This document shows positions 1 to 64,000 of a stretch of DNA of 64,000 nucleotides, piece after piece. The stretch is from Lepidurus packardi (lineage: Eukaryota; Arthropoda; Branchiopoda; Notostraca; Triopsidae), in assembly GCA_023053545.1 (NCBI GenBank), contig JAKZAN010000004.1:5084001-5148000 (forward strand), in the 5' to 3' direction. The translations under genes and the position numbers were made by a program. How positions within the stretch are numbered: position 1 is the first letter of the stretch; each line of letters begins with the position of its first letter. Under the pieces are notes generated by a model. That model did not search any database and was not told the DNA's origin. It saw nothing but the letters and a program-made list of their open reading frames with translations.

Positions 1-3000
1 TTTGGTGGTAAAATGGGAATTGAAATGGAAAGCAAACTATTTTGCTGCTTCACGAGACGTGAAACAATAGATCACTACAAAATGAGCCAACCAAACCGCC
101 TGCTGCGTTTGTTTTTTTCTTTCAACTCGGGAACTTATGAAAACCCTGGTCCAGCGCTTTTCTCGAAGGTGAAAATCTGGGATTTCTGGGAAAAGTAAAG
201 TATAAGAAAATCCGCGTGTTCCCTTTCGCGAAAAGCCTGCAGCTTCCAGATTAAAAAACAGTGGCTAATCATTAAACGATCTCTCCTTTGTGGGGTTAAC
301 ATCTCCGGAAGTTTCCTTAATTGCAGAAAAAGCGGTCAAAAACGAGAAAGTGCGAAATTCGTGCAGCATCGCAAAAGGAGAAAACACCGAAAAATCCAGA
401 GTTTGTTTTTTAAACCATCTCTTCTTCTAAAACAAGCAGAGCAGAGCTTGTGATAGCTTGATAAATTGTCACTGTCAACGTAAAGAGAAAAGCCACTCAA
501 ATTCGCACGTATTTTTCTCCCATAAAAATATACTAATAAATAAAAATCCCGGGCGTTTTCCAAGTTTCCTAAAGGAAGTAAGAAACTGTAATGAAAAGAA
601 AAGGACCTTCCAAGGTTGTGTACTTGTTTTACGGATAAAAATTTACACAGAGAGGTTCTATACTATATCTACTGGATCTTTTGTGTTTGATACGGAAAGG
701 CGCTTACAGCAAGGTTTTTAGCAACATTAAAAAAAATACTGTTGGTTTTGCGCGGGAAACAAAATAAGTAAAGTATCTGCACGAAGTTCCGTCTTGGGTG
801 TGGTTACGTCGTGCAAACTATTGGGTGATTTTGAGTGTCGCCTTTATAGCTTTTAAACGTAACTGTGTCACCAAGTTGGTGTTTTACAGGTGGAAAACAG
901 ACACCCGTCAACACCTAGCTAAGCGCGATACAACGCAATGAAATGAAAGTATACTGTATCTGGGGAAGTTTTGGTCGAGATTACCCAACTACGTGCCATC
1001 TTATATTTCCATGCGGCTGAAGCTAGCCAGCTTTCTAAGCCATTAATAACCCTGGAAATTAGAACACGAATGCTCAGAATGAGCTCATTGCATTCATTAT
1101 CTTGGTAAAATTACGTTAAAGCATCCTCATTCCTTGTACCATTCCTAGTTGAAGGTAAGTGAGAGCTTACCACTATATACTGTAACCAGGTGACTATGGT
1201 CCGTTTTAGGGGGTTGAGATATACGACACCAATTTCGCAAAATCACCTCACAGTCACGATATTAGACGGTCACAATCACACTATTGCCCTTAAGATTAAA
1301 ACAAGTAGGCTAATAAGAACCCCGGATTATTAAAAATATCCAACTGTGTACGATAGATTCAGGGGAACTTTTGCACTACAAAAAGTGTTTAACTTCGCTC
1401 TCTGTGCTATTTCGTAGCAAACTAAAGGAGAAAGTGTTCTGGAAGCCGCTTAAATACCAACTAACGGCTATCAAAAAAAGGGTTCTGAAGGCTTCATAGT
1501 GAACTAGGTTTTGCTTTCAATTCCTAAGCCACTAATTATAGACCAGGAAAGTTACACTTGTTTAGGTCATACGTAGACTACTTACGTTTCTTTGCGCGGG
1601 GTGTTGGGGTTGCGGAGCGAACTTCCTGCAACGAAGTTTTTGGCAAGGTCACGGTTAACGCTGAACGTTTCTGATAGTAATCCAGTATGTAAATGAAGCG
1701 ATTACGGTCCGGAAAGTTACAACTGCAAACGCTCGACTGGCTTGCGACTGGCGCTCTAGTTTTACAACTAATACCAGTAATACTCCGAGGGTAAATGCAA
1801 CACAACCATCAGGGATCAGCCAAACATGTCTCCTTTTCCTCGTGCCTCTTCAAGGACGCATCATGGACCCGTGGAGCGAAGATAGTCATTTAGTTAGTAA
1901 GTGTGTCCTGCACACCCGCAAAATACTGTTGTGGCCGCGACAATGAAACTCCATTTAGAACACATTTAGAACACCGATGACGTTTTCATTAAATTTTCTA
2001 ATGAAAGAAGAAATCCTCACAAAAATGTAGCTGCGCCAAATGCTTCTATGACATTCAGAAGTTCAGTGAAAGTAGCAGCATGTCATAATACTTCAGAACA
2101 GTAATGATGTAACACTTTGGCTCATCTTTACAGCATGGGAATATTTGAAAACAACTTGTTGCTACATTCGGTGCACACAGTGATAAAAACGCTTTTACAA
2201 TAACTGAGCACATTTTTAGCGAGTACACTAAATCTAAGGTTTTCTTTCTCAGTTCATAATAAAAAAGCAGACTAAGATGTAAGCAAATGAAATTTATTTG
2301 TAACTTAGGAAACAAACTGACTAAAAAAACTTCTTTGACAATGCCTTTCTAATGGGGAAAAATTGCGGCGCAACTTGGTTGTTAACCCAAATAAACTATT
2401 CTGGAGCAATTTTGTTCCCGAACCGAGCTTTGCCAAGCAACATTTGTATGCAAGCCTTTAGTCTCAGTTCTCATTTGAAAGTTTGGAAAGAGTGTTCTTT
2501 GGAAAGAGTTTTCTAAAATAACGAAAATTTTAGGATGATTTAAAGACTATTTAAGATTTAGGATTTAAGATTAGGATATTTAGGATTTATTTAAGATTAT
2601 TTAAAAAGTATTTAAAAAATATCTTACAAGAAGAAACGAAATAAAGAAGCCAAATAGATAAAGTAACTATAACGCCTTTTTGTGATATTCTGGGCAACAA
2701 GTCGAATTAAGAACAGCGGTAATATTTTGTTTTGTCCTTTGCAGTATAACGCCACCTATTGAGTAAGAAGGTAAACACATACTGGATTACGAGCACTGCG
2801 ATGTAATGAAAACAGTTCTTACACCGGACGAGCGGATAAAGAGGGGGGGGGGGGGGAGGGTTCAACAACTAAACCGAAAATCTACAAATAAGATAAACTA
2901 GCTAAATTACATTTCCCGTACTTGTGGAGATAGCTTATCGCAAAATTGCCCACTTATTTATCCCATCTTTACAACGTTATATCACAATGTCAAATTACTA

Positions 3001-3568
3001 TTTTGTCCCGACCCCATCAGCCAGTTATACATCGCTAGAAAAAACGCGTTCTGGACATTGCGATAAACTTTGTAGCTCATAACTAGAATTGTGTCCCCCC
3101 CTTCGCTTTTAACTTGCTTGGTCAGGTACGCCTATGCACAATTATAATACAAATAGGGCATGCAATTAGAAAAATGGCTGCTAATCCTTTTTTTCTTATA
3201 ACTTTGCATTCTCTTCTTCGTTCCCACAAAACTTCCTCCAACACTTTCGACCTCCATTTCGACCACATCTTGAGAAGACGGAAGGGTTTTTCAAAACTTT
3301 TTTTAACACGTATAAATGTTACGATTGAAGAGAAAGTAATCGGAAAAAAACTAGGGAAACTTTTCAACTGGCAGTTAAATTGCAAGTGATGGTAAACTGA
3401 GTGAGATTCCGAGTTGTACAATACATTTGTCTCCAGTGCCAAAAGGTCAAGCGCACTCCGGTAAAAAAAAAGTTCTGGAAAACCGGGCGCTAAGAGGTTC
3501 ACCAATCAGAAAACAAAACGCAACGTAAACGAGACAAAAAACGAGCAATATTTAATAAAGCATAGTGG
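1..3568. other. Stretch without a recognisable gene
   Basis: No open frame on either strand shows a protein family I recognise. The longest frames are 127 codons or fewer and have no conserved motif. A run of 14 G lies at 2843-2856. An AT-rich stretch with repeated TATTTAAGATT-like words lies at about 2530-2620. The right end is the 3' flank of the acyl-CoA synthetase gene. Confidence 0.6.
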
Positions 3569-6500
3569 TTACTCCAATTTACTATACATATCCTCAATCT
3601 GAGGTTTGAAATAGGCCCGCAATTCCGGTCGTTTTGACTTGAGAGTAGGAGTTAGCAATCCGTTTTGGACGGAGAAAGGGTCGGGATGTAAATAGACATC
3701 TTTCACTTGCTCAAACGATTTAAGTCCAGCTCGTTTGCCCAATTCGATGCAATCATCCATAATGAGCTTTTTCACGTCTTGGCGCGCACAGAGGACCGAC
3801 AAAGTGCCAGGAACTTGATTCTCGTTCGCCCATCTCTTGATAGCATCCACGTCGGGAACAAAGACACCCACCGTGCAGCTTTTGAGGCTTTCTCCATGGA
3901 CAAAGACCTGAGATACGTACTGACTGTTTACGTACACGTTCTCAATCTTCTCTGGGGCAATGTACTCGCCCTGAGAGAGCTTAAAAATGTGTTTCTTGCG
4001 ATCGATGATCTTCAGAGTACCGTTAGGCAGCCAAGTACCAATATCGCCCGTATGGAGCCAGCCATTGTCGTCCAATGCCTCTCGAGTCTTCTCAGGTTCT
4101 TTGAAGTAGCCCATGAATACATTCGCGCCTTGGATGCAAATCTCTCCCTGCCCTGCGGCGGCGTAATATTGCATTTCAGGAACGTCAACCAGCTTGATGG
4201 AACAGCATGGAATGGGCGGGCCCACATGCTCTGGTGTGCAATCGCCCTGGATAGTAAGCGTGGCTGGCGCCACACACTCAGTTTGACCATAACCTTCTAC
4301 AACCTAAAAATATAAAAAATAAGATTATTAAAATTTGCTTTAAAAATTGGGTAACTGGAAGGACATCGAATAATAAGATTTACTATATAATTCTTCAATT
4401 ATATCGTAAAATTGCTTTTAAATTTTTGTTTCATGTTTTGTTTCAAGTTGCATAATTCTCATGATATAGGGCACGACATCAGCACCATCTTGTGCAACCA
4501 AGATCAACTACTTGAACTACATCGTCTCCTTAAATTCAAGAATCAAACTTACAAGTGGTGATTTTTTAAATAACTTTAAGAGAAAACATAATTCCAAAGT
4601 TCAAAAAAAGATTAATTCAAGGGCTCAACTTACCACGCATCCAAGAGCACAACGCATAAAAGTCAAGACGGAACCAGCCAATGGAGCTGAGCCAACTACG
4701 AGCAATCGGACCCGTCCACCCATACTTTCTTGGACCTTTTTAAGTACCAACTTGTCCCAAATGGTGTTATTTCGGATGATACCTCTGTAGAAAACTTGTG
4801 TTAAATTTCCTGTGCTTAGAATAACTAGAGTTATAGTTTTATATCACTTCTTGAGGTCTCTTTCCTTGCTGCCCATGGCAGTGGTGAATAAGAACCGTTT
4901 AAGGGTGGAACCATTGAGACCAGCTTGGACTTTGTCAAAGATGCGGTTAAGGAGTCGGGGTACAGCAGGGGTGATAGTAGGCCTGAGAGTCTTCATATCT
5001 TCCATCAAGTGACGCACGTCGCCCGAAAAGAAGCCTACTGCTCCACCTTGCATATACACAGCTACCTAAAAGACAAGAATAAATTTTGAATCTTACATTT
5101 CTTTGAATGTCAAACGAAGCCTTCTTTTCGTTCTAACTATTTTTTTACCTCGCAAGTTCGTTCCAGCATGTGAGCCAAAGGCAGGAAAGAAATCATAACG
5201 TCACTTGCCGTGGGTTTTTGGTCGCCCAACTGCAACAAAGTAGCACTGACGTCTGCCACAATATTTTCATGACTCAACATCACGCCTTTAGGATTTCCAG
5301 TGGTGCCTGACGTGTAACATATGGTGCATAACGCGTTTGGCTGAGGAGGCTAGAAATGGAAAACGTTAATAAATTAGTTAACGAATGCAAGCGATTTTTA
5401 AAAAAAAAAATAGGTAAAAAGTCTTACCACTTCACGATTCTTCTTCTCTGCGCCCAACTTTTCCACATCTTCAAAATAAAGTACTTCCAAGCCACAAGCT
5501 TTAGCTGCTTGAATGGTATCATTGCTTAGGGGCTTGATGCAAATGAGGCGTTTTAATGTCGCAGGCCGTTTATCCAAAAGTAACAAACACTTGGCTTCCG
5601 TTTCGCAAATAACAGTTGACATCTCCGCTACAAATCAAACCCCAAAAAATATTTTACTCATCGGATCCAAGCTTTACTACTCACAAATTTCTTGCTACCA
5701 TAACTAACTCTCTAAGAAATTCACGAAAGTTCCCTTGAGACAGTTTACGATACAGTCCAAAGCTTAAAGTCTTTTTCTTAAAAGTCTTGACGTTTAAACT
5801 TAATTTTCTTTCTATTTTAAGGGATTTTTTCCCATTTTCCAAAAATGAGTTTCCTCAGACAAGAATGTCATGAATATTGTAGATTACCTTTATCTCTTAT
5901 ATAAGCGTTAAAAATCGGAGTATGACTGTTTAATTTACGATACTTTAAAAGGCTATTGCCACCCAAAAAAAAAAGTTTGTCTTATAACAGAGTAAAAAAA
6001 AACTAGTTTGGGATTAAATGTTTGTTTCCATCATTCCCGAAGTATAATTACGCTCTAAAACGAATGAAAATAATACAAAAACGATCCAAATGGCTCTCTG
6101 ACGTCATAGACGTATCACTGGTATGTGGTATCCTGAAGCTTTGTTTACTCTTTTAACGGTAACTATGGTTGCTACCATAGTCTCTACTTACCTCCATAAG
6201 GAAACATTAACTATGGTAACAACTACCGTATGTTTGTAACATCACGACCCAAAGTTTGTATCCCAATAATTCGTGCAAATAACAATAAAAAAAGACGAAT
6301 AAAGTTTGTCCTTCCTAAAAACAATTACACGCACCTATCGAAACCTCAACATGATTTTGTGGCTACGGCTTTTTTTTATTTGTTTTCCAACCACCAGACG
6401 CTTACAGCTCAATGGGTGGTAGACGAAAAGATAAGAATGACAATAAAATTCACCTTGACGAATGATGTACCGGCAAGCTTCTGGGCCAAGTGTGTCGTAC

Positions 6501-9313
6501 AAGGGAACGATAACCATGGAATAGCAATACAAGCCTTGCTCTGCGAGGATCCATTCTGGACAATTTTGACTGTAGACTCCGACTAAAGTCTGTGGACCAG
6601 GCTGCAAGCCCAAAGCTACCAAACCCGAGCCAAAATTCTGCGCTCGTAATAATGCTTCCTCATACCGCATCCAATGGTAGGGACCTGTAGGACTTTCCCT
6701 AGCTCCCAAGCATGGACCATTATCTACCCAAGAAAAATGAAAAAGATTAGGAAATTACAATCTTTAGAAAAAACAAAAACTTTCTGACCTGAAGGATTAG
6801 TTTTCTAAGTAAATAGCTAAAAAATATTATTACTGGAAACTCGCGCTCCTCGCCGGAAAACATCGTAAAGCGTTTTGCAATCATCATACAAGTAACGCAT
6901 GTATTTCATATCCTTGCCATCTTTGGCAAATCGGGAGTAGTGGACCAATTCTGGGCCCTAGAGAGAAAAGGAAAAGATTTTGTTAGGCACAACAAATTTT
7001 TTTAGGTTAAAACAGGTGTCCCGAACCAAGTCAAATTTTTTCTCTCGCTCCTTATTTTTTTAAACAGGTTCCTCTCTATGTGTTCAGTATGGGTATTTTG
7101 GCTGATGCTTGCCTGCTGTTTTCAAAGACAGAAGTGAAAAGATGGAACGAGAAAACGTCATGTGGATTGGATCCATGCCCAAGCTTTTCCCCGAGTTCTC
7201 TTTTCTCTTTAACGACGGATTTAACACTCTTGAAGAAACGTGTATAAATAAACCACTTCTTTGCTTGCACCCCAAAGTCCAACTTACAGACGCCTTGGAC
7301 CGCCAAGCAAATAAATTCACAGCTAATGCGTTCTCATTATGAAAAGTCTTTCGATTGACTTGATTCACATAATAATCTATATCTTCATCAATTTTTTTCT
7401 CAATATTCAGGCACTTGATTTGATACTGTCATATTATTTTTAAAAACTAAACGTTTAATCAATTAAATATGTTAATCCATACGTTTTTGGAAAAACAACA
7501 ACTCTGAATGAAGTAATTGAAAAATGAAAAAGCCCTATTAATTAGTTGAAGCAAAATTCTACCTTGATTGTTTCCGACTGTTTGGCTAAATCTAACGGAA
7601 TGCGAATAGGCTCTGGAGGCACACACAAGTCGAGGCAACTCATTTTTGCAAATGTGTATAAAATCTTTCTCTTCTTTTCTGTTGCACTTTATAAATCGCC
7701 GCGAAATTAAAGTACTCCGATTCAGACCAACACAAGAAAATATAATCAAGTTCTCATTGCTCGGTGTATTAGAAGGTGGCAAAACTCGAAAATAGACCGG
7801 CAGAAGTTCACCAAACCAAGTTATGGAGGCAACTACTGGCCTGGTGAGACTTCCAGTAGCCAAATACAGACTTGAGACGAAGGAAGATATAAAAAATCAC
7901 GTGCCCCATGAAGTTTGGAAGTCTCTCTCCAAGCGTCCATCTCGTTTTTAGAAAAAGAAGAGTCAGGTGAGTCTCGGCTGGTATTTCAGCGCTCGGTCTT
8001 CGGAATGTTACGACCTCCCTGAGCAGCGTTTTCTCTAAACCCACCTCACCCCCTTTCTTCTCAAGATACCCTCAACTGTTTCAAAAATAGCAAATATCTA
8101 TATACGGTGACTACTTCACCTTTGACCAAAATATCGTCAACACGTTTGTCTTAGGCAACTTTAAACAAATTTTCTGCATATTCCATAAAATTTGAAACCG
8201 TTAACATCAATCCTTGTCCGACACTTCAAGATCAAGATTCCTCTTTTTAACCCCTCAAAGTAGCGTCACTTCTTGCACGGGAATTTTTCAAAATAGATAA
8301 TAAAATAAATAAAAAAAAATTACTTTTACTTTTTATTATTTAAAAGCAATGTTACCAAAAGTGTCACAGTATTTAATTTAAAGACTATTTCCTTACTTCT
8401 GTTATGTTACAGATTTAGGAAGTACAGTGTGCCTTCAGTTTCTGTAACTCTTGTAATATTACAAATGTATAACTGTAATTTTACTAATTTATTGGCACAA
8501 AACGGTACCACACTGTATAAATGCAAAAATGCCATGAAAGTCTATATGCGGTTGATGGCATAGTATGTAGACTTTCACATTAGGATAACAAGGATATCTT
8601 CCAATGTAAGGTATTGGGACCGACTTTATGGTTTACTGTGGAATTTATATAGGCCTACTGTGTTTCAATTTATGACACTGTCCTACTTAAAAGGGCGCTC
8701 AAAATGAAGGGCGAATTAAGGAGTTTCTAAGCTTCACCAGATGATTTTGCTGGAACGGAAATGACTTGACGACGAATTGAAGAGAAAAAAAAAACGAAAA
8801 AAAAAAGTTGCTTTTTTTCGCTGCAGCTGGGTGAAAATGGCAGCGATTCAAAACGGCGGGAACGCAAATTGTGTGGAACTTCTCCCATTGCGACCCCAAA
8901 ACCGTGCCCCAGTCCCGGTTCTCTTTCACAAGCTGAAATACAAGAATAGCAAAAGTGGGAAGCCTGTCCTTAATGGCGTCTATGCATTCTCTCGACATAA
9001 AAACCGAAATATTCGACGCTTCATAAATCGAGTCCCCTCTGGAGAAGACTGTGCGACGTTTTTATAAGATCCGCTCTATTCGCAGCCCAGAAATAATTTA
9101 CAACAAATTGACATAACTGCGAGAAACATCTCCATGATCAAGGTTAAAATTAAAAAGGAAAGGCTTTACCTCTGGGATTGTTTGTTGATCCAAGTCAAAA
9201 GGAGGCATAAGTGGTTTTCCTCGATTGGCCAGGTAATATGCTGAAGCTGCGGCTACACCTGTGAGTGCCAAGACACCTGCAGTTCCTCCCACGTAATGCA
9301 AGTACTGCTCCAT
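3569..9313 (-). CDS. ACSL: Long-chain fatty acid-CoA ligase (ACSL1/5/6 type)
   Basis: Activates long-chain fatty acids to acyl-CoA with ATP, normally on the ER or outer mitochondrial membrane. Exons in coding order: 9313-9170, 6957-6834, 6723-6454, 5627-5428, 5349-5149, 5065-4848, 4784-4634, 4303-3569. All phases agree and the product is 680 aa, close to the usual ~700 for this family. Visible features are an N-terminal hydrophobic anchor (about residues 7-28), the AMP-binding loop YTSGTTGNPKGV (about 258-269), the GYGQTE motif (about 440-445) and the GWLHTGD motif in the last exon. The ATG at 9313 lies just inside an acceptor (TTTTTAG), so a 5' non-coding exon probably exists upstream. The second intron is 2.2 kb (6958-9169), far longer than the others. 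I am sure of the family. Which ACSL paralogue it is cannot be decided here. Confidence 0.93.
6958..9169. other. Long intron of the ACSL gene
   Basis: This 2.2-kb intron separates the N-terminal anchor exon from the rest of the enzyme. It holds no recognisable coding sequence. It contains an imperfect hairpin at 8536-8576 (arms GAAAGTCTA / TAGACTTTC). Directly after it, 8581-8628 has a diverged copy near 46850. Both may be remains of a small mobile element. Confidence 0.6.
8536..8628. repeat. Hairpin plus dispersed repeat copy
   Basis: The arms at 8536-8548 and 8564-8576 are inverted copies of each other. The next ~48 bases (8581-8628, starting TAGGATAACAAGG) recur with few changes at 46850-46898. 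This suggests a short dispersed repeat or a miniature element end. The family is unknown. Confidence 0.45.
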
Positions 9314-12300
9314 ATCCGCCGCTAAAAACAACAAAGACTTATGAAAACATAGGCTTTGTAATTACAATATTTAAGTGTGTCTTGACAATATTGGAGAGCT
9401 TTAAGCCAAGTTAATCTAAACTTGTAATGACACATAATTGGGCCGTACATTGATTAAGTCAACTTGGGTAATCTCATTCATTTTGAAGCTACACATGAAT
9501 AAAACAAAATAAACGCCGAGCGCTGAGAAGTGCTTCGTACGTCATCTATCGAGCTAAGTCTAGACTAGCTGTTCGAACAAATTTTATGCGGAAAGAAAGA
9601 CTTTTTTTTTAAATATAAGATTAGAATATTCTTTTAAGGTGGAAATCCAATACGGCATTATATTTGCTGTTATTCCTGTATGTGTTTCTTGTTAACAGAC
9701 TGGTGTCAATATATTTTTCGGTAGAGGCCAATTAACTCACCAACGTCATGTCTTTGGCTATACTTTTGTCCTATGATAATAAAAATCCACTAAACAGTAG
9801 CAAGTGTGGAGTATACCTGTAAACAAAGATTGTATTTCTATTCCTTATCATTAATGTGTAGCATTATAAACTATAATACTAATAGCCATATGTAAAGAGA
9901 ATTTCATCGACCTCGTGAATTTTATTGGTGAATATATATCAAATTCTTTCAGCAATGTATTGCACAGCTGGTATTTTAACTCCTTAACCCCTTCACGTTA
10001 TCATACCATGAAAAGAAAGCGAACAACATAGAATTCCATTTAAACAGACAAGTTCTTTTTAGTAGTACTCTTTAAGCCGGAAATAATCGCTTTAAACATG
10101 ATGAGAAAACCATAAACGTGAATTATTCACCTGCGTTACCTCGGACATAAAAAATAGCTTGCTGATAAAACGACAGCTTTGTCAAGACAAACAAAGCTTG
10201 CCAAGAAAAATAAAAAGCGTTAATTTATGTCGTATTGTTGATTGTAAAATTAATGTAATTTACGACAATCACAGCAGTTATAGTACCCCGGAACTTGTAC
10301 CCTTGAAGGCCACACTTGCTTTTCTATGCGTTTATTAAACCCTTTTGTTAACAATGCATACCTGCGCAGAGCGTACGCGCCCCGTACAACAAATAAAGAA
10401 ACAAGAAGGGGGTGGCGTGTTGTCTTACGAAACAGTTCGATGGGAAGGAAACCCAATGTTCTCGAGCCAACATATGGCCTCTGTCGTCATCTGTTCACCT
10501 TCACTCCCTTATGGGACTTTTTTCAAGAATACAGAGAAAGTTATTTTTAGAATAAGTGAAAGTTTTCTTTCGATTTTTCAGCTCAACTTGCTTTTGCTTT
10601 TCAATTTGCAATACTATTCCAAGTAATAAAGTCAAACTTCTATCATTCCACAAACTCTCTTTTCATGATGTAAGCCTAAAAGAACCGATTAGAATCCTAT
10701 TTTACGAAATCAGGTTACTGTAGTTTATTTATAATCGCAATTTTAAACATTAACATCGCCTAAGAAGTGAACAGAAATAATAACTTGTAACAACAGAAAT
10801 TTGACCCATTATATAGAATTTCTGATTGTTTCAATCAAACGGTCCTACACTTTGTTTCTAAAATAAAATCATCATCCAGGTTTATTATAAAATTAATAGA
10901 AAATCAATATTAAAATCTAATATTCCACGACTAGAATATAACCAATCATTCATTTTTGACTGCTAAAAAGCATGCGACTTAGCGCCTGACGTTATATATC
11001 CTGGAGAACTCCCGAACATGCGATATTGACCACGCCTTAGCGCGTTAATGAATCAGAAACGAGAATGAGGGACAAAATAAGCTCCTTAATAAACTTCTGG
11101 CGACACAGAGAACCGGTACAATTGCGCATTATGCCAGATCCAAGCTTACTTGCAATTTTTACAATCTGTAAAACTTAGTCATTCTGACCTAGAAACACGT
11201 ACGCAAAAAATTGTTCTACTTGGGGAGCTTCCAGGAAGAAAAAGAAGCCAGTGAACGTCTAATGCAAAACAAAATTAGAAAAAAACTCTTTCTACCTGGG
11301 TCAAACTCTCGGCCGGCCAGAAACATCACAATTGTGCAGATCTTTGATGGGTAATCAGTTGTACTAAACACTATTTCGATACAAGTCTTGGCAAACAGAA
11401 ACAACGCCAAAAATGTTAAAAGTGTGTGCGCTCAAGTGTAAGTTTCAGAACGATTACAACGGGATGAAGGGCTAATCACTTGCGTAGTTCACTAACTTGG
11501 AATAACCATAAGTTTCAGGGCTAGCTTTACTTCCTGCTATGCAAACTTTGAAAGAGAGCCGTTGAAATTGGAATGTGGACTAACTTGGAGTTGCCTTGCA
11601 CTGCCTTTTCTATATCGACGAAAACCTACGTCAGCTGAAGCCACAGACACACGCGTATGTAGCGTTTCTCCCGCTTTCGTAAGGAACGGAAGATACGAAA
11701 GAAGCCGGCATGAAAGGCCAACATTCAGCTTTGGCACTGCAAGCACGATCGATTGTACCGCGCCACGAGGAACATGCGTTCCATTGGCTGGTTGAGGATC
11801 GCGCTATGGAGTATACCAATCCCTACGGCGCGGAAGAGAAATATGACGTCACAATACGTTAAATCTAAAGGGAACACGAAAGCAAGTTACACTCGTTTCT
11901 GGCGAGGCGACCCCTCTTTTTACGCTGAATAGCCCCAGGGTTGATAAGTTGCTAGTGCGAGTGTACTCGCAACGCTTGACGTGCACGAGCTTCTCTTCAC
12001 TTGAGAAATGAAAACGCAACACTGATCATGCAAATGATGTAAAATTGTCAACTCTTGCAACATTCACATGGTACGACTTGAAGATTAATTTAATATAGAA
12101 CAACGATATCTAGTACCCTTAGAGACGGACTCATGGACTGTAGGAGCTTTAGAGGAGTACAGGAGATCGTATCCCTTACATTTAACATACTACCACGCAA
12201 GTGTCACTCCTAACATATAATTTACATAGCAGCTCATCACGTGTTAACCATTCCTGAGCAAAACTGCAAAGTTCTAGAAAGAAGGAGATGTTGTGTGACC

Positions 12301-15300
12301 TTGGCTTGAGAAAGCTTTTGACTTGGGAAGACAACGTGGTCGAAAAGGCCAACGAGCGTTTTCAATAAACCATGCCGGCTTTCTATAGCTCTAAGGCAAT
12401 ATTAGGCATAGCAAACAATCAAGAATCTGCCCAGAACCACCTGAAAACGCAGGTAAAACAGAGAAGCCTCAGAAAGGAAAACAGGTTGTACCAAACATCT
12501 CGGAGGTCACTGGCATGGTTACTCCAGACTATTTATCAGGAGCTGCATCAACAAAATTTCAAAATTCCGTGCGAATCATGTTAGAGAAACGTGACCGGAG
12601 CGTTTTTCGTTGGAGCAGCGTTGCAAATCTCTAAGATTACGCTAAAAGTCACCCTGAAGTCGTGCCCAACTAACTAGCGAAACATTTTTAAAAGTGCGCT
12701 TCAATACAATGTTTCTCACATGATTTACGTACTACTAATCTTCAAAATTTCTTAAATATTTCCCTTATTTGTGGGTACTTTTCCTAAGCTGTATTTATAT
12801 TTGAAATTGCGATGATATACGAAATTGTGATGATTATAGTACATTAGCTTGTATGTTTATACCATAATATAAAGGTTTTCACGAAGAAAAGCGGTTTATA
12901 CAGAGAAAATGAGCCTAGCAAGCCATATATGAAGACTACAATTTTCAACTGACAAGTACGCATGATATTTCATTGCGTAATGCTACGTCTCAATAAAGTA
13001 ACAAAATGCATCTTGTGCATGAAAATCCCCAAACGGTTTTGTTAAAAATTCTTTCGCTTATCTGTAAGTCTTATCCCGCGGCTCTCGTGTTTTCAACGTT
13101 TCTCCCCTTCATTCAAATTTGTTATTCCCGGAAAAGGGAAAGGAACCGGCCGGAAATAGTTGAGTGAAAAGTCCTTCATATACCTGCGCATTAGCGGTTA
13201 CGAGAATCAAACCCCGCAGGTCCTGTTTGGCAACTGACGGGGATTTTCTAGCCAAATACCTGTTACGCTTGTACCCATAACACGTAAAAAGAGGCAAATC
13301 GGCCGAACGAAGGTCCCTTCCTATTTTCAAAATTTGAAAAATTGCAAGGTAAAGCTTTCCCCTAGAACCCCAGAACTTTCTGCTCGTTATATCCACCTAA
13401 AAAAGTAGTCCCGGTTGCTTGCATACTACCTACTTGTAATACAGCAAGCAGGTATTGTTGCCTTTTTTGCCGTTGTGGTCACTTACCTTTGAGACGTTTC
13501 AGGGCCAAGGGACCAGCAGACAGCAACGTAGACATGGCGAAAACCCGGTTGTTGTGAACACGTATTCGCTTGCACAGCGTAAACTCACTTCGTCGTCTCA
13601 CGTATACAAATTACGCTACCGTAACTCGCACTTCGGATTGCACTTGACACCCCACAGCGTTTCCAACGGAGTCTTATTCAGCGTTATGGGAACCGAGTAG
13701 CGAGCCCTACATGAGATAGACCACAACAGAAGTTTAAATGAAAGCGAAGTGTTTTGAAAAGCACAAGATGCTTGTTACCTATGGGAACTTGGGAAGGTAG
13801 CTTTCCTTACAAAGCTTGCTCGGTCACGAGGTTTGAGGTTTTAAGATGCGAAGCGACGACGGTCCAACCAGCACTACAAAACCCGGACTCATTAGACAGC
13901 CCGCGAGGCTTTAGCATGCCTCTCAGGCTTGCCAGGAAAATAAGCGTTAGCATGGGAATAGAAGCACCTTTTTGAAGTAGCTCCAAATCAGAAGAAAACT
14001 TGGCATCCTCCCTCCCATCTTTGATATTATACATCTTTGCACTGCACAATTCTATAGTTGTCAGTGTTTGCTGCAAGTTTTTATAATTCATTTTAAACCT
14101 TCACCAAAGTTTCTTATTAATCACTACATTGACCACTTAAGGTGCAGATAATAACGACATACAATACATTGACGTCAATGCAAATTAAGTAACAGCTGCG
14201 AATTAAGTAATTCTATACGAATTAAGTAACCTTTAGCATACATTTCCTGTTATGTACTTCAATGTTAGCATCCAATTTTTTTTATTGCTCATAGAAATCT
14301 TTTTCCTACTACACCTTCGTTCAAAACTATCTTCCGAGGTCGAAAAAATGCAACCTGATTTTTTGGTTGCGCCGTAAATAGATCCCCCGTCAACCAAATG
14401 TGTATTTCTTGGCAAGGTCCTTCCAAAACCGAACGATTGCGTACGCGCGTGCTGACGTAGTCAAAACTCCCCGTCTGTTGCCAAATATTCCGCTATTAAT
14501 GACACGACTTGGCTAAAAACCCACGTTACTTTTTTAGAAAAATTCCACACTACCAATTTTCTGTATTGTAAAGGCACTATCCCAGACGAATAAAACTGCT
14601 AAGAATACACTTTTGCGAGCAAACAACTGAGAACAGTAAAACACTAGCGAAATTGAGTACGGTGTGTATTAATAATAATATAACCCTGTCCTCTGATGGC
14701 CAAGCGATAGGATTTGGACAAACGCAAATTAAAACTTATATACACCAAAAGTAAAACCTTTCCCGTTGATAAAGTGAACGCAAAAAGAATCCAGCAAATT
14801 GTTTTGGTTTTGGGTTTTTCCTCCCCTCCTGGAAAATCAACTTAAAAATTGTAAAGAAAAAGGGAAACTTCAAAACTCGAGAATCTTCTTAATATTCCCT
14901 CCTCCCTTCCCCTTCAGCCTTCAATTATTATTCACTACGTTTTACGTTCTGTGTTTGCCGTATCTTGGTAAATTTTCAAACGTATCAGGCGATCACTCTT
15001 CAAAATAAATTAAAATCTCCTTAGTACAAAACTTTGTACAAAAAATCTTTTCACACGTCCTAGGTGATTTCTAATGATTTAAGTCAGTCTTTTTGTCCGA
15101 AACACCCCACTCAAACCCTGCGCTCCTATTCAGAAAATATCACATTCCATTCCCGTACCTTATCCTAGTATTTCTCAACACAATCTTGTTTTTTTTTGTT
15201 TCTGACCAACATATTTCGAGACTAGATCCCCAGCGCTGTGACGTCACCGACCGTGTGTGTTCGTGTGTGTGTAAACCTTCCTCACAAAAACCCTTAAAGA

Positions 15301-15386
15301 CTACATAATCTTTTCATAACCCACCGAAAAAAAACTTATCTTATATTTGTAGCTTTCTGAAGATTGTTGCATTCTTTCTGTTTGGC
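9314..15386. other. Long intergenic stretch
   Basis: About 6 kb between the ACSL start and the MTMR stop. Open frames reach only about 95 codons and none shows a recognisable domain or a consistent splice chain. The ACSL promoter and a 5' non-coding exon should lie in the first few hundred bases. I see no RNA gene or clear repeat array. Confidence 0.55.
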
Positions 15387-18300
15387 TCAATGTGACACAG
15401 CCGCAACTCTCCGCTTGTTTTGCAGTTTCCGGTCTGAGGATTGAATACATTTGCACTGGTTGGGATACGAAATCGTCACCTGGAGAGGGACGGGGTCTGG
15501 TGGGCGGCTCACCTGACTGTCCAATGGAGCCGAAGTGTCCGCTGACAGCGTTAACCCCAAGTTGGGCATCCAGTCTAGACTTTCTTGTTCTCCTGCCAAA
15601 GATTCATAACAAGACATGCAGACTCGGACTGGATGGAAGAGTTGCTCGGCGGGTACAGGAACTTCATTCTGGGTACATTCCCCGCAAAACACTTTGCCGC
15701 AATTTCTAGCCAAATTCGAAACGCAAAACCAAAAAGGATGAGAAACTACAGATCTAAAAGGCAAAAAAAGCATCACACCATTACCTACAATGATGCCGCC
15801 TACGACCAATCCAAAAGGGCGTGCCACAACCCATACACAAAGGTGCCGCATGGTCAGGCACCCATAAGGTAGGTCGTCCCCCAATATCTTCTTCCTCTTC
15901 ACCTCGCATCGTTTCGCGATCCACAGCTTCCCATGAAGATGGAATTGATGAAGGACCATCCATGAACGAAAGAGGTGGATTTGGACTCAAATTCGAGCTT
16001 CGAGGTCGATCCGGTGAGCTCATGTGGGCGTTACCCTACAGGGAAACAATAAAAAGAGGATGACAAATACTTTCCTTTTCCAACGAAGTGATCAGGTCTA
16101 ATTTTTGTAAACACAAATGAGAGAACGAAGCACGAAAAATCGTTTGGCTTACCGGATAATTCGGACTTTGTCCCGAACACGTGTGGCAGATTTGTTGACA
16201 CAGAGCTAAGCGTGTACGTTGCAAATCGCGTCGTAATGCTTCAACTTCCATCTAAGTAATACACAAGAAGAAACTTCAGTTATTTGATAAACAACTAGAA
16301 CGAATCTGACCGGAAAGACGTCACTATTTAAGGCTCCCGTATAACTTAGCTTATTGATGCATAACAGTTAAAGAGGGCATTCATGTTTGTTATTGTTTTG
16401 TCCAACAGGTTCTCCGGTTAAAAACCGTGGTCAAAACGACCAAGATTTCTCGAAAACTGCTTCGTCAGATTTGAAAGCAATCTTAAACAGAAATTTCCTT
16501 TTGCTAGTAGTTAGCGCACAATCAAAGAACAGATTTGTACGCGCATTTATCACAGTTGAACACTTATTTTGCATATTGCTAATTTACTTTCAAGATTACC
16601 ATCAAAGAATTGTTTCTATGTTCTGGTTTTCTCGAAAATTTGTTCCAAAATTACTCATGCTAACCACCTATATATATTTAATATTTAATAAGGCGTAGGC
16701 TTATGCCTATTGCCTTTCTTTCGATACCTACAATCTGGATTTCGATGATCACCATAACATCATGTGTGGGTTTGTGTTCCACTCTTAACTTGGGTAAGCA
16801 AACCAAGTGTAAGGAAACCTGTTTGAAACGACTAGGGTTGATGGGTGCGAGATAAAAATAACGTAAAAGGGTTTGTGAAGCTAACCACATATTCTAAGTT
16901 AAGGTATACGGGAGTCTTAACGAAATGAAAATAAGTACAAAAAACAAAAGGCGAAGAACAATCAAATGGTTGAACCAGTAACAAGTATGGAGACTTTAGT
17001 TATCCACAATGTATAACGTCTCGCGGAAATCTGGAAGGAAATATAAAAAGAATCTAGGTTTACCTCCTTCGTGTAAAGTAATTGTCTTAGTCGGGTCTGG
17101 ACCGGATCTTGGCGTAAGGGTAAGCCATCTCCATCGCCTCCCAAATGATCCGTCTGTTCCCTGGAACTGCCTGGGGTGTAGCAATCATCTCGCCGTCCTT
17201 CCAAAAGACGTAAGCTAGACGTACAAACACCGCAGTTGGCACCTCCTCCTATTCCGGTTTCTCTGCTTGGCGGTCCTACGTCGACCACATCGTCAAAGAC
17301 AGGACAGGGTAGCTGGTCGAATTCTTCTCCGTTAAACCCCGCTTGTGACGTCACGACTTGCAGCTCGGTTAACCCAGCTGTGGCCGGGAAATCGTCCGTT
17401 ATGGTATCAGTGGAGTTCTCCAAAGTCGGCTGACGGCTTAACTGCTGAACCAAATTTTCCACGCTTGCACTAGGACGTTGTAAAATCAAGAAAAATGGAT
17501 CAATATTGTTATTCTCTTGTTTCTTTTTCTATTTTATTTCCTTAACTATTCCTATTACCTGGTTTTCATACTATGCTGAAGATGTGAAGGATCAATAGGA
17601 AAAGTGGCACTATCATTGTTACTCCCCCAAGGAATCTGCCTCTTCAATCCCAGAGGCGGCTCCTGGGGTGTATTATAACCAGAACTATGGCTACTGCCTG
17701 CTAAAAAGAATAAAAATTAAAGATTCACAAAGTTAAAAATAAAATAATTTTTTTTCTTATGTTATTTTTATATTTTTTAATTTAAAATATAAAAAATTTA
17801 CAAAATTTAAAAACTAAAAGTATAAAAAATATAAAAATTAATTAAAAAAAATTTAACTAGAAAAAAATTATAATTAAATCAAATTTTTTTAATAGATTCC
17901 TTACCTGGGCTAGCCTGCACCGCGCTTTTGCCGTCAAATTCATCCAAAGTATTAACCCGGTCTTTGTACCGGTTGTCGAAGTACATATTGCCATTAGGCT
18001 CTACACTACCAGCTACACTAACCACCGAATCTTGGCTACTTTCATCACAGAGGTACACAGCACCCCATACTACTAGATCACGCACTTGATATGATGGACA
18101 CAAATACTAAAAAGGAAAGTAAACAAACACAAAAGGATTTATCAGTCTTGATCTCACACCGGAAATATGAGGTTCGAAAGTTGGGAAAACAGCCCATTAA
18201 GTAAATAAACAAAAGGTGCTTACTTCTCCGGGATGTGCAAAGAGGTAATTCCTAAAGTCGCTTTCACGAGCCCAGAGGAACTTCCAGACCGAATGCGACC

Positions 18301-21300
18301 TTGCTGACACGCGGTGCAAATGCCTTTCTTGGCTACTATTGCACAAAAACGTGCCAAACAGGTTGGAATATGTGTGCTGGGCTAGTTTAACCTACAATAG
18401 CGGTTAAAGAAAAAAAATAATAAATCCTTTACCCTTGCCAAAATGTTGTAAAACCTTACAAGGAATGCCTGAGTGAACTCAAACGCAGTAGGAAACTGGC
18501 ACAGTAATTGGTGCACGCAATCTAGGAACTGCAGGAAAACAGGACATCTCTCGTTCAAGTCTTCGGTGCCACACCATAATCCACAACGATCTGCAAACTT
18601 GTGTCCAAATTCCAACCATTCACGCTCACACAATACTTGAAATCCCTTGAAGGAAAAAAAGGAAAAAACAAAACAAAACTTCTATGATGAATCACTCACA
18701 GCAAGAGAGTTCACATCGTAGCACACGTTTAATCGACAACTCTTGGAAGGTCCAGTAAGTATTTTTTTAATTATTTACTTAAAAAAAAGCCTCACTTGTA
18801 TGGTTCGATAGAAAGGATCCAGCATCAGCTGGGCTAATGCAACAATCTGAGGCGTACGATCCCAACCATCAGAGCAATGAACCAGCACAGGTCTGGCTTC
18901 ACGTTCCAAAGCGATGGCTGTGAAACTGGCAGCTTTCAATAGCCCACCTACGTGTTGTAACCATTTACTGGCCTCTAATTGACTCAACCAACTAAAAAAT
19001 AATTATTTTTGAGAATTATATTTAGCAAGTTTTGCCTACAAAAACAATATACTTGGACTGATCAGCTAATGTGTTATTGCAACAAAGCGTTCTCAATGCT
19101 TGGAAAGATTTCCTTATGGCATGGATATTCGCCAAGTTCATAAACTCGATATCGCAACGTGGGTAATACTGAAGAAACTCGAAACCTCCGCCACGTGCAC
19201 GATTGGCTACAGCTGTGGCATAGGATCTCGCATCCACAATCAACAGTTTCTACATAAAAACACGTCAATAAAATCCTTTTAGCGCCAGATCATATTTGTA
19301 TAAAAATAAAAATAACATATACTAATTACAAAATAAGTATAAAATACGTATATAAATAAATAAAAAATAAATACATAAATACTTTGGTTTCGCCGCGAAA
19401 ACAGCTCGAATCCTCCGACAGGTCCTTTAAGGAGGATGTATCTGCTCCCACATTGTTGCTGGCGTCTGATAAGGAACTGGAACTACTCATGGGCCTCAAA
19501 TTATCGTCACACGTCCCCGACCTAGAGTCGCTTCGTCCGAAGTCTGGACTGTTTCTCCCGCCATTGACGGGATTGGACAAGGGCGTATCGTAAATGCTCA
19601 CGGATGCATTATTTGTGCCTTGGTCACAGGCGCAAGCGTCCAAGATTGCTCGCAGCAGATCTTCATCATCCGATGACCGCCATCCTAACCAACCTACCTC
19701 TGGTTGTGAAGAGCGGGCCAAAACGGCTCCATTACGGCGATGCCTGTACACCACCCCAGAAAAACATTAACATTTCCAAGGAAAAAGAAAACTCGTTACC
19801 TCCATACTACAGCTGGTATGCGCCGAGCTGACCGAAAAGTGGCGACTGCTTCTAAGGCTTCATCCGAGATACAGGCAGGAACCAAGAGATATTGGGGATA
19901 CGTAGGACTCAGTTTATACTCTACATTAGCGAGACTGATTCGCCAGGCACCACTTGTATCATAGCCTTGTCTTAAAACCTTTCAAAAGATAATAAATAAA
20001 TAAAAGAAATGAGAATAATACAAATAAAAGAAATAAATTTTTAAAAATGAGAATATTTTGATTAATTAATGAGTTTTGAATAGTGCTACTGTGTTTATAC
20101 CTCGGATCGAAAAAGGGCTTGTCCAGATATAGTTTCTTGGTCGTTATTGTTGAGGGTTTTCCACCAGACGTTGCTTGTTGCGACTGACGTAGTAGGGTGG
20201 GCATGATCGTCCCTTGACCAGGCGTGAAAAGCTAAAGCGAATACTTCTTCCACCCGTCGAGGTATTGAAACAAGTGCTAGGAAGCGTTTGGCCCAATCCT
20301 GCGAAGCTTCACCCGAAGCAAAGACACACCTGAAAAAGTAAACGAAAAAGCAAATCAAAATTCATCCTTTGTGCTTCCTCTTCCCTATCCCGAACTATCA
20401 CTATCCTGCACTATGGCAAAAAAGCATCAAGCTACAGGATGTCAGGCCCCCGCCTACTATAGTAATCTTTCAGTAATCTGCCTATATTAAATAAAGATTT
20501 TAATTACTATTTTTTTCCAGCAAGTGCTTCACGGGAGCCCTTGGGAATGTTTCCTCTTGTTTACTTATTTCATTGAAACCTGAACCCTGTCCGCTTCTTT
20601 TTTTAGATTCATGTGTACCCTTATAGCTTTTATCTTGCATAAAGTGATTTACAAACGATTTAAGTTCACGAAGACATACACAACCACAGTATATATTGTA
20701 TACCCAACAGTGAAATATCTCACTCTTTTGCAAGAGTCGTTCTTCGAAACCATAGCCGCGTTCGTTTTGACGAAAGTGTAAGTCGACTTAAAGGTCTACC
20801 AAAAACTTGCCCTTATAAACAGTCGGGGATGGGTAAACTTCGGGCTTACAAACGTTTTATTTAGCTAGTCGACCTAGACTCTGAAAGTCGACTATTAGTT
20901 TTGGTCTCAAGTCAGGCCAAATCTATAACGAGTACTCATGTGCCCAGACTTAAAACCCCGGCCTGGTTTATTTATTTCGAAGTTTAGACTAAAACAAACG
21001 CTTATAAGCGAAAGTCAGGGAAGTTTGGCTAGTCTAAGTTTAAGTCGAACGTACAAAACGAAAGCGGTTAATAATTTGCTTTTGAAATCTATACTCGAAA
21101 AACGAACAATTGGTATATTGTTTATATTGAACAAGCACCGCCCCATGGGTGGAGCAAACTATACCCATGTAAACTTGTGCTTATAACCGTCCGTTTTGGG
21201 TTCAAAACTTTCCGAGTCGACTTCCGTAAACTTTGAAAGTTTATACTAAACGAACGCTTGTAAGCGTAAGTCAAGGAGGTTTGGCTAGTCTCTAAGTTTA

Positions 21301-21871
21301 AGTCGAGCATACAAAACGAAGACGGCTTACATCTGAAAAGAACCGAGAAAGTAAGGACTTACCTAATCGAGCGAGCATCTTTGCAGGTTATGTGCACGTA
21401 AAATATATCTCGGCATTCGACAGTATCCAACAAGCCTAAGGGCACATTTACAACCAAGCTAGCGTGATTAGCGCCTTCAGAGTCTCTGCGAATCATGAGC
21501 CGGTAGTTTGTGATAACTAGGACTCCCTCGACGGTCCGCCCTTGATATAGTACATATTCGGCTGGTAAGAGTGGTAAAGAAATTATGCCGAGTCCATCTT
21601 CACACCAAGCTGACTTCTTGGGAAACAGTTCAGAAGCTTTGACCATACACACGTCTTCCACCGAGCTAGATGATCCTAGGCTGAACTTGGGCGACTCCGG
21701 GCTCAAAGCAAGATTCAACGGCGATATTGAGGGCATTGAGTTTGGTACGGCCACCGAAGGTGTAGGTAGTGGCCGACTACCGTTTCTGCCGGTATTCACA
21801 GGATTTTGATTTGGTGCATTAGCTTGTAACGATGCCAACTCCAGATCGACCACCGATTCCATCCTGGCCAT
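15387..21871 (-). CDS. MTMR3/4: Myotubularin-related phosphatase with FYVE finger (MTMR3/MTMR4 type)
   Basis: Dephosphorylates PI3P and PI(3,5)P2 on endosomal and autophagic membranes. Fourteen exons in coding order: 21871-21363, 20329-20101, 19978-19800, 19743-19383, 19249-19053, 18991-18796, 18645-18433, 18391-18224, 18106-17905, 17700-17559, 17469-17064, 16251-16153, 16035-15785, 15705-15387. All phases match, giving 1,156 aa, near the 1,150-1,200 of MTMR3/4. The order is a PH-GRAM domain (first two exons), the myotubularin phosphatase with intact catalytic loop HCSDGWDRT (Cys about 531), a long Ser-rich linker, a short helical segment, then a C-terminal FYVE finger with WVPD, RRRHHCR and RVC motifs (about 1025-1090). 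The catalytic Cys and Arg are present, so this is an active-type member rather than a pseudophosphatase. The ATG is 1 base inside an acceptor, implying a 5' non-coding exon. Confidence 0.94.
17701..17904. other. Extremely AT-rich MTMR intron
   Basis: This intron consists almost only of A and T words (AAAAATTTAAAA types) from about 17705 to 17895. It has no coding content. It is a normal GT-AG intron in the MTMR model, and the strong bias is unlike the flanking exons. Confidence 0.6.
20982..21326. repeat. Direct repeat pair inside first MTMR coding intron
   Basis: Two ~86-base copies, 20982-21067 and 21240-21326, share the order GTTTA-ACTAAA, AACGCTT-TAAGCG, AAGTCA, GTTTGGCTAGTCT and ACAAAACGAA, with roughly one change in ten. 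They lie 258 bp apart in the intron 20330-21362. I do not recognise the repeat family. Confidence 0.6.
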
Positions 21872-23333
21872 TCTACAAATACAATAAAAACTAAAGAAAA
21901 TGAACTTGGACGAGTTTTTTTTTTAAATTATCCTGTAATACTATCTTTCCCAATGAATCAATGGGAAAAGAAGACAAAATAATGACCCCTAAAGAGATTT
22001 TGCCTTTCAAAGCTCTATGACTGATTTATAGAATTCTATGACTAATTTACAGCTGCATAGAAATTGTATCTCTTTACACGAGTAGGTCAAGAATGAATGG
22101 GAAAGGATTGAAATGAAATACTATAGTGAGAAACTGGAAGCGTTTAGCAGCCATTGGGCATTTTCTCTCAATTAACTTGAATGCAAAGAATGACTTTCCA
22201 CGCTATTGTCAAGTGCTTGGAGGCTACACTGCGACCAACAGATTTCCACTGCATGTGTAGAGCCAGGCATTTACCTGCAGTACTTGGAGAAAAGATACGG
22301 CAACCTTGCTTGATTATACCGAAGATAATTTGGCATGTATCAGGTGATTCCAAGTAGAACTACGCGAAAGGGCCAAACAGATTAAGTGTTAAGATATCAG
22401 GTCTTGGAATCAGAAGTAGAAAATGTCTGACTGGATTAGGGGTGTCTCAAAGATTACCTATAGTACTACGATATTTCATAGTATAGCAACAAAAGCAACA
22501 CTGCGTCGATAAGAATGTTAAAGGGTAATTTCATACACGCAGAACGATGAATAAATGAGAGGCTCGACGGGCGTTCCATGTCCATCATTTCAAAATTGTG
22601 CAGTAAATAAATATTACCTGTAGCAGCTAGAAAGATGTGGCATAGATATAAGCACAGTCAAGGCAAATTTACCAAACAAGACTATAGTTTACTCATTAAC
22701 TGTTTGTGTCGTGTCACGCTTCTCTGCAAAGCACGAAACGTCAGATATGTCCCCCTGTCTGACTGACCCACATAGAGGCTGGCAAAACTTGGTCACTTTG
22801 GCGAAATCTATAAAGTTGTTGGGCTAACTAAGAAAGTTGATGAATTTACCCTGGGTGTAGTGCTTAATCCCCGCAAATTGACCGTGGCTAAAACGGTTTT
22901 GGCGCGCACATTCCTGAAAAAATCGACGTTGACATTGACTACTCCACACTTCCGAGAAAACACGACTGTCAACATGGCGGTTAGCTATCAAATATCGTAT
23001 GCCTGGTCGAAATATCGATATGGAATCATAATGCGCCAATATGAATTCAAGGTCTCAAAGCTTTTAGATTCAAATTATTACGCAGTTTACAAAAGTAGAA
23101 AATCGTACAATAATTAAGCATATTAGCACCATCGTGATTCCACTCACAAATGTTAAAAAACCGACACCATAAAGCTCTTGGGAATTACAGAATTTGGTCA
23201 CTTGGCGGAAGAGGATAATTTAAAAACGGAAAAAGTGGATTAAAAAAGAATGAGTTTAATAGGTCTTAAAAAGAATGATTTTACTACTGAGTTTACACAT
23301 TTAAGTCTTGTTACACAGTAAACAAAATTGGGT
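21872..23333. other. Intergenic stretch
   Basis: The stretch lies between the MTMR 5' end and the MTFR-like stop. It should hold the MTMR promoter and its non-coding first exon. No frame longer than about 85 codons and no conserved protein motif was seen. A TATCGATA-type word occurs near 23013. Confidence 0.5.
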
Positions 23334-24786
23334 CTAGAAACTGTCATTCGACGTAGGGGAGTTGGTAGGCGAAGCCGATTTCCAGGCTACCATTCGTTTT
23401 TGCAACGCACGAGTCATGAGCGGCGTCAAACCTTCGCTGCCACTATAGTCGTGGTGGAAAATGTCTGCTGGCCAAGTCTTGAGAGGTGTCCCACCCGGGC
23501 TACGGACAATGTCTAGCTTTTTAAGGGGATTCAAGGTTGTTGCTGATTCGCCACTTTTGTTTTTACCGTTTGAAGGTGAGATAAAACAAAACAAAAATAA
23601 AGAAATTACGTGAACATACAATTCAAAATTGAAATATATAATGCAAACGTTACTTTGAAGGCATCAATGGAATCCTTTCGCTGGTTGCTTTCTTTAGTTT
23701 CACAGATTTCAGTGCCTCCAAGGTAACTCGTGGCGTCGCACTGTAGGCGTCGGTGAGCTTTGATAAATTGTGAAAAAATTTAACATTTTCGCTATTTAGA
23801 TGATTACAATGCGTATGTTACCGGTTTTGTTAGCGGCGTTCGACGAAGTTTGATTCTTCGTAAATCGTCTTGACTAATACAGGGCCGCAGTGAATTTACG
23901 TTTTCCTTTAACTTGCGTTTTATGGGTTTCGGCGTTAAATTGCTCAAAAATGTTCGGGGGTTATTTGCAAAATCAGGCATTGGAGGAGGAGGAGGGGGAG
24001 GTGGTGGGGGTGGTAGTAAACTGTGAAAAGGTGGTGGGGGAGGAATTGCAAGATGCGTGCTAAGAGCTGAGTTTTTTCCCCATTGTTCCATTAACTCTTG
24101 GAGTTTGATTAGCTCTTCTTGGTGAGCTTCAACTTTGGCCTCCAGACGACACAATCGCGAATCCTCATTTCTGTCCTTCTTGCTAAATGGTTTATTAGGT
24201 AAACGTACGCCAGCAAAAGCGCTCGAAACGACGACCAGACCCTTTAATAAAAAAGATTAGTCAAACTTGAATTTTTCTTTATACAAAACATTACGTGAAA
24301 ACATAAAGTGGCCAGTAAATCTAGTCCTCTGTTCAAGGCGATTCGAGAGGGATAGATGGGCTTGGGTTTCGTGCTTGATAAACTCGAATTTGTTTCTTTG
24401 GCAGTAGCTTCCAGACCGTAGGAGTATGGATCTCGTTTTTGCATCGAAGAATAACTTTCAGTGGTGGTTTCGGTGATATGGTGGTATTCAACGAATTGTA
24501 GGTTGGGGCAACTTGTTGATTTACAATTTTCATGATCTTTCGGTTCAGATTCGTTAGCTTTACTGCTGTTGGGAAGTAGAACAGCGGTTAATTTGACTTG
24601 CTGGACATCTATTTCGGGTTGAGCACAAGCTACCGAGTTAACATTTGTCACGGAAGGGAGTTTGAGTGATTTGGGAGACAAATACTGCACAGCCTTGGTT
24701 TTCAAACGGGTTAACATCCTCTGCATGAGGCTTTTCTTTAGAGCCATTCTTTTACTTTTCATTGACGATTTCTTGTTGTTACGCAT
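23334..24786 (-). CDS. Probable mitochondrial fission regulator family protein (MTFR1/1L/2-like)
   Basis: Four exons in coding order: 24786-24295, 24241-23822, 23757-23654, 23553-23334. Phases agree and the product is 411 aa. The layout is a basic N-terminus, a Ser/Thr-rich segment, a short coiled coil (LCRLEAKVEAHQEELIKLQ, about 185-205), a proline tract of about twelve prolines, then basic helices and the motif VRSPGGTPLK followed by a short helical tail. This coiled-coil / polyproline / RSPGG order is what MTFR-family proteins show. Those proteins act at mitochondria in fission and respiration. Support is architecture and short motifs, not a continuous match, so another polyproline protein is possible. 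Two TATCGATA boxes lie upstream at 24912 and 24935. Confidence 0.5.
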
Positions 24787-24911
24787 TTCAAGGAGTGTAT
24801 ATAGTTTAATATATATTTCACAATTCTACTATCCGAATAAAAACCAGAATATTTACACGTTATTTTTCAAATAAAACCAACGGGGCGCGGCTTATCGGTT
24901 TCGGTTGCCTG

Positions 24912-24942
24912 TATCGATAATGACGAGCTGGACATATCGATA
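24912..24942. promoter_or_regulatory. Paired TATCGATA boxes
   Basis: Two perfect copies of the palindrome TATCGATA sit at 24912-24919 and 24935-24942. They lie in the 190-bp gap between the HPS4-like stop and the MTFR-like start. This octamer is the DREF-type core promoter element known from insects. A promoter role here is inferred from position only. Confidence 0.4.
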
Positions 24943-24978
24943 TGTATTATACCAAGGATTTATCACCCACCCGCCTTG

Positions 24979-25702
24979 TTACATCTTTTTCGGAGGGGAG
25001 GTGCCCAATGTCTCCATATGAAGCTGGAAAAATGCAGCAAGCTGGAATACCATTTTGTCTCGCTGACGACCCATCTTCTCATAAAGACTTTCAAGGCCCC
25101 CGTACTCTATCGTGATTAAATTGACTAGGTAATCTTTATGAGCGACGGCTAGCTTGTAGCTGTCCAAATCTAAATGCCCAACGCCCTTGAAAAGGGAAAA
25201 AAGCATTACTATAGCTATGCAAGGCAGAGCTTATTACTAATTAAGATCAAATTGCCGAAAATACACACCATGAGAAACCTGCCTTCGAGATAAATGGCAA
25301 AACAACCGTTCTTCATTTGTAAAACTTCAGCTGCAGAAAAAGTATTGGCCAAAAACTGGGTCATACCCAAGAGTTGACCAAGGAAATTGACGTGATCCTC
25401 TGACGTAACCCGCGGATAATGGTACAGAATAGCTTGTCTCATATCGTTCTCTTCGTGTTTGCATAAGTTTTTGTCCAAAACAAAAACTTTGACGCTCTCT
25501 CTAGAATCGTTCAGTTTTTTACAGTAATTCACATTTATTTCAATTGATTACAGTACCTCTGAATTTTCTTCAATAATTCCTCGTTCTTCCCAATTGCATT
25601 TGCCACAGCCAGTGTTTTCGACTTTGTTACTGACGTATCAATCCTAGAATGCACTGCATCCGTTGTCGTTCGCGTATTTCTTTGTGGTGAATTTGAAGCC
25701 AT
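24979..25702 (-). CDS. HPS4/CCZ1-type longin domain protein, short form
   Basis: Three exons in coding order: 25702-25557, 25500-25269, 25185-24979, giving 194 aa. After a Ser/Thr-rich N-terminus the body (about residues 50-185) reads like the first longin domain of HPS4. It has a VFVLDKNL-type strand, an ILYHYPR motif, then LGQLLGMTQFL and CFAIYLEGRFLMGVG. HPS4 pairs with HPS1 in BLOC-3, the Rab32/38 exchange factor for lysosome-related organelles. HPS4 and CCZ1 are normally 480-700 aa with three longin domains. Here the frame stops after the first, and only 190 bp remain before the next gene. An upstream in-frame ATG at 25771 would add 23 residues. It may be a genuine single-domain protein, a truncated paralogue, or a gene with exons I failed to see. 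Confidence 0.55.
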
Positions 25703-26079
25703 TTTCTCTCCAATTCGTTCTGGCTGGCCGTGTCTATTATTTTTCTGTTGGACACATTTGCAAATCCTCACGTGTTTTTTTGCTCTACGTCACGAAAACA
25801 ATCAACATGAACGGAAAGTTGGTTTGACAGGGGCTACGCTAGGTGGCTAAGCCTGCCAATATTAAATTCTCAAACCGCGAACGAGGATTAATGCTAAATC
25901 GCGGTTCAAAAGTTGTGAAGACGCTTCTCCGCGCCAAGACAGACGCGCGTACACGTCCATTGCTTTCAGTTTCAGGTTGACCACGTTTCTCGTTCATAAG
26001 TAAGTTACATTTAATGTTCAAATACTGAGTAAATCGTTTTATCTTTGGTTAATTCTCCTTTTTCCTAAATTAACTAGTC
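25703..26079. promoter_or_regulatory. Shared divergent promoter region (HPS4-like / selenoprotein H)
   Basis: The two start codons face away from each other across about 380 bp, so both promoters must lie here. A short 5' non-coding exon of the selenoprotein H gene is possible. I see no firm TATA box. Confidence 0.45.
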
Positions 26080-27520
26080 ATGGCTCCCAAAAGAAAAGCT
26101 GCCTTGCCTAAAGCCAAAGCGGAAAGCAATGCTGCTGATGACAACGGAAATCTTGACGTTGACAATGAGAAAGACATCGCAAAGTTGGAGTTAGAGAAAG
26201 ACGCGCATATTTCTCCAGTTAAAAAGAGCAAAGTGGAAGCCGAAAACTCGGGGGATGAAGCTAAATCAGATGCTACCTTAAGCAAATCCAAGAAAAGCCG
26301 CCAACCCAAGCCCAAAGCCAACGGCGCTGCAGATGCACCCAAGGAAAAGCCTCCTACCCCTACAGTTTCAGACGCATCGGCGAATGCTGCAACTGTAACA
26401 GACAATGCCGTACCTAGCCTTACACCTATACCTGAAGAATCAACAATTCAAGAGGAAGAATCAGCTAAAGCCAAGTCCAAAGCTAAGAAAGCCCCCGCAA
26501 AAGCCAAACCGGAAACTGAGGCTGCTGGCGAAGTTAAGAAACCAGAAATAGAAGCCAAAGTAGTAACTAAAGATGAAGAACAGGATAAAGAGACGAAATC
26601 CGTGGCCAAGGCGGTTCCCAAAGCGCGAGCCCGAGGCAAGAAAGCTGAAGTTGAAGTGGCTATTCCCACCGAAGAGCCTGTTAAGCCAGAACAAGAGAAA
26701 GTTATTGCTGCCGATGAACCAGTACTTGAAACTGAAGCTGTTCCCGCTAAAAAGCGTAACGTCCGTGCCAAGAAACCAACTTCAGAAGATGATCCTGCGG
26801 AAGTTCCAAGCGCTGCTGTCAATGTACGAAGTCTGCGTAGTCGTGCTAAACCTGAAGTAGCCAAGGTTGAGGAAGTGGAAGACAAAGCACAGGCTCCAGC
26901 AAAGAAAGGCAAAGCGAACTCGACAAAAGACAAGCCCGAGGAGGACGACCAAGCTGAAGCAACTGCCAACAAGATTTCCAAGCGAGGCAAGAAAGAGATT
27001 GCTGTTGCAGCAGCTCCAGAAAAGGTTCAAGTTGAAGAAGCAGCAGCGAGTAATGGATCTCGTCGTAAGAAGCCAGCTGCCAAGCTCGCAGTAGAGCATT
27101 GGTAGGTGTACCATTTCTGCACTTGCAAATTCAATATACAGTTATTTAATATTTAGTGTTCTTTTCTTTTCCTTTTTAGCAAAAAGTGAGCTGTCTACAA
27201 GCGCCGAGCGTTAGATTTGTTCTCAGTCTTGAAAACGAAGTATCCCAATTTGTGTTTGACATTAAATGAGAATATTCTTAAACCTCGTATCGGCGCTTTT
27301 GAGCTCACTGTTGTGGATCAGCAAGGCAATGGTAAAAATACCTCTACGTTTTCTAACGTTTTCTTGTAAGTAGGAAGTTTCATTGTTGTTCATTTCTTTT
27401 TTAGAAAATTTAATTTGGTCTGGGGTGAAAAAGGGTCCTCCTCGTGCGTTGAAGTTCCCCACTGCTGAAGACTTGTTACCTGAACTGGCTAAAATAGGGC
27501 TCGAGGACGATGTTTTCTAA
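26080..27520 (+). CDS. SELENOH: Selenoprotein H with in-frame UGA (Sec) and long basic N-terminal extension
   Basis: Three exons: 26080-27101, 27180-27331, 27405-27520. Together they encode 429 residues if UGA at 27187-27189 is read as selenocysteine. Exon 1 is a 340-residue Lys/Ala/Glu-rich, probably disordered and nuclear segment starting MAPKRK. The exon 1-2 junction completes the motif AVEHCKKU (Cys about 341, Sec about 344). AVYKRRAL follows, and then the selenoprotein H body with the hallmark WSGVKKGPPRALKFP near the C-terminus. Vertebrate selenoprotein H has the same HCxxU redox motif in a thioredoxin-like fold and an N-terminal nuclear/DNA-binding tail, but is only ~120 aa. If UGA were a stop, the conserved C-terminal 85 residues, which keep frame over two more exons, would be unexplained. 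The extreme N-terminal extension is odd. A candidate SECIS lies about 300 bp downstream. Confidence 0.9.
27187..27189 (+). other. SELENOH: Selenocysteine codon (TGA)
   Basis: In-frame TGA, two codons after the Cys of the CKKU motif and directly before AVYKRRAL, which is conserved selenoprotein H sequence. The reading frame stays open on both sides and continues through the next splice junction in phase. Confidence 0.87.
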
Positions 27521-28115
27521 GTAGTGATGCCCACCGTATGAGAGCACTTGGGATGGTTGGTATGGTACTTGTTCTTGAAACGAGATGGTTCAGACCTGCG
27601 GAGATTTTCTATGAAGAGTAGAACGTGAAATGGAACCCAAGTTTTACCCGGAAGCAACTTGAAATCCTCCAAATGGTCAGAGTTATCGGTCAAGTCAATC
27701 CCAGTTCCCCGCTAGTTTTTGTATTTCCAGCGGCATGTTTTATGGAATCTATTTTTGTATGCAAGGTAAATTCCTGTTGCTCTTGTATTTTTTAAAAGCT
27801 TGCTTGTTCAAGAAATGAAGTTAATTACCGACTGTATGTGCTATTGATTGATTTTCTAAGTTGATCTACTTCTACTTAACTTGATCTACTTAAATTGGAT
27901 CTACTTCGTTATACTAATAGGTCAGTAGAATATTTAGTGGATTAAACATCCATTTCTTGTACTTAGTTTTTTCCCGCGCTCAGCTGGTGGCGTGCCAAAT
28001 TATAGCGGCAAGATTTAGTACCATTTTATGGCGGGGTGGGGACCCGTCTGTCAGTAAAAAAGCTGCGGGTGCATTTGTAATTGATACGTTCGAGTGTTCT
28101 AACTTCTAGTCAAAA
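27521..28115. other. Selenoprotein H 3' UTR and nucleoredoxin promoter
   Basis: The gap between two genes on the same strand. It contains the candidate SECIS and, at about 27857-27910, three nearby copies of the word TGATCTACTT. The nucleoredoxin promoter must lie in the right half. Confidence 0.5.
27803..27870 (+). promoter_or_regulatory. Candidate SECIS element in selenoprotein H 3' UTR
   Basis: The order fits a SECIS of the CC type: AUGA (27815-27818), nine bases, CC (27828-27829), twenty bases, GA (27850-27851). Helix II can form between AGTTAAT (27819-27825) and ATTGATT (27843-27849). Below the UGA/GA core, GAAA pairs with TTTC, and TCAA pairs with TTGA further out. Helix II is shorter than usual and the apical CC is the less common form, so this is a candidate only. 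Confidence 0.35.
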
Positions 28116-29909
28116 ATGACCAGCGATACGTGCAAGCTGAGTAGCATTTTAGGTAATCAGTTTGTTGGAGCCAATCAGTCGGCCATCAGTCTCGATGTAC
28201 TCTGTCCAGATGAAAATGCGATAGTGGGGCTGTATTTTGCAGCATCTTGGTGCACTCCTTGTCATTCCTTTACTCGGATCTTGCAAGATTTTTATTCAAA
28301 AATGAAAGACAAACATCGGTACTTTGAAATAGTGTTTATTTCATCCGATCAAACCCAAGCCCAATTCGATGAACATTTAGCAAACATGCCTTGGCCTGCA
28401 CTACCTTACACGGAAAGGAATTTAAAAGTATGCATATAATCTTGTATTGTACATTTTAAAAATGTACTATTACTGTGCTGTATACCCTGTCGATGTGTTT
28501 TAGGTACGGTTGACACGCAAGTTTAGAGTCTCTGGTATTCCTGCATTGGTTGTCATTGATTCGGCTGGACAAGTCATTTCCAGCCATGGAAAAGAGCGCG
28601 TTTTAGCAGATCCAGATGGAAAGGGTAGCTAAAAAGAGCTTCTTCGGGATGAAACTTTAAAATATAATATGTGTTCTTGCTAGATTTCCCGTGGAAGAAC
28701 TGTTCTGTAAACCAATTATTGAAAGAATGTCGCATTCTTAAGCATAGCACTGATATTGAGAAAAAGGAGCCTGTACAAAATGAAGATCTGAATGATACTG
28801 TTATAGGTTTATATTTCACTGCACACTGGGTAAAAAAAATGAAAATAATTACAACTACATATTAAGTGCTAAGGTAATTTCAATCTTATAGTGCCCCCCG
28901 TGTAAGGCTTTTACACCCCAGTTGATTGACACGTACAACAAAATTCGTGATAGAGGAATTAAATTCGAAATCATTTTCATTAGCTCAGATAGGTATAAGA
29001 ATTAAAAGAAAAGAAAAAACAAAGCAGTGACCTTGGCAACGAAACAACATAATGTGAATTTGTTAGGAGCGAGGATTCGTTTCTTCAATATTGGAATACG
29101 ATGCCATGGCTCTCAATACCCTTTTCTCAGGCTGATCTTCGGAGTGACTTAACGTCCGTTTTAAACGTACAAGGCATTCCTACGCTAGTTGTACTCGGTC
29201 TAGGCCCGCATCGCGAAGTTTGGACCTTTGACGGCCGGGCTGAAGTAAATGAAGACCCAGATGGGGAGGTAAGATTAGCTCTTTTAGGACGAGCATGTAA
29301 ACAATCTATTTCTTTGTTAGCTTTTCCCATGGAGACCCAAACTTGTGGAGGAACTGGGTGAAAAACATGCGTCTTTACTCCAAGACTTCCCTTGCCTCAT
29401 CATGTTTGTCGGTATATTTAGCTATCTTTGGACATTCCTAAGCCAACACTTTATTTATTCTTTTTTGTTTCTTTTTATGCGTATACCTTTCAAAGATGCC
29501 GATGACCAAGAATTGGATTTTGCCGAGTCGGTTTTGTTGAAAGTAGCCCAAAGTTTTCTGTCGAAGCGTGAAGAAGAGTACGAAGACGAGAAAGAAGTTT
29601 CTTTAGATCTCTATTGGCAGTTGCCCATGTATTGTTTTGTGGGTGCAGAGGTAAAAAGTTAGAATTCAAGAGTTTAGCTATTTTTCTTATTATTAAAAAA
29701 TTAAGAATGAAGTCAGCGAATCGTTGAGAGTGCTTTTGGGCTTGGAAGAGCACGGAACGCCTTTGACAGCCATTCTGGAACTATCTCAGCAACGGTTTAC
29801 ATTGTTGGACCAGCCGCATCGCGATTCGGGACTCTCTGCTCATACGGTACAAAGCTTTGTTCAGCGATTTTGGGACAACCAGCTCAACTTTACGCACCTC
29901 AACCGGTAA
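28116..29909 (+). CDS. NXN: Nucleoredoxin
   Basis: Thioredoxin-family oxidoreductase of cytosol and nucleus that regulates Dishevelled and other partners. Eight exons: 28116-28427, 28504-28624, 28684-28829, 28892-28992, 29067-29268, 29321-29411, 29496-29650, 29706-29909. Phases match and the product is 443 aa, against 435 for human. It has two redox thioredoxin modules. The first has ASWCTPC (Cys about 46 and 49), and the second has HWCPPC (about 194-197), with an exon junction exactly between W and C. A third thioredoxin-like C-terminal part lacks a CxxC. Repeated FISSDQ/FISSDR and [16 protein letters not shown] signatures, followed by FPW-K, are typical for nucleoredoxin. Its 3' end faces CDC45 (tail to tail, ~390 bp). 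Confidence 0.95.
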
Positions 29910-30296
29910 CTTAACGCAGAGCAAAGCAACTTAAGTGTGTTCCTTTCCCAAGTAAACTATCCTTTTATTAGTCTTCGTCCCAAAAATGCTTCATATTCTT
30001 TTTTCCCCATACATTTTACCATTTTCAGTGGTGAATTTAATTCAATTCACGCTTGCATGCTTGTTGAGTGTTCCGTTGTATCTTTTGTATTCCATGTTAT
30101 TAGGGTCTTTTTTTGGCAAGCAGAAAACTATGCATTTACATATCAGGTCTTTTTGTCCTTCCTGGAAGCAAATTTCCAATGCAAAATATTTTTAACAAGT
30201 TTACATAACACCTTATTTTTTCTCGTTCCAAGGCACTTAAACTACAGGTTTGTAAAACAGCTAATTTAACCCCCGTGAGTTCATGTTCGATTACTT
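29910..30296. other. Convergent 3' gap between nucleoredoxin and CDC45
   Basis: The two genes end tail to tail here. The gap is T-rich. No further coding sequence or repeat was seen. Confidence 0.55.
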
Positions 30297-32833
30297 TTAA
30301 CTCAACATAGATGTTAAGGCATCAAAAAACTTGCTTCGGTTTTCTGTTTTTAAGCGGATTACAGATGTGTCAAAATAAAAAGCGCTCATTTCACTTTGTG
30401 TTTTTTCTGCCGCTTGTTCAAAGGCTTTACCAAACAAACTAAAAAAATGTGGGAAAGGTTAATATGTCACTTAATGAAATAATCCTATTACTTTCTGGGT
30501 GATTCCTCGGCCAATGGAGGGATTCCTAGCACGAGGCATGAGTCCGTATCAGGTATAGGAGCTGAAATCAGCAACGGTAGATAGGGAGCTTTACGGTTTT
30601 TACTAGAAGCCACGTGGGCTTTCAGTAGAAAACGACAGAGGAGCAGCAACGTATGTGGGGAACCAAAGAATCGCTGATCAGGTGATCCCTACCGAATTTG
30701 GACAACAAGTGTAACGTTTTTTGTCCAATAGTACTTGATTTTACGAAAACGCGACATAAGGACGACTAGACAAAAGGACTCAGTGTAGCCGACACAAGGA
30801 CGCCAGGTCCATAATCTTTTTCGAAATTTTAACTCGAAATTCTATTGGTTCCTTAAAAGACTGTGGACCTGGCGTCCTTCTGTCGGGGCCCGGCGTCCTT
30901 GTGTTGTGTACGCGGAGTCCTTTTTTTTATTTCGTCGTAGGCTTCCAGCCTGTTGACGTTTCTTTTATTTAAATATAGCTTAATTAGATTCGTACTCGTG
31001 GAGTCATTTTGTCGAGTAGTCCTTGTGTCTACTTCCTGACTTTACCTCTTGGAATACGGCATACAGAAAAGGCCCAGATGAAAGTACTTGTCCAATGCTC
31101 AACATCGTCTGCACCGACTTGAAAATGGCTGTCAACTGGAAACGAGCCATTTCAAGGCCTTTCTCCATGAGATCTCTGTTTGTTTTACTCAAGGAATCCA
31201 TAGCTGCCATAAACTTCTCGTTTGGACTTCTCTCCTTATCCTGAACACCACAATAATCCTTTAATTTCAAGTAGTTGGGTTCTCAAAAACCAGTTACTGG
31301 AGACTCCAGTAGTGCTAAAGTTGCTAACGCAGCATCGGTGGCCGTATATTTCTTCTTGTAGCCGTCTTGTGCAACAAAGACAGCGTCAATGACCGAATTA
31401 GGTCCAGATTTGCTCTCTAGCCCGTATTTCCCCGCTTTCGTTTCCAACAGGGTTTTGACTTCAGAGCGCAGATCCATGTCCATGGAGCTGAATTTTTGGC
31501 GACACTGTACAAGGGGCAACCTTTAAGCAAAAAAGAATGCAAGAATTATACCAACAAAAGAAGCTTGTGAGCTAACCCCATGTCTGCTAAGAATTCAGAT
31601 AATCTTTTTTCGCCTTGCAAGGTCCATAACTTAAAATGACACGCAGTTATTGGAGTATGACGTAAACTTTCGTACAGGTTCCAGTGACGATAAAGTAATA
31701 AGTTAATGCTAGAAAAAAATAATAAGATTTTTTGCCCTTTTTGGTACAGGAGAAAATTACTCTTTTTCATATACAATCCTTAGGCATTCTTTAGCCCAAG
31801 TTCCATCGTCATCTCCTGGGACGGCTAAACGAACCACGTGACTTTGCAGTTTGCCGCAACTGAGAAGAAAATCGTCACCTTCAATTTTGCCCAAAAGCTG
31901 TTGTTCAGTGAGCCCAGTAATGGCCCACCATAATAAATCATTTGTTTCTCTAGAAAGGCGCCAAGCCAGCTCAAACATTAGCATCGCGGTCTAGAGTATA
32001 GGTTTCGTTAGATTTGACTTTCATAAGTTTGGGAAACTTGCAGATTCTCCATAGAAGCTGAATTGGGTGTATTCAAACAAAATTTTGAGTCGCTTTTCTT
32101 CCCAGATCCTTTTGTCGCGCCGTTTTAGGATGGCCTCTTCGTCAAAGCGCTGCTTTTTCCGGCGTTGTCCTGCAGCTTCTTCAGAATCGGAATCTTCAAA
32201 AAGATCCTCATCTGATTGGTTTGCTTCAGCTTCATTGTCTGACTAATTAATTTCAAATTATTCCACATTTTTTAGAAGTTATGGCTTACGTCTTGGTCGA
32301 ATATTTCCTTAAATTCAGGAATGTGATCGGCAGGTTTAGGTGTCATCAACAGTCGTATCTAAAAAGGAAATCCTTACTCCAGATAATGTAGATTTTTGAG
32401 AAAATTAGAGGATGTACTTGGCCATCATTGTAGATGTTGCAAACATCGATAGGTCGATGAGAATCTGCTATCCATATATTTACATCGTCTTTAGGTTCAA
32501 GTAACTCAACCAAGTCGACTGTTGCTCCACAGTTTAGCAAAACTACGGCTGTGGAACTGTTGATGTTCTCGTTGTGTTCCTGGAATGCTGTTTGAAGCTC
32601 GGTTATTCCTTGCACAGGAATGATTGTATACGAGACATTATCAATTTTAAGAATAGTTTGGAGGATTTTCGCTGCACAGATTGCATCGAGGTCGAAGTTG
32701 ACGAAAATTAAGAGGCGCTATAGTATACAAATAAAAAATCCTTACTAATTTAGCCTGTCCTAGTTAAATTAACGTGTCATACCTTTTTGCACACAGAGTC
32801 ATAGAACTCCTTACGTATATCTTTAATAAACAT
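30297..32833 (-). CDS. CDC45: CDC45 replication helicase subunit
   Basis: Part of the CMG helicase (CDC45-MCM-GINS) that unwinds DNA at replication forks. Ten exons in coding order: 32833-32783, 32717-32418, 32358-32290, 32242-32042, 31990-31761, 31708-31577, 31520-31298, 31240-31046, 30688-30492, 30438-30297. The product is 579 aa (human 566). Recognisable blocks are the DHH-like start [19 protein letters not shown], the acidic region after residue 140 ([15 protein letters not shown]), [58 protein letters not shown] and the terminal [10 protein letters not shown]...[11 protein letters not shown]. The intron after the YGES codons uses a GC donor (GCAAGT). The intron 30689-31045 holds a foldback sequence. 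Confidence 0.95.
30771..30926. repeat. Foldback repeat in a CDC45 intron
   Basis: Left arm 30771-30810 and right arm 30865-30926 are inverted copies that share AAAAGGACTC, ACACAAGGACGCC and AGGACGCCAGGTCC. The right arm holds an extra partly duplicated unit (GGCGTCCTT twice). The loop is about 55 bp. It looks like a small foldback or MITE-like insertion. No target duplication was identified. Confidence 0.6.
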
Positions 32834-33119
32834 TGTTGCTGTTTATTTTCGTATTCCGATATAGATCAGTCTAACCGCTAACCTAACTAGTAACAAGGCA
32901 TTTTCGCGCCAATGAAAAACTCAAGCGAATACAGCGACATCGCGTTGGACAAGGCGTCGAAACGGGACAAGGAGACAATGATTGGGAGAACTGCCAGAGA
33001 GGGGCTGACAAAAGTGAGTAAGCCAACTAGCTCCACCCAGTTTCTGTTTATAACTTTAGTTCACAACGCACATAGCGGACAAACACAAATACATCAACAA
33101 TAAACTAATAAAGTGAATT
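32834..33119. promoter_or_regulatory. Divergent promoter region CDC45 / SART3
   Basis: Only 286 bp separate the two start codons, which point away from each other. Both core promoters must be inside. No clear TATA box is visible. Confidence 0.5.
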
Positions 33120-36100
33120 ATGAACAAAAAAGAGGGAGTTAACGGTGTGGATAAAGACGATGCTATGGAGAAGGACGAAAGTATGGAAGAAGATTGTACG
33201 GGGGATGATTCAGATGAGGACTCAGAAAAGGAAGCCGAGGAACATGCCAAACTTGAGAGACAGGCTGTAGAACTTCGCAAAACGGTACTTTTTATATTTA
33301 CATTAACTTAAGATTTTTTAGAACTAACACTTAATAATTATTAGATTGCTAAAAATCCAAATGCCTATGACAGTCACGTAGAACTTATCCAATGTTCCAA
33401 AAAGCTCGCCGATCTTATCCAATTAAGAAATGCAAGGGAAGAAATGAGCCGTGTTTTCCCTTTAACCGAAGGTGAATTAATTTAAAGTAACTTCAAACGC
33501 AGTGATTTATTTTATTTCATTCTTTTAATCAGAGATTTGGCTGGATTGGCTTCGAGATGAGATCAAAATAGTTTCCGCGGATGATGACAGAAGCAAAGTT
33601 ATTAGTCTCTTTGATAGAGCGGTTCAAGATTACTTGTGTATGTGTTAGCTACCTCCAGAATTTCTACTTACTAATTAGTATATTTAGCTATTGATATATG
33701 GTTGGAATACGGACAATTTATGCTTTCTGACGTGGGTTCGACGGAAGGTTTAGAAAAGGCGCGCCAAGTATTCCAGCGTGCAGTTACTCACGGTGGATTA
33801 CACGTATTCAAAGGAGCTATTTTGTGGGAATCGTACCGTGAACTAGAACTAGCCATCTATGGAAGCTTGCCAGTAAGAGAAACTTCCTTGTTTTTTTTCT
33901 ATGAATTTTATATTGAAATGTTATGTTTTCAATGAATATTATATTGAAGCGCGGAAACATAGAAGAGATGGATAAAGAGCAGAAAGAGCTATTGATCTCC
34001 CAAGCCTCTCGGATTACACTGTTATTCAAGCGCCAGCTTTCCGTGCCGCTTGTAGACATGGAAAAAACTTGGGATGAATATCTGGAATGGCTGGCATTGT
34101 TGAGTGAGGAAAAGGCCTCGTCTGTGGAACAAGCGTATCAAAAAGCCCTAAAGATGCTGAAAGAACGCTTACCCTTCGAAGAAGTTCTCGTAAGTCCCTT
34201 ATCTTCTATCTTTTTTTGCTACGTTAGTCTTGATCCTTTTTCTTATAGTTGGTAGCGGCTGAGGGATCAGCAGAAGAGAAATATCAGGCATATAGGCCCT
34301 ATTTAGACTTCGAATTAGCGCATAAAGACCCCTCAAGGATCCAGTGCTTATTTGAACGAGCATTGACAGACGTCTGTCTTATGCCAAGCTTATGGCGGGA
34401 ATACTACCAATATATCAATCGAACATTGAAGAATGATACGCTAGCTTTTCCCGTTCATCAACGAGCTGCACGAAATTGTCCATGGAGTGGCCAGTTGTGG
34501 GCAGACTACATGCTTTCTTATGAACGCTATGGCAAAGCGTCTGAAATCATAGGTATCATACAAATTACTCAATTAATAAAAGTAAACTGTTATGATTATT
34601 ATGGAGTTTGCCTGTAGGTTTGGTTGAAAAAGCTCTGAGTGCGGGTTTGGCGACAGGCCTGGAGTGCAGAACAATCTGGCTGGCCTTTGTGGATTACATG
34701 GTCAGAAAGTTACCTTCTTGTAATCCGACTGAAGAGAAAAAAGATGAGCTCCGGTCTGCATTTCAAAAAACTGTAGATTTTTTAACGGAAGGTTTGGAAT
34801 GGGTTAAAACATTATTCTAAAATCATTTACTAGCATCTTTTCAACATAGGATTTGGGATTGAGGGAGATCCAGAGTGTCAGCTACTCCGTTATTGGGCAA
34901 GGATAGAAGTTGGCAAGTTTAAAGACCTGGGAAAGGCGAGGGAACTGTGGAAGGAAATTCTGAGTCAGTCCACTGCACATAACAGCAGTGCTATATGGTT
35001 GCAAGCGATCAATTTCGAACGGTAACCTTGGCTTGTTTTAATTAGTCTTATTTTCTGTTTATTTATTTTTTTTTCAATTTCCTATTTATTTACATTATTT
35101 CGTTTAGGACATTTGGGGATCCTAAACATGCTCGTAGACTGTTCCAACGAGCGATTCAGTCAAAGATTGATTGGCCGGAGGGTATAGCTCTCGCATTTTT
35201 GCAGTTTGAAAGAGAAGAAGGCGATTTGGAAACATTTGAAGCAGCCTCTCTGAAATGCGAAACAAGGTAGATGAATGAAGAATGTGCTGAATCGTAAAAA
35301 CGTTTTGATTTTCTCTTGTGTTTGTAATCAGGTTGGCGCAGATTGCTTCTGAAAAGCCTAAGGAAAGTGCCCAGGAAGAATCTGTGAGCGTGAAGCCTAA
35401 GGCGAAACCTAAAAATAAAGTTCATGAAGTTAAAAAAGAGCAGCCACAGCCCAAAAAACGAAAAGTAACCTTATTCTAAAACCTTGTTTTACAATACTTT
35501 ACAATATTTTTACAATACGTTTGTTACCATACATTTTGCTTTCACCAGGTGGAGGAAATGGGCAAAGGGCAGTGGGAGTCGGAATCAAAAGAATCCGTCA
35601 AAAAGAGTGAACCTGATGTTAATAGAGTGGCTCGTAAAGAGGCTCCGCTTCCTGACCCTTCTCGGGAATCACGGACTGTTTTCGTCAGCAATTTAGACTT
35701 TAATGTGTCCGAAGATCGTCTTCGCAGTATGTTTGAATCTTCAGGCCAAGTTACTGATGTCCGACTCGTGGCAGACTACAAAGGCCGATCTAAAGGCTTC
35801 GGTTATGTCGAGTTTTCTGATGCGGTAACCTCAGAATTTTAGTTTCGCAATCTTTGATGAATATAATATAATCAAAAAATAATAATATAATATAATAATG
35901 GTAATAAAAATTATTTATATTTTTTTAGAATGAGGCTACGGGCACCTTAAAGCGAGACAGAGAGTTGCTCGATGGACGCCCCGTTTTCATCTCTCCTTGC
36001 ACATCTGATCCCAATTTCAAACAAAGCGTCTTCAAATACCAAAATCGGTTAGAAAAAAACAAACTCTTCGTAAAAGGTAAGATTGCTGCTAAGGAGCGTG

Positions 36101-36836
36101 AAGCTAAATTTAAAAGGTTTTTCTTGTCTTTTTAATTAGGATTAAATTTTGATACAACTAAAGAAGGACTGGAAAAGTTTTTTGCCCCATACGGAGAGTT
36201 GAAAGACGTTCGGATTGTCACGTACAGAAACGGACGCTCTAAAGGCTTGGCGTACGTTGAATTCAAAAATGAGGTAGTTTGTTCTACCAGTTTATCTATT
36301 TATTTTTAATCAATAGTTTATGTTATTATCATTTATTATTATTTTATTATCATTTATTAGTATTTTATTATAATTTATTAGTATTTATTATCAATATTTT
36401 TTTATCCATAGATGTATCCTTGTTTTAATGCATTTGCCTATCAAAGTGACGGCTAAGTTTTTGTTGTCGTTGTTTTGTTTTAGTCTTCCGCCTCCACTGC
36501 TGTAATGAAGACGGATGAAACGGAGCTTGATGGGAAGCCAATCAGCGTAGCAATTAGCGCTCCTCCACAAAGAAGGGACGAAGGTACTTCCTTAATCCCT
36601 TCATTGGGAGGCGGTCCTAAACCGACTGGAAGGTAAAATTCCCAAAATTTAGCCTATTTTATGTCAATTTTTTTAATGTATTTTTTTTTTCTTATCATGT
36701 TTTCAGCCGTGGTAAAAGCACAACTCAAATGTCTTTCGTTCCCCGTGCTCTCCAAGTGTCTGCAAGTAAAGTTTCCGGTGACGATGGCCCCAAGACCAAT
36801 GCTGATTTCCGTTCTATGTTACTGGGCAAGAAATAA
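33120..36836 (+). CDS. SART3: SART3 / Prp24-like U4/U6 snRNP recycling factor
   Basis: Helps reassemble U4/U6 snRNP during spliceosome recycling, and recruits USP15/USP4 in vertebrates. Fifteen exons: 33120-33284, 33345-33471, 33533-33637, 33688-33872, 33950-34189, 34249-34552, 34618-34791, 34850-35021, 35108-35266, 35332-35464, 35549-35824, 35929-36076, 36140-36273, 36484-36632, 36707-36836. All phases match and the product is 866 aa (human 963). The acidic N-terminus is followed by HAT repeats (IWLEYGQFML, YLDFELAHKD, LWADYMLSYERY, LLRYWARIE, IWLQAINFER), a basic nuclear region (QPKKRK), then two RRMs with TVFVSNLDF / SKGFGYVEF and LFVKGLNF / SKGLAYVEF. The end carries the SART3-type SFVPRAL motif and a basic tail, the LSm-binding region in the family. 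Confidence 0.95.
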
Positions 36837-36971
36837 CTTTATTACACGTTTTATGGCCATTAAGCAAGTAAGGGTTTTCCTCGTGTCTCAATATTTTCAT
36901 GTCAATGAAAACCAAGTATGGACATGTTTATAATTTAGCTTTTTGATACAAATGTAGACATGTCAACAAAT

Positions 36972-38516
36972 TTATGTTACGATGAGCTTTCTGGGATTAA
37001 GAACTGGAGACTCCTCCGTATCTGAAGTATCTGCTTCCAGGATTTGACTCGGACGAGGAGGGTTTTCAATTAAGGTTGTCTCAAAACACCGTTGGAAAAG
37101 GATACGAGCTTTTTTGGCAGGAGGAGTGCCAGGTACTGTTTCTTCCTCTTCTTCGTTGGCCATTTCTACGACAGGAGCTACTGACACGTCCCGAATATTC
37201 GCAAAATTTTCCTCATTGGTACTAGCTGTTGCATTCAATGTATCACAACGAGTTGGTACAGCTCGTGTCATTGAAGAAGAGCTGCACTGGAGTGCTACTG
37301 AAGGCGTGCTTTGCGGCAGAGCTGATTCCATGCGAGTTCGTGTTGCGGAAACGCTGTGCGAGGGGTTAACAGTTTGCTGGCTGGTATCAGAACTACCAGT
37401 TACTCGACTAGAAGGCCTCTTGGTGTTTGTTTCTTTTATGGTGGCCAAAACGAACGTGGCTTCCAATACTGGCGGGTTTTCGGTACAAATAATCAGCGGT
37501 CTGCAAAAAAGCAAATAGAACACTTTTTCTTAACGCAAAAGTTATATCGCGTGGTAATTAAGTAGTTACTTACTTGCCAGGTTCTGCAAAATGGAGAGTA
37601 ACAGGTAGTTGTGACGCTTCTGTGAAGAACAAAATGGCGCGAAGTTCTTTGAGACAGAAAGTGATTTCCGTATCGCAATTGATGTCGTACAAATCAAATT
37701 CTTGTTTAGAGAGCGACAGGGCGGTGTGGGCTACTTTAGTAGCATCTGTTTGAGAACTACGTTTAGCGTTTTGAATTTAGAGTTATTAAGAGAATGTCAA
37801 AAACCTTGGGTGTCGTCCGCGTAGTTGCGGAAGAAAGTACGATCTGCGGTTACAGCCAGAGTGATTTCTTCTTGGGTACTGGTAAAGTTTAGTACAGCAT
37901 CGGTTAGAACTTTTGCTTCTGCTTCGATATGTTGATTACAAGATTCCTTGCTATATATGGCAGCCATGAGCTCGGTATCGATGAGGTGTAAACGATGGTG
38001 TTTTATTACAGAGTGCTTGCATTTGAACTCCACGGTAAGTTTAGGTAGATTTGGCGACAAAGTTAAGCTGCAAGTGTCAACTTGCTTTTCCACATGGCCA
38101 GCTGACTTGAAAACTGACGCAAGGGACTAGGAATAAGAATGTCTTTCATGTAATTGAATTCTAACTGGTTTGTAGAATATAGATTTAGTACTTTTATGGG
38201 CAATTTGCATTTCCGACTATCGTCTGAGTTGGCCGTGGTGCTGTTGGAAGCTTGCGAGCTAATTTCCGAATATGATATGAAAAAGTCTCGTTTGAAGTTT
38301 ATGCTGCCGTAAGCTGAGCGGGAAGAATTTATGGTTTTTAGTGTTAGACCCTCGTAGGAGAATTCCAGATAAAGATCTTCTCCAATCCTGGACAAGGCCT
38401 GGATGGCTCTTCCAAATCCTGCAAGAAATACTGCATTAATTCGAAATTATAGGGAGTAGAAGTAGGTAGCTGGTAGGGTACCTTTCACATTAGGTCCTGG
38501 TATGACACACTTCATT
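36972..38516 (-). CDS. RAD9: RAD9 checkpoint clamp subunit
   Basis: Subunit of the 9-1-1 (RAD9-HUS1-RAD1) PCNA-like clamp loaded at damaged DNA to activate ATR signalling. Five exons in coding order: 38516-38483, 38418-38192, 38126-37805, 37745-37574, 37500-36972, giving 427 aa. The start MKCVIPGPNVKGFGRAIQAL and the segment LSRIGEDLYLEFSYEGLTL...NSSRSAYG are diagnostic. SVFKSAGHVEKQVDTCSL and ITFCLKELRAILFF follow in the second clamp half. The tail from about residue 270 is Ser/Thr-rich and disordered. It carries the conserved VPGTPPAKKAR block, a phosphorylation region in other RAD9 proteins. It ends 135 bp from the SART3 stop, tail to tail. Confidence 0.95.
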
Positions 38517-38808
38517 GCTATACATTGGATAACTTGTTTTTAGTAAGTTAATACGGTAACCAGCGATTAATCCATTATTAGCGCCAGAAAAAAAATACTC
38601 ATTCAGGATTATTTGTATCCACACGCTGAATAGAGCTGCCATCTGTAGACAGAATGACTTTCTAATGTTTTGTTTACATAAGTTAAATTCATTATCAGGA
38701 ATAAACTCCACACTCCGATTGGAAAAGCGGACATACGCATGAGTAGGCAAAGGAAGAGTAAAATTAAACGGTAGACATAAATACAGGAAATTTTCCATTC
38801 ACATTTTC
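38517..38808. promoter_or_regulatory. Divergent promoter region RAD9 / small protein
   Basis: 292 bp lie between two start codons facing away from each other. An antisense frame of about 100 codons at 38490-38798 runs through it but overlaps the RAD9 first exon and has no family features. Confidence 0.4.
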
Positions 38809-39146
38809 ATGGCTGTGACTCTACGTTCCTTACTTGCTTGTAGCCGATGCGTGAGCGTAAGTTTTAATACGTTCGCTTATTATTCTTCCTTACAATTTAT
38901 TGAAATACTTAGTCATGCTGACTGTGACGGGCTTTTTTTTCTCTACAGAAACCCTCGTTTGAATTAAGACGGGCAAGAGTTCCTTACATAGGTTATCAAG
39001 TTAACCGACGGAACTACAACGCAAGATCTTCAACGTTGGTTGGTTCGTCCCCTTATCAAGCTCCCTTTGGCTTATCTGTTGCTAAAGCGTTCTACTCTTC
39101 AGAAAGAAGTAGGAAGCATGACTTGGCTTTAATTTTAAAACAGTGA
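38809..39146 (+). CDS. Small protein of unknown function, possible mitochondrial presequence
   Basis: Two exons, 38809-38856 and 38949-39146, joined by a good GT-AG intron with a T-rich acceptor. They encode 81 aa. The start MAVTLRSLLACSRCVS has basic and hydroxyl residues and no acids, as in mitochondrial targeting peptides. The rest is basic and Tyr/Ser-rich and ends in a short charged helix. I do not recognise the family. Placement 292 bp from the RAD9 start, in divergent orientation, and the intact frame across the splice support a real gene. It could also be the 5' part of a transcript continuing into the reductase downstream. Confidence 0.45.
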
Positions 39147-39263
39147 TATTGCCCGAAGCAGAACTATTTGTGTTCATTCCATTTGCGTGCCTCTTGAGGA
39201 GTGGACAGTTCGCTCTCATTTTGTAGTGAATATAATTAATTTAAAAAATTTTTAGGCTCCACA

Positions 39264-40750
<1,487 letters not shown>

Positions 40751-43700
40751 TATGTTCTTGTTTTTAGAAATATTGCTCAGGTTTTCCTTGTTCCACTATC
40801 TGTTACGTTTCTCAATCAAAAGCAAATAGAAGAAGTTAAAGTTTTATCGGTTCGATAAGAGTTTCGAGGGATATTTGATTAATTATTGGGGCATTTGGCT
40901 GAGGGCCCAAAGACCGTCGTACTTGGGGTTTAGCAAGGGAGGGAGAGAGAAAGAATAACAAGCTTGGAAGAAAACCATGCTTTGGCGTAGACGCTGCCGA
41001 CGTGAGCGTCGACACGAGAATCCAAATCCTAGACACGTGACTTCGCAAGCACGCGTCAATTTTCGACGGCTGCAACGCAATGCACACCGCGTTCATTTAC
41101 CCCGGACCCCTTGCGCTGGCTTTGTTCTTGATTGACTTCCGTATCGAATAGTGTTGCCTTGGCGATGAATGCAGTTTTAATATTCTCATGTTGAGCAAGA
41201 GCCTCAGAAGGCGATGCAGAAATCAAAAAGTTCTCTTAGTTCTACAGATTACAAATAGGGAGACAGAACGTCCTTTCAAAACTGTGGGATAGCGTACACA
41301 ATTTGCCCAAGCTTTTACCTTCCCTTTGAGGACGTCAAGGTTTCTTGCTCATACAGGCTTATCTTACGGATCGCAGACGTAAGTAGCTGGGAATATAGTG
41401 GGCGTCTGCGGCAAGAAATGTTTCCACGTGCATTAGCAAGTTGGTGTATGTTACAGATACATAATGATTAATAATAAAATTTTATTGGGATACTAGCGTA
41501 TCACTTTCGTGTTGCAATGCTCTTGCTAAATACACAATGATATTGATTCGTGGACTTAAAAAAAAATGCAATACAAGTTTGGTAATCCCGTTTCTTGTTT
41601 TCCTATTGGTGTAGCGAGTTCTCCAGGTGGGAAAAGAAATCTTGGGGTTTTCCATAGAGTATTGCTCCTAAAACTTTTAAAATGTATTACAAAAAAGGTA
41701 AAATTCTTCTTTAAATTAAAGTGGCTTAGATCTGAAGTTATAAAGTTACGAAATAAAGCGTTATAAAGGTACGACCATTAGGTTTCTGGCAAGTTAAATT
41801 TTTGGATAGCATTGCATTGTTTTAGATATTTGCCATTAGCTTCGCGAGGGGCGTTTTGCTTTAGGGGGGGGGGGGGGTCCTTATGCGAAAATAAAGAGTT
41901 TTCACCTTCACGGTATTGCCCACATCCGGACGTTTACCTTCCTGGCTACAGCAAACCTTGCCCGAACGGCTTTTGTAGTCGTAGATAAAAGGAAAGATGT
42001 TAAACTCGCACCCATGGGAACTTTGACGTAGTTGCTACGTTTTCTTAATACTAGCTAAATAGGGAAAACATGCGAGAAAGCAAAGCTGTCTATTTTGCCC
42101 AGATAAAGAGGTTTCCTTAACGTCGTCATATTAAATGGGAAATCCAGATTTCTCGGAGACCTTTTCGAGGACACAATGGAAAAGTATCGCAAAGTTTTAG
42201 AATCGATCACAAACCTTAAGTTGATACTTCAAACACAACCATGCGCTTTTGTTTAGTTATCGGTCAGCCCTTGGCGTGTTCGTTTCGGAAAGACGTAGGG
42301 GATTGAAGCAAACCTCATATCCATTTTAACTTAAGACGTAGTTTCCCCAATCCGGATTTAAACTTTGCATGAGTCTTACGTGAAGTGTTATAGGTACCTA
42401 CCTTCGTTATTCTTGTTCTTACGTTCCTGGCCAATAAACTGGCGCCTTAGCAACCAAAGGTCGTCCGCTCCTTTGTGTTCATGCCAAGTGCGAAGTTACG
42501 TACGTCCCAGAGTCTACTGGGATTTGTGTACTTCCCCGTACATTTTATTAAATGGTATTCCGTATTTTCTGACAATCGTTTGATTGGTGCAGAGATCTTA
42601 CAACCGGTTTCCCAAAAAATCCTTTCGGGGGAGCACTCGCTCAAGGACAGGTCGAATGAACTCACTTTCTTAACAAAGAACCCAGTTTCCAATTCACAAA
42701 GTGTTGGAAGTTTCTAAACTACGTGCCGAGTTTATTTTGTTACGAGACTAGTTAAAAAAAATTACACAAACTTTGAGAAACAATAAACGCTGCACGTGCC
42801 AAGATTTTCTTTAGTTCTTTTAATAACTGGGTTTAAAATTAGTTCCAACGCTTCAAAAGTGTACTCTTCCTTTTTTCTCCTCCACGTACAGGACTCATAA
42901 TCATGTGGCCCTTCGTAATCCAGTTTGACGTACCTGCAACGTTGTGAATCCGAGGTTCTGCTCTGGTCACAACACAAAGAAAGAGAACCCGTGTCCATAC
43001 TGCTCTACCCATTTCTAATGAAAAGAAATAAAACATGGATTTTTGCATTTTAGTAGATTTTTGCAGAACTATCTTTTGAGTGATACGGAAAGTAACTGCG
43101 ACGCAACCGACCTGTGAAGGTCAGCATGGAAAATCAATATGAAGGGGCGGGTTTATCGAAGCTCTGAAGAGTTAAAAGGCCAAAAGAGGGATCGCGTGAC
43201 TGAACTCTCCCGTAACAAGATAAGCAGACCGCCCTTTTTGCAAAACGGAGGCAAAGACCTCGGTGTACCCAAACAACTTCCGACAATTTCGGGGTTTGAA
43301 AGCTTTTGGCCTTCCATGTTTTTCATCTAAAATTCCGAGAGAAACCCCTGGAGTGACGAGGAACACGGAAGCGGAAGCGAAACGCAAAAGACCAAGGAGC
43401 ATGCGTTTCTAGAGATAGGCACACGCGATAAGAAGGGCGACAACCCGATCTCTAAGGTGCTCAAGAGATCGTAGGAAAGGATGCGAAAACAATAAACAAA
43501 GGCAATGGGAAAGTTTGATGACTTTGCTAAATGCTGGCCCCGTTTTACTTGCTGTTCTGGATTTGCGCTTGTTGATCTCTGAAGCACGCTGCACACTTTC
43601 TGTTAATAAGATGCACGTCGTTAGTTGAGGCCGAGCTGAGGGGGGGGGGGGGGGTAGGAAGACCTCGGGTTACAAAGAGCCTTGAGACCAGAAAAGCCTT

Positions 43701-44359
43701 TAACTCATGAACATGCGTTCCTTCCCCTGGTTTCTCCAGACATTCCGCTTAAGAAAAGAAAAAAAATAATCATGCTTTTTGAGTGCAACTAATTTCGTTT
43801 TTTTTTCTTGTTTTTAGCAGGTGTTTTAAAAAGCGACCTGGATTGACCAAAATCCTCTACCATCTCTTCCATTTGACGCTAGCGAACAACGTGTAAGCAA
43901 AAACATTGAAGTGAGAAAAGAGTAAATATTCTATAAAAATAACTTCGAAGAGCAAAAGCAGTAACGGGAGAAAAGGATACGGAGAACGTAGCCTGGGCTT
44001 TGTGCATATGGTACGGTTTGGAACAGAAGGGCGTGGCTTGTCCGCCCAGCAGCGTTTCGTTGGGAGGCGCGGCAGCCGGAGCTAAGCTGTGTGGTAAGAA
44101 GCCGTAGTGACGAAGAACGGCCGTGACTCTGGCCGCTGTGCGGCAAAGTTGGCTGTGTTGGCCGCCCCGGTGGGTACGAAGATTCTTGGAAGCGAGGAGT
44201 GGCGTACTCGGCCCAGGAGAACCAGCAGCAGTGAGAGCGGGACGACTTCGGGGCGGCGGGGCTTGGATTATCACCGGCAGTGCAGCACCTAGAGAAGCAT
44301 TTATGTTGGCTGAAGATTACTCCGGGCCGGGGCAGTGCCAAACTGACAAAAGTGGCAAT
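40751..44359. other. Intergenic stretch with G runs and a GC-richer end
   Basis: No recognisable gene. Runs of 14 G (41864-41877) and 15 G (43640-43654) occur. From about 43980 to 44350 the sequence is much richer in G+C and CpG than the surroundings, which fits the promoter and 5' UTR of the Yippee gene. Confidence 0.55.
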
Positions 44360-45480
44360 ATGGTGAAGACTTTCCAGGCATATTTGCCCGGTTGTCATCG
44401 CACTTATTCCTGCGTCCATTGCCGAGCTCATTTGGCGAACCATGACGAACTTATCTCAAAGGTACCTAATCATTATAGCTTCAAATCATGTCTTTATCTT
44501 ATGGACTAAAATTTTTCTTTATTCTTTCAGTCTTTCCAAGGAAGTCAAGGACGTGCTTATCTTTTCAATTCCGTGTAAGTCCATTTCTTTTTTACGATGA
44601 CGAATACATCAGTCGTGAATTTAAGACTCCAAATTTTAGCTCGACGCAAATGTAAATTGTAATGATACCAAAGCTATAAGTATATACTTACATTATAGAG
44701 CAATTAGAGTCCCTGAAGACCCTTTTATGGAGATATTTACATATTTTTGAATTTCAGTTTGTAATTTAATTGTCTGTTTTCGGTTAGAATTATGTGCTAT
44801 AATTTAAAGACGAAGAAGGAAAAATTACAAAAAGAATTATTATTGGTACCTCCGCGTCAGTTCATGGCGCTGCTGTTCCCCCTCCAAAGTACAATTCACT
44901 TAGATTCATGTTTTTTATTGTTACTATTGGTTAGGTTAAGTTAGGCTAGGTTAGGTTAAGGGATTTTATAAAAAGCATTTTTTTATTGCATTTTGGAGGG
45001 AAACAGCAGCGCCACCGAGCCGAGGCGGAGGTACCAATTCCCCTCCAAAGTGCAACTCGATAGCTTCATGTTGTACTTTGGAGGAAACAGCAGCTCAATG
45101 AGTCGAGCGGAGATACTAATAGCTGCATGTAAAATATTACACTTATGTCGTAATCATATATTGTATTTAACATTCTCACTTGATCCAGATGATTGTCCCT
45201 TTCTAGTGTTAATGTGGGATGCGGTCCAGCAGAAGAGCGAGTCTTATTAACTGGCTTACATGCCGTGGCCGATATTTATTGCGAATGCTGTAAAACGACC
45301 CTAGGTTGGAAATACGTATGTATCCAAATAATCCAACTTTAGTTTTTACTCAGCTGTTCCTAATTTTCTGATCATTTTACCTGCCCTTAGGAACATGCAT
45401 TTGAATCCAGTCAGAAGTACAAAGAAGGCAAATACATAATCGAATTGGCTCACATGATTAAAGATAATGGATGGGAGTGA
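44360..45480 (+). CDS. YPEL: Yippee-like zinc-binding protein
   Basis: Four exons: 44360-44461, 44531-44574, 45207-45315, 45391-45480, giving 114 aa. The sequence is nearly invariant in the family. It has [19 protein letters not shown] (first CxxC), [33 protein letters not shown] (second CxxC), [19 protein letters not shown] and [13 protein letters not shown]1-4 proteins sit at centrosome and nucleolus. Their biochemical role is unsettled. I chose the ATG at 44360 because it gives the family's usual N-terminus. In-frame ATGs upstream (44303 and others) leave an extended frame back to about 44123. The second intron (44575-45206) contains a foldback repeat. Confidence 0.93.
44841..45122. repeat. 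Foldback and direct repeat complex in Yippee intron
   Basis: Arm 44841-44893 is an inverted copy of 44987-45038, sharing ATTGGTACCTCCGC, GGCGCTGCTGTT and CCTCCAAA. A third, more diverged copy lies at 45070-45122 in the same orientation as the second. The loop of the first pair contains a telomere-like TTAGGTTA stretch (about 44930-44960). It looks like a small foldback insertion that was partly duplicated. Confidence 0.6.
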
Positions 45481-47361
45481 TACTGATCTGGTCTGGGAGT
45501 ACTCCGCAATCCGATCCGGAAGTATTCCATTCAGGAGGAGGGAAAAAAACGGCGTTCATTCAGAAAAATCACATATAAATTTTTAAAAATCGGGAAACAA
45601 AAAACACAAAAAGATGTTGAAAAGAATGTGGAAAATGTACAGTAACTACATGGGGGAGTAAGTTTTAAGACAGAATTGCCCACGATTATGTCCAAAATTC
45701 GTTGAGCTTTGATTTTATTTCCATTTTGAAGTTGTTAAATTGGTACTTAAAAGAAAAACAAAAATAAGAAAGCTCGCGTCATTTAACCACTAACAGCCCG
45801 GGGTCTTTCCGTTCTTGTTTGTAAACCTATAACAGAACCTATCTATATATAACCTTATGCTAACTACCGAATTTGTTGCGCTTCCCATGCAGCACCGAAC
45901 TAACTATATTAATGTTACCAGCAAGACATTGGTTTAGTAGATCACACACTTTCTTTTCCTTTTTAAAATCTTGCGTGTTTTCTTTACTCGTGGGTCGTAA
46001 GGCAGATGTATTTACGTCAAATTTTTGAGCTTTTACATTTTTTTATGGTTGTGGCATTTCTATTTTGGAAGAGCCTATGGACGTGTACAAATTTTTATAA
46101 AACGGAAGATTAAGACCCGCATGCCGGGATTAAGATAAATTATGTAATTTCTTTAAAAAAAATATGGCGAAGCACACTTAGCTTGTGCTTGTGAAAATGG
46201 TGGTTGTAATTTGGTATTGCAACTTGGACCCTTCAAAATTATTTGGCTCCTTTTTCACTAATTAGTCCTAGTCAACATGTAATCATCTCCGCTCTTCTCC
46301 TGCCTGCCTTCTCTTGACACTTGCACACGCAAAAAGAAAAAAATTTACTCTCTCTAACAAACACTGTAATGTTTTAAGAATTGGACTGGCGCATTCTTTC
46401 CCGTATAGAATGTAATTTAGAGTAAGATAACCACATTGTCTTTCCCCTTATGTCTTTCTCTTTTGGTTTTATTGCGTCCCGAATTCATGATTTTGTCGAA
46501 ATATTTTTTTTTATTTTCTGGGTTTCGTTCTGTGTGCTCCTTCTGCTCTTTCCCGAGTATTTCATGTGTATATAATAGCATTTTCATTCGGCATTCGAAG
46601 TCTTTTCTTATAGAGCTGAGTAGCGTGTTTACATGGCAGATATATATCACCAGTTTTTATCATTTCTAGCGTGAGAAGAGGATAATTGTGAATAGACATT
46701 GAAAAAAATTGCTTCTGTGGCTATTTCAAACTGTCAATTTCTGTGCTTGGTTTGTGGACCTATGAAGAAATACATTTTTATTGGAAAATATGAATTTTTG
46801 TAGCTAAGTCTTGCTTCGTCCTCTGGTAACCACTGTATAGCTTCAATAGTAGGATAACAAGGGTATCTTCCATTGTAGGGGTTTTGGACCTACTTTCTCA
46901 GTCCCAAGAGTAGATTCAGGTAAAAGGAATAGCAAAGGGTAGGGTACATTCTCAACCCTCCCAGTACAGCTACAAAAAAATAAAGAAGGTTTACAACGCG
47001 GATCTTACGACAGTCCAAAGCTCCCCTAGAATACCCGAAAGAAAGGTCGCCAAGTCCCGTGTTTTGTGAATGTTTGTCTTCTGCGAACCCTTTTTCTAGT
47101 TGATTAGGAATGCCTACTGGGGGGGGGGGGGGGCGTGGGTAATAGCGATTTTCACTGGCTACTCTGGCGTACTCTGGAGTACTCTTTTTTACTCCGAGTA
47201 GCGGCGGCGTCTTTCACTGAGCCAGCCAGAGGGGGAGTTACTCTTGTTGACGCCCTTCACTGGAAATCTCACTCCGTTTCGAGTCAAAAAGAGTAACCTC
47301 GGCTACCCCGTCTTTGAAGTCGGAGTAGGATATCCAGAGTGCGTTCGTTTGCGCGGGAAAC
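45481..47361. other. Yippee 3' flank and intergenic stretch
   Basis: Starts with the Yippee 3' UTR. At 46850-46898 there is a diverged copy of the repeat at 8581-8628. A run of 15 G lies at 47119-47133. From 47150 to 47330 the words ACTCTGG, GTACTC and TTCACTGG recur several times, perhaps the left end of the Harbinger element. No gene was seen. Confidence 0.5.
46850..46898. repeat. Dispersed repeat, second copy
   Basis: Begins TAGGATAACAAGGGTATCTTCC and matches 8581-8628 with a few substitutions, in the same orientation. The copy in the ACSL intron is preceded by a hairpin, and this one is not clearly so. Confidence 0.5.
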
Positions 47362-48729
47362 ATGGATCCAAATAGAGAGAAATTGTTGCTTGCTTTGCTT
47401 GAAGAAACGTCGGCAAGTTCCAGTAGTGATAGTGACGAAGAAAATTATGGAAGAATGATGTGTAGGCTTTTAGCAGAAAGATCCGAAGAGTCAAAACCCA
47501 GAATTCCAGATTTTATATCGAATGTGCACAAGTACTCAGATTGGGAAGTATGTAGCATATCTGTTCCACACAGAGGCACAGTTTAATAATAATTTTGTTA
47601 ACAGTTTAAACGAAACTTTAGGATTACTCGGCAAGTTTCAGAGCTGCTAATAATGGACATGTTTACAAACTCCCAGAACTTCCCAAAGTGTTCATCGCAT
47701 GAAGGGAGTCCTGTAAAGTCGGCCGAATGCCATATCCTCTCGTTTCTTTGGTAAAAACTATTTCTTCTTTAGCGTAACTCAAATCTTTGTGGGTTTGCTG
47801 CGAATAAAGCTTGTTTGCGCGACACGGCTGACCGATTTGATACATGTGAAGCAACCATGTCCCGCCTAATGGATAGAGCCCTTATTTTCTTAAACGAAGT
47901 GGCTCCAAAATTTATTTGTTTTCCGCGTACAGTAGAAGAACAAGAAAAAGTATCGCATGATTTCTACAGAGTAAGCATTAGAGCATTACGTATTTTTTGA
48001 CAATTACATATTACTATTTTCAGATTTCAGGCTTCCCTGGAGTTCTAGGTTGCATCGACGGGACATGTCTTCCTATTCGATCACCTGCACACAAGCTCAG
48101 GTCGACTTATGTAAATCGACATGATCAAGTTGCACTAACTTTGCAGGGAATCTGTGATGCTAACGGAGCTTTTCTTGATGTCTTTACGGGGGTACCCAGC
48201 AAGGTACACGACGCTCGGGTGTACAGCATGTCTTTCATTTATGAAGAATTACCAGCGCTTTGCGGCAGTAATTTCCACGTACTTGGTAAGTTGAGTTTAC
48301 TAAGTGAGCATTGAAACGGTAGACGTGAACCTTTAATGCGTAGGGGATTCTGCCTATCCATTAACCGAATGGCTCTTAACGCCCTACAAAGATTACGGAA
48401 AATTAACACCCCGACAGCGTGTATTCAACCAGAAACTCAGTTCTACTAGGGTGAAAATTGAAAATGCATTCGGGTACCTTAAGCAAAGATTCCGTCAGCT
48501 TATTCGTTTAGACTTTCACACGGTGGATAAAGCTTCACAGTTCATCATTGCGTGCTGCGTACTGCATAACCTGTGCATCCGTCACAATGACTTCGGTAGT
48601 GACCTTTTCAATGAGGCTAATGTTGATGTACCCGAAAATGACCAAGGCCCTCTAGAAGATCGCCAACTGAATTTACGGGTTGCCGGTGAGGCAAAACGGG
48701 ACAGCATTGCGGTCTCATTTGCAAACTAA
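47362..48729 (+). CDS. Harbinger (PIF) DDE transposase
   Basis: Exons recognised: 47362-47547, 47605 to about 47750, about 47775-47970, 48024-48285, 48344-48729. The catalytic part is intact: GCIDGT (first Asp), KVHDARV (second Asp), GDSAYPL, and ENAFGYLKQRF (Glu), followed by the usual CCVLHNLCI. The N-terminal helical region has FRITRQVSELL and ADRFDTCEATMSRL. One junction is unclear. The natural protein joins HILSFLW to FAANKACLRD, but no standard GT-AG intron does this in frame (a donor at 47751 leaves 2 bases, while the acceptor before 47775 needs none). Either a donor at 47711 is used, losing the FLW helix, or a small indel broke the gene. A Myb-like partner gene lies tail to tail at 49301-50035. 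Confidence 0.85.
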
Positions 48730-49300
48730 TGTCAGTGCCTTCTGTCTTTTAACGTAGAAAAGTAATCTTAGAACGACGAATACTTAAGACAATCAGTAAA
48801 ACACAAAAAATCAAATTTTTATTTATGTATTTAATATAAAGTAACGCTTTATTAAGACGGTAAGTAACGTTTCAACATATCATACCAAAAATTTTTATTG
48901 CACTTTTAACTGAATCACAGGTAAGATAAATCACAAGAATAATGCTTGAACTTCTCTTTAATTGTGATATAACTTTCATTTGAGCGTAAATAGGGTTCTC
49001 GGAAGTTGGATTTCGCGAAATTTGGTTTCAACTTGGATTTCATCAGCTAAAGTTACAACGGAGGCAATTCCAACGTCACAAAGCAGACTTCGTGTCACTG
49101 GGATATGAGCATTAACCTACGTTAAAACCGAAGCCCTATTATTTAACTTTTTGGCTTTCAAACAGCCTGCTTCCAAAAACCCTAAATGGAAATCACAGAT
49201 AATTGGTAAGAACACTGTAACAAGAAATGAATACAAACGACCATACATTGCAGTTCAACTATGAAGTAGAAAAAACTTTGGGCTGAAAAAGCCATGCCCA
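48730..49300. other. Gap between the two Harbinger genes
   Basis: AT-rich, with no coding signal. It contains the facing 3' ends of the transposase and Myb-like genes. Confidence 0.5.
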
Positions 49301-50035
49301 TTACTTTTGGAGCAACGACTTCAGTACTTCCAGCCGCTCTTTGTGGCGTCTTTCACGAGATTCTTCCTTAAGCATCAGAGATTCTCGAATATCCCTGCGG
49401 AATTGACATATGACTCTTTCTGCCCGGCTGCTCTTTAATTTCTTCGGTTCAGGTTCTTCAGGCGTGAAATTGATGCTGTTAGTGGTACCTGTAATTGCTT
49501 CGATAATGCTGTTATTGGTAGTTGGAATTGCCTCCTCTTCCCCAGTAGCATTATGAGTAGTCTTGTACTCAACGCGGCCGACTCCCCTTCTGACTTCGGG
49601 CTGAATGGAATCATCTAAAGCAAGTATTTGGTCTAGCTCGCCTTCATACTCGACGTGAGCTCCTGTATTTCCAGATCTTCTGTTGTTGTCTATAGCTGCC
49701 TTCTTTCGCCTTATTACGGTCTTATACCGGCTTTCGCACTGGATCCAGGTTCTTGTTGATGATAATACTCTAGCCAGGTCAGTCGAAATCTGTTCCCACA
49801 TGTTTCTTTTCCTACGGAACTTTTTCATCGGGCCTACTTGTTCTATATATTGATTGTACTTATCCAATACAAATTTCGTCTCGCTTTCCGACCACTCGCA
49901 TGCCGCCGGTTTTTTAGTCAGGACTTCGGCTGTGGCTTCTTCTTCTCGTTCAATGATTCCTTGTTCTTCAAGGCATTTTCTTGACACAGCCTGCACTTTG
50001 ATTTCTCCTAACCGACTTTTTTTTTTCCAAATCAA
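49301..50035 (-). CDS. Myb/SANT-like DNA-binding protein of the Harbinger element
   Basis: An open frame of about 240 codons. Residues about 45-115 form a Myb/trihelix-type domain, with W-S-ES-T-FVLDKY, then FRRKRNMWEQISTDLA and WIQCESRYKTVIRRKK. The C-terminal third is a basic/acidic helix (RERRHKERLEVLKSLLQK). Harbinger elements carry a second gene of this kind whose product brings the transposase into the nucleus and onto DNA (NAIF1 is the domesticated form). No ATG is seen at the left edge of the frame. An acceptor-like TCGGTTAG lies near 50000, so an upstream exon probably supplies the start, and the true 5' end is uncertain. Confidence 0.72.
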   Translation of the reverse strand: MIWKKKSRLGEIKVQAVSRKCLEEQGIIEREEEATAEVLTKKPAACEWSESETKFVLDKYNQYIEQVGPMKKFRRKRNMWEQISTDLARVLSSTRTWIQCESRYKTVIRRKKAAIDNNRRSGNTGAHVEYEGELDQILALDDSIQPEVRRGVGRVEYKTTHNATGEEEAIPTTNNSIIEAITGTTNSINFTPEEPEPKKLKSSRAERVICQFRRDIRESLMLKEESRERRHKERLEVLKSLLQK

Positions 50036-50253
50036 TAAGAGGATATTTGCAACACAAATACAGAATACCTTCAGCTAGAACTGAGCAAAGAAAATCCTAT
50101 CATTGCTAAACCACTTTCACTAGGACGTATAAATTCCTGAAAAACCGCCATTTATTTCAGTAAAAACTTCTAAAAAAAAACGTAAGTTGCGCGGGCAAAA
50201 AGCATAAACAAGTATGGCTGCGGTTTACTCCTAAAATTACCAGCGTCCTGCAC
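50036..50253. other. Short flank between Harbinger gene and large transposon
   Basis: No gene is seen. It should contain the 5' end of the Myb-like gene and the insertion site of the large element. I could not identify a clear target-site duplication for either. Confidence 0.4.
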
Positions 50254-50268
50254 TATGGCATTCGGTAA

Positions 50269-51326
50269 GGGTAGGGGACGAACGGGCCCAGTTCCAAACG
50301 GGCCCACCTTGACCAAACGGGCCCAGTGCCAAAGAGGCCCAACCATTGACCAAACGGGCCCAGTCAACAGACCAAACGGGCCCACTATTTTGAAACATTG
50401 TAAACACCCTGTTGTGCTGTTTTACGGACTCAGGGAACAACACACGATATGGGTAAGACTCGACATGTATATATTTTCAAACATATCTATTGTATTGTAA
50501 CATATGTGAAATTAAGAATTGATCTTTTTTTGTATTGTTTTCTACTTAGAATGGCCCAGAAGAAATGAACTGGAAGTGGAAGTCTTACATTTTTGTAAGA
50601 GTAAAACAGACATCACTAAAGATCGCCATGAGGAAAGTGAAAAATACGGAAGTACTTGATGGTAATAATGAAGAATACGGAAGTACTCCATAGCATGGGA
50701 AAAAATTCCCAAACCAGCTATACTGTCGCATTACATAGTCATTACTGTCGCATAGTTATAGGGCAAGACTTCCTCTTCGAGTTGGATTTTGTCTCGACCA
50801 TACTACGGAGAAAACAATACAAAGAACGATAAATACAGCAAGTCGATGTCAAAACTCGTACAAAGAAGTATTGCTATAAATATTTAGTATGCTCTTGTCC
50901 AGTCTTATATAAAGTCCATCCCAATCCAGCTAACAGTCGTACTATACTTCAGTAGCCACTTCTTAGACTTTTAATATAGACTTTTAGTTTTTTAATATAG
51001 TTTTGGGCAAGACTTCCACTTCCAGTTCATTTCTTCTGGGCCATTCTAAGTAGAAAACAATACAAAAAAAGATAAATACTTAATTTCACATATGTTACAA
51101 TACAATAGATATGTTTGAAAATATATACATGTCGTGTCTTACCCATATCGTGTGTTGTTCCCTGAGTCCGTAAAACAGCACAACAGGGTGTTTACAATGT
51201 TTCAAAATAGTGGGCCCGTTTGGTCTGTTGACTGGGCCCGTTTGGTCAATGGTTGGGCCTCTTTGGCACTGGGCCCGTTTGGTCAAGGTGGGCCCGTTTG
51301 GAACTGGGCCCGTTCGTCCCCTACCC
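50269..51326. mobile_element. Foldback (MITE-like) element nested in the left terminal repeat
   Basis: 1,058 bp with arms 50269-50586 and 51009-51326, which are inverted copies of 318 bp with only a few mismatches. The element starts GGGTAGGGGACGAACGGGCCC-like and ends with the inverse. It is flanked by the 8-bp duplication TTCGGTAA (50261-50268 and 51327-51334). Each arm begins with five or six spaced copies of ACGGGCCCA. The 422-bp centre has no coding frame. An 8-bp duplication is what hAT and P-type transposases produce. No transposase is encoded, so it must be mobilised in trans. Confidence 0.88.
50761..50837 (-). repeat. Diverged third arm copy inside the foldback element
   Basis: Starts GGGCAAGACTTCC and ends GATAAATAC, following the order of the inner end of the right arm (from about 51005), including AGAAAACAATACAAA, but with many substitutions. 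It indicates an older duplication within the element. Confidence 0.5.
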
Positions 51327-51628
51327 TTCGGTAAGCCCCAAAACTATTTGATATACAACAGAAAACGGACTTGACTGATAGCCTAAAAGACGACCCGTAA
51401 AAATCTATCAAACGCTATCAAGTTGTATCAAACCTTCTTTCAAACGCTATCAAGTTGTATCAAAACTTCTATCAACTGCTATCAACTTGTATCAAAACTT
51501 CTATCAACTGCTATCAACTTGTATCAAACTCCACCTAGTGTATCAACTTCGAACAAGTTGTATCAAACTTTCTCTTCTGTGTTTTCAAGTGCTATCAACT
51601 CACCGATTTTGTACAAGTTTGTCTCGCC

Positions 51629-51644
51629 TGGCCCGGGCCAGGCT
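51629..51644. repeat. Perfect 16-bp palindrome, left copy
   Basis: CCTGGCCCGGGCCAGG reads the same on both strands. An identical copy occurs in the right terminal repeat at about 58975-58990. It is very GC-rich within an AT-rich element and marks the inner boundary of each terminal repeat. Confidence 0.75.
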
Positions 51645-52003
51645 CGCTTCAAGGGACGGCCATTTTGTTGTTAGCTGTGACAACAGCTTATATCGTCCAG
51701 ACTTTAGCCTTGTTTTTGAATGACGATTGTTTTTCGTATTCTTAATAAGACTAATAGTGTCCTGTTTCTTAATAAGACTAGTAGTAATAGTTACCTGTCC
51801 AATAATAGTGAAGACAAAGAAGATTTTTACTAAGTCTTATAGTGAAAAAAAAACAACACTTCTAAGAAAGTGTTGTTTAAATTAATTGGTAAGTTTTTAG
51901 AAGAGGACAGTTTGATATTACTATTATTTTTATAATACTCTTTCCGGTTTGGGATCCCGCGCTTTTTCAATACTTTTAACTTCATTTGAAGAAAACGATT
52001 AAC

Positions 52004-53733
52004 ATGGACGAATTCACGGATTTTTTCGAAAGTTTGCGAACTAAGATACCTTACTGGCGTGAATCCTACCCAACGGATGATGCTACGTTGGTTGAGCGCA
52101 CTGTTTCTGATATCGAGTCTTATTATCGCGCAATTAGTGGGTTACTACTGCGAAAGGTTAGTGCGTTTATGATTTAAACAAATTAATCTATTTTCTGGCG
52201 ACTGCCATTCAGGAAGCATTTACTCCTCCTGTCGTTGCGACACTTGAAAGTTTACTTGATGGTGTTAGTGCCGCACTGGAAATCTGGAAGTCGTTACCAG
52301 TAGCCACCAGCTCGTGTTGCGCTTTGTATTTTGCTCCGAATAAGCAACGTACACTTCACGATGGCGGTAATGGGAGACCCAGGTACTTGATTTTACAAGA
52401 ACAAGTTCAAGAACTCTGCTCTTTCGGTAAGCTAGGATATTTAAAAGTAAATGCAATAGCCCCGTCATTTCGATATAGGTTTTAACTGTAAACAGATTGC
52501 GGGGATGCTAGGAGTCTCGCGTAATACTATGTCTCGTCGCTTTGCCGAATGGGGGTTACAAAGGAAATTTAGGTAATTGTGTTGTTTTAAATGACTTGCT
52601 CGTTTTTGTACTTTTAGTACGTCCATTACCTAGGTTTTCGAATGTTTCCGACGCTGAATTGATCAACGTAATTCGAGAAATTCATCTTGACCATCGACAT
52701 TTAGGATGTACCGTGCTTTATGGGCTTCTACGTGCAAGAGGTTTGCACATACAACGAGACAGAGTCCATTCAGCCCTTCGCCAATGTGATCCGCTTAATG
52801 TAACGTTTCTAACTTCTTTTTTATTCGTGTTAGTTGTATTTTATTGCCTCTCAGGTTCGAAGGAGATGGGGTGCGCTGGTGACCCGAAAAAAATATTCGG
52901 TGAAGGGTGCCAATTCTCTCTGGCATATAGATGGCCATCATTCTTTGATTCGCTGGGGCATCGTAATCCATGGTGGCATAGATGGCTTTTCTCGGCTCGT
53001 TGTGTTCCTTTCTGCGAGCGGAAACAACCGTGCCGCTACTGTGTTGAAGCGTTTTGAAGAAGCTGCCGAGAGCTACGGTTATCCTTCACGAGTGAGAAGT
53101 GACAAAGGGCTAGAAAATGTCTTAGTTTGTCGACGAATGGTCGAAGTACGCGGTGTTGGTCGGCGAAGTTTTATTACGGGACGCAGCGTTCACAATCAGA
53201 GGATTGAACGTCTTTGGCGCGATGTGTACCGTTGCTTCGTTATCACGTACTATTCCCTATTTTACCATTTCGAACATTCGCAGATACTCGACCCATCGAA
53301 CCCGTATCACATTTTTGCTCTACGCTACGTCTTCTTGCCAAGAATTAACGCGGGACTTAAAAGATTTCGACAAGGATGGAACTTCCATAAACTTCGCACG
53401 GAACGTAATTGGAGCCCTAATATGATATGGGTAAATAACATGATTAGCCTTGCCGAAGAGCCTGACGAGGTTGACGACAGTTATGGAGTCGATGATGACG
53501 GTCCAGCTGACCCAGAATTGGACAATTACAATGAAGCCTCCGAGGATGAAGCAATTAACGAAACTGCGGATTACCCGTGTCCCATGAGTGGCGAGAATTA
53601 CCGTCTACTTTGCGAACATATTAATCCTCTGAAAATCTCTACAAATCATGCGCAAGATGTTTTCGAGGAAGTTTTGAATTATTTGGAAACCTTGCGTGAG
53701 AATAACGATTTCGTCATGTTGCCGCGAGTGTAA
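52004..53733 (+). CDS. Integrase-type (rve, DDE) transposase of the large element
   Basis: Five exons: 52004-52156, 52213-52426, 52479-52572, 52634-52799, 52855-53733, giving 501 aa. Residues about 123-150 form a helix-turn-helix (FNCKQIAGMLGVSRNTMSRR). The core after residue 230 has the acidic triad: Asp 235 in LWHIDGHH, Asp 292 in VRSDKGLEN and Glu 327 in HNQRIERLWRD, with 34 residues between the last two. An acidic linker (DDDGPADPELDN) and a C-terminal helical region follow. This is the integrase core type seen in invertebrate and fish genes often annotated only as integrase core domain protein. All catalytic residues and frames are intact, so it could be active. The stop overlaps a donor-like GTGTAAGT, but no in-frame continuation was found. 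ATG 52004 is the first in frame. Confidence 0.85.
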
Positions 53734-53815
53734 GTTTCCCCGCAACTGTTAGCTTCTTGGCGCTGGACGGGTAAACACGTTTTTGCTCCAAGTTTTAATA
53801 CCAAAATATCTCGTG

Positions 53816-56800
53816 ATGGATTCGTCATCGAAGGTTTTAAAACAAGTATTGTGGGATTTGGGAAAGGAACATTTATTGGAAACCTTTAAATTAAATATGG
53901 TAATTACATTTTCAATGACTTTGTGGACACCACATGTTATTGACAATCAACCGCATGCTATATTGTTTATATATTTTTAACAGATGCATATAGTAATAAC
54001 TTTCTGATGCATAGACGAAGGCGTGTCAAAATAATCTGTTCTCTTGTCTTTTTGGACAGATAACCGACGAAAACGCCAAATTCATTAGCGAGGCTCAACT
54101 AAACGCTCTTGGTTTGACAGAGATTGGTTTGCAGCTTAACTTTAAGTCTTTCTTCCGGAAACATGAAGAAGGTACCTATGGCTTACCTGGACAAAGCCAG
54201 TGTACCAACGCTGTTTCGCAGTATAATTCTCCTTCCATAGGTTTGTTATTTTCAACTTAATTTGTTTTATACATACCACTATCGTCTTTTAGTATAGGAC
54301 AGTCTCATGAAAATGCGTTCCGGCGATTATCGCAAGCTGAATGTGCCACAAATAATTTGTCTCAAGTCGAGAAGGAGTGTCGTGATGCATTCAAACCATA
54401 CAGCAAGCCTACAAATTTCAAAAACAAACGTCACAAAATTGATGAATCTTATTTTGACTCACCATCATCGGTAGCTAAGCTAGAGTCAAGCCGTGGTAAA
54501 CGGAGCATGCCGCGTCATTTGGAAGATGACCGTATTGTTGGGTTTTTGAAATGGAATTCGCAAACAACAGCGGCCAGAAACGTCATTGTTGAAACGTCCA
54601 TGCAACTGGGTGCCCACGATTCAGCAACCGTAGTGATGGAACGTATAATTTCCTTCTTGAGCCGTCGGCCAAAGGTTTATAAATATATGTATGTATATTG
54701 TATATTTATTTATTCTTTTTCCCCTAGTTTGCCTTCGTGTCACATCATGATATCCAACTAGTCCGTGTAAAAGGGCGAGAGGTTCACGAGGTAGATGTCG
54801 AAAAGATAGATGGGGCAACTATTTGTAGGTTTTATCCAAAAGAAAAGTCTGCCGTTTATTTTCGAGCTCGGGTAACCCGTTTCATAACAACAATAAAAAT
54901 CGTAAACCTACTATCGTTTTACAGGAATGGGAATTGGTTAAAGGAGAGAATCCAAAGCGAGCTCCCCAATCAGATTCCGACTCCGATTTTGAAATTACTG
55001 CCAGACCCTTGACGGTACACAGTCCTCGCTTCTTCAAACCTTTTACTTAATTCTGCCTTTTTTCATACCAAAACTTACCAGAAAAAGACAGTTGATCTTT
55101 CTTCTTCGGACACGGATTCCAATGCACGTACCCAGGATGTACCCCAGTATTCTGCGCTTTCTCCAAGTAAACCATCAGTCAAAGAGTCCGAAATCGCTGA
55201 TGATGGTAAAAAAAGTGAAACCCTCCCCGATTTTGTTAATTTTATGGACTCCATTGGCGGGTACTGCACTAATATTTTTTCTAAACAAAAATACTTACAC
55301 AGTTACAAGTAGGATTGTTTCAAACGGAACTGGGTCGCGTGAGCTTAACCTTCCCGTCTTTGTCCCTGTAATGGATACAACGTCCGTTGGCGACAAGTAC
55401 GTGAAGTATTTCCCACCTTCTTTAAGAGGCAACTAATTTTGTTCTTTCCAGAGCTAGTAATCGGTCCCTCATAATAGATGTGTTAAATACGCTCAAGTCA
55501 AGTATGCTGCCTGGCGTTGTCCAAATTTATTCAACAAGAAGCAATGCGTTTTCGAAGTTCTGCGAAAAGTCACAATTAGATAGCAAATTGGTGATGAAAC
55601 ACCTCAGCGTGACCCTGGCAGGGGAATCTGGAATTGACGCTGGAGCGTTGACTAGGGAGTTCTGTCGTCTTGCGCTTATTCAAGCTTTCCAGGAGCTGTG
55701 TGAGCCCGCCCCGTTTGGATATATTTTTTCATCCAGTGCACTGGCATTGGAAGAGGAGAAGTTCGTTCATTTTGCCAAACTTATCGTTGTCGCACTTTTG
55801 AATGGCCATCCAGGTCCCAAAAGCTTCGCTCCGGCAGTCGCTAATTGGCTTTTGCAATGCCGTAAAGCTGACGCAGAACCGTCCATTTGCGATATTCCCG
55901 GAGAAGAACTGAGAAGCACTTTGACGAATGTAATAATAAAAAAACATGTTGCGGTTATAAAATCAATATTTGCAGGTACGTGACGCTGGCTCGAAAGAGG
56001 AATTTTTAGCATTGCTTTCCCACACTGATTTGCTATCAAAACTTGGCTGCAGACGTTTGCCATCGTTTAACGAAAAGGATTCCTTTATTAAAGCGGCTTG
56101 CAAATTCTTTGTTATTCACAGCGTGAAAGCGCCGATGGACCAGTTTTTACAAGGTAAGCTGTTAATTACAGTGCTAAGTAAAGTGGACCAATAAACGATC
56201 CGTAACTTTTCATAGGTTTGGGAGAATTAAATTTCTTGGATTCGGCCAGACAATTGCCAGATCATTTCTGGCCGTTATTTGTTGCTAAATCAGTTGACGA
56301 TATAGTTGCCAAGGAACTAGTAGAATTGTTCCAAATTGAGTTTGCGGATATCGGTAATACGAAACGCCCAAAAGAAGAGGCTGTTATAGAACACCTTTTT
56401 AACACGTGGCAAGAGATTGAAGGTGAATATAGAGCTATAGTTACACTTTTATAAAAAATTTTGACCTATTAATGTTTTCCGACTTTAGAGTGTCCGCTTC
56501 AATGTCAGATCTATTTGCCCGGCTTGACCGCTGCCGAAGATACCCAAACAAGTGAAACAGTAGCCTTAAGTCTGGGTTGCTTTCTCACATTTGCAACTGG
56601 TTCACAAGGGTTAAGCGCTGTGGGGTATGGGAGTTTTACCCCTACCATCCAATTTTACCACCCCGCGCCTGAAGAGGACAATGCTAAGTTTTATATCACT
56701 GCCCATGTATGTGCAAATACCGTCATCATTCCTGTTACCAAAAACTATCAGAGTTATGATGAATTTAAAACAATGTTCATCACTTCAATAGCGTCCTCAC

Positions 56801-56820
56801 CAGAATTTGGCAGGATTTAA
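53816..56820 (+). CDS. HECT-domain E3 ubiquitin ligase (G2E3-like) carried by the transposon
   Basis: Eleven exons: 53816-53899, 54060-54240, 54298-54674, 54728-54871, 54925-55014, 55082-55205, 55303-55396, 55452-55929, 55976-56153, 56216-56422, 56489-56820. Phases all match and the product is 762 aa. The N-terminal ~65 residues look like a SAM-type helical bundle (ENAKFISEAQLNALGLTEIG). A Ser/Asp-rich linker and then a HECT domain follow. It has VTLAGESGIDAGALTREF in the N-lobe, and in the C-lobe FATGSQGLS, then AHVCANTVIIP with the catalytic Cys (about 727) and a final helix. HECT enzymes take ubiquitin on this Cys and pass it to substrates. The gene lies 82 bp behind the integrase gene inside the same terminal repeats. 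Whether it serves transposition is inference. Confidence 0.85.
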
Positions 56821-58966
56821 GAATATTCAATTTGATCATGCTATAGGCTATGCTATAGGTTAAGTTATTAAATTAACCTAACCCAACTTTAACCCATCCA
56901 GGTAAAAAAATAGCACACCGGTGTTTGCTGATTTCAATCTGAAGAGCAGCAGATAATAGTATTATTCAAGTGCCTTAAATTGTTTTTATACCAAATTGGT
57001 CCATTATGATTATTGTTATCTGATTAGCATTTACTGTACTCAAGTGCCATTTATTCCAAATTGATGCGTTTTTATCGTTATCAGCAGTCCATTTGTGATC
57101 TCGTCTGTTTTGTGGCGACCCTCGTCTGATTTGAATATTACTGCATACTCAAGTGCCTTCAATAATTATACCAAATTAATTACAATTTTTTAATCGTTGC
57201 TGGCTTATTACTACCGCGCTCTCATAAGTGCCTTCAATAATTATACTAAATTTGATCCTTCTATGCTGTTTGACTTCAATCTGTTATGATGGTGTCTGAT
57301 TTCAATCTGAAGAGCAGATAATAGTATTATTCAAGTGCCTTAAATTGCTGTTATACCAAATTGATAAATTGGACGGTATTTGGTCCATTTTATGGTCCTT
57401 GATTATTAAGAAAAGAAACGGACGCATCTAACTTATCGATCGATCTTTAATTTATGTTTTATGTTTCATGCAGCATAGGTACCGGAACACTATAAAACAA
57501 GAATTAACTTTAATGAATATATGCTAATTATCTAAATATATAAAATAAATGTTCAAAATAAATACAGATAAAAAAGATGAGCTATTAACAAATCCTGTGA
57601 CCGTGCCGTTTATGGATTCATTTTAGCGTATCCGCGTCTAAGGTAAATATTTTGTGCTTGTGTTAATTATTAGCTATATATGATCCTGCTGTTCTAATAA
57701 ATCAATATCATCAAGTAATTACACTACCAAATCAGGCTATAGAAATTAATCAAGCAAACGCATCACTTCGAAGAAAAGTACTACAGAATTCCAATAATAA
57801 GTTTCGAACAGATTCGATTAATAACGTACACTCCGTGTTATTTTTCACTGTATTGGTTTTTGCATGGGATTCAATTACAAAGATGTAATAATTTGACCAC
57901 ACTTTTGAATAATAAAAGGTTACGAGGGAGGGCAATAAAATTCTGCAGCAACAAAGATGAAAAAGGTGAATGAAAAATATCGAAACGAAATTGCAATGAA
58001 ACAGGAATTATTACTTTTAAAAAAACCGAATAATCTCAAGTACAGTATTTAAATACTCCATGTGAGGTTATATACCTTTATTAGTCGGATAGTCGTTGGA
58101 AGTAATTTAAATTATTCCGCGTGTTTGTGTGTTATATATTTATCTTTTCGTAGCAGTAAATTAACTGTGCGCCTATGTTCCAAATTAAATATAATTATAA
58201 CGCTCAATTAGAAAGAGATTTATTACTATAATACCCTTACCACTTTTTAACCATTATTATACAGACCCTTTTGAAACAATAAATCAAACAAATGAAGTAC
58301 TACGGAATGCAATTTATACATGCTATGTTTCAATGTATTTATTTTTGCACGATATAACAATCTGAAAAATACGTTTGAATAAAAGCGCTAAATATGGTAC
58401 ACGTTATTATTTTGCGAGGAAAGGAACACGTATAATCTGCAACCATAATAATGCTCATATTATATCACTAACAGGTATAACCAACTTTAAAAAACATTGC
58501 ACTATAATGAAAAAACCTGTATTCAAATAAATAAGAGATTGTAGACCAGAAATAAGGATATAAGTATAATATCACAATAAACTGATGAAACTATATAAAT
58601 TAACAGCAGACTATACCAATAATGAATAAACCTACTCCCATTAGAACTTATTAATTAACTCCTCAAACAAGTATAACGCTTATGAGTGCAATCTAAATAC
58701 TTTATATGTATTCGCCACAACAATATTATTATTACAGGCTTATTATTGTTACTATAGTGTGTAAAAAAAAACATTTCGCATAATATTATATCATGACATA
58801 AACAATCGGCATTCAAACAAATCATAACAAGAGGGGTTTGTTAAATGAACGTTAGAATATAGCAGAGTTTTGTTGAGGCTTTGAGCCTGTTTACTGTGGG
58901 CAATACGCAATAATAATAATAATAATAAATCATAAATAAATAACAATAACAAATAGGCGTGGTTTG
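56821..58966. other. AT-rich non-coding tail of the large transposon
   Basis: About 2.1 kb with no coding frame of note. 56929-57364 carries a series of short direct repeats (see separate entry). The rest is A/T-rich single-copy-looking sequence. An AAT microsatellite lies just before the right terminal repeat at about 58910-58950. Confidence 0.6.
56929..57364 (+). repeat. Direct repeats in the transposon tail
   Basis: A ~70-bp unit starting TGATTTCAATCTGAAGAGCAG occurs at 56929-56998 and again at 57298-57364. Its second half, CAAGTGCC...TATACCAAATT, occurs alone three more times at about 57039-57064, 57148-57178 and 57222-57253. This makes five copies of the short word in the same orientation. 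Confidence 0.65.
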
Positions 58967-59329
58967 GAAGCGAGCCTGGCCCGGGCCAGGCGATAAAATC
59001 AGTGAGTTGATAGCACTTGAAAACACAGTCGTTTCGCATTTCGCGTTTGGTTTGTATGTCTGTACGCGTTTTCAGAGAAAGTTTGATACAACTTGTTCGA
59101 AGTTGATACACTAGGTGGAGTTTGATACAAGTTGATAGCAGTTGATAGAAGTTTTGATACAAGTTGATAGCAGTTGATAGAAGTTTTGATACAACTTGAT
59201 AGCGTTTGAAAGAAGGTTTGATACAACTTGATAGCGTTTGATAGATTTTTACGGGTCGTCTTTTAGGCTATCAGTCAAGTCCGTTTTCTGTTGTATATCA
59301 AATAGTTTTGGGGCTTACCGAATGCCATA
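58967..59329 (-). repeat. Right terminal inverted repeat (uninterrupted)
   Basis: The inverse of the left terminal repeat. It contains the palindrome, about a dozen TATCAA words (here as TTGATA), and ends GGGGCTTACCGAATGCCATA. The junction GCTTACCGAATGCC is continuous here, so this copy shows the state before the foldback insertion. Compared with the left copy it has an extra ~45 bp near 59020-59080. Confidence 0.85.
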
Positions 59330-61838
59330 CCGCAGTATGCATATGTAAACCTATATACGTTGGTGTATTCGTGTAGACATTTTGTTACGTTTAAAACGGA
59401 CGATTTTGATAAATTTAGGTTGTGCAAGTCCAATCAAGATGCCGCGGGTGTTATTCTTTGCCAAAAATGTCTGTTCCAATTCGCAATTTCTTTTTCTTAG
59501 GAGAGACATCCTTAATTCTTCGGCTAGTCTAAGGTTTGCATGTTATGTAATGAAGATGGGTGAAAACATGACGTACCACGTGTGAGAGTAATGGATTTAG
59601 GAAAGATTGTTAAAATGTATCTAATAATTTGATAAAATGTAATAGATTCGTAATAATAAAAGGACCATCGTAAAAGGTCCACCTTACGTCATCCTTTGGT
59701 TGGTCGTCCTTATTACGTAATTATTAATACGGCTTACATTTTTTTGTGGTTAGCCAACGAGCAGAAACTTCTTCAACTCGCTATGCTACTGGCTCTTGAC
59801 AGGGTTAGATACATGTCGTTCTTCTGTCGAATTGTCCTTGTGTCTGCGGCCAGGATTGTACCATGATCAAGATTATAGTTATTGATTGTGCAGTCTTAAC
59901 GCTGGAATAACTTCCTTAACTGCATCGATCTCTTGGTAATATATAATCTGTCATATGTTTATATAATTTCAGGCCTAATCTATTTTTTTTACCTTAGATG
60001 TTGCTTAACTGTACTGGCTTTATGGTTTGCGTATACAGAAAGAGGAGAAGACTATATTGAACAACCCTAAGTAATATTCCTTGGTGCGTTGACGTACCAA
60101 TGGATCTTCTGGCTGTGAATCTGGTGGTTATATGCAGTCTTATAGAAATCAGTTTCAAACTAGTCTTCCGTCAGTTATTTAAGAAATTGAAAAATTGATT
60201 TTAAAAATGTTGTCTACATTTCAGTTATTAAAAATCCAACTGCTGTACTTTAAGGCAACACTGGCACATTGGAAGGTTCCCGATGTTCAGCATAACAGGT
60301 TCTGAGTTCGACTTTGTGTTATTGTAAAATTTTTGAGATTTGAGTAGAACTGTAACGCTTGTTTTCGTAATTTTTTGCTTTTGTTGTTAAAATGTACCCC
60401 TCCCAAACATTGCTTTAGCGCTCAGTTTTCCGCAAATTTTTTGTTCTGTGACTTCTATTAGCTCCCGAAATTAGGTAAATGAGTTGTTTTGTATCCCCCG
60501 GAATTCCTTTGTTGCTTCTTTTGTACCCAAGCGTTCCCCATAAAATTTTTTGGTTTATAAAAATTTTATTTTTACTGCACGATTTGTAATTTTTTTCTTA
60601 ATAAAAGGGAAAATTTGGGCAATTCTTGCGTGATTTTTCGTAAAATCCGCGAAAATGGGCGTGGCCTCCACAAAAAGGACGAATCCTATTGGTGGATAGG
60701 ACCAAAAAGGGGGCGTGGTTTCTTTTCGATCTGTAAAAGCGTTTTCTGGGCTTTTTTCCATAAGGATCCCTGCACGATCAAGGGGGTCCCCTTCAAAAAT
60801 CGTCAAAAATTGAGAGCCTCGCCCCTTTCCCTGTTGCCAACTCCCCTGCTCGGTTTCCTATTCCGGATATTCAAGCTCGTGATGCCAAAGCATCACAATT
60901 TCGGATATGGGTACAGGAAGCTTGCCGGGAAGGCATAAGGTACAGAGCAAGGAAGCCATCTAATATTTTGTTTTTTTGACGAAATAAAAGTGCCTCGACC
61001 TGGTTTCGATCCGACGACCTCTCGCACCCAAGTCCTGCGTCTTATCCACTTGGTCGTAAGCTAATCGTAAAATGTTTTGAAACTTCTACAAATAACATTA
61101 ACAAAGCTGGTGTACGGGTGCGTGGGTAGCATACATCTTTTGTTCGATTTATAAAAATATGACGGTTCGCTTTAGCCATACCTTGTATTCTCCAGAAGTT
61201 GATATTATTATATTGTATCATTTTTTATGTATTTCTATGTATTTGCCGCCTTGAACGCACCGACCTCTCTCACTTTCGTCGTACTGAAAACCAAGTACTT
61301 ACTCTCGTAATAAATAAAAAACACCGCAGCACAAGCGCCAAATCATAAAAACTTGTTTGCAAGAAAATTATATGTATTTTTCTCAAAAATTCGCACAAGA
61401 ACCACGTTCCCAAACACACTGCTCTCGAATCAGAATGGCGAAACAGACCTAATACACGACTCCGCAGTACCAGGTCTGCCACGCAAACGACGTAAGTATC
61501 CAGGTTTGGTGTCATCAGCATTGAAAAAATAACACCTTGAATCCGGTTATATGTGTGTTTACACATTTACATAAACACAAATTTCCATAGCGAACAATTT
61601 TATGACGTTTCTATTTGTTGATCACAAGTAACCCAAATAATTTTACGCCATTCCTTCAGCAAACTTTCGATTTCCACCTCGGGATTTGCGTACGCCTTTC
61701 TCAGTTGCTCCTTCCTATTCAGCTCGAACGGTCTTTTGCTAGGCTTGAAGTAAAAAGTCCTCAAGGGAGCTCTTTTACTATTTTACTTTGCGTCAGAGCC
61801 TTCCTAGGAAAGGGCCCTAGTGTAAAAGTTTATGTAAG
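59330..61838. other. Intergenic stretch right of the transposon
   Basis: No protein-coding gene recognised. Frames up to 107 codons (60615-60938) have no family signature. A tRNA-like sequence is present on the minus strand at about 60990-61063. The left part is AT-rich. Confidence 0.5.
60990..61063 (-). other. tRNA-Pro-like relic or SINE head
   Basis: On the minus strand the sequence contains TTGGGTGCGAGAGGTC, which is the anticodon loop (TGG), 3' stem and variable region of tRNA-Pro. A B-box-like GGATCGAAACC and the end GAGGCAC follow. The 5' side does not pair. The expected CTCGC half of the anticodon stem is AGGAC, and the acceptor stem has several mismatches. A working tRNA is therefore unlikely. 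A pseudogene or the head of a tRNA-derived SINE fits better. Confidence 0.4.
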
Positions 61839-64000
61839 TCAAATGACGTCATCCAGCACGGGCTGTAAATAATCAGAGCCGGAAGGACAAAACGTGTCAT
61901 TGGTCAATATCTCCACTTCTTGCTCTTCTTTAAGAGCCTTGTCGGCTTTGCATATTAGTTGAAGCATAGTATGAAAATCTAGTCGATCTTGAGGCCTGCT
62001 TTTCCAAGATCCTCGCATTATTTCGCAAATCGCGTAGGGACATCTGTTCGGCGGGGTTAAAAGAATACCTTGGAGTATCAAGGCCACTACTTCTTCATTT
62101 GAGTGTCCGTAATAGGGCTGTTTCCCCAGCGAAAATACTTCCCACAGCACTATCCCAAAGGACCACACATCGGACTCGGGCGTAAACTTGCCATATAAAA
62201 TAGATTCGGGGGCCATCCAACGCACTGGTAATAGCCTTGATCCACCAATCTATAGCAAAGCGAAAAAAAACTATTAAAATAACACAAACTGACAACAACG
62301 AAAAAACTTGCCTTGTAGTAGTCGCACGTATAAATATCTCGACTCATCCCAAAATCCGAGATTTTCACTCTCAGACCGTCGCCCACTAAACAGTTGCGAC
62401 AGGCCAAGTCTCGATGTACGAAACGCTTGGTTGACAAGTAACACATGCCCCGTGCTATCTGTTCACAGATATGCATCAAATCCCTCTACTCCAAAGCAGA
62501 CATATTACGTAAAAGGTCTGATGTCTTGAAGCGGATTATTATACTACGCACTTGAGTGAAAGCAGTTAGGTAAGATCTTTCGTCCATTTGACTTGGCTTG
62601 TGACTGCCACCGTTTCGCATATCGCCACGCAAAACTCCTGTCAAGTCCCCATAGGGCATAAACTGGAAAACCATAGAAGGTAATTGCCCGTTTTCTATAT
62701 GTAGAAATTCCAATTCAAACTATTACTTTAAGACACTTTAAGACTATTACTTTAAGACGCGTATTTTTGCCTAATTTGAAGTAGGCTTAAGAAATAGTAC
62801 TAGTTTTAAGTGCTCTTTTTAATACCTAAAATCACCAAGCCTATGAGCGACAAAATATTGTCATGTTGAAATGATGCCATCACTCCAGCTTCCCTCAACC
62901 AATCTTCGGCTGTCTCGGGAGTCACTTTGTCCTTCAGCACTTTGACAGCTACTGTCATTGATCTTCCCACGTCTTGTTGCCAAATACCTGTCACAAAAAG
63001 AAGTATAAATCATAACGTTAAAGAACTCCCACGTCTGACGCTTTTGAATCACAACTCTTAGCTCAAATCAAGAGGCTAATACAAGGGACTGCACATTCTT
63101 TTCGAACAACAATCTATACATTCTATACCTTTGAAAACCCTGCCGAAACAGCCTTCGCCAAGTTCTCGTCCTACGATAAGATCGTCCGAACTAATAACAT
63201 CTACTCCTCTTAGTGCCTCCATGGTCAATAAATTTTCCCAGCCCATATTACTGGACAGCTCATATTGGGGATTGGGTGTGAGACGCTCTTGAAGCCAGCT
63301 TCCTTTACTCAGGCTGACTGGACTCTGCTGCGTAAACCAAGCACTTTAATACAACTTTACAAGCACTCGCTTTTCTAAAGTATAATAATGTTTTTCTTAC
63401 TTGGTCGAGATGACTACTCGAAAAGACTTTCGCTGTATAACGCTTTTGCAGCATCATATTTCGTCTTCGCCACCGCGCAATGAGCACTAAAGCTAGCACC
63501 AAGGTAACACCCACGCCAGCCACGGCTGTACTGATAAATCCGACATTCTGCGTAGCCAGTCCTTGCTCTGTTCCCAGTACCGTGGAATTGTACTGGTTTA
63601 CAATCCACAGTGAATCCAGCGCGGTAGAATTATGCGCTAACTAGGAAAACAACAATACTTTACAATCAAATTAACGATTATTTCTAATAAATAAGGATTA
63701 TTTCTCTAGTCAAACTGAGTAGTTTAGAACGACAGGAGATTTTCAGATCGAAGTATGATAAACAATTACCGTAGCATTGTTAGTCGGGTTGACAGCAACC
63801 GATGAGTTGATCCTCAAGGAACGCTGCTCGTTATTAATACTGATGACATTCTCGAAAGACACGGGCTGATGCGGTACTAGAAAAAAGAAACCGAAATAAT
63901 CAAAACAGTCTCTTTTTTAGTAATAGTCAGCCCTTTTTTCTCCTTTTTACAGTGCAAACTCCCTCCTGTAGTGCCAATGTCCTTTCCCTCCCCATCATTA
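61839..64000 (-). CDS. Receptor tyrosine kinase (Trk/MuSK/ROR-like), 5' part outside window
   Basis: Exons in coding order: one beginning beyond 64000 and ending at 63951, then 63876-63770, 63640-63401, 63327-63129, 62987-62826, 62694-62552, 62485-62312, 62249-61839 (stop). The last extracellular stretch has several N-x-S/T sites. It is followed by a transmembrane helix ([18 protein letters not shown]) and a basic stop-transfer sequence. The kinase domain is complete: GEGCFGRV glycine loop, VAVKVL lysine, [11 protein letters not shown] catalytic loop, [15 protein letters not shown] activation loop and VRWMAPES. The DYYK/YYG pattern and HRDLACRN resemble Trk, MuSK and ROR kinases. Which subfamily cannot be said without the ectodomain. 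One intron uses a GC donor (after DYYK), and the acceptor at 63327 is a tandem CAGCAG. The C-terminal tail contains SDYLQP, a possible phosphotyrosine docking site. Confidence 0.9.

Follow-up and report, generated by a model that had tools for sequence, protein, structure and literature searches.

The closest described relatives of the element reported here are the IS3EU/GingerRoot DNA transposons, which, in the available part of their description, have TA..TA ends, 6-bp target-site duplications and an IS3/IS481-related transposase with an HTH-like N-terminus and no HHCC motif (PMC10045372). The same text gives an HHCC motif and a 4-bp duplication as the hallmarks of Ginger1. As described in the accessible part of PMC12730594, fungal IS3EU transposons also make 6-bp duplications, end in TAYGG..CCRTA and combine the transposase with accessory enzymes, a TET/JBP dioxygenase and an alpha-kinase encoded opposite to the transposase. 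‘Intons’, introduced in a talk by Kapitonov, are fungal IS3EU-derived transposons with five to six proteins; the account of this talk does not name them, and the same meeting report mentions host-derived proteins for several transposon superfamilies (PMC3520738, in part). In another superfamily, Kolobok lineages are described with an accessory nuclease or helicase gene beside a DDD/E transposase (PMC9587614, in part). Ubiquitin-system enzymes are not expected in transposons of the IS3EU/GingerRoot kind. In the available text, neither ‘HECT’ nor ‘ubiquitin’ occurs in PMC10045372, PMC12730594 or PMC9587614, and the sole ‘hect’ string of PMC3520738 falls within ‘trophectoderm’. In the literature consulted we found no HECT gene in any IS3EU element; one may be described in Repbase Reports or in the paper that introduced GingerRoot, both outside this set.

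Here we describe an element found in a 64,000-nucleotide stretch of the Lepidurus packardi genome (hereafter the window; contig JAKZAN010000004.1, positions 5,084,001 to 5,148,000). We consider it very probable that this element is a transposon with an accessory HECT gene maintained by selection, a confidence that does not extend to any particular target of the ligase. Because its TATGGC..GCCATA ends, 6-bp duplications and IS3/IS481-like transposase fit the superfamily, we place it in the IS3EU/GingerRoot kind, an assignment made by features (ends, duplications, transposase profiles). It differs from the described IS3EU/GingerRoot elements in having its own HECT E3 ligase gene. Compared with the fungal TET-bearing elements, its ends read TATGG..CCATA, its accessory is one HECT ligase instead of a dioxygenase and a kinase, and this gene has the same orientation as the transposase, unlike the alpha-kinase. 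It shares with Intons an IS3EU ancestor and additional conserved proteins, and with the Kolobok lineages a lineage-specific accessory gene beside the transposase, although the superfamily and the enzymes are different. Ginger1 identity was rejected, with no HHCC-type match and duplications of 6 bp rather than 4 bp.

Copies, ends and target sites

The host genome, searched with the terminal repeat and with both proteins, contains at least eight dispersed copies of ~8.0 kb, the window copy included, over six contigs (two each on C1 and C3, one each on C2, C5, C16 and C46). The seven others are 99.75-100% identical to the window copy across ~8 kb. In each of the eight, a DDE transposase gene of 5 exons is followed after 82 bp, on the same strand, by a HECT gene of 11 exons; all HECT exons are identical to those of the window copy in 7/7 other copies, and all transposase exons in six of the seven. 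Perfect 6-bp target-site duplications with distinct flanks surround each of the seven non-window copies, while the flanks of the window copy, ctgcac and ccgcag, match at 4/6 bases. This gene pair between the same ends in at least eight copies is far beyond chance and bears out the preliminary description, which had proposed a DNA transposon holding a DDE integrase and a HECT ligase between terminal inverted repeats. An accidental pair, in which one element with HECT and another with DDE lie nested or side by side, has a probability close to nil. Nesting does occur here, with a foldback inserted in the left terminal repeat of the window copy, and may have occurred in a second family at C6. Yet both genes lie within one terminal-repeat pair in eight copies, which refutes a nesting accident for the window family, the duplications surround the whole element in 7/7 non-window copies, and an older relic, L033, ~79-82% identical at the DNA level, preserves this gene order.

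Forty-one terminal-repeat matches were found in the genome, 26 of them outside the eight full copies. At the 16 of these that were inspected there was no HECT match and at most a transposase start. Gene-less repeats therefore do occur, but not everywhere else, since at least eight copies carry the pair. The repeats without genes look like non-autonomous derivatives, such as L024, itself among the 26 (289 bp), and L038 (1,080 bp, from the transposase search), both with 6-bp duplications. The family is young, recently active and probably still mobile. Cut-and-paste movement, as had been claimed, is one possibility: no empty site was seen for the insertions, and relatives of the IS3 type are able to transpose in different ways.

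The termini TATGGC..GCCATA, with the TA..TA feature, are present in the window copy and in the seven other full copies. Both ends of the window copy agree with the preliminary description, whereas its full span of 9,076 bp is not the length of the element: because a foldback of 1,058 bp (arms of 320 bp, complementary at 99%) splits the left terminal repeat, the element’s own length is ~8,010 bp. This foldback, absent from the seven other full copies, is flanked by an 8-bp duplication, TTCGGTAA (50261-50268 and 51327-51334). The inverted terminal repeats were likewise found, but not at the proposed ~340-360 bp. In the window copy 249 bp match perfectly (51327-51575 / 59074-59322), in the intact copy L010 256 bp, and ~350-385 bp is reached only when imperfect inner blocks are counted. 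The subterminal 32-bp tandem repeats are candidate transposase-binding sites.

Table 1. Features of the window copy (positions in the window) and of the second family (positions on contigs C6 and C2).
Feature	Position	Strand	Remarks
Element, window copy	50254-59329		both ends confirmed
Left terminal inverted repeat, outer 15 bp	50254..50268	+	TATGGCA + TTCGGTAA, the first copy of the foldback duplication
Foldback insertion	50269..51326	.	GGGTAGGGG..CCCCTACCC; not counted as element sequence
Left terminal inverted repeat, remainder	51327..51575	+	100% complementary to 59074-59322; starts with second TTCGGTAA copy
Subterminal tandem repeat, left	51404..51528	+	32-bp unit x 3.9
Left terminal repeat, imperfect inner extension	51577..51672	+	inverted-repeat comparison
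DDE transposase gene	52004..53733	+	predicted exons 52004-52156, 52213-52426, 52479-52572, 52634-52799, 52855-53733
Spacer, transposase to HECT	53734..53815	+	82 bp
HECT E3 ligase gene (predicted)	53816..56820	+	11 exons, 778 aa, Cys743
HECT exons 1-6	53816-53899, 54060-54240, 54298-54674, 54728-54871, 54925-55014, 55082-55260	+	
HECT exons 7-11	55310-55396, 55452-55929, 55976-56153, 56216-56422, 56489-56820	+	
Right terminal repeat, imperfect inner extension	58945..59028	-	inverted-repeat comparison
Right terminal inverted repeat	59074..59329	-	end GCCATA; in L010, 256 bp perfectly matching the left repeat
Subterminal tandem repeat, right	59121..59245	-	32-bp unit x 3.9
Second family, C6 DDE	5752195-5752707	+	
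Second family, C6 HECT C-lobe	5759051-5759320	+	Cys intact
Second family, C2 DDE fragment	2634682-2634969	+	
Second family, C2 HECT C-lobe	2635098-2635289	+	~130 bp after DDE fragment

The transposase and HECT genes

The exon models of both genes were built by hand from GT-AG sites and open frames. They agree with the preliminary description in the shared strand, the 82-bp spacing, the total of 16 predicted exons, the intact integrase triad and the intact catalytic Cys of the HECT protein. The transposase (501 aa; D235, D292, E327) matches PF24764 (rva_4) at E 5.7e-81 (271 bits), this core being preceded by weak HTH and HTH_21 similarity. Over residues 122-338, the NCBIfam models IS481 (54.3 bits, cut-off 224, E 1.4e-14) and IS3 (48 bits, cut-off 160, E 1e-12) point to a transposase related to IS3/IS481, though below the cut-offs of these prokaryotic models. 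A Pfam scan of the N-terminal 207 aa gave no HHCC motif and no zinc-binding integrase domain; ten families appeared at E<=5, mostly HTH and all sub-cut-off. Because the transposase stop codon sits within a strong splice donor at 53730, of consensus GTAAGT, and an acceptor at 54293 keeps the frame, one may speculate that a transposase-HECT fusion transcript is made.

The second gene is predicted to encode a HECT-type E3 ubiquitin ligase. In a protein scan it matches PF00632 with a modest score above the cut-off (E 4.4e-7, 30.3 bits, cut-off 23.9); a six-frame PF00632 search of the whole genome gave 62 matches, none at the HECT exons of the eight copies. Its C-lobe, like that of known HECT ligases (nearest solved structures TOM1, AREL1 and UBE3A), has the catalytic Cys: Cys743, in AHVCANT, aligns with that of AREL1 (E 0.034, alone not significant), and the same Cys is kept in relic L033. 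The protein differs from these ligases in that pairwise similarity is weak (E 0.029 for the best PDB match), in that its N-terminus belongs to no known family (no Pfam match in the first 263 residues) and in that it lies inside a transposon. For the N-lobe, where HECT ligases have their E2-binding site, the similarity seen is short and confined to the GESGIDAGALTREF region. Structure predictions without alignment, for exon 11 alone (56491-56817, pLDDT 39) and for exon 8 alone (55453-55929, pLDDT 41), which holds this region, were of low confidence.

Host-gene capture by DNA transposons is common, and a HECT domain is dispensable for DDE transposition chemistry, which would suit a passenger gene captured once from the host and carried along. 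At E<=1e-3, however, the element HECT has no match in the host genome beyond the eight copies and two relics, and a recent capture from the host is therefore unlikely. The first relic, L033, is older and deleted, and retains the transposase start and HECT exons 9-11 with their order preserved. Over 214 codons it differs from the element HECT by dS 0.51 and dN 0.105 (dN/dS 0.20), with third-position divergence of 58/217 against 26/215 and 16/217 (Fisher p 3e-8). In the second, L034 (C3:921500-930500), only HECT exon 10 matches the element, and its 61 codons give dN/dS 0.27. The diverged copies cover the C-terminal quarter and none spans residues 1-560, so that the signal of purifying selection concerns this quarter and comes from one relic and a 61-codon piece. 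Since dN/dS is 0.20 over 214 codons against the older relic, the HECT gene is probably no passenger. This extent of the signal leaves the passenger reading some room, but the recurrence of the gene order in a second family also speaks against it, and we regard it as improbable. The selection signal suggests that the ubiquitin ligase benefits its carrier, a young element that is probably still mobile.

A second family and a proposed role of the ligase

A second, distant transposon family, with a transposase 36-42% identical to that of the window family, occupies four places in the same genome. HECT sequences lie downstream on the same strand at two of them, on C6 and C2, and none is nearby at the other two (L030, L031). 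The preliminary view of the ligase as a standard cargo thus holds within the window family, and in the second family at 2/4 places only. Given 26 HECT loci, the crude chance of two such neighbours in four is ~5e-6. At C6, an additional ORF lies between DDE and HECT, across ~6.3 kb; the C2 HECT C-lobe is 65% identical to that of C6. Element ends of this family were searched for and not found, and its HECT C-lobes, compared directly with that of the window family, gave no significant similarity and thus no indication that the two HECT genes share an ancestor. That HECT is a long-standing partner of animal IS3EU transposons, kept across this transposase divergence as a counter-defence or remodelling factor, and maybe also as a transposase-ligase fusion directing ubiquitylation to the integration site, is a broader proposal that we hold to be doubtful.

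In the mechanism that we propose, the transposase would bind the subterminal 32-bp repeats and join the ends to the target with a 6-bp stagger, while the ligase, made together with it, would ubiquitylate a protein that limits transposition. As its likeliest target we tentatively rank host proteins of silencing, repair or chromatin by which the transposon is restrained, and on which the ligase would act in trans. By analogy, fungal transposons, IS3EU among them, carry TET/JBP dioxygenases proposed to aid escape from methylation-based silencing (PMC12730594, in part). Possible too, at a lower rank, is a ligase that serves the transposase or the strand-transfer complex, by limiting or timing the transposase level or by clearing a stable post-integration complex for gap repair; the close spacing of the two genes on one strand is in keeping with this, as would be the speculative fusion transcript. 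Some other target is rather unlikely. The element suggests that the protein-tagging system of the cell is used to aid movement or to escape control, the ligase offering a direct handle on proteins that a transposon must remove or alter. If so, animal IS3EU elements would join the fungal TET-bearing transposons as carriers of regulatory or counter-silencing enzymes. Some annotated animal HECT genes may themselves belong to transposons.

A Wnt family (PF00110) search of the host genome gave 42 matches, as fits an animal. Beyond the host genome, searches with the PF24764, PF00632 and PF00110 families gave a match in 0/14 named control genomes, and viral contigs contained no relative in scans that used either the single transposase or an alignment of 3 sequences. 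No transposase-HECT pair was seen in a second species. Among prokaryote genome contigs, three transposase matches (L040-L042) were found, apparently from a sponge and filed under a sponge-symbiont MAG. These contigs are too short to speak for or against a pair, as L040 runs into a retrotransposon, and ~1.2 kb and ~60 bp remain past the match in L041 and L042. Their transposases are 51-60% identical to that of the element in the best segment.

Copies and recent mobility of the element

The element is a mobile two-gene unit whose ligase bears a selection signal. In the host genome (108.6 Mb, 344 contigs; the window is C3:5084001-5148000), whole-genome protein searches located the complete set of transposase and HECT exons at eight full copies only. 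A Wnt search gave 42 matches in this genome, which identifies it as that of an animal. With window 51320-59340 as query, the seven other full copies proved 99.75-100% identical to the window copy over 8,003-8,023 aligned columns; all HECT exons were identical to it in the seven copies, and all transposase exons in six. Each of the seven is flanked by a perfect 6-bp target-site duplication (in element orientation TTGCAG, GTCCAT, TGGAAC, GTCCCT, ATTTTT, CCCCTC, GTGAAG). Near-identity at separate places suggests that this family, hereafter family 1, moved very recently. These seven copies (8,009-8,030 bp) all lack the foldback insertion of the window copy, which has 320-bp arms, 99% complementary, ends in GGGTAGGGG..CCCCTACCC, contains GGGCCCGTTTGG-type repeats and created an 8-bp duplication, TTCGGTAA, in the left terminal repeat; it is a separate mobile element. 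A 257-aa ORF on the minus strand (49301-50074) encodes a Myb/SANT-like domain (Myb_DNA-bind_4, E 1e-7); proteins of this type are known as neighbours of Harbinger transposases.

The right terminal repeat gave at least 41 genome matches (40 of 111 first-look candidates scored), 15 at the eight full-length copies and 26 elsewhere. No HECT match was observed at the 16 of these 26 that were fetched, several of which retain just the transposase start.

Features of the element, its derivatives and its relics (window coordinates unless a contig is named)
Feature	Position	Size or structure	Remarks
Element, window copy	50254-59329		ends TATGGC..GCCATA
Terminal inverted repeat	51327-51575 / 59074-59322	249 bp	100% complementary
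Subterminal repeats	51404-51528 and 59121-59245	32-bp repeats	
Foldback insertion	50269-51326	1,058 bp	splits left terminal repeat of window copy
Transposase, predicted	52004-53733	5 exons, 501 aa	PF24764, E 5.7e-81
HECT, predicted	53816-56820	11 exons, 778 aa	PF00632, E 4.4e-7
Relic HECT matches	C1:6832603-6833366 and C3:925745		
L024		289 bp	gene-less derivative; 6-bp duplication CCGCTG
L038		1,080 bp	derivative retaining transposase exon 1; 6-bp duplication CTGCAA

Predicted proteins and proposed working

The transposase triad comprises D235, D292 and E327, with 34 residues separating the last two. The HECT protein scored 30.3 bits against PF00632 (cut-off 23.9), Cys743 being the catalytic Cys of the model, and its residues 1-263 matched no Pfam family. 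The closest solved structures, TOM1 and AREL1, were matched at E ~0.03, indicating a distant HECT. Its exons were not among the matches of the PF00632 genome search, which shows their strong divergence. A perfect GTAAGT donor at 53730 contains the transposase stop codon, and seven AG sites are frame-compatible with it, including 54293, which lies 5 bases upstream of the modelled HECT exon-3 acceptor (54298) and differs from it in phase. Since the donor overlies the stop and acceptor 54293 is in frame, a transposase-HECT fusion protein is possible, if unproven; the choice between 54293 and 54298 would possibly allow this fusion or a separate HECT product.

The transposase would bind the subterminal repeats, and the ligase would alter some protein that restricts transposition. 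Our first, tentative choice for its target is host silencing or repair proteins; the transposase complex, our second choice, is a somewhat weaker candidate.

Selection on HECT and its origin

Selection was assessed on HECT residues 561-778, the only part covered by diverged copies. In the older relic L033 (C1:6828500-6837500), transposase exon 2 is fused to HECT exon 9 by a deletion that joins window 52269 to 56036, and the remaining HECT and 3' region follow in element order. Over 214 HECT codons, L033 and the element gave dS 0.51, dN 0.105 and dN/dS 0.20, with divergence of 26/215, 16/217 and 58/217 at codon positions 1, 2 and 3 (third versus first and second, p 3e-8, Fisher) and 28/130 at non-coding bases; the comparison included one stop and 10 gap columns. 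A second relic, L034, gave dN/dS 0.27 over 61 codons of HECT exon 10. Because relics kept drifting after death, the actual constraint on HECT was probably stronger than these ratios. For transposase pieces, dN/dS was 0.58 in L033 (69 codons), 0.24 in L038 (46), 0.33 in L036 (43) and 0.20 in L021 (42).

At E<=1e-3, the element HECT had no genomic match beyond the eight copies and two relics (52 candidates scored), despite 26 other HECT loci in the host genome; it is therefore improbable that the element acquired it recently from a host gene that still exists. Thirteen HECT matches lie on small contigs (C109, C123, C133, C150, C174, C188, C198, C243, C309), with 26 TAG, 25 TAA and only 2 TGA in-frame stops, as if their source decoded TAA/TAG as an amino acid; these contigs are possibly contaminants.

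A second family and relatives

The 13 genome matches to PF24764 comprise eight in family 1 and five at four distant loci, whose DDE core is 36-42% identical to that of family 1. At the C6 locus, the DDE match is followed on its own strand, ~6.3 kb downstream, by a HECT C-lobe whose Cys is intact. The C2 locus has a DDE fragment and, ~130 bp after it, a degraded HECT C-lobe that shares 65% identity with that of C6 and has Tyr at the Cys position. A crude count using 26 HECT loci, 16 of them on C1-C6, puts the chance of a HECT neighbour at two of four distant loci at ~5e-6. The remaining two distant loci, L030 and L031, are 98% identical to each other over 3,158 bp and had no HECT nearby. BLASTP found no match between the HECT C-lobes of the two families, so that their HECT genes may derive from one old acquisition or from two. 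Between the C6-locus DDE and HECT lies a 312-aa ORF (L029:6966-7901), which by eye only resembles hAT-type proteins; a 153-aa piece of it matched no Pfam family above its cut-off, and 122 aa match L031 at 29%.

According to an excerpt of PMC10045372, IS3EU families always have TA..TA ends, usually have 6-bp duplications, are devoid of HHCC and belong with GingerRoot to a single lineage. Our element shows those IS3EU features that could be checked. Transposase residues 122-338 match the IS481 and IS3 models, under both models' cut-offs. Fungal TET-bearing IS3EU elements are described, in part of PMC12730594, as ending in TAYGG..CCRTA and carrying an alpha-kinase, and an excerpt of a 2012 meeting report traces the 'Intons' of fungi, which have five to six proteins, to IS3EU and states that host-derived proteins in various transposon superfamilies may regulate transposition (PMC3520738). 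We came across no publication that connects HECT to IS3EU in literature searches that did not extend to the GingerRoot paper or the entries of Repbase. IS3EU-like transposases also occur on three contigs (L040, L041, L042) filed under a Cycloclasticus sponge-symbiont MAG, which look like host (sponge) contamination of that MAG; L040 additionally encodes a retrotransposon-like polyprotein.
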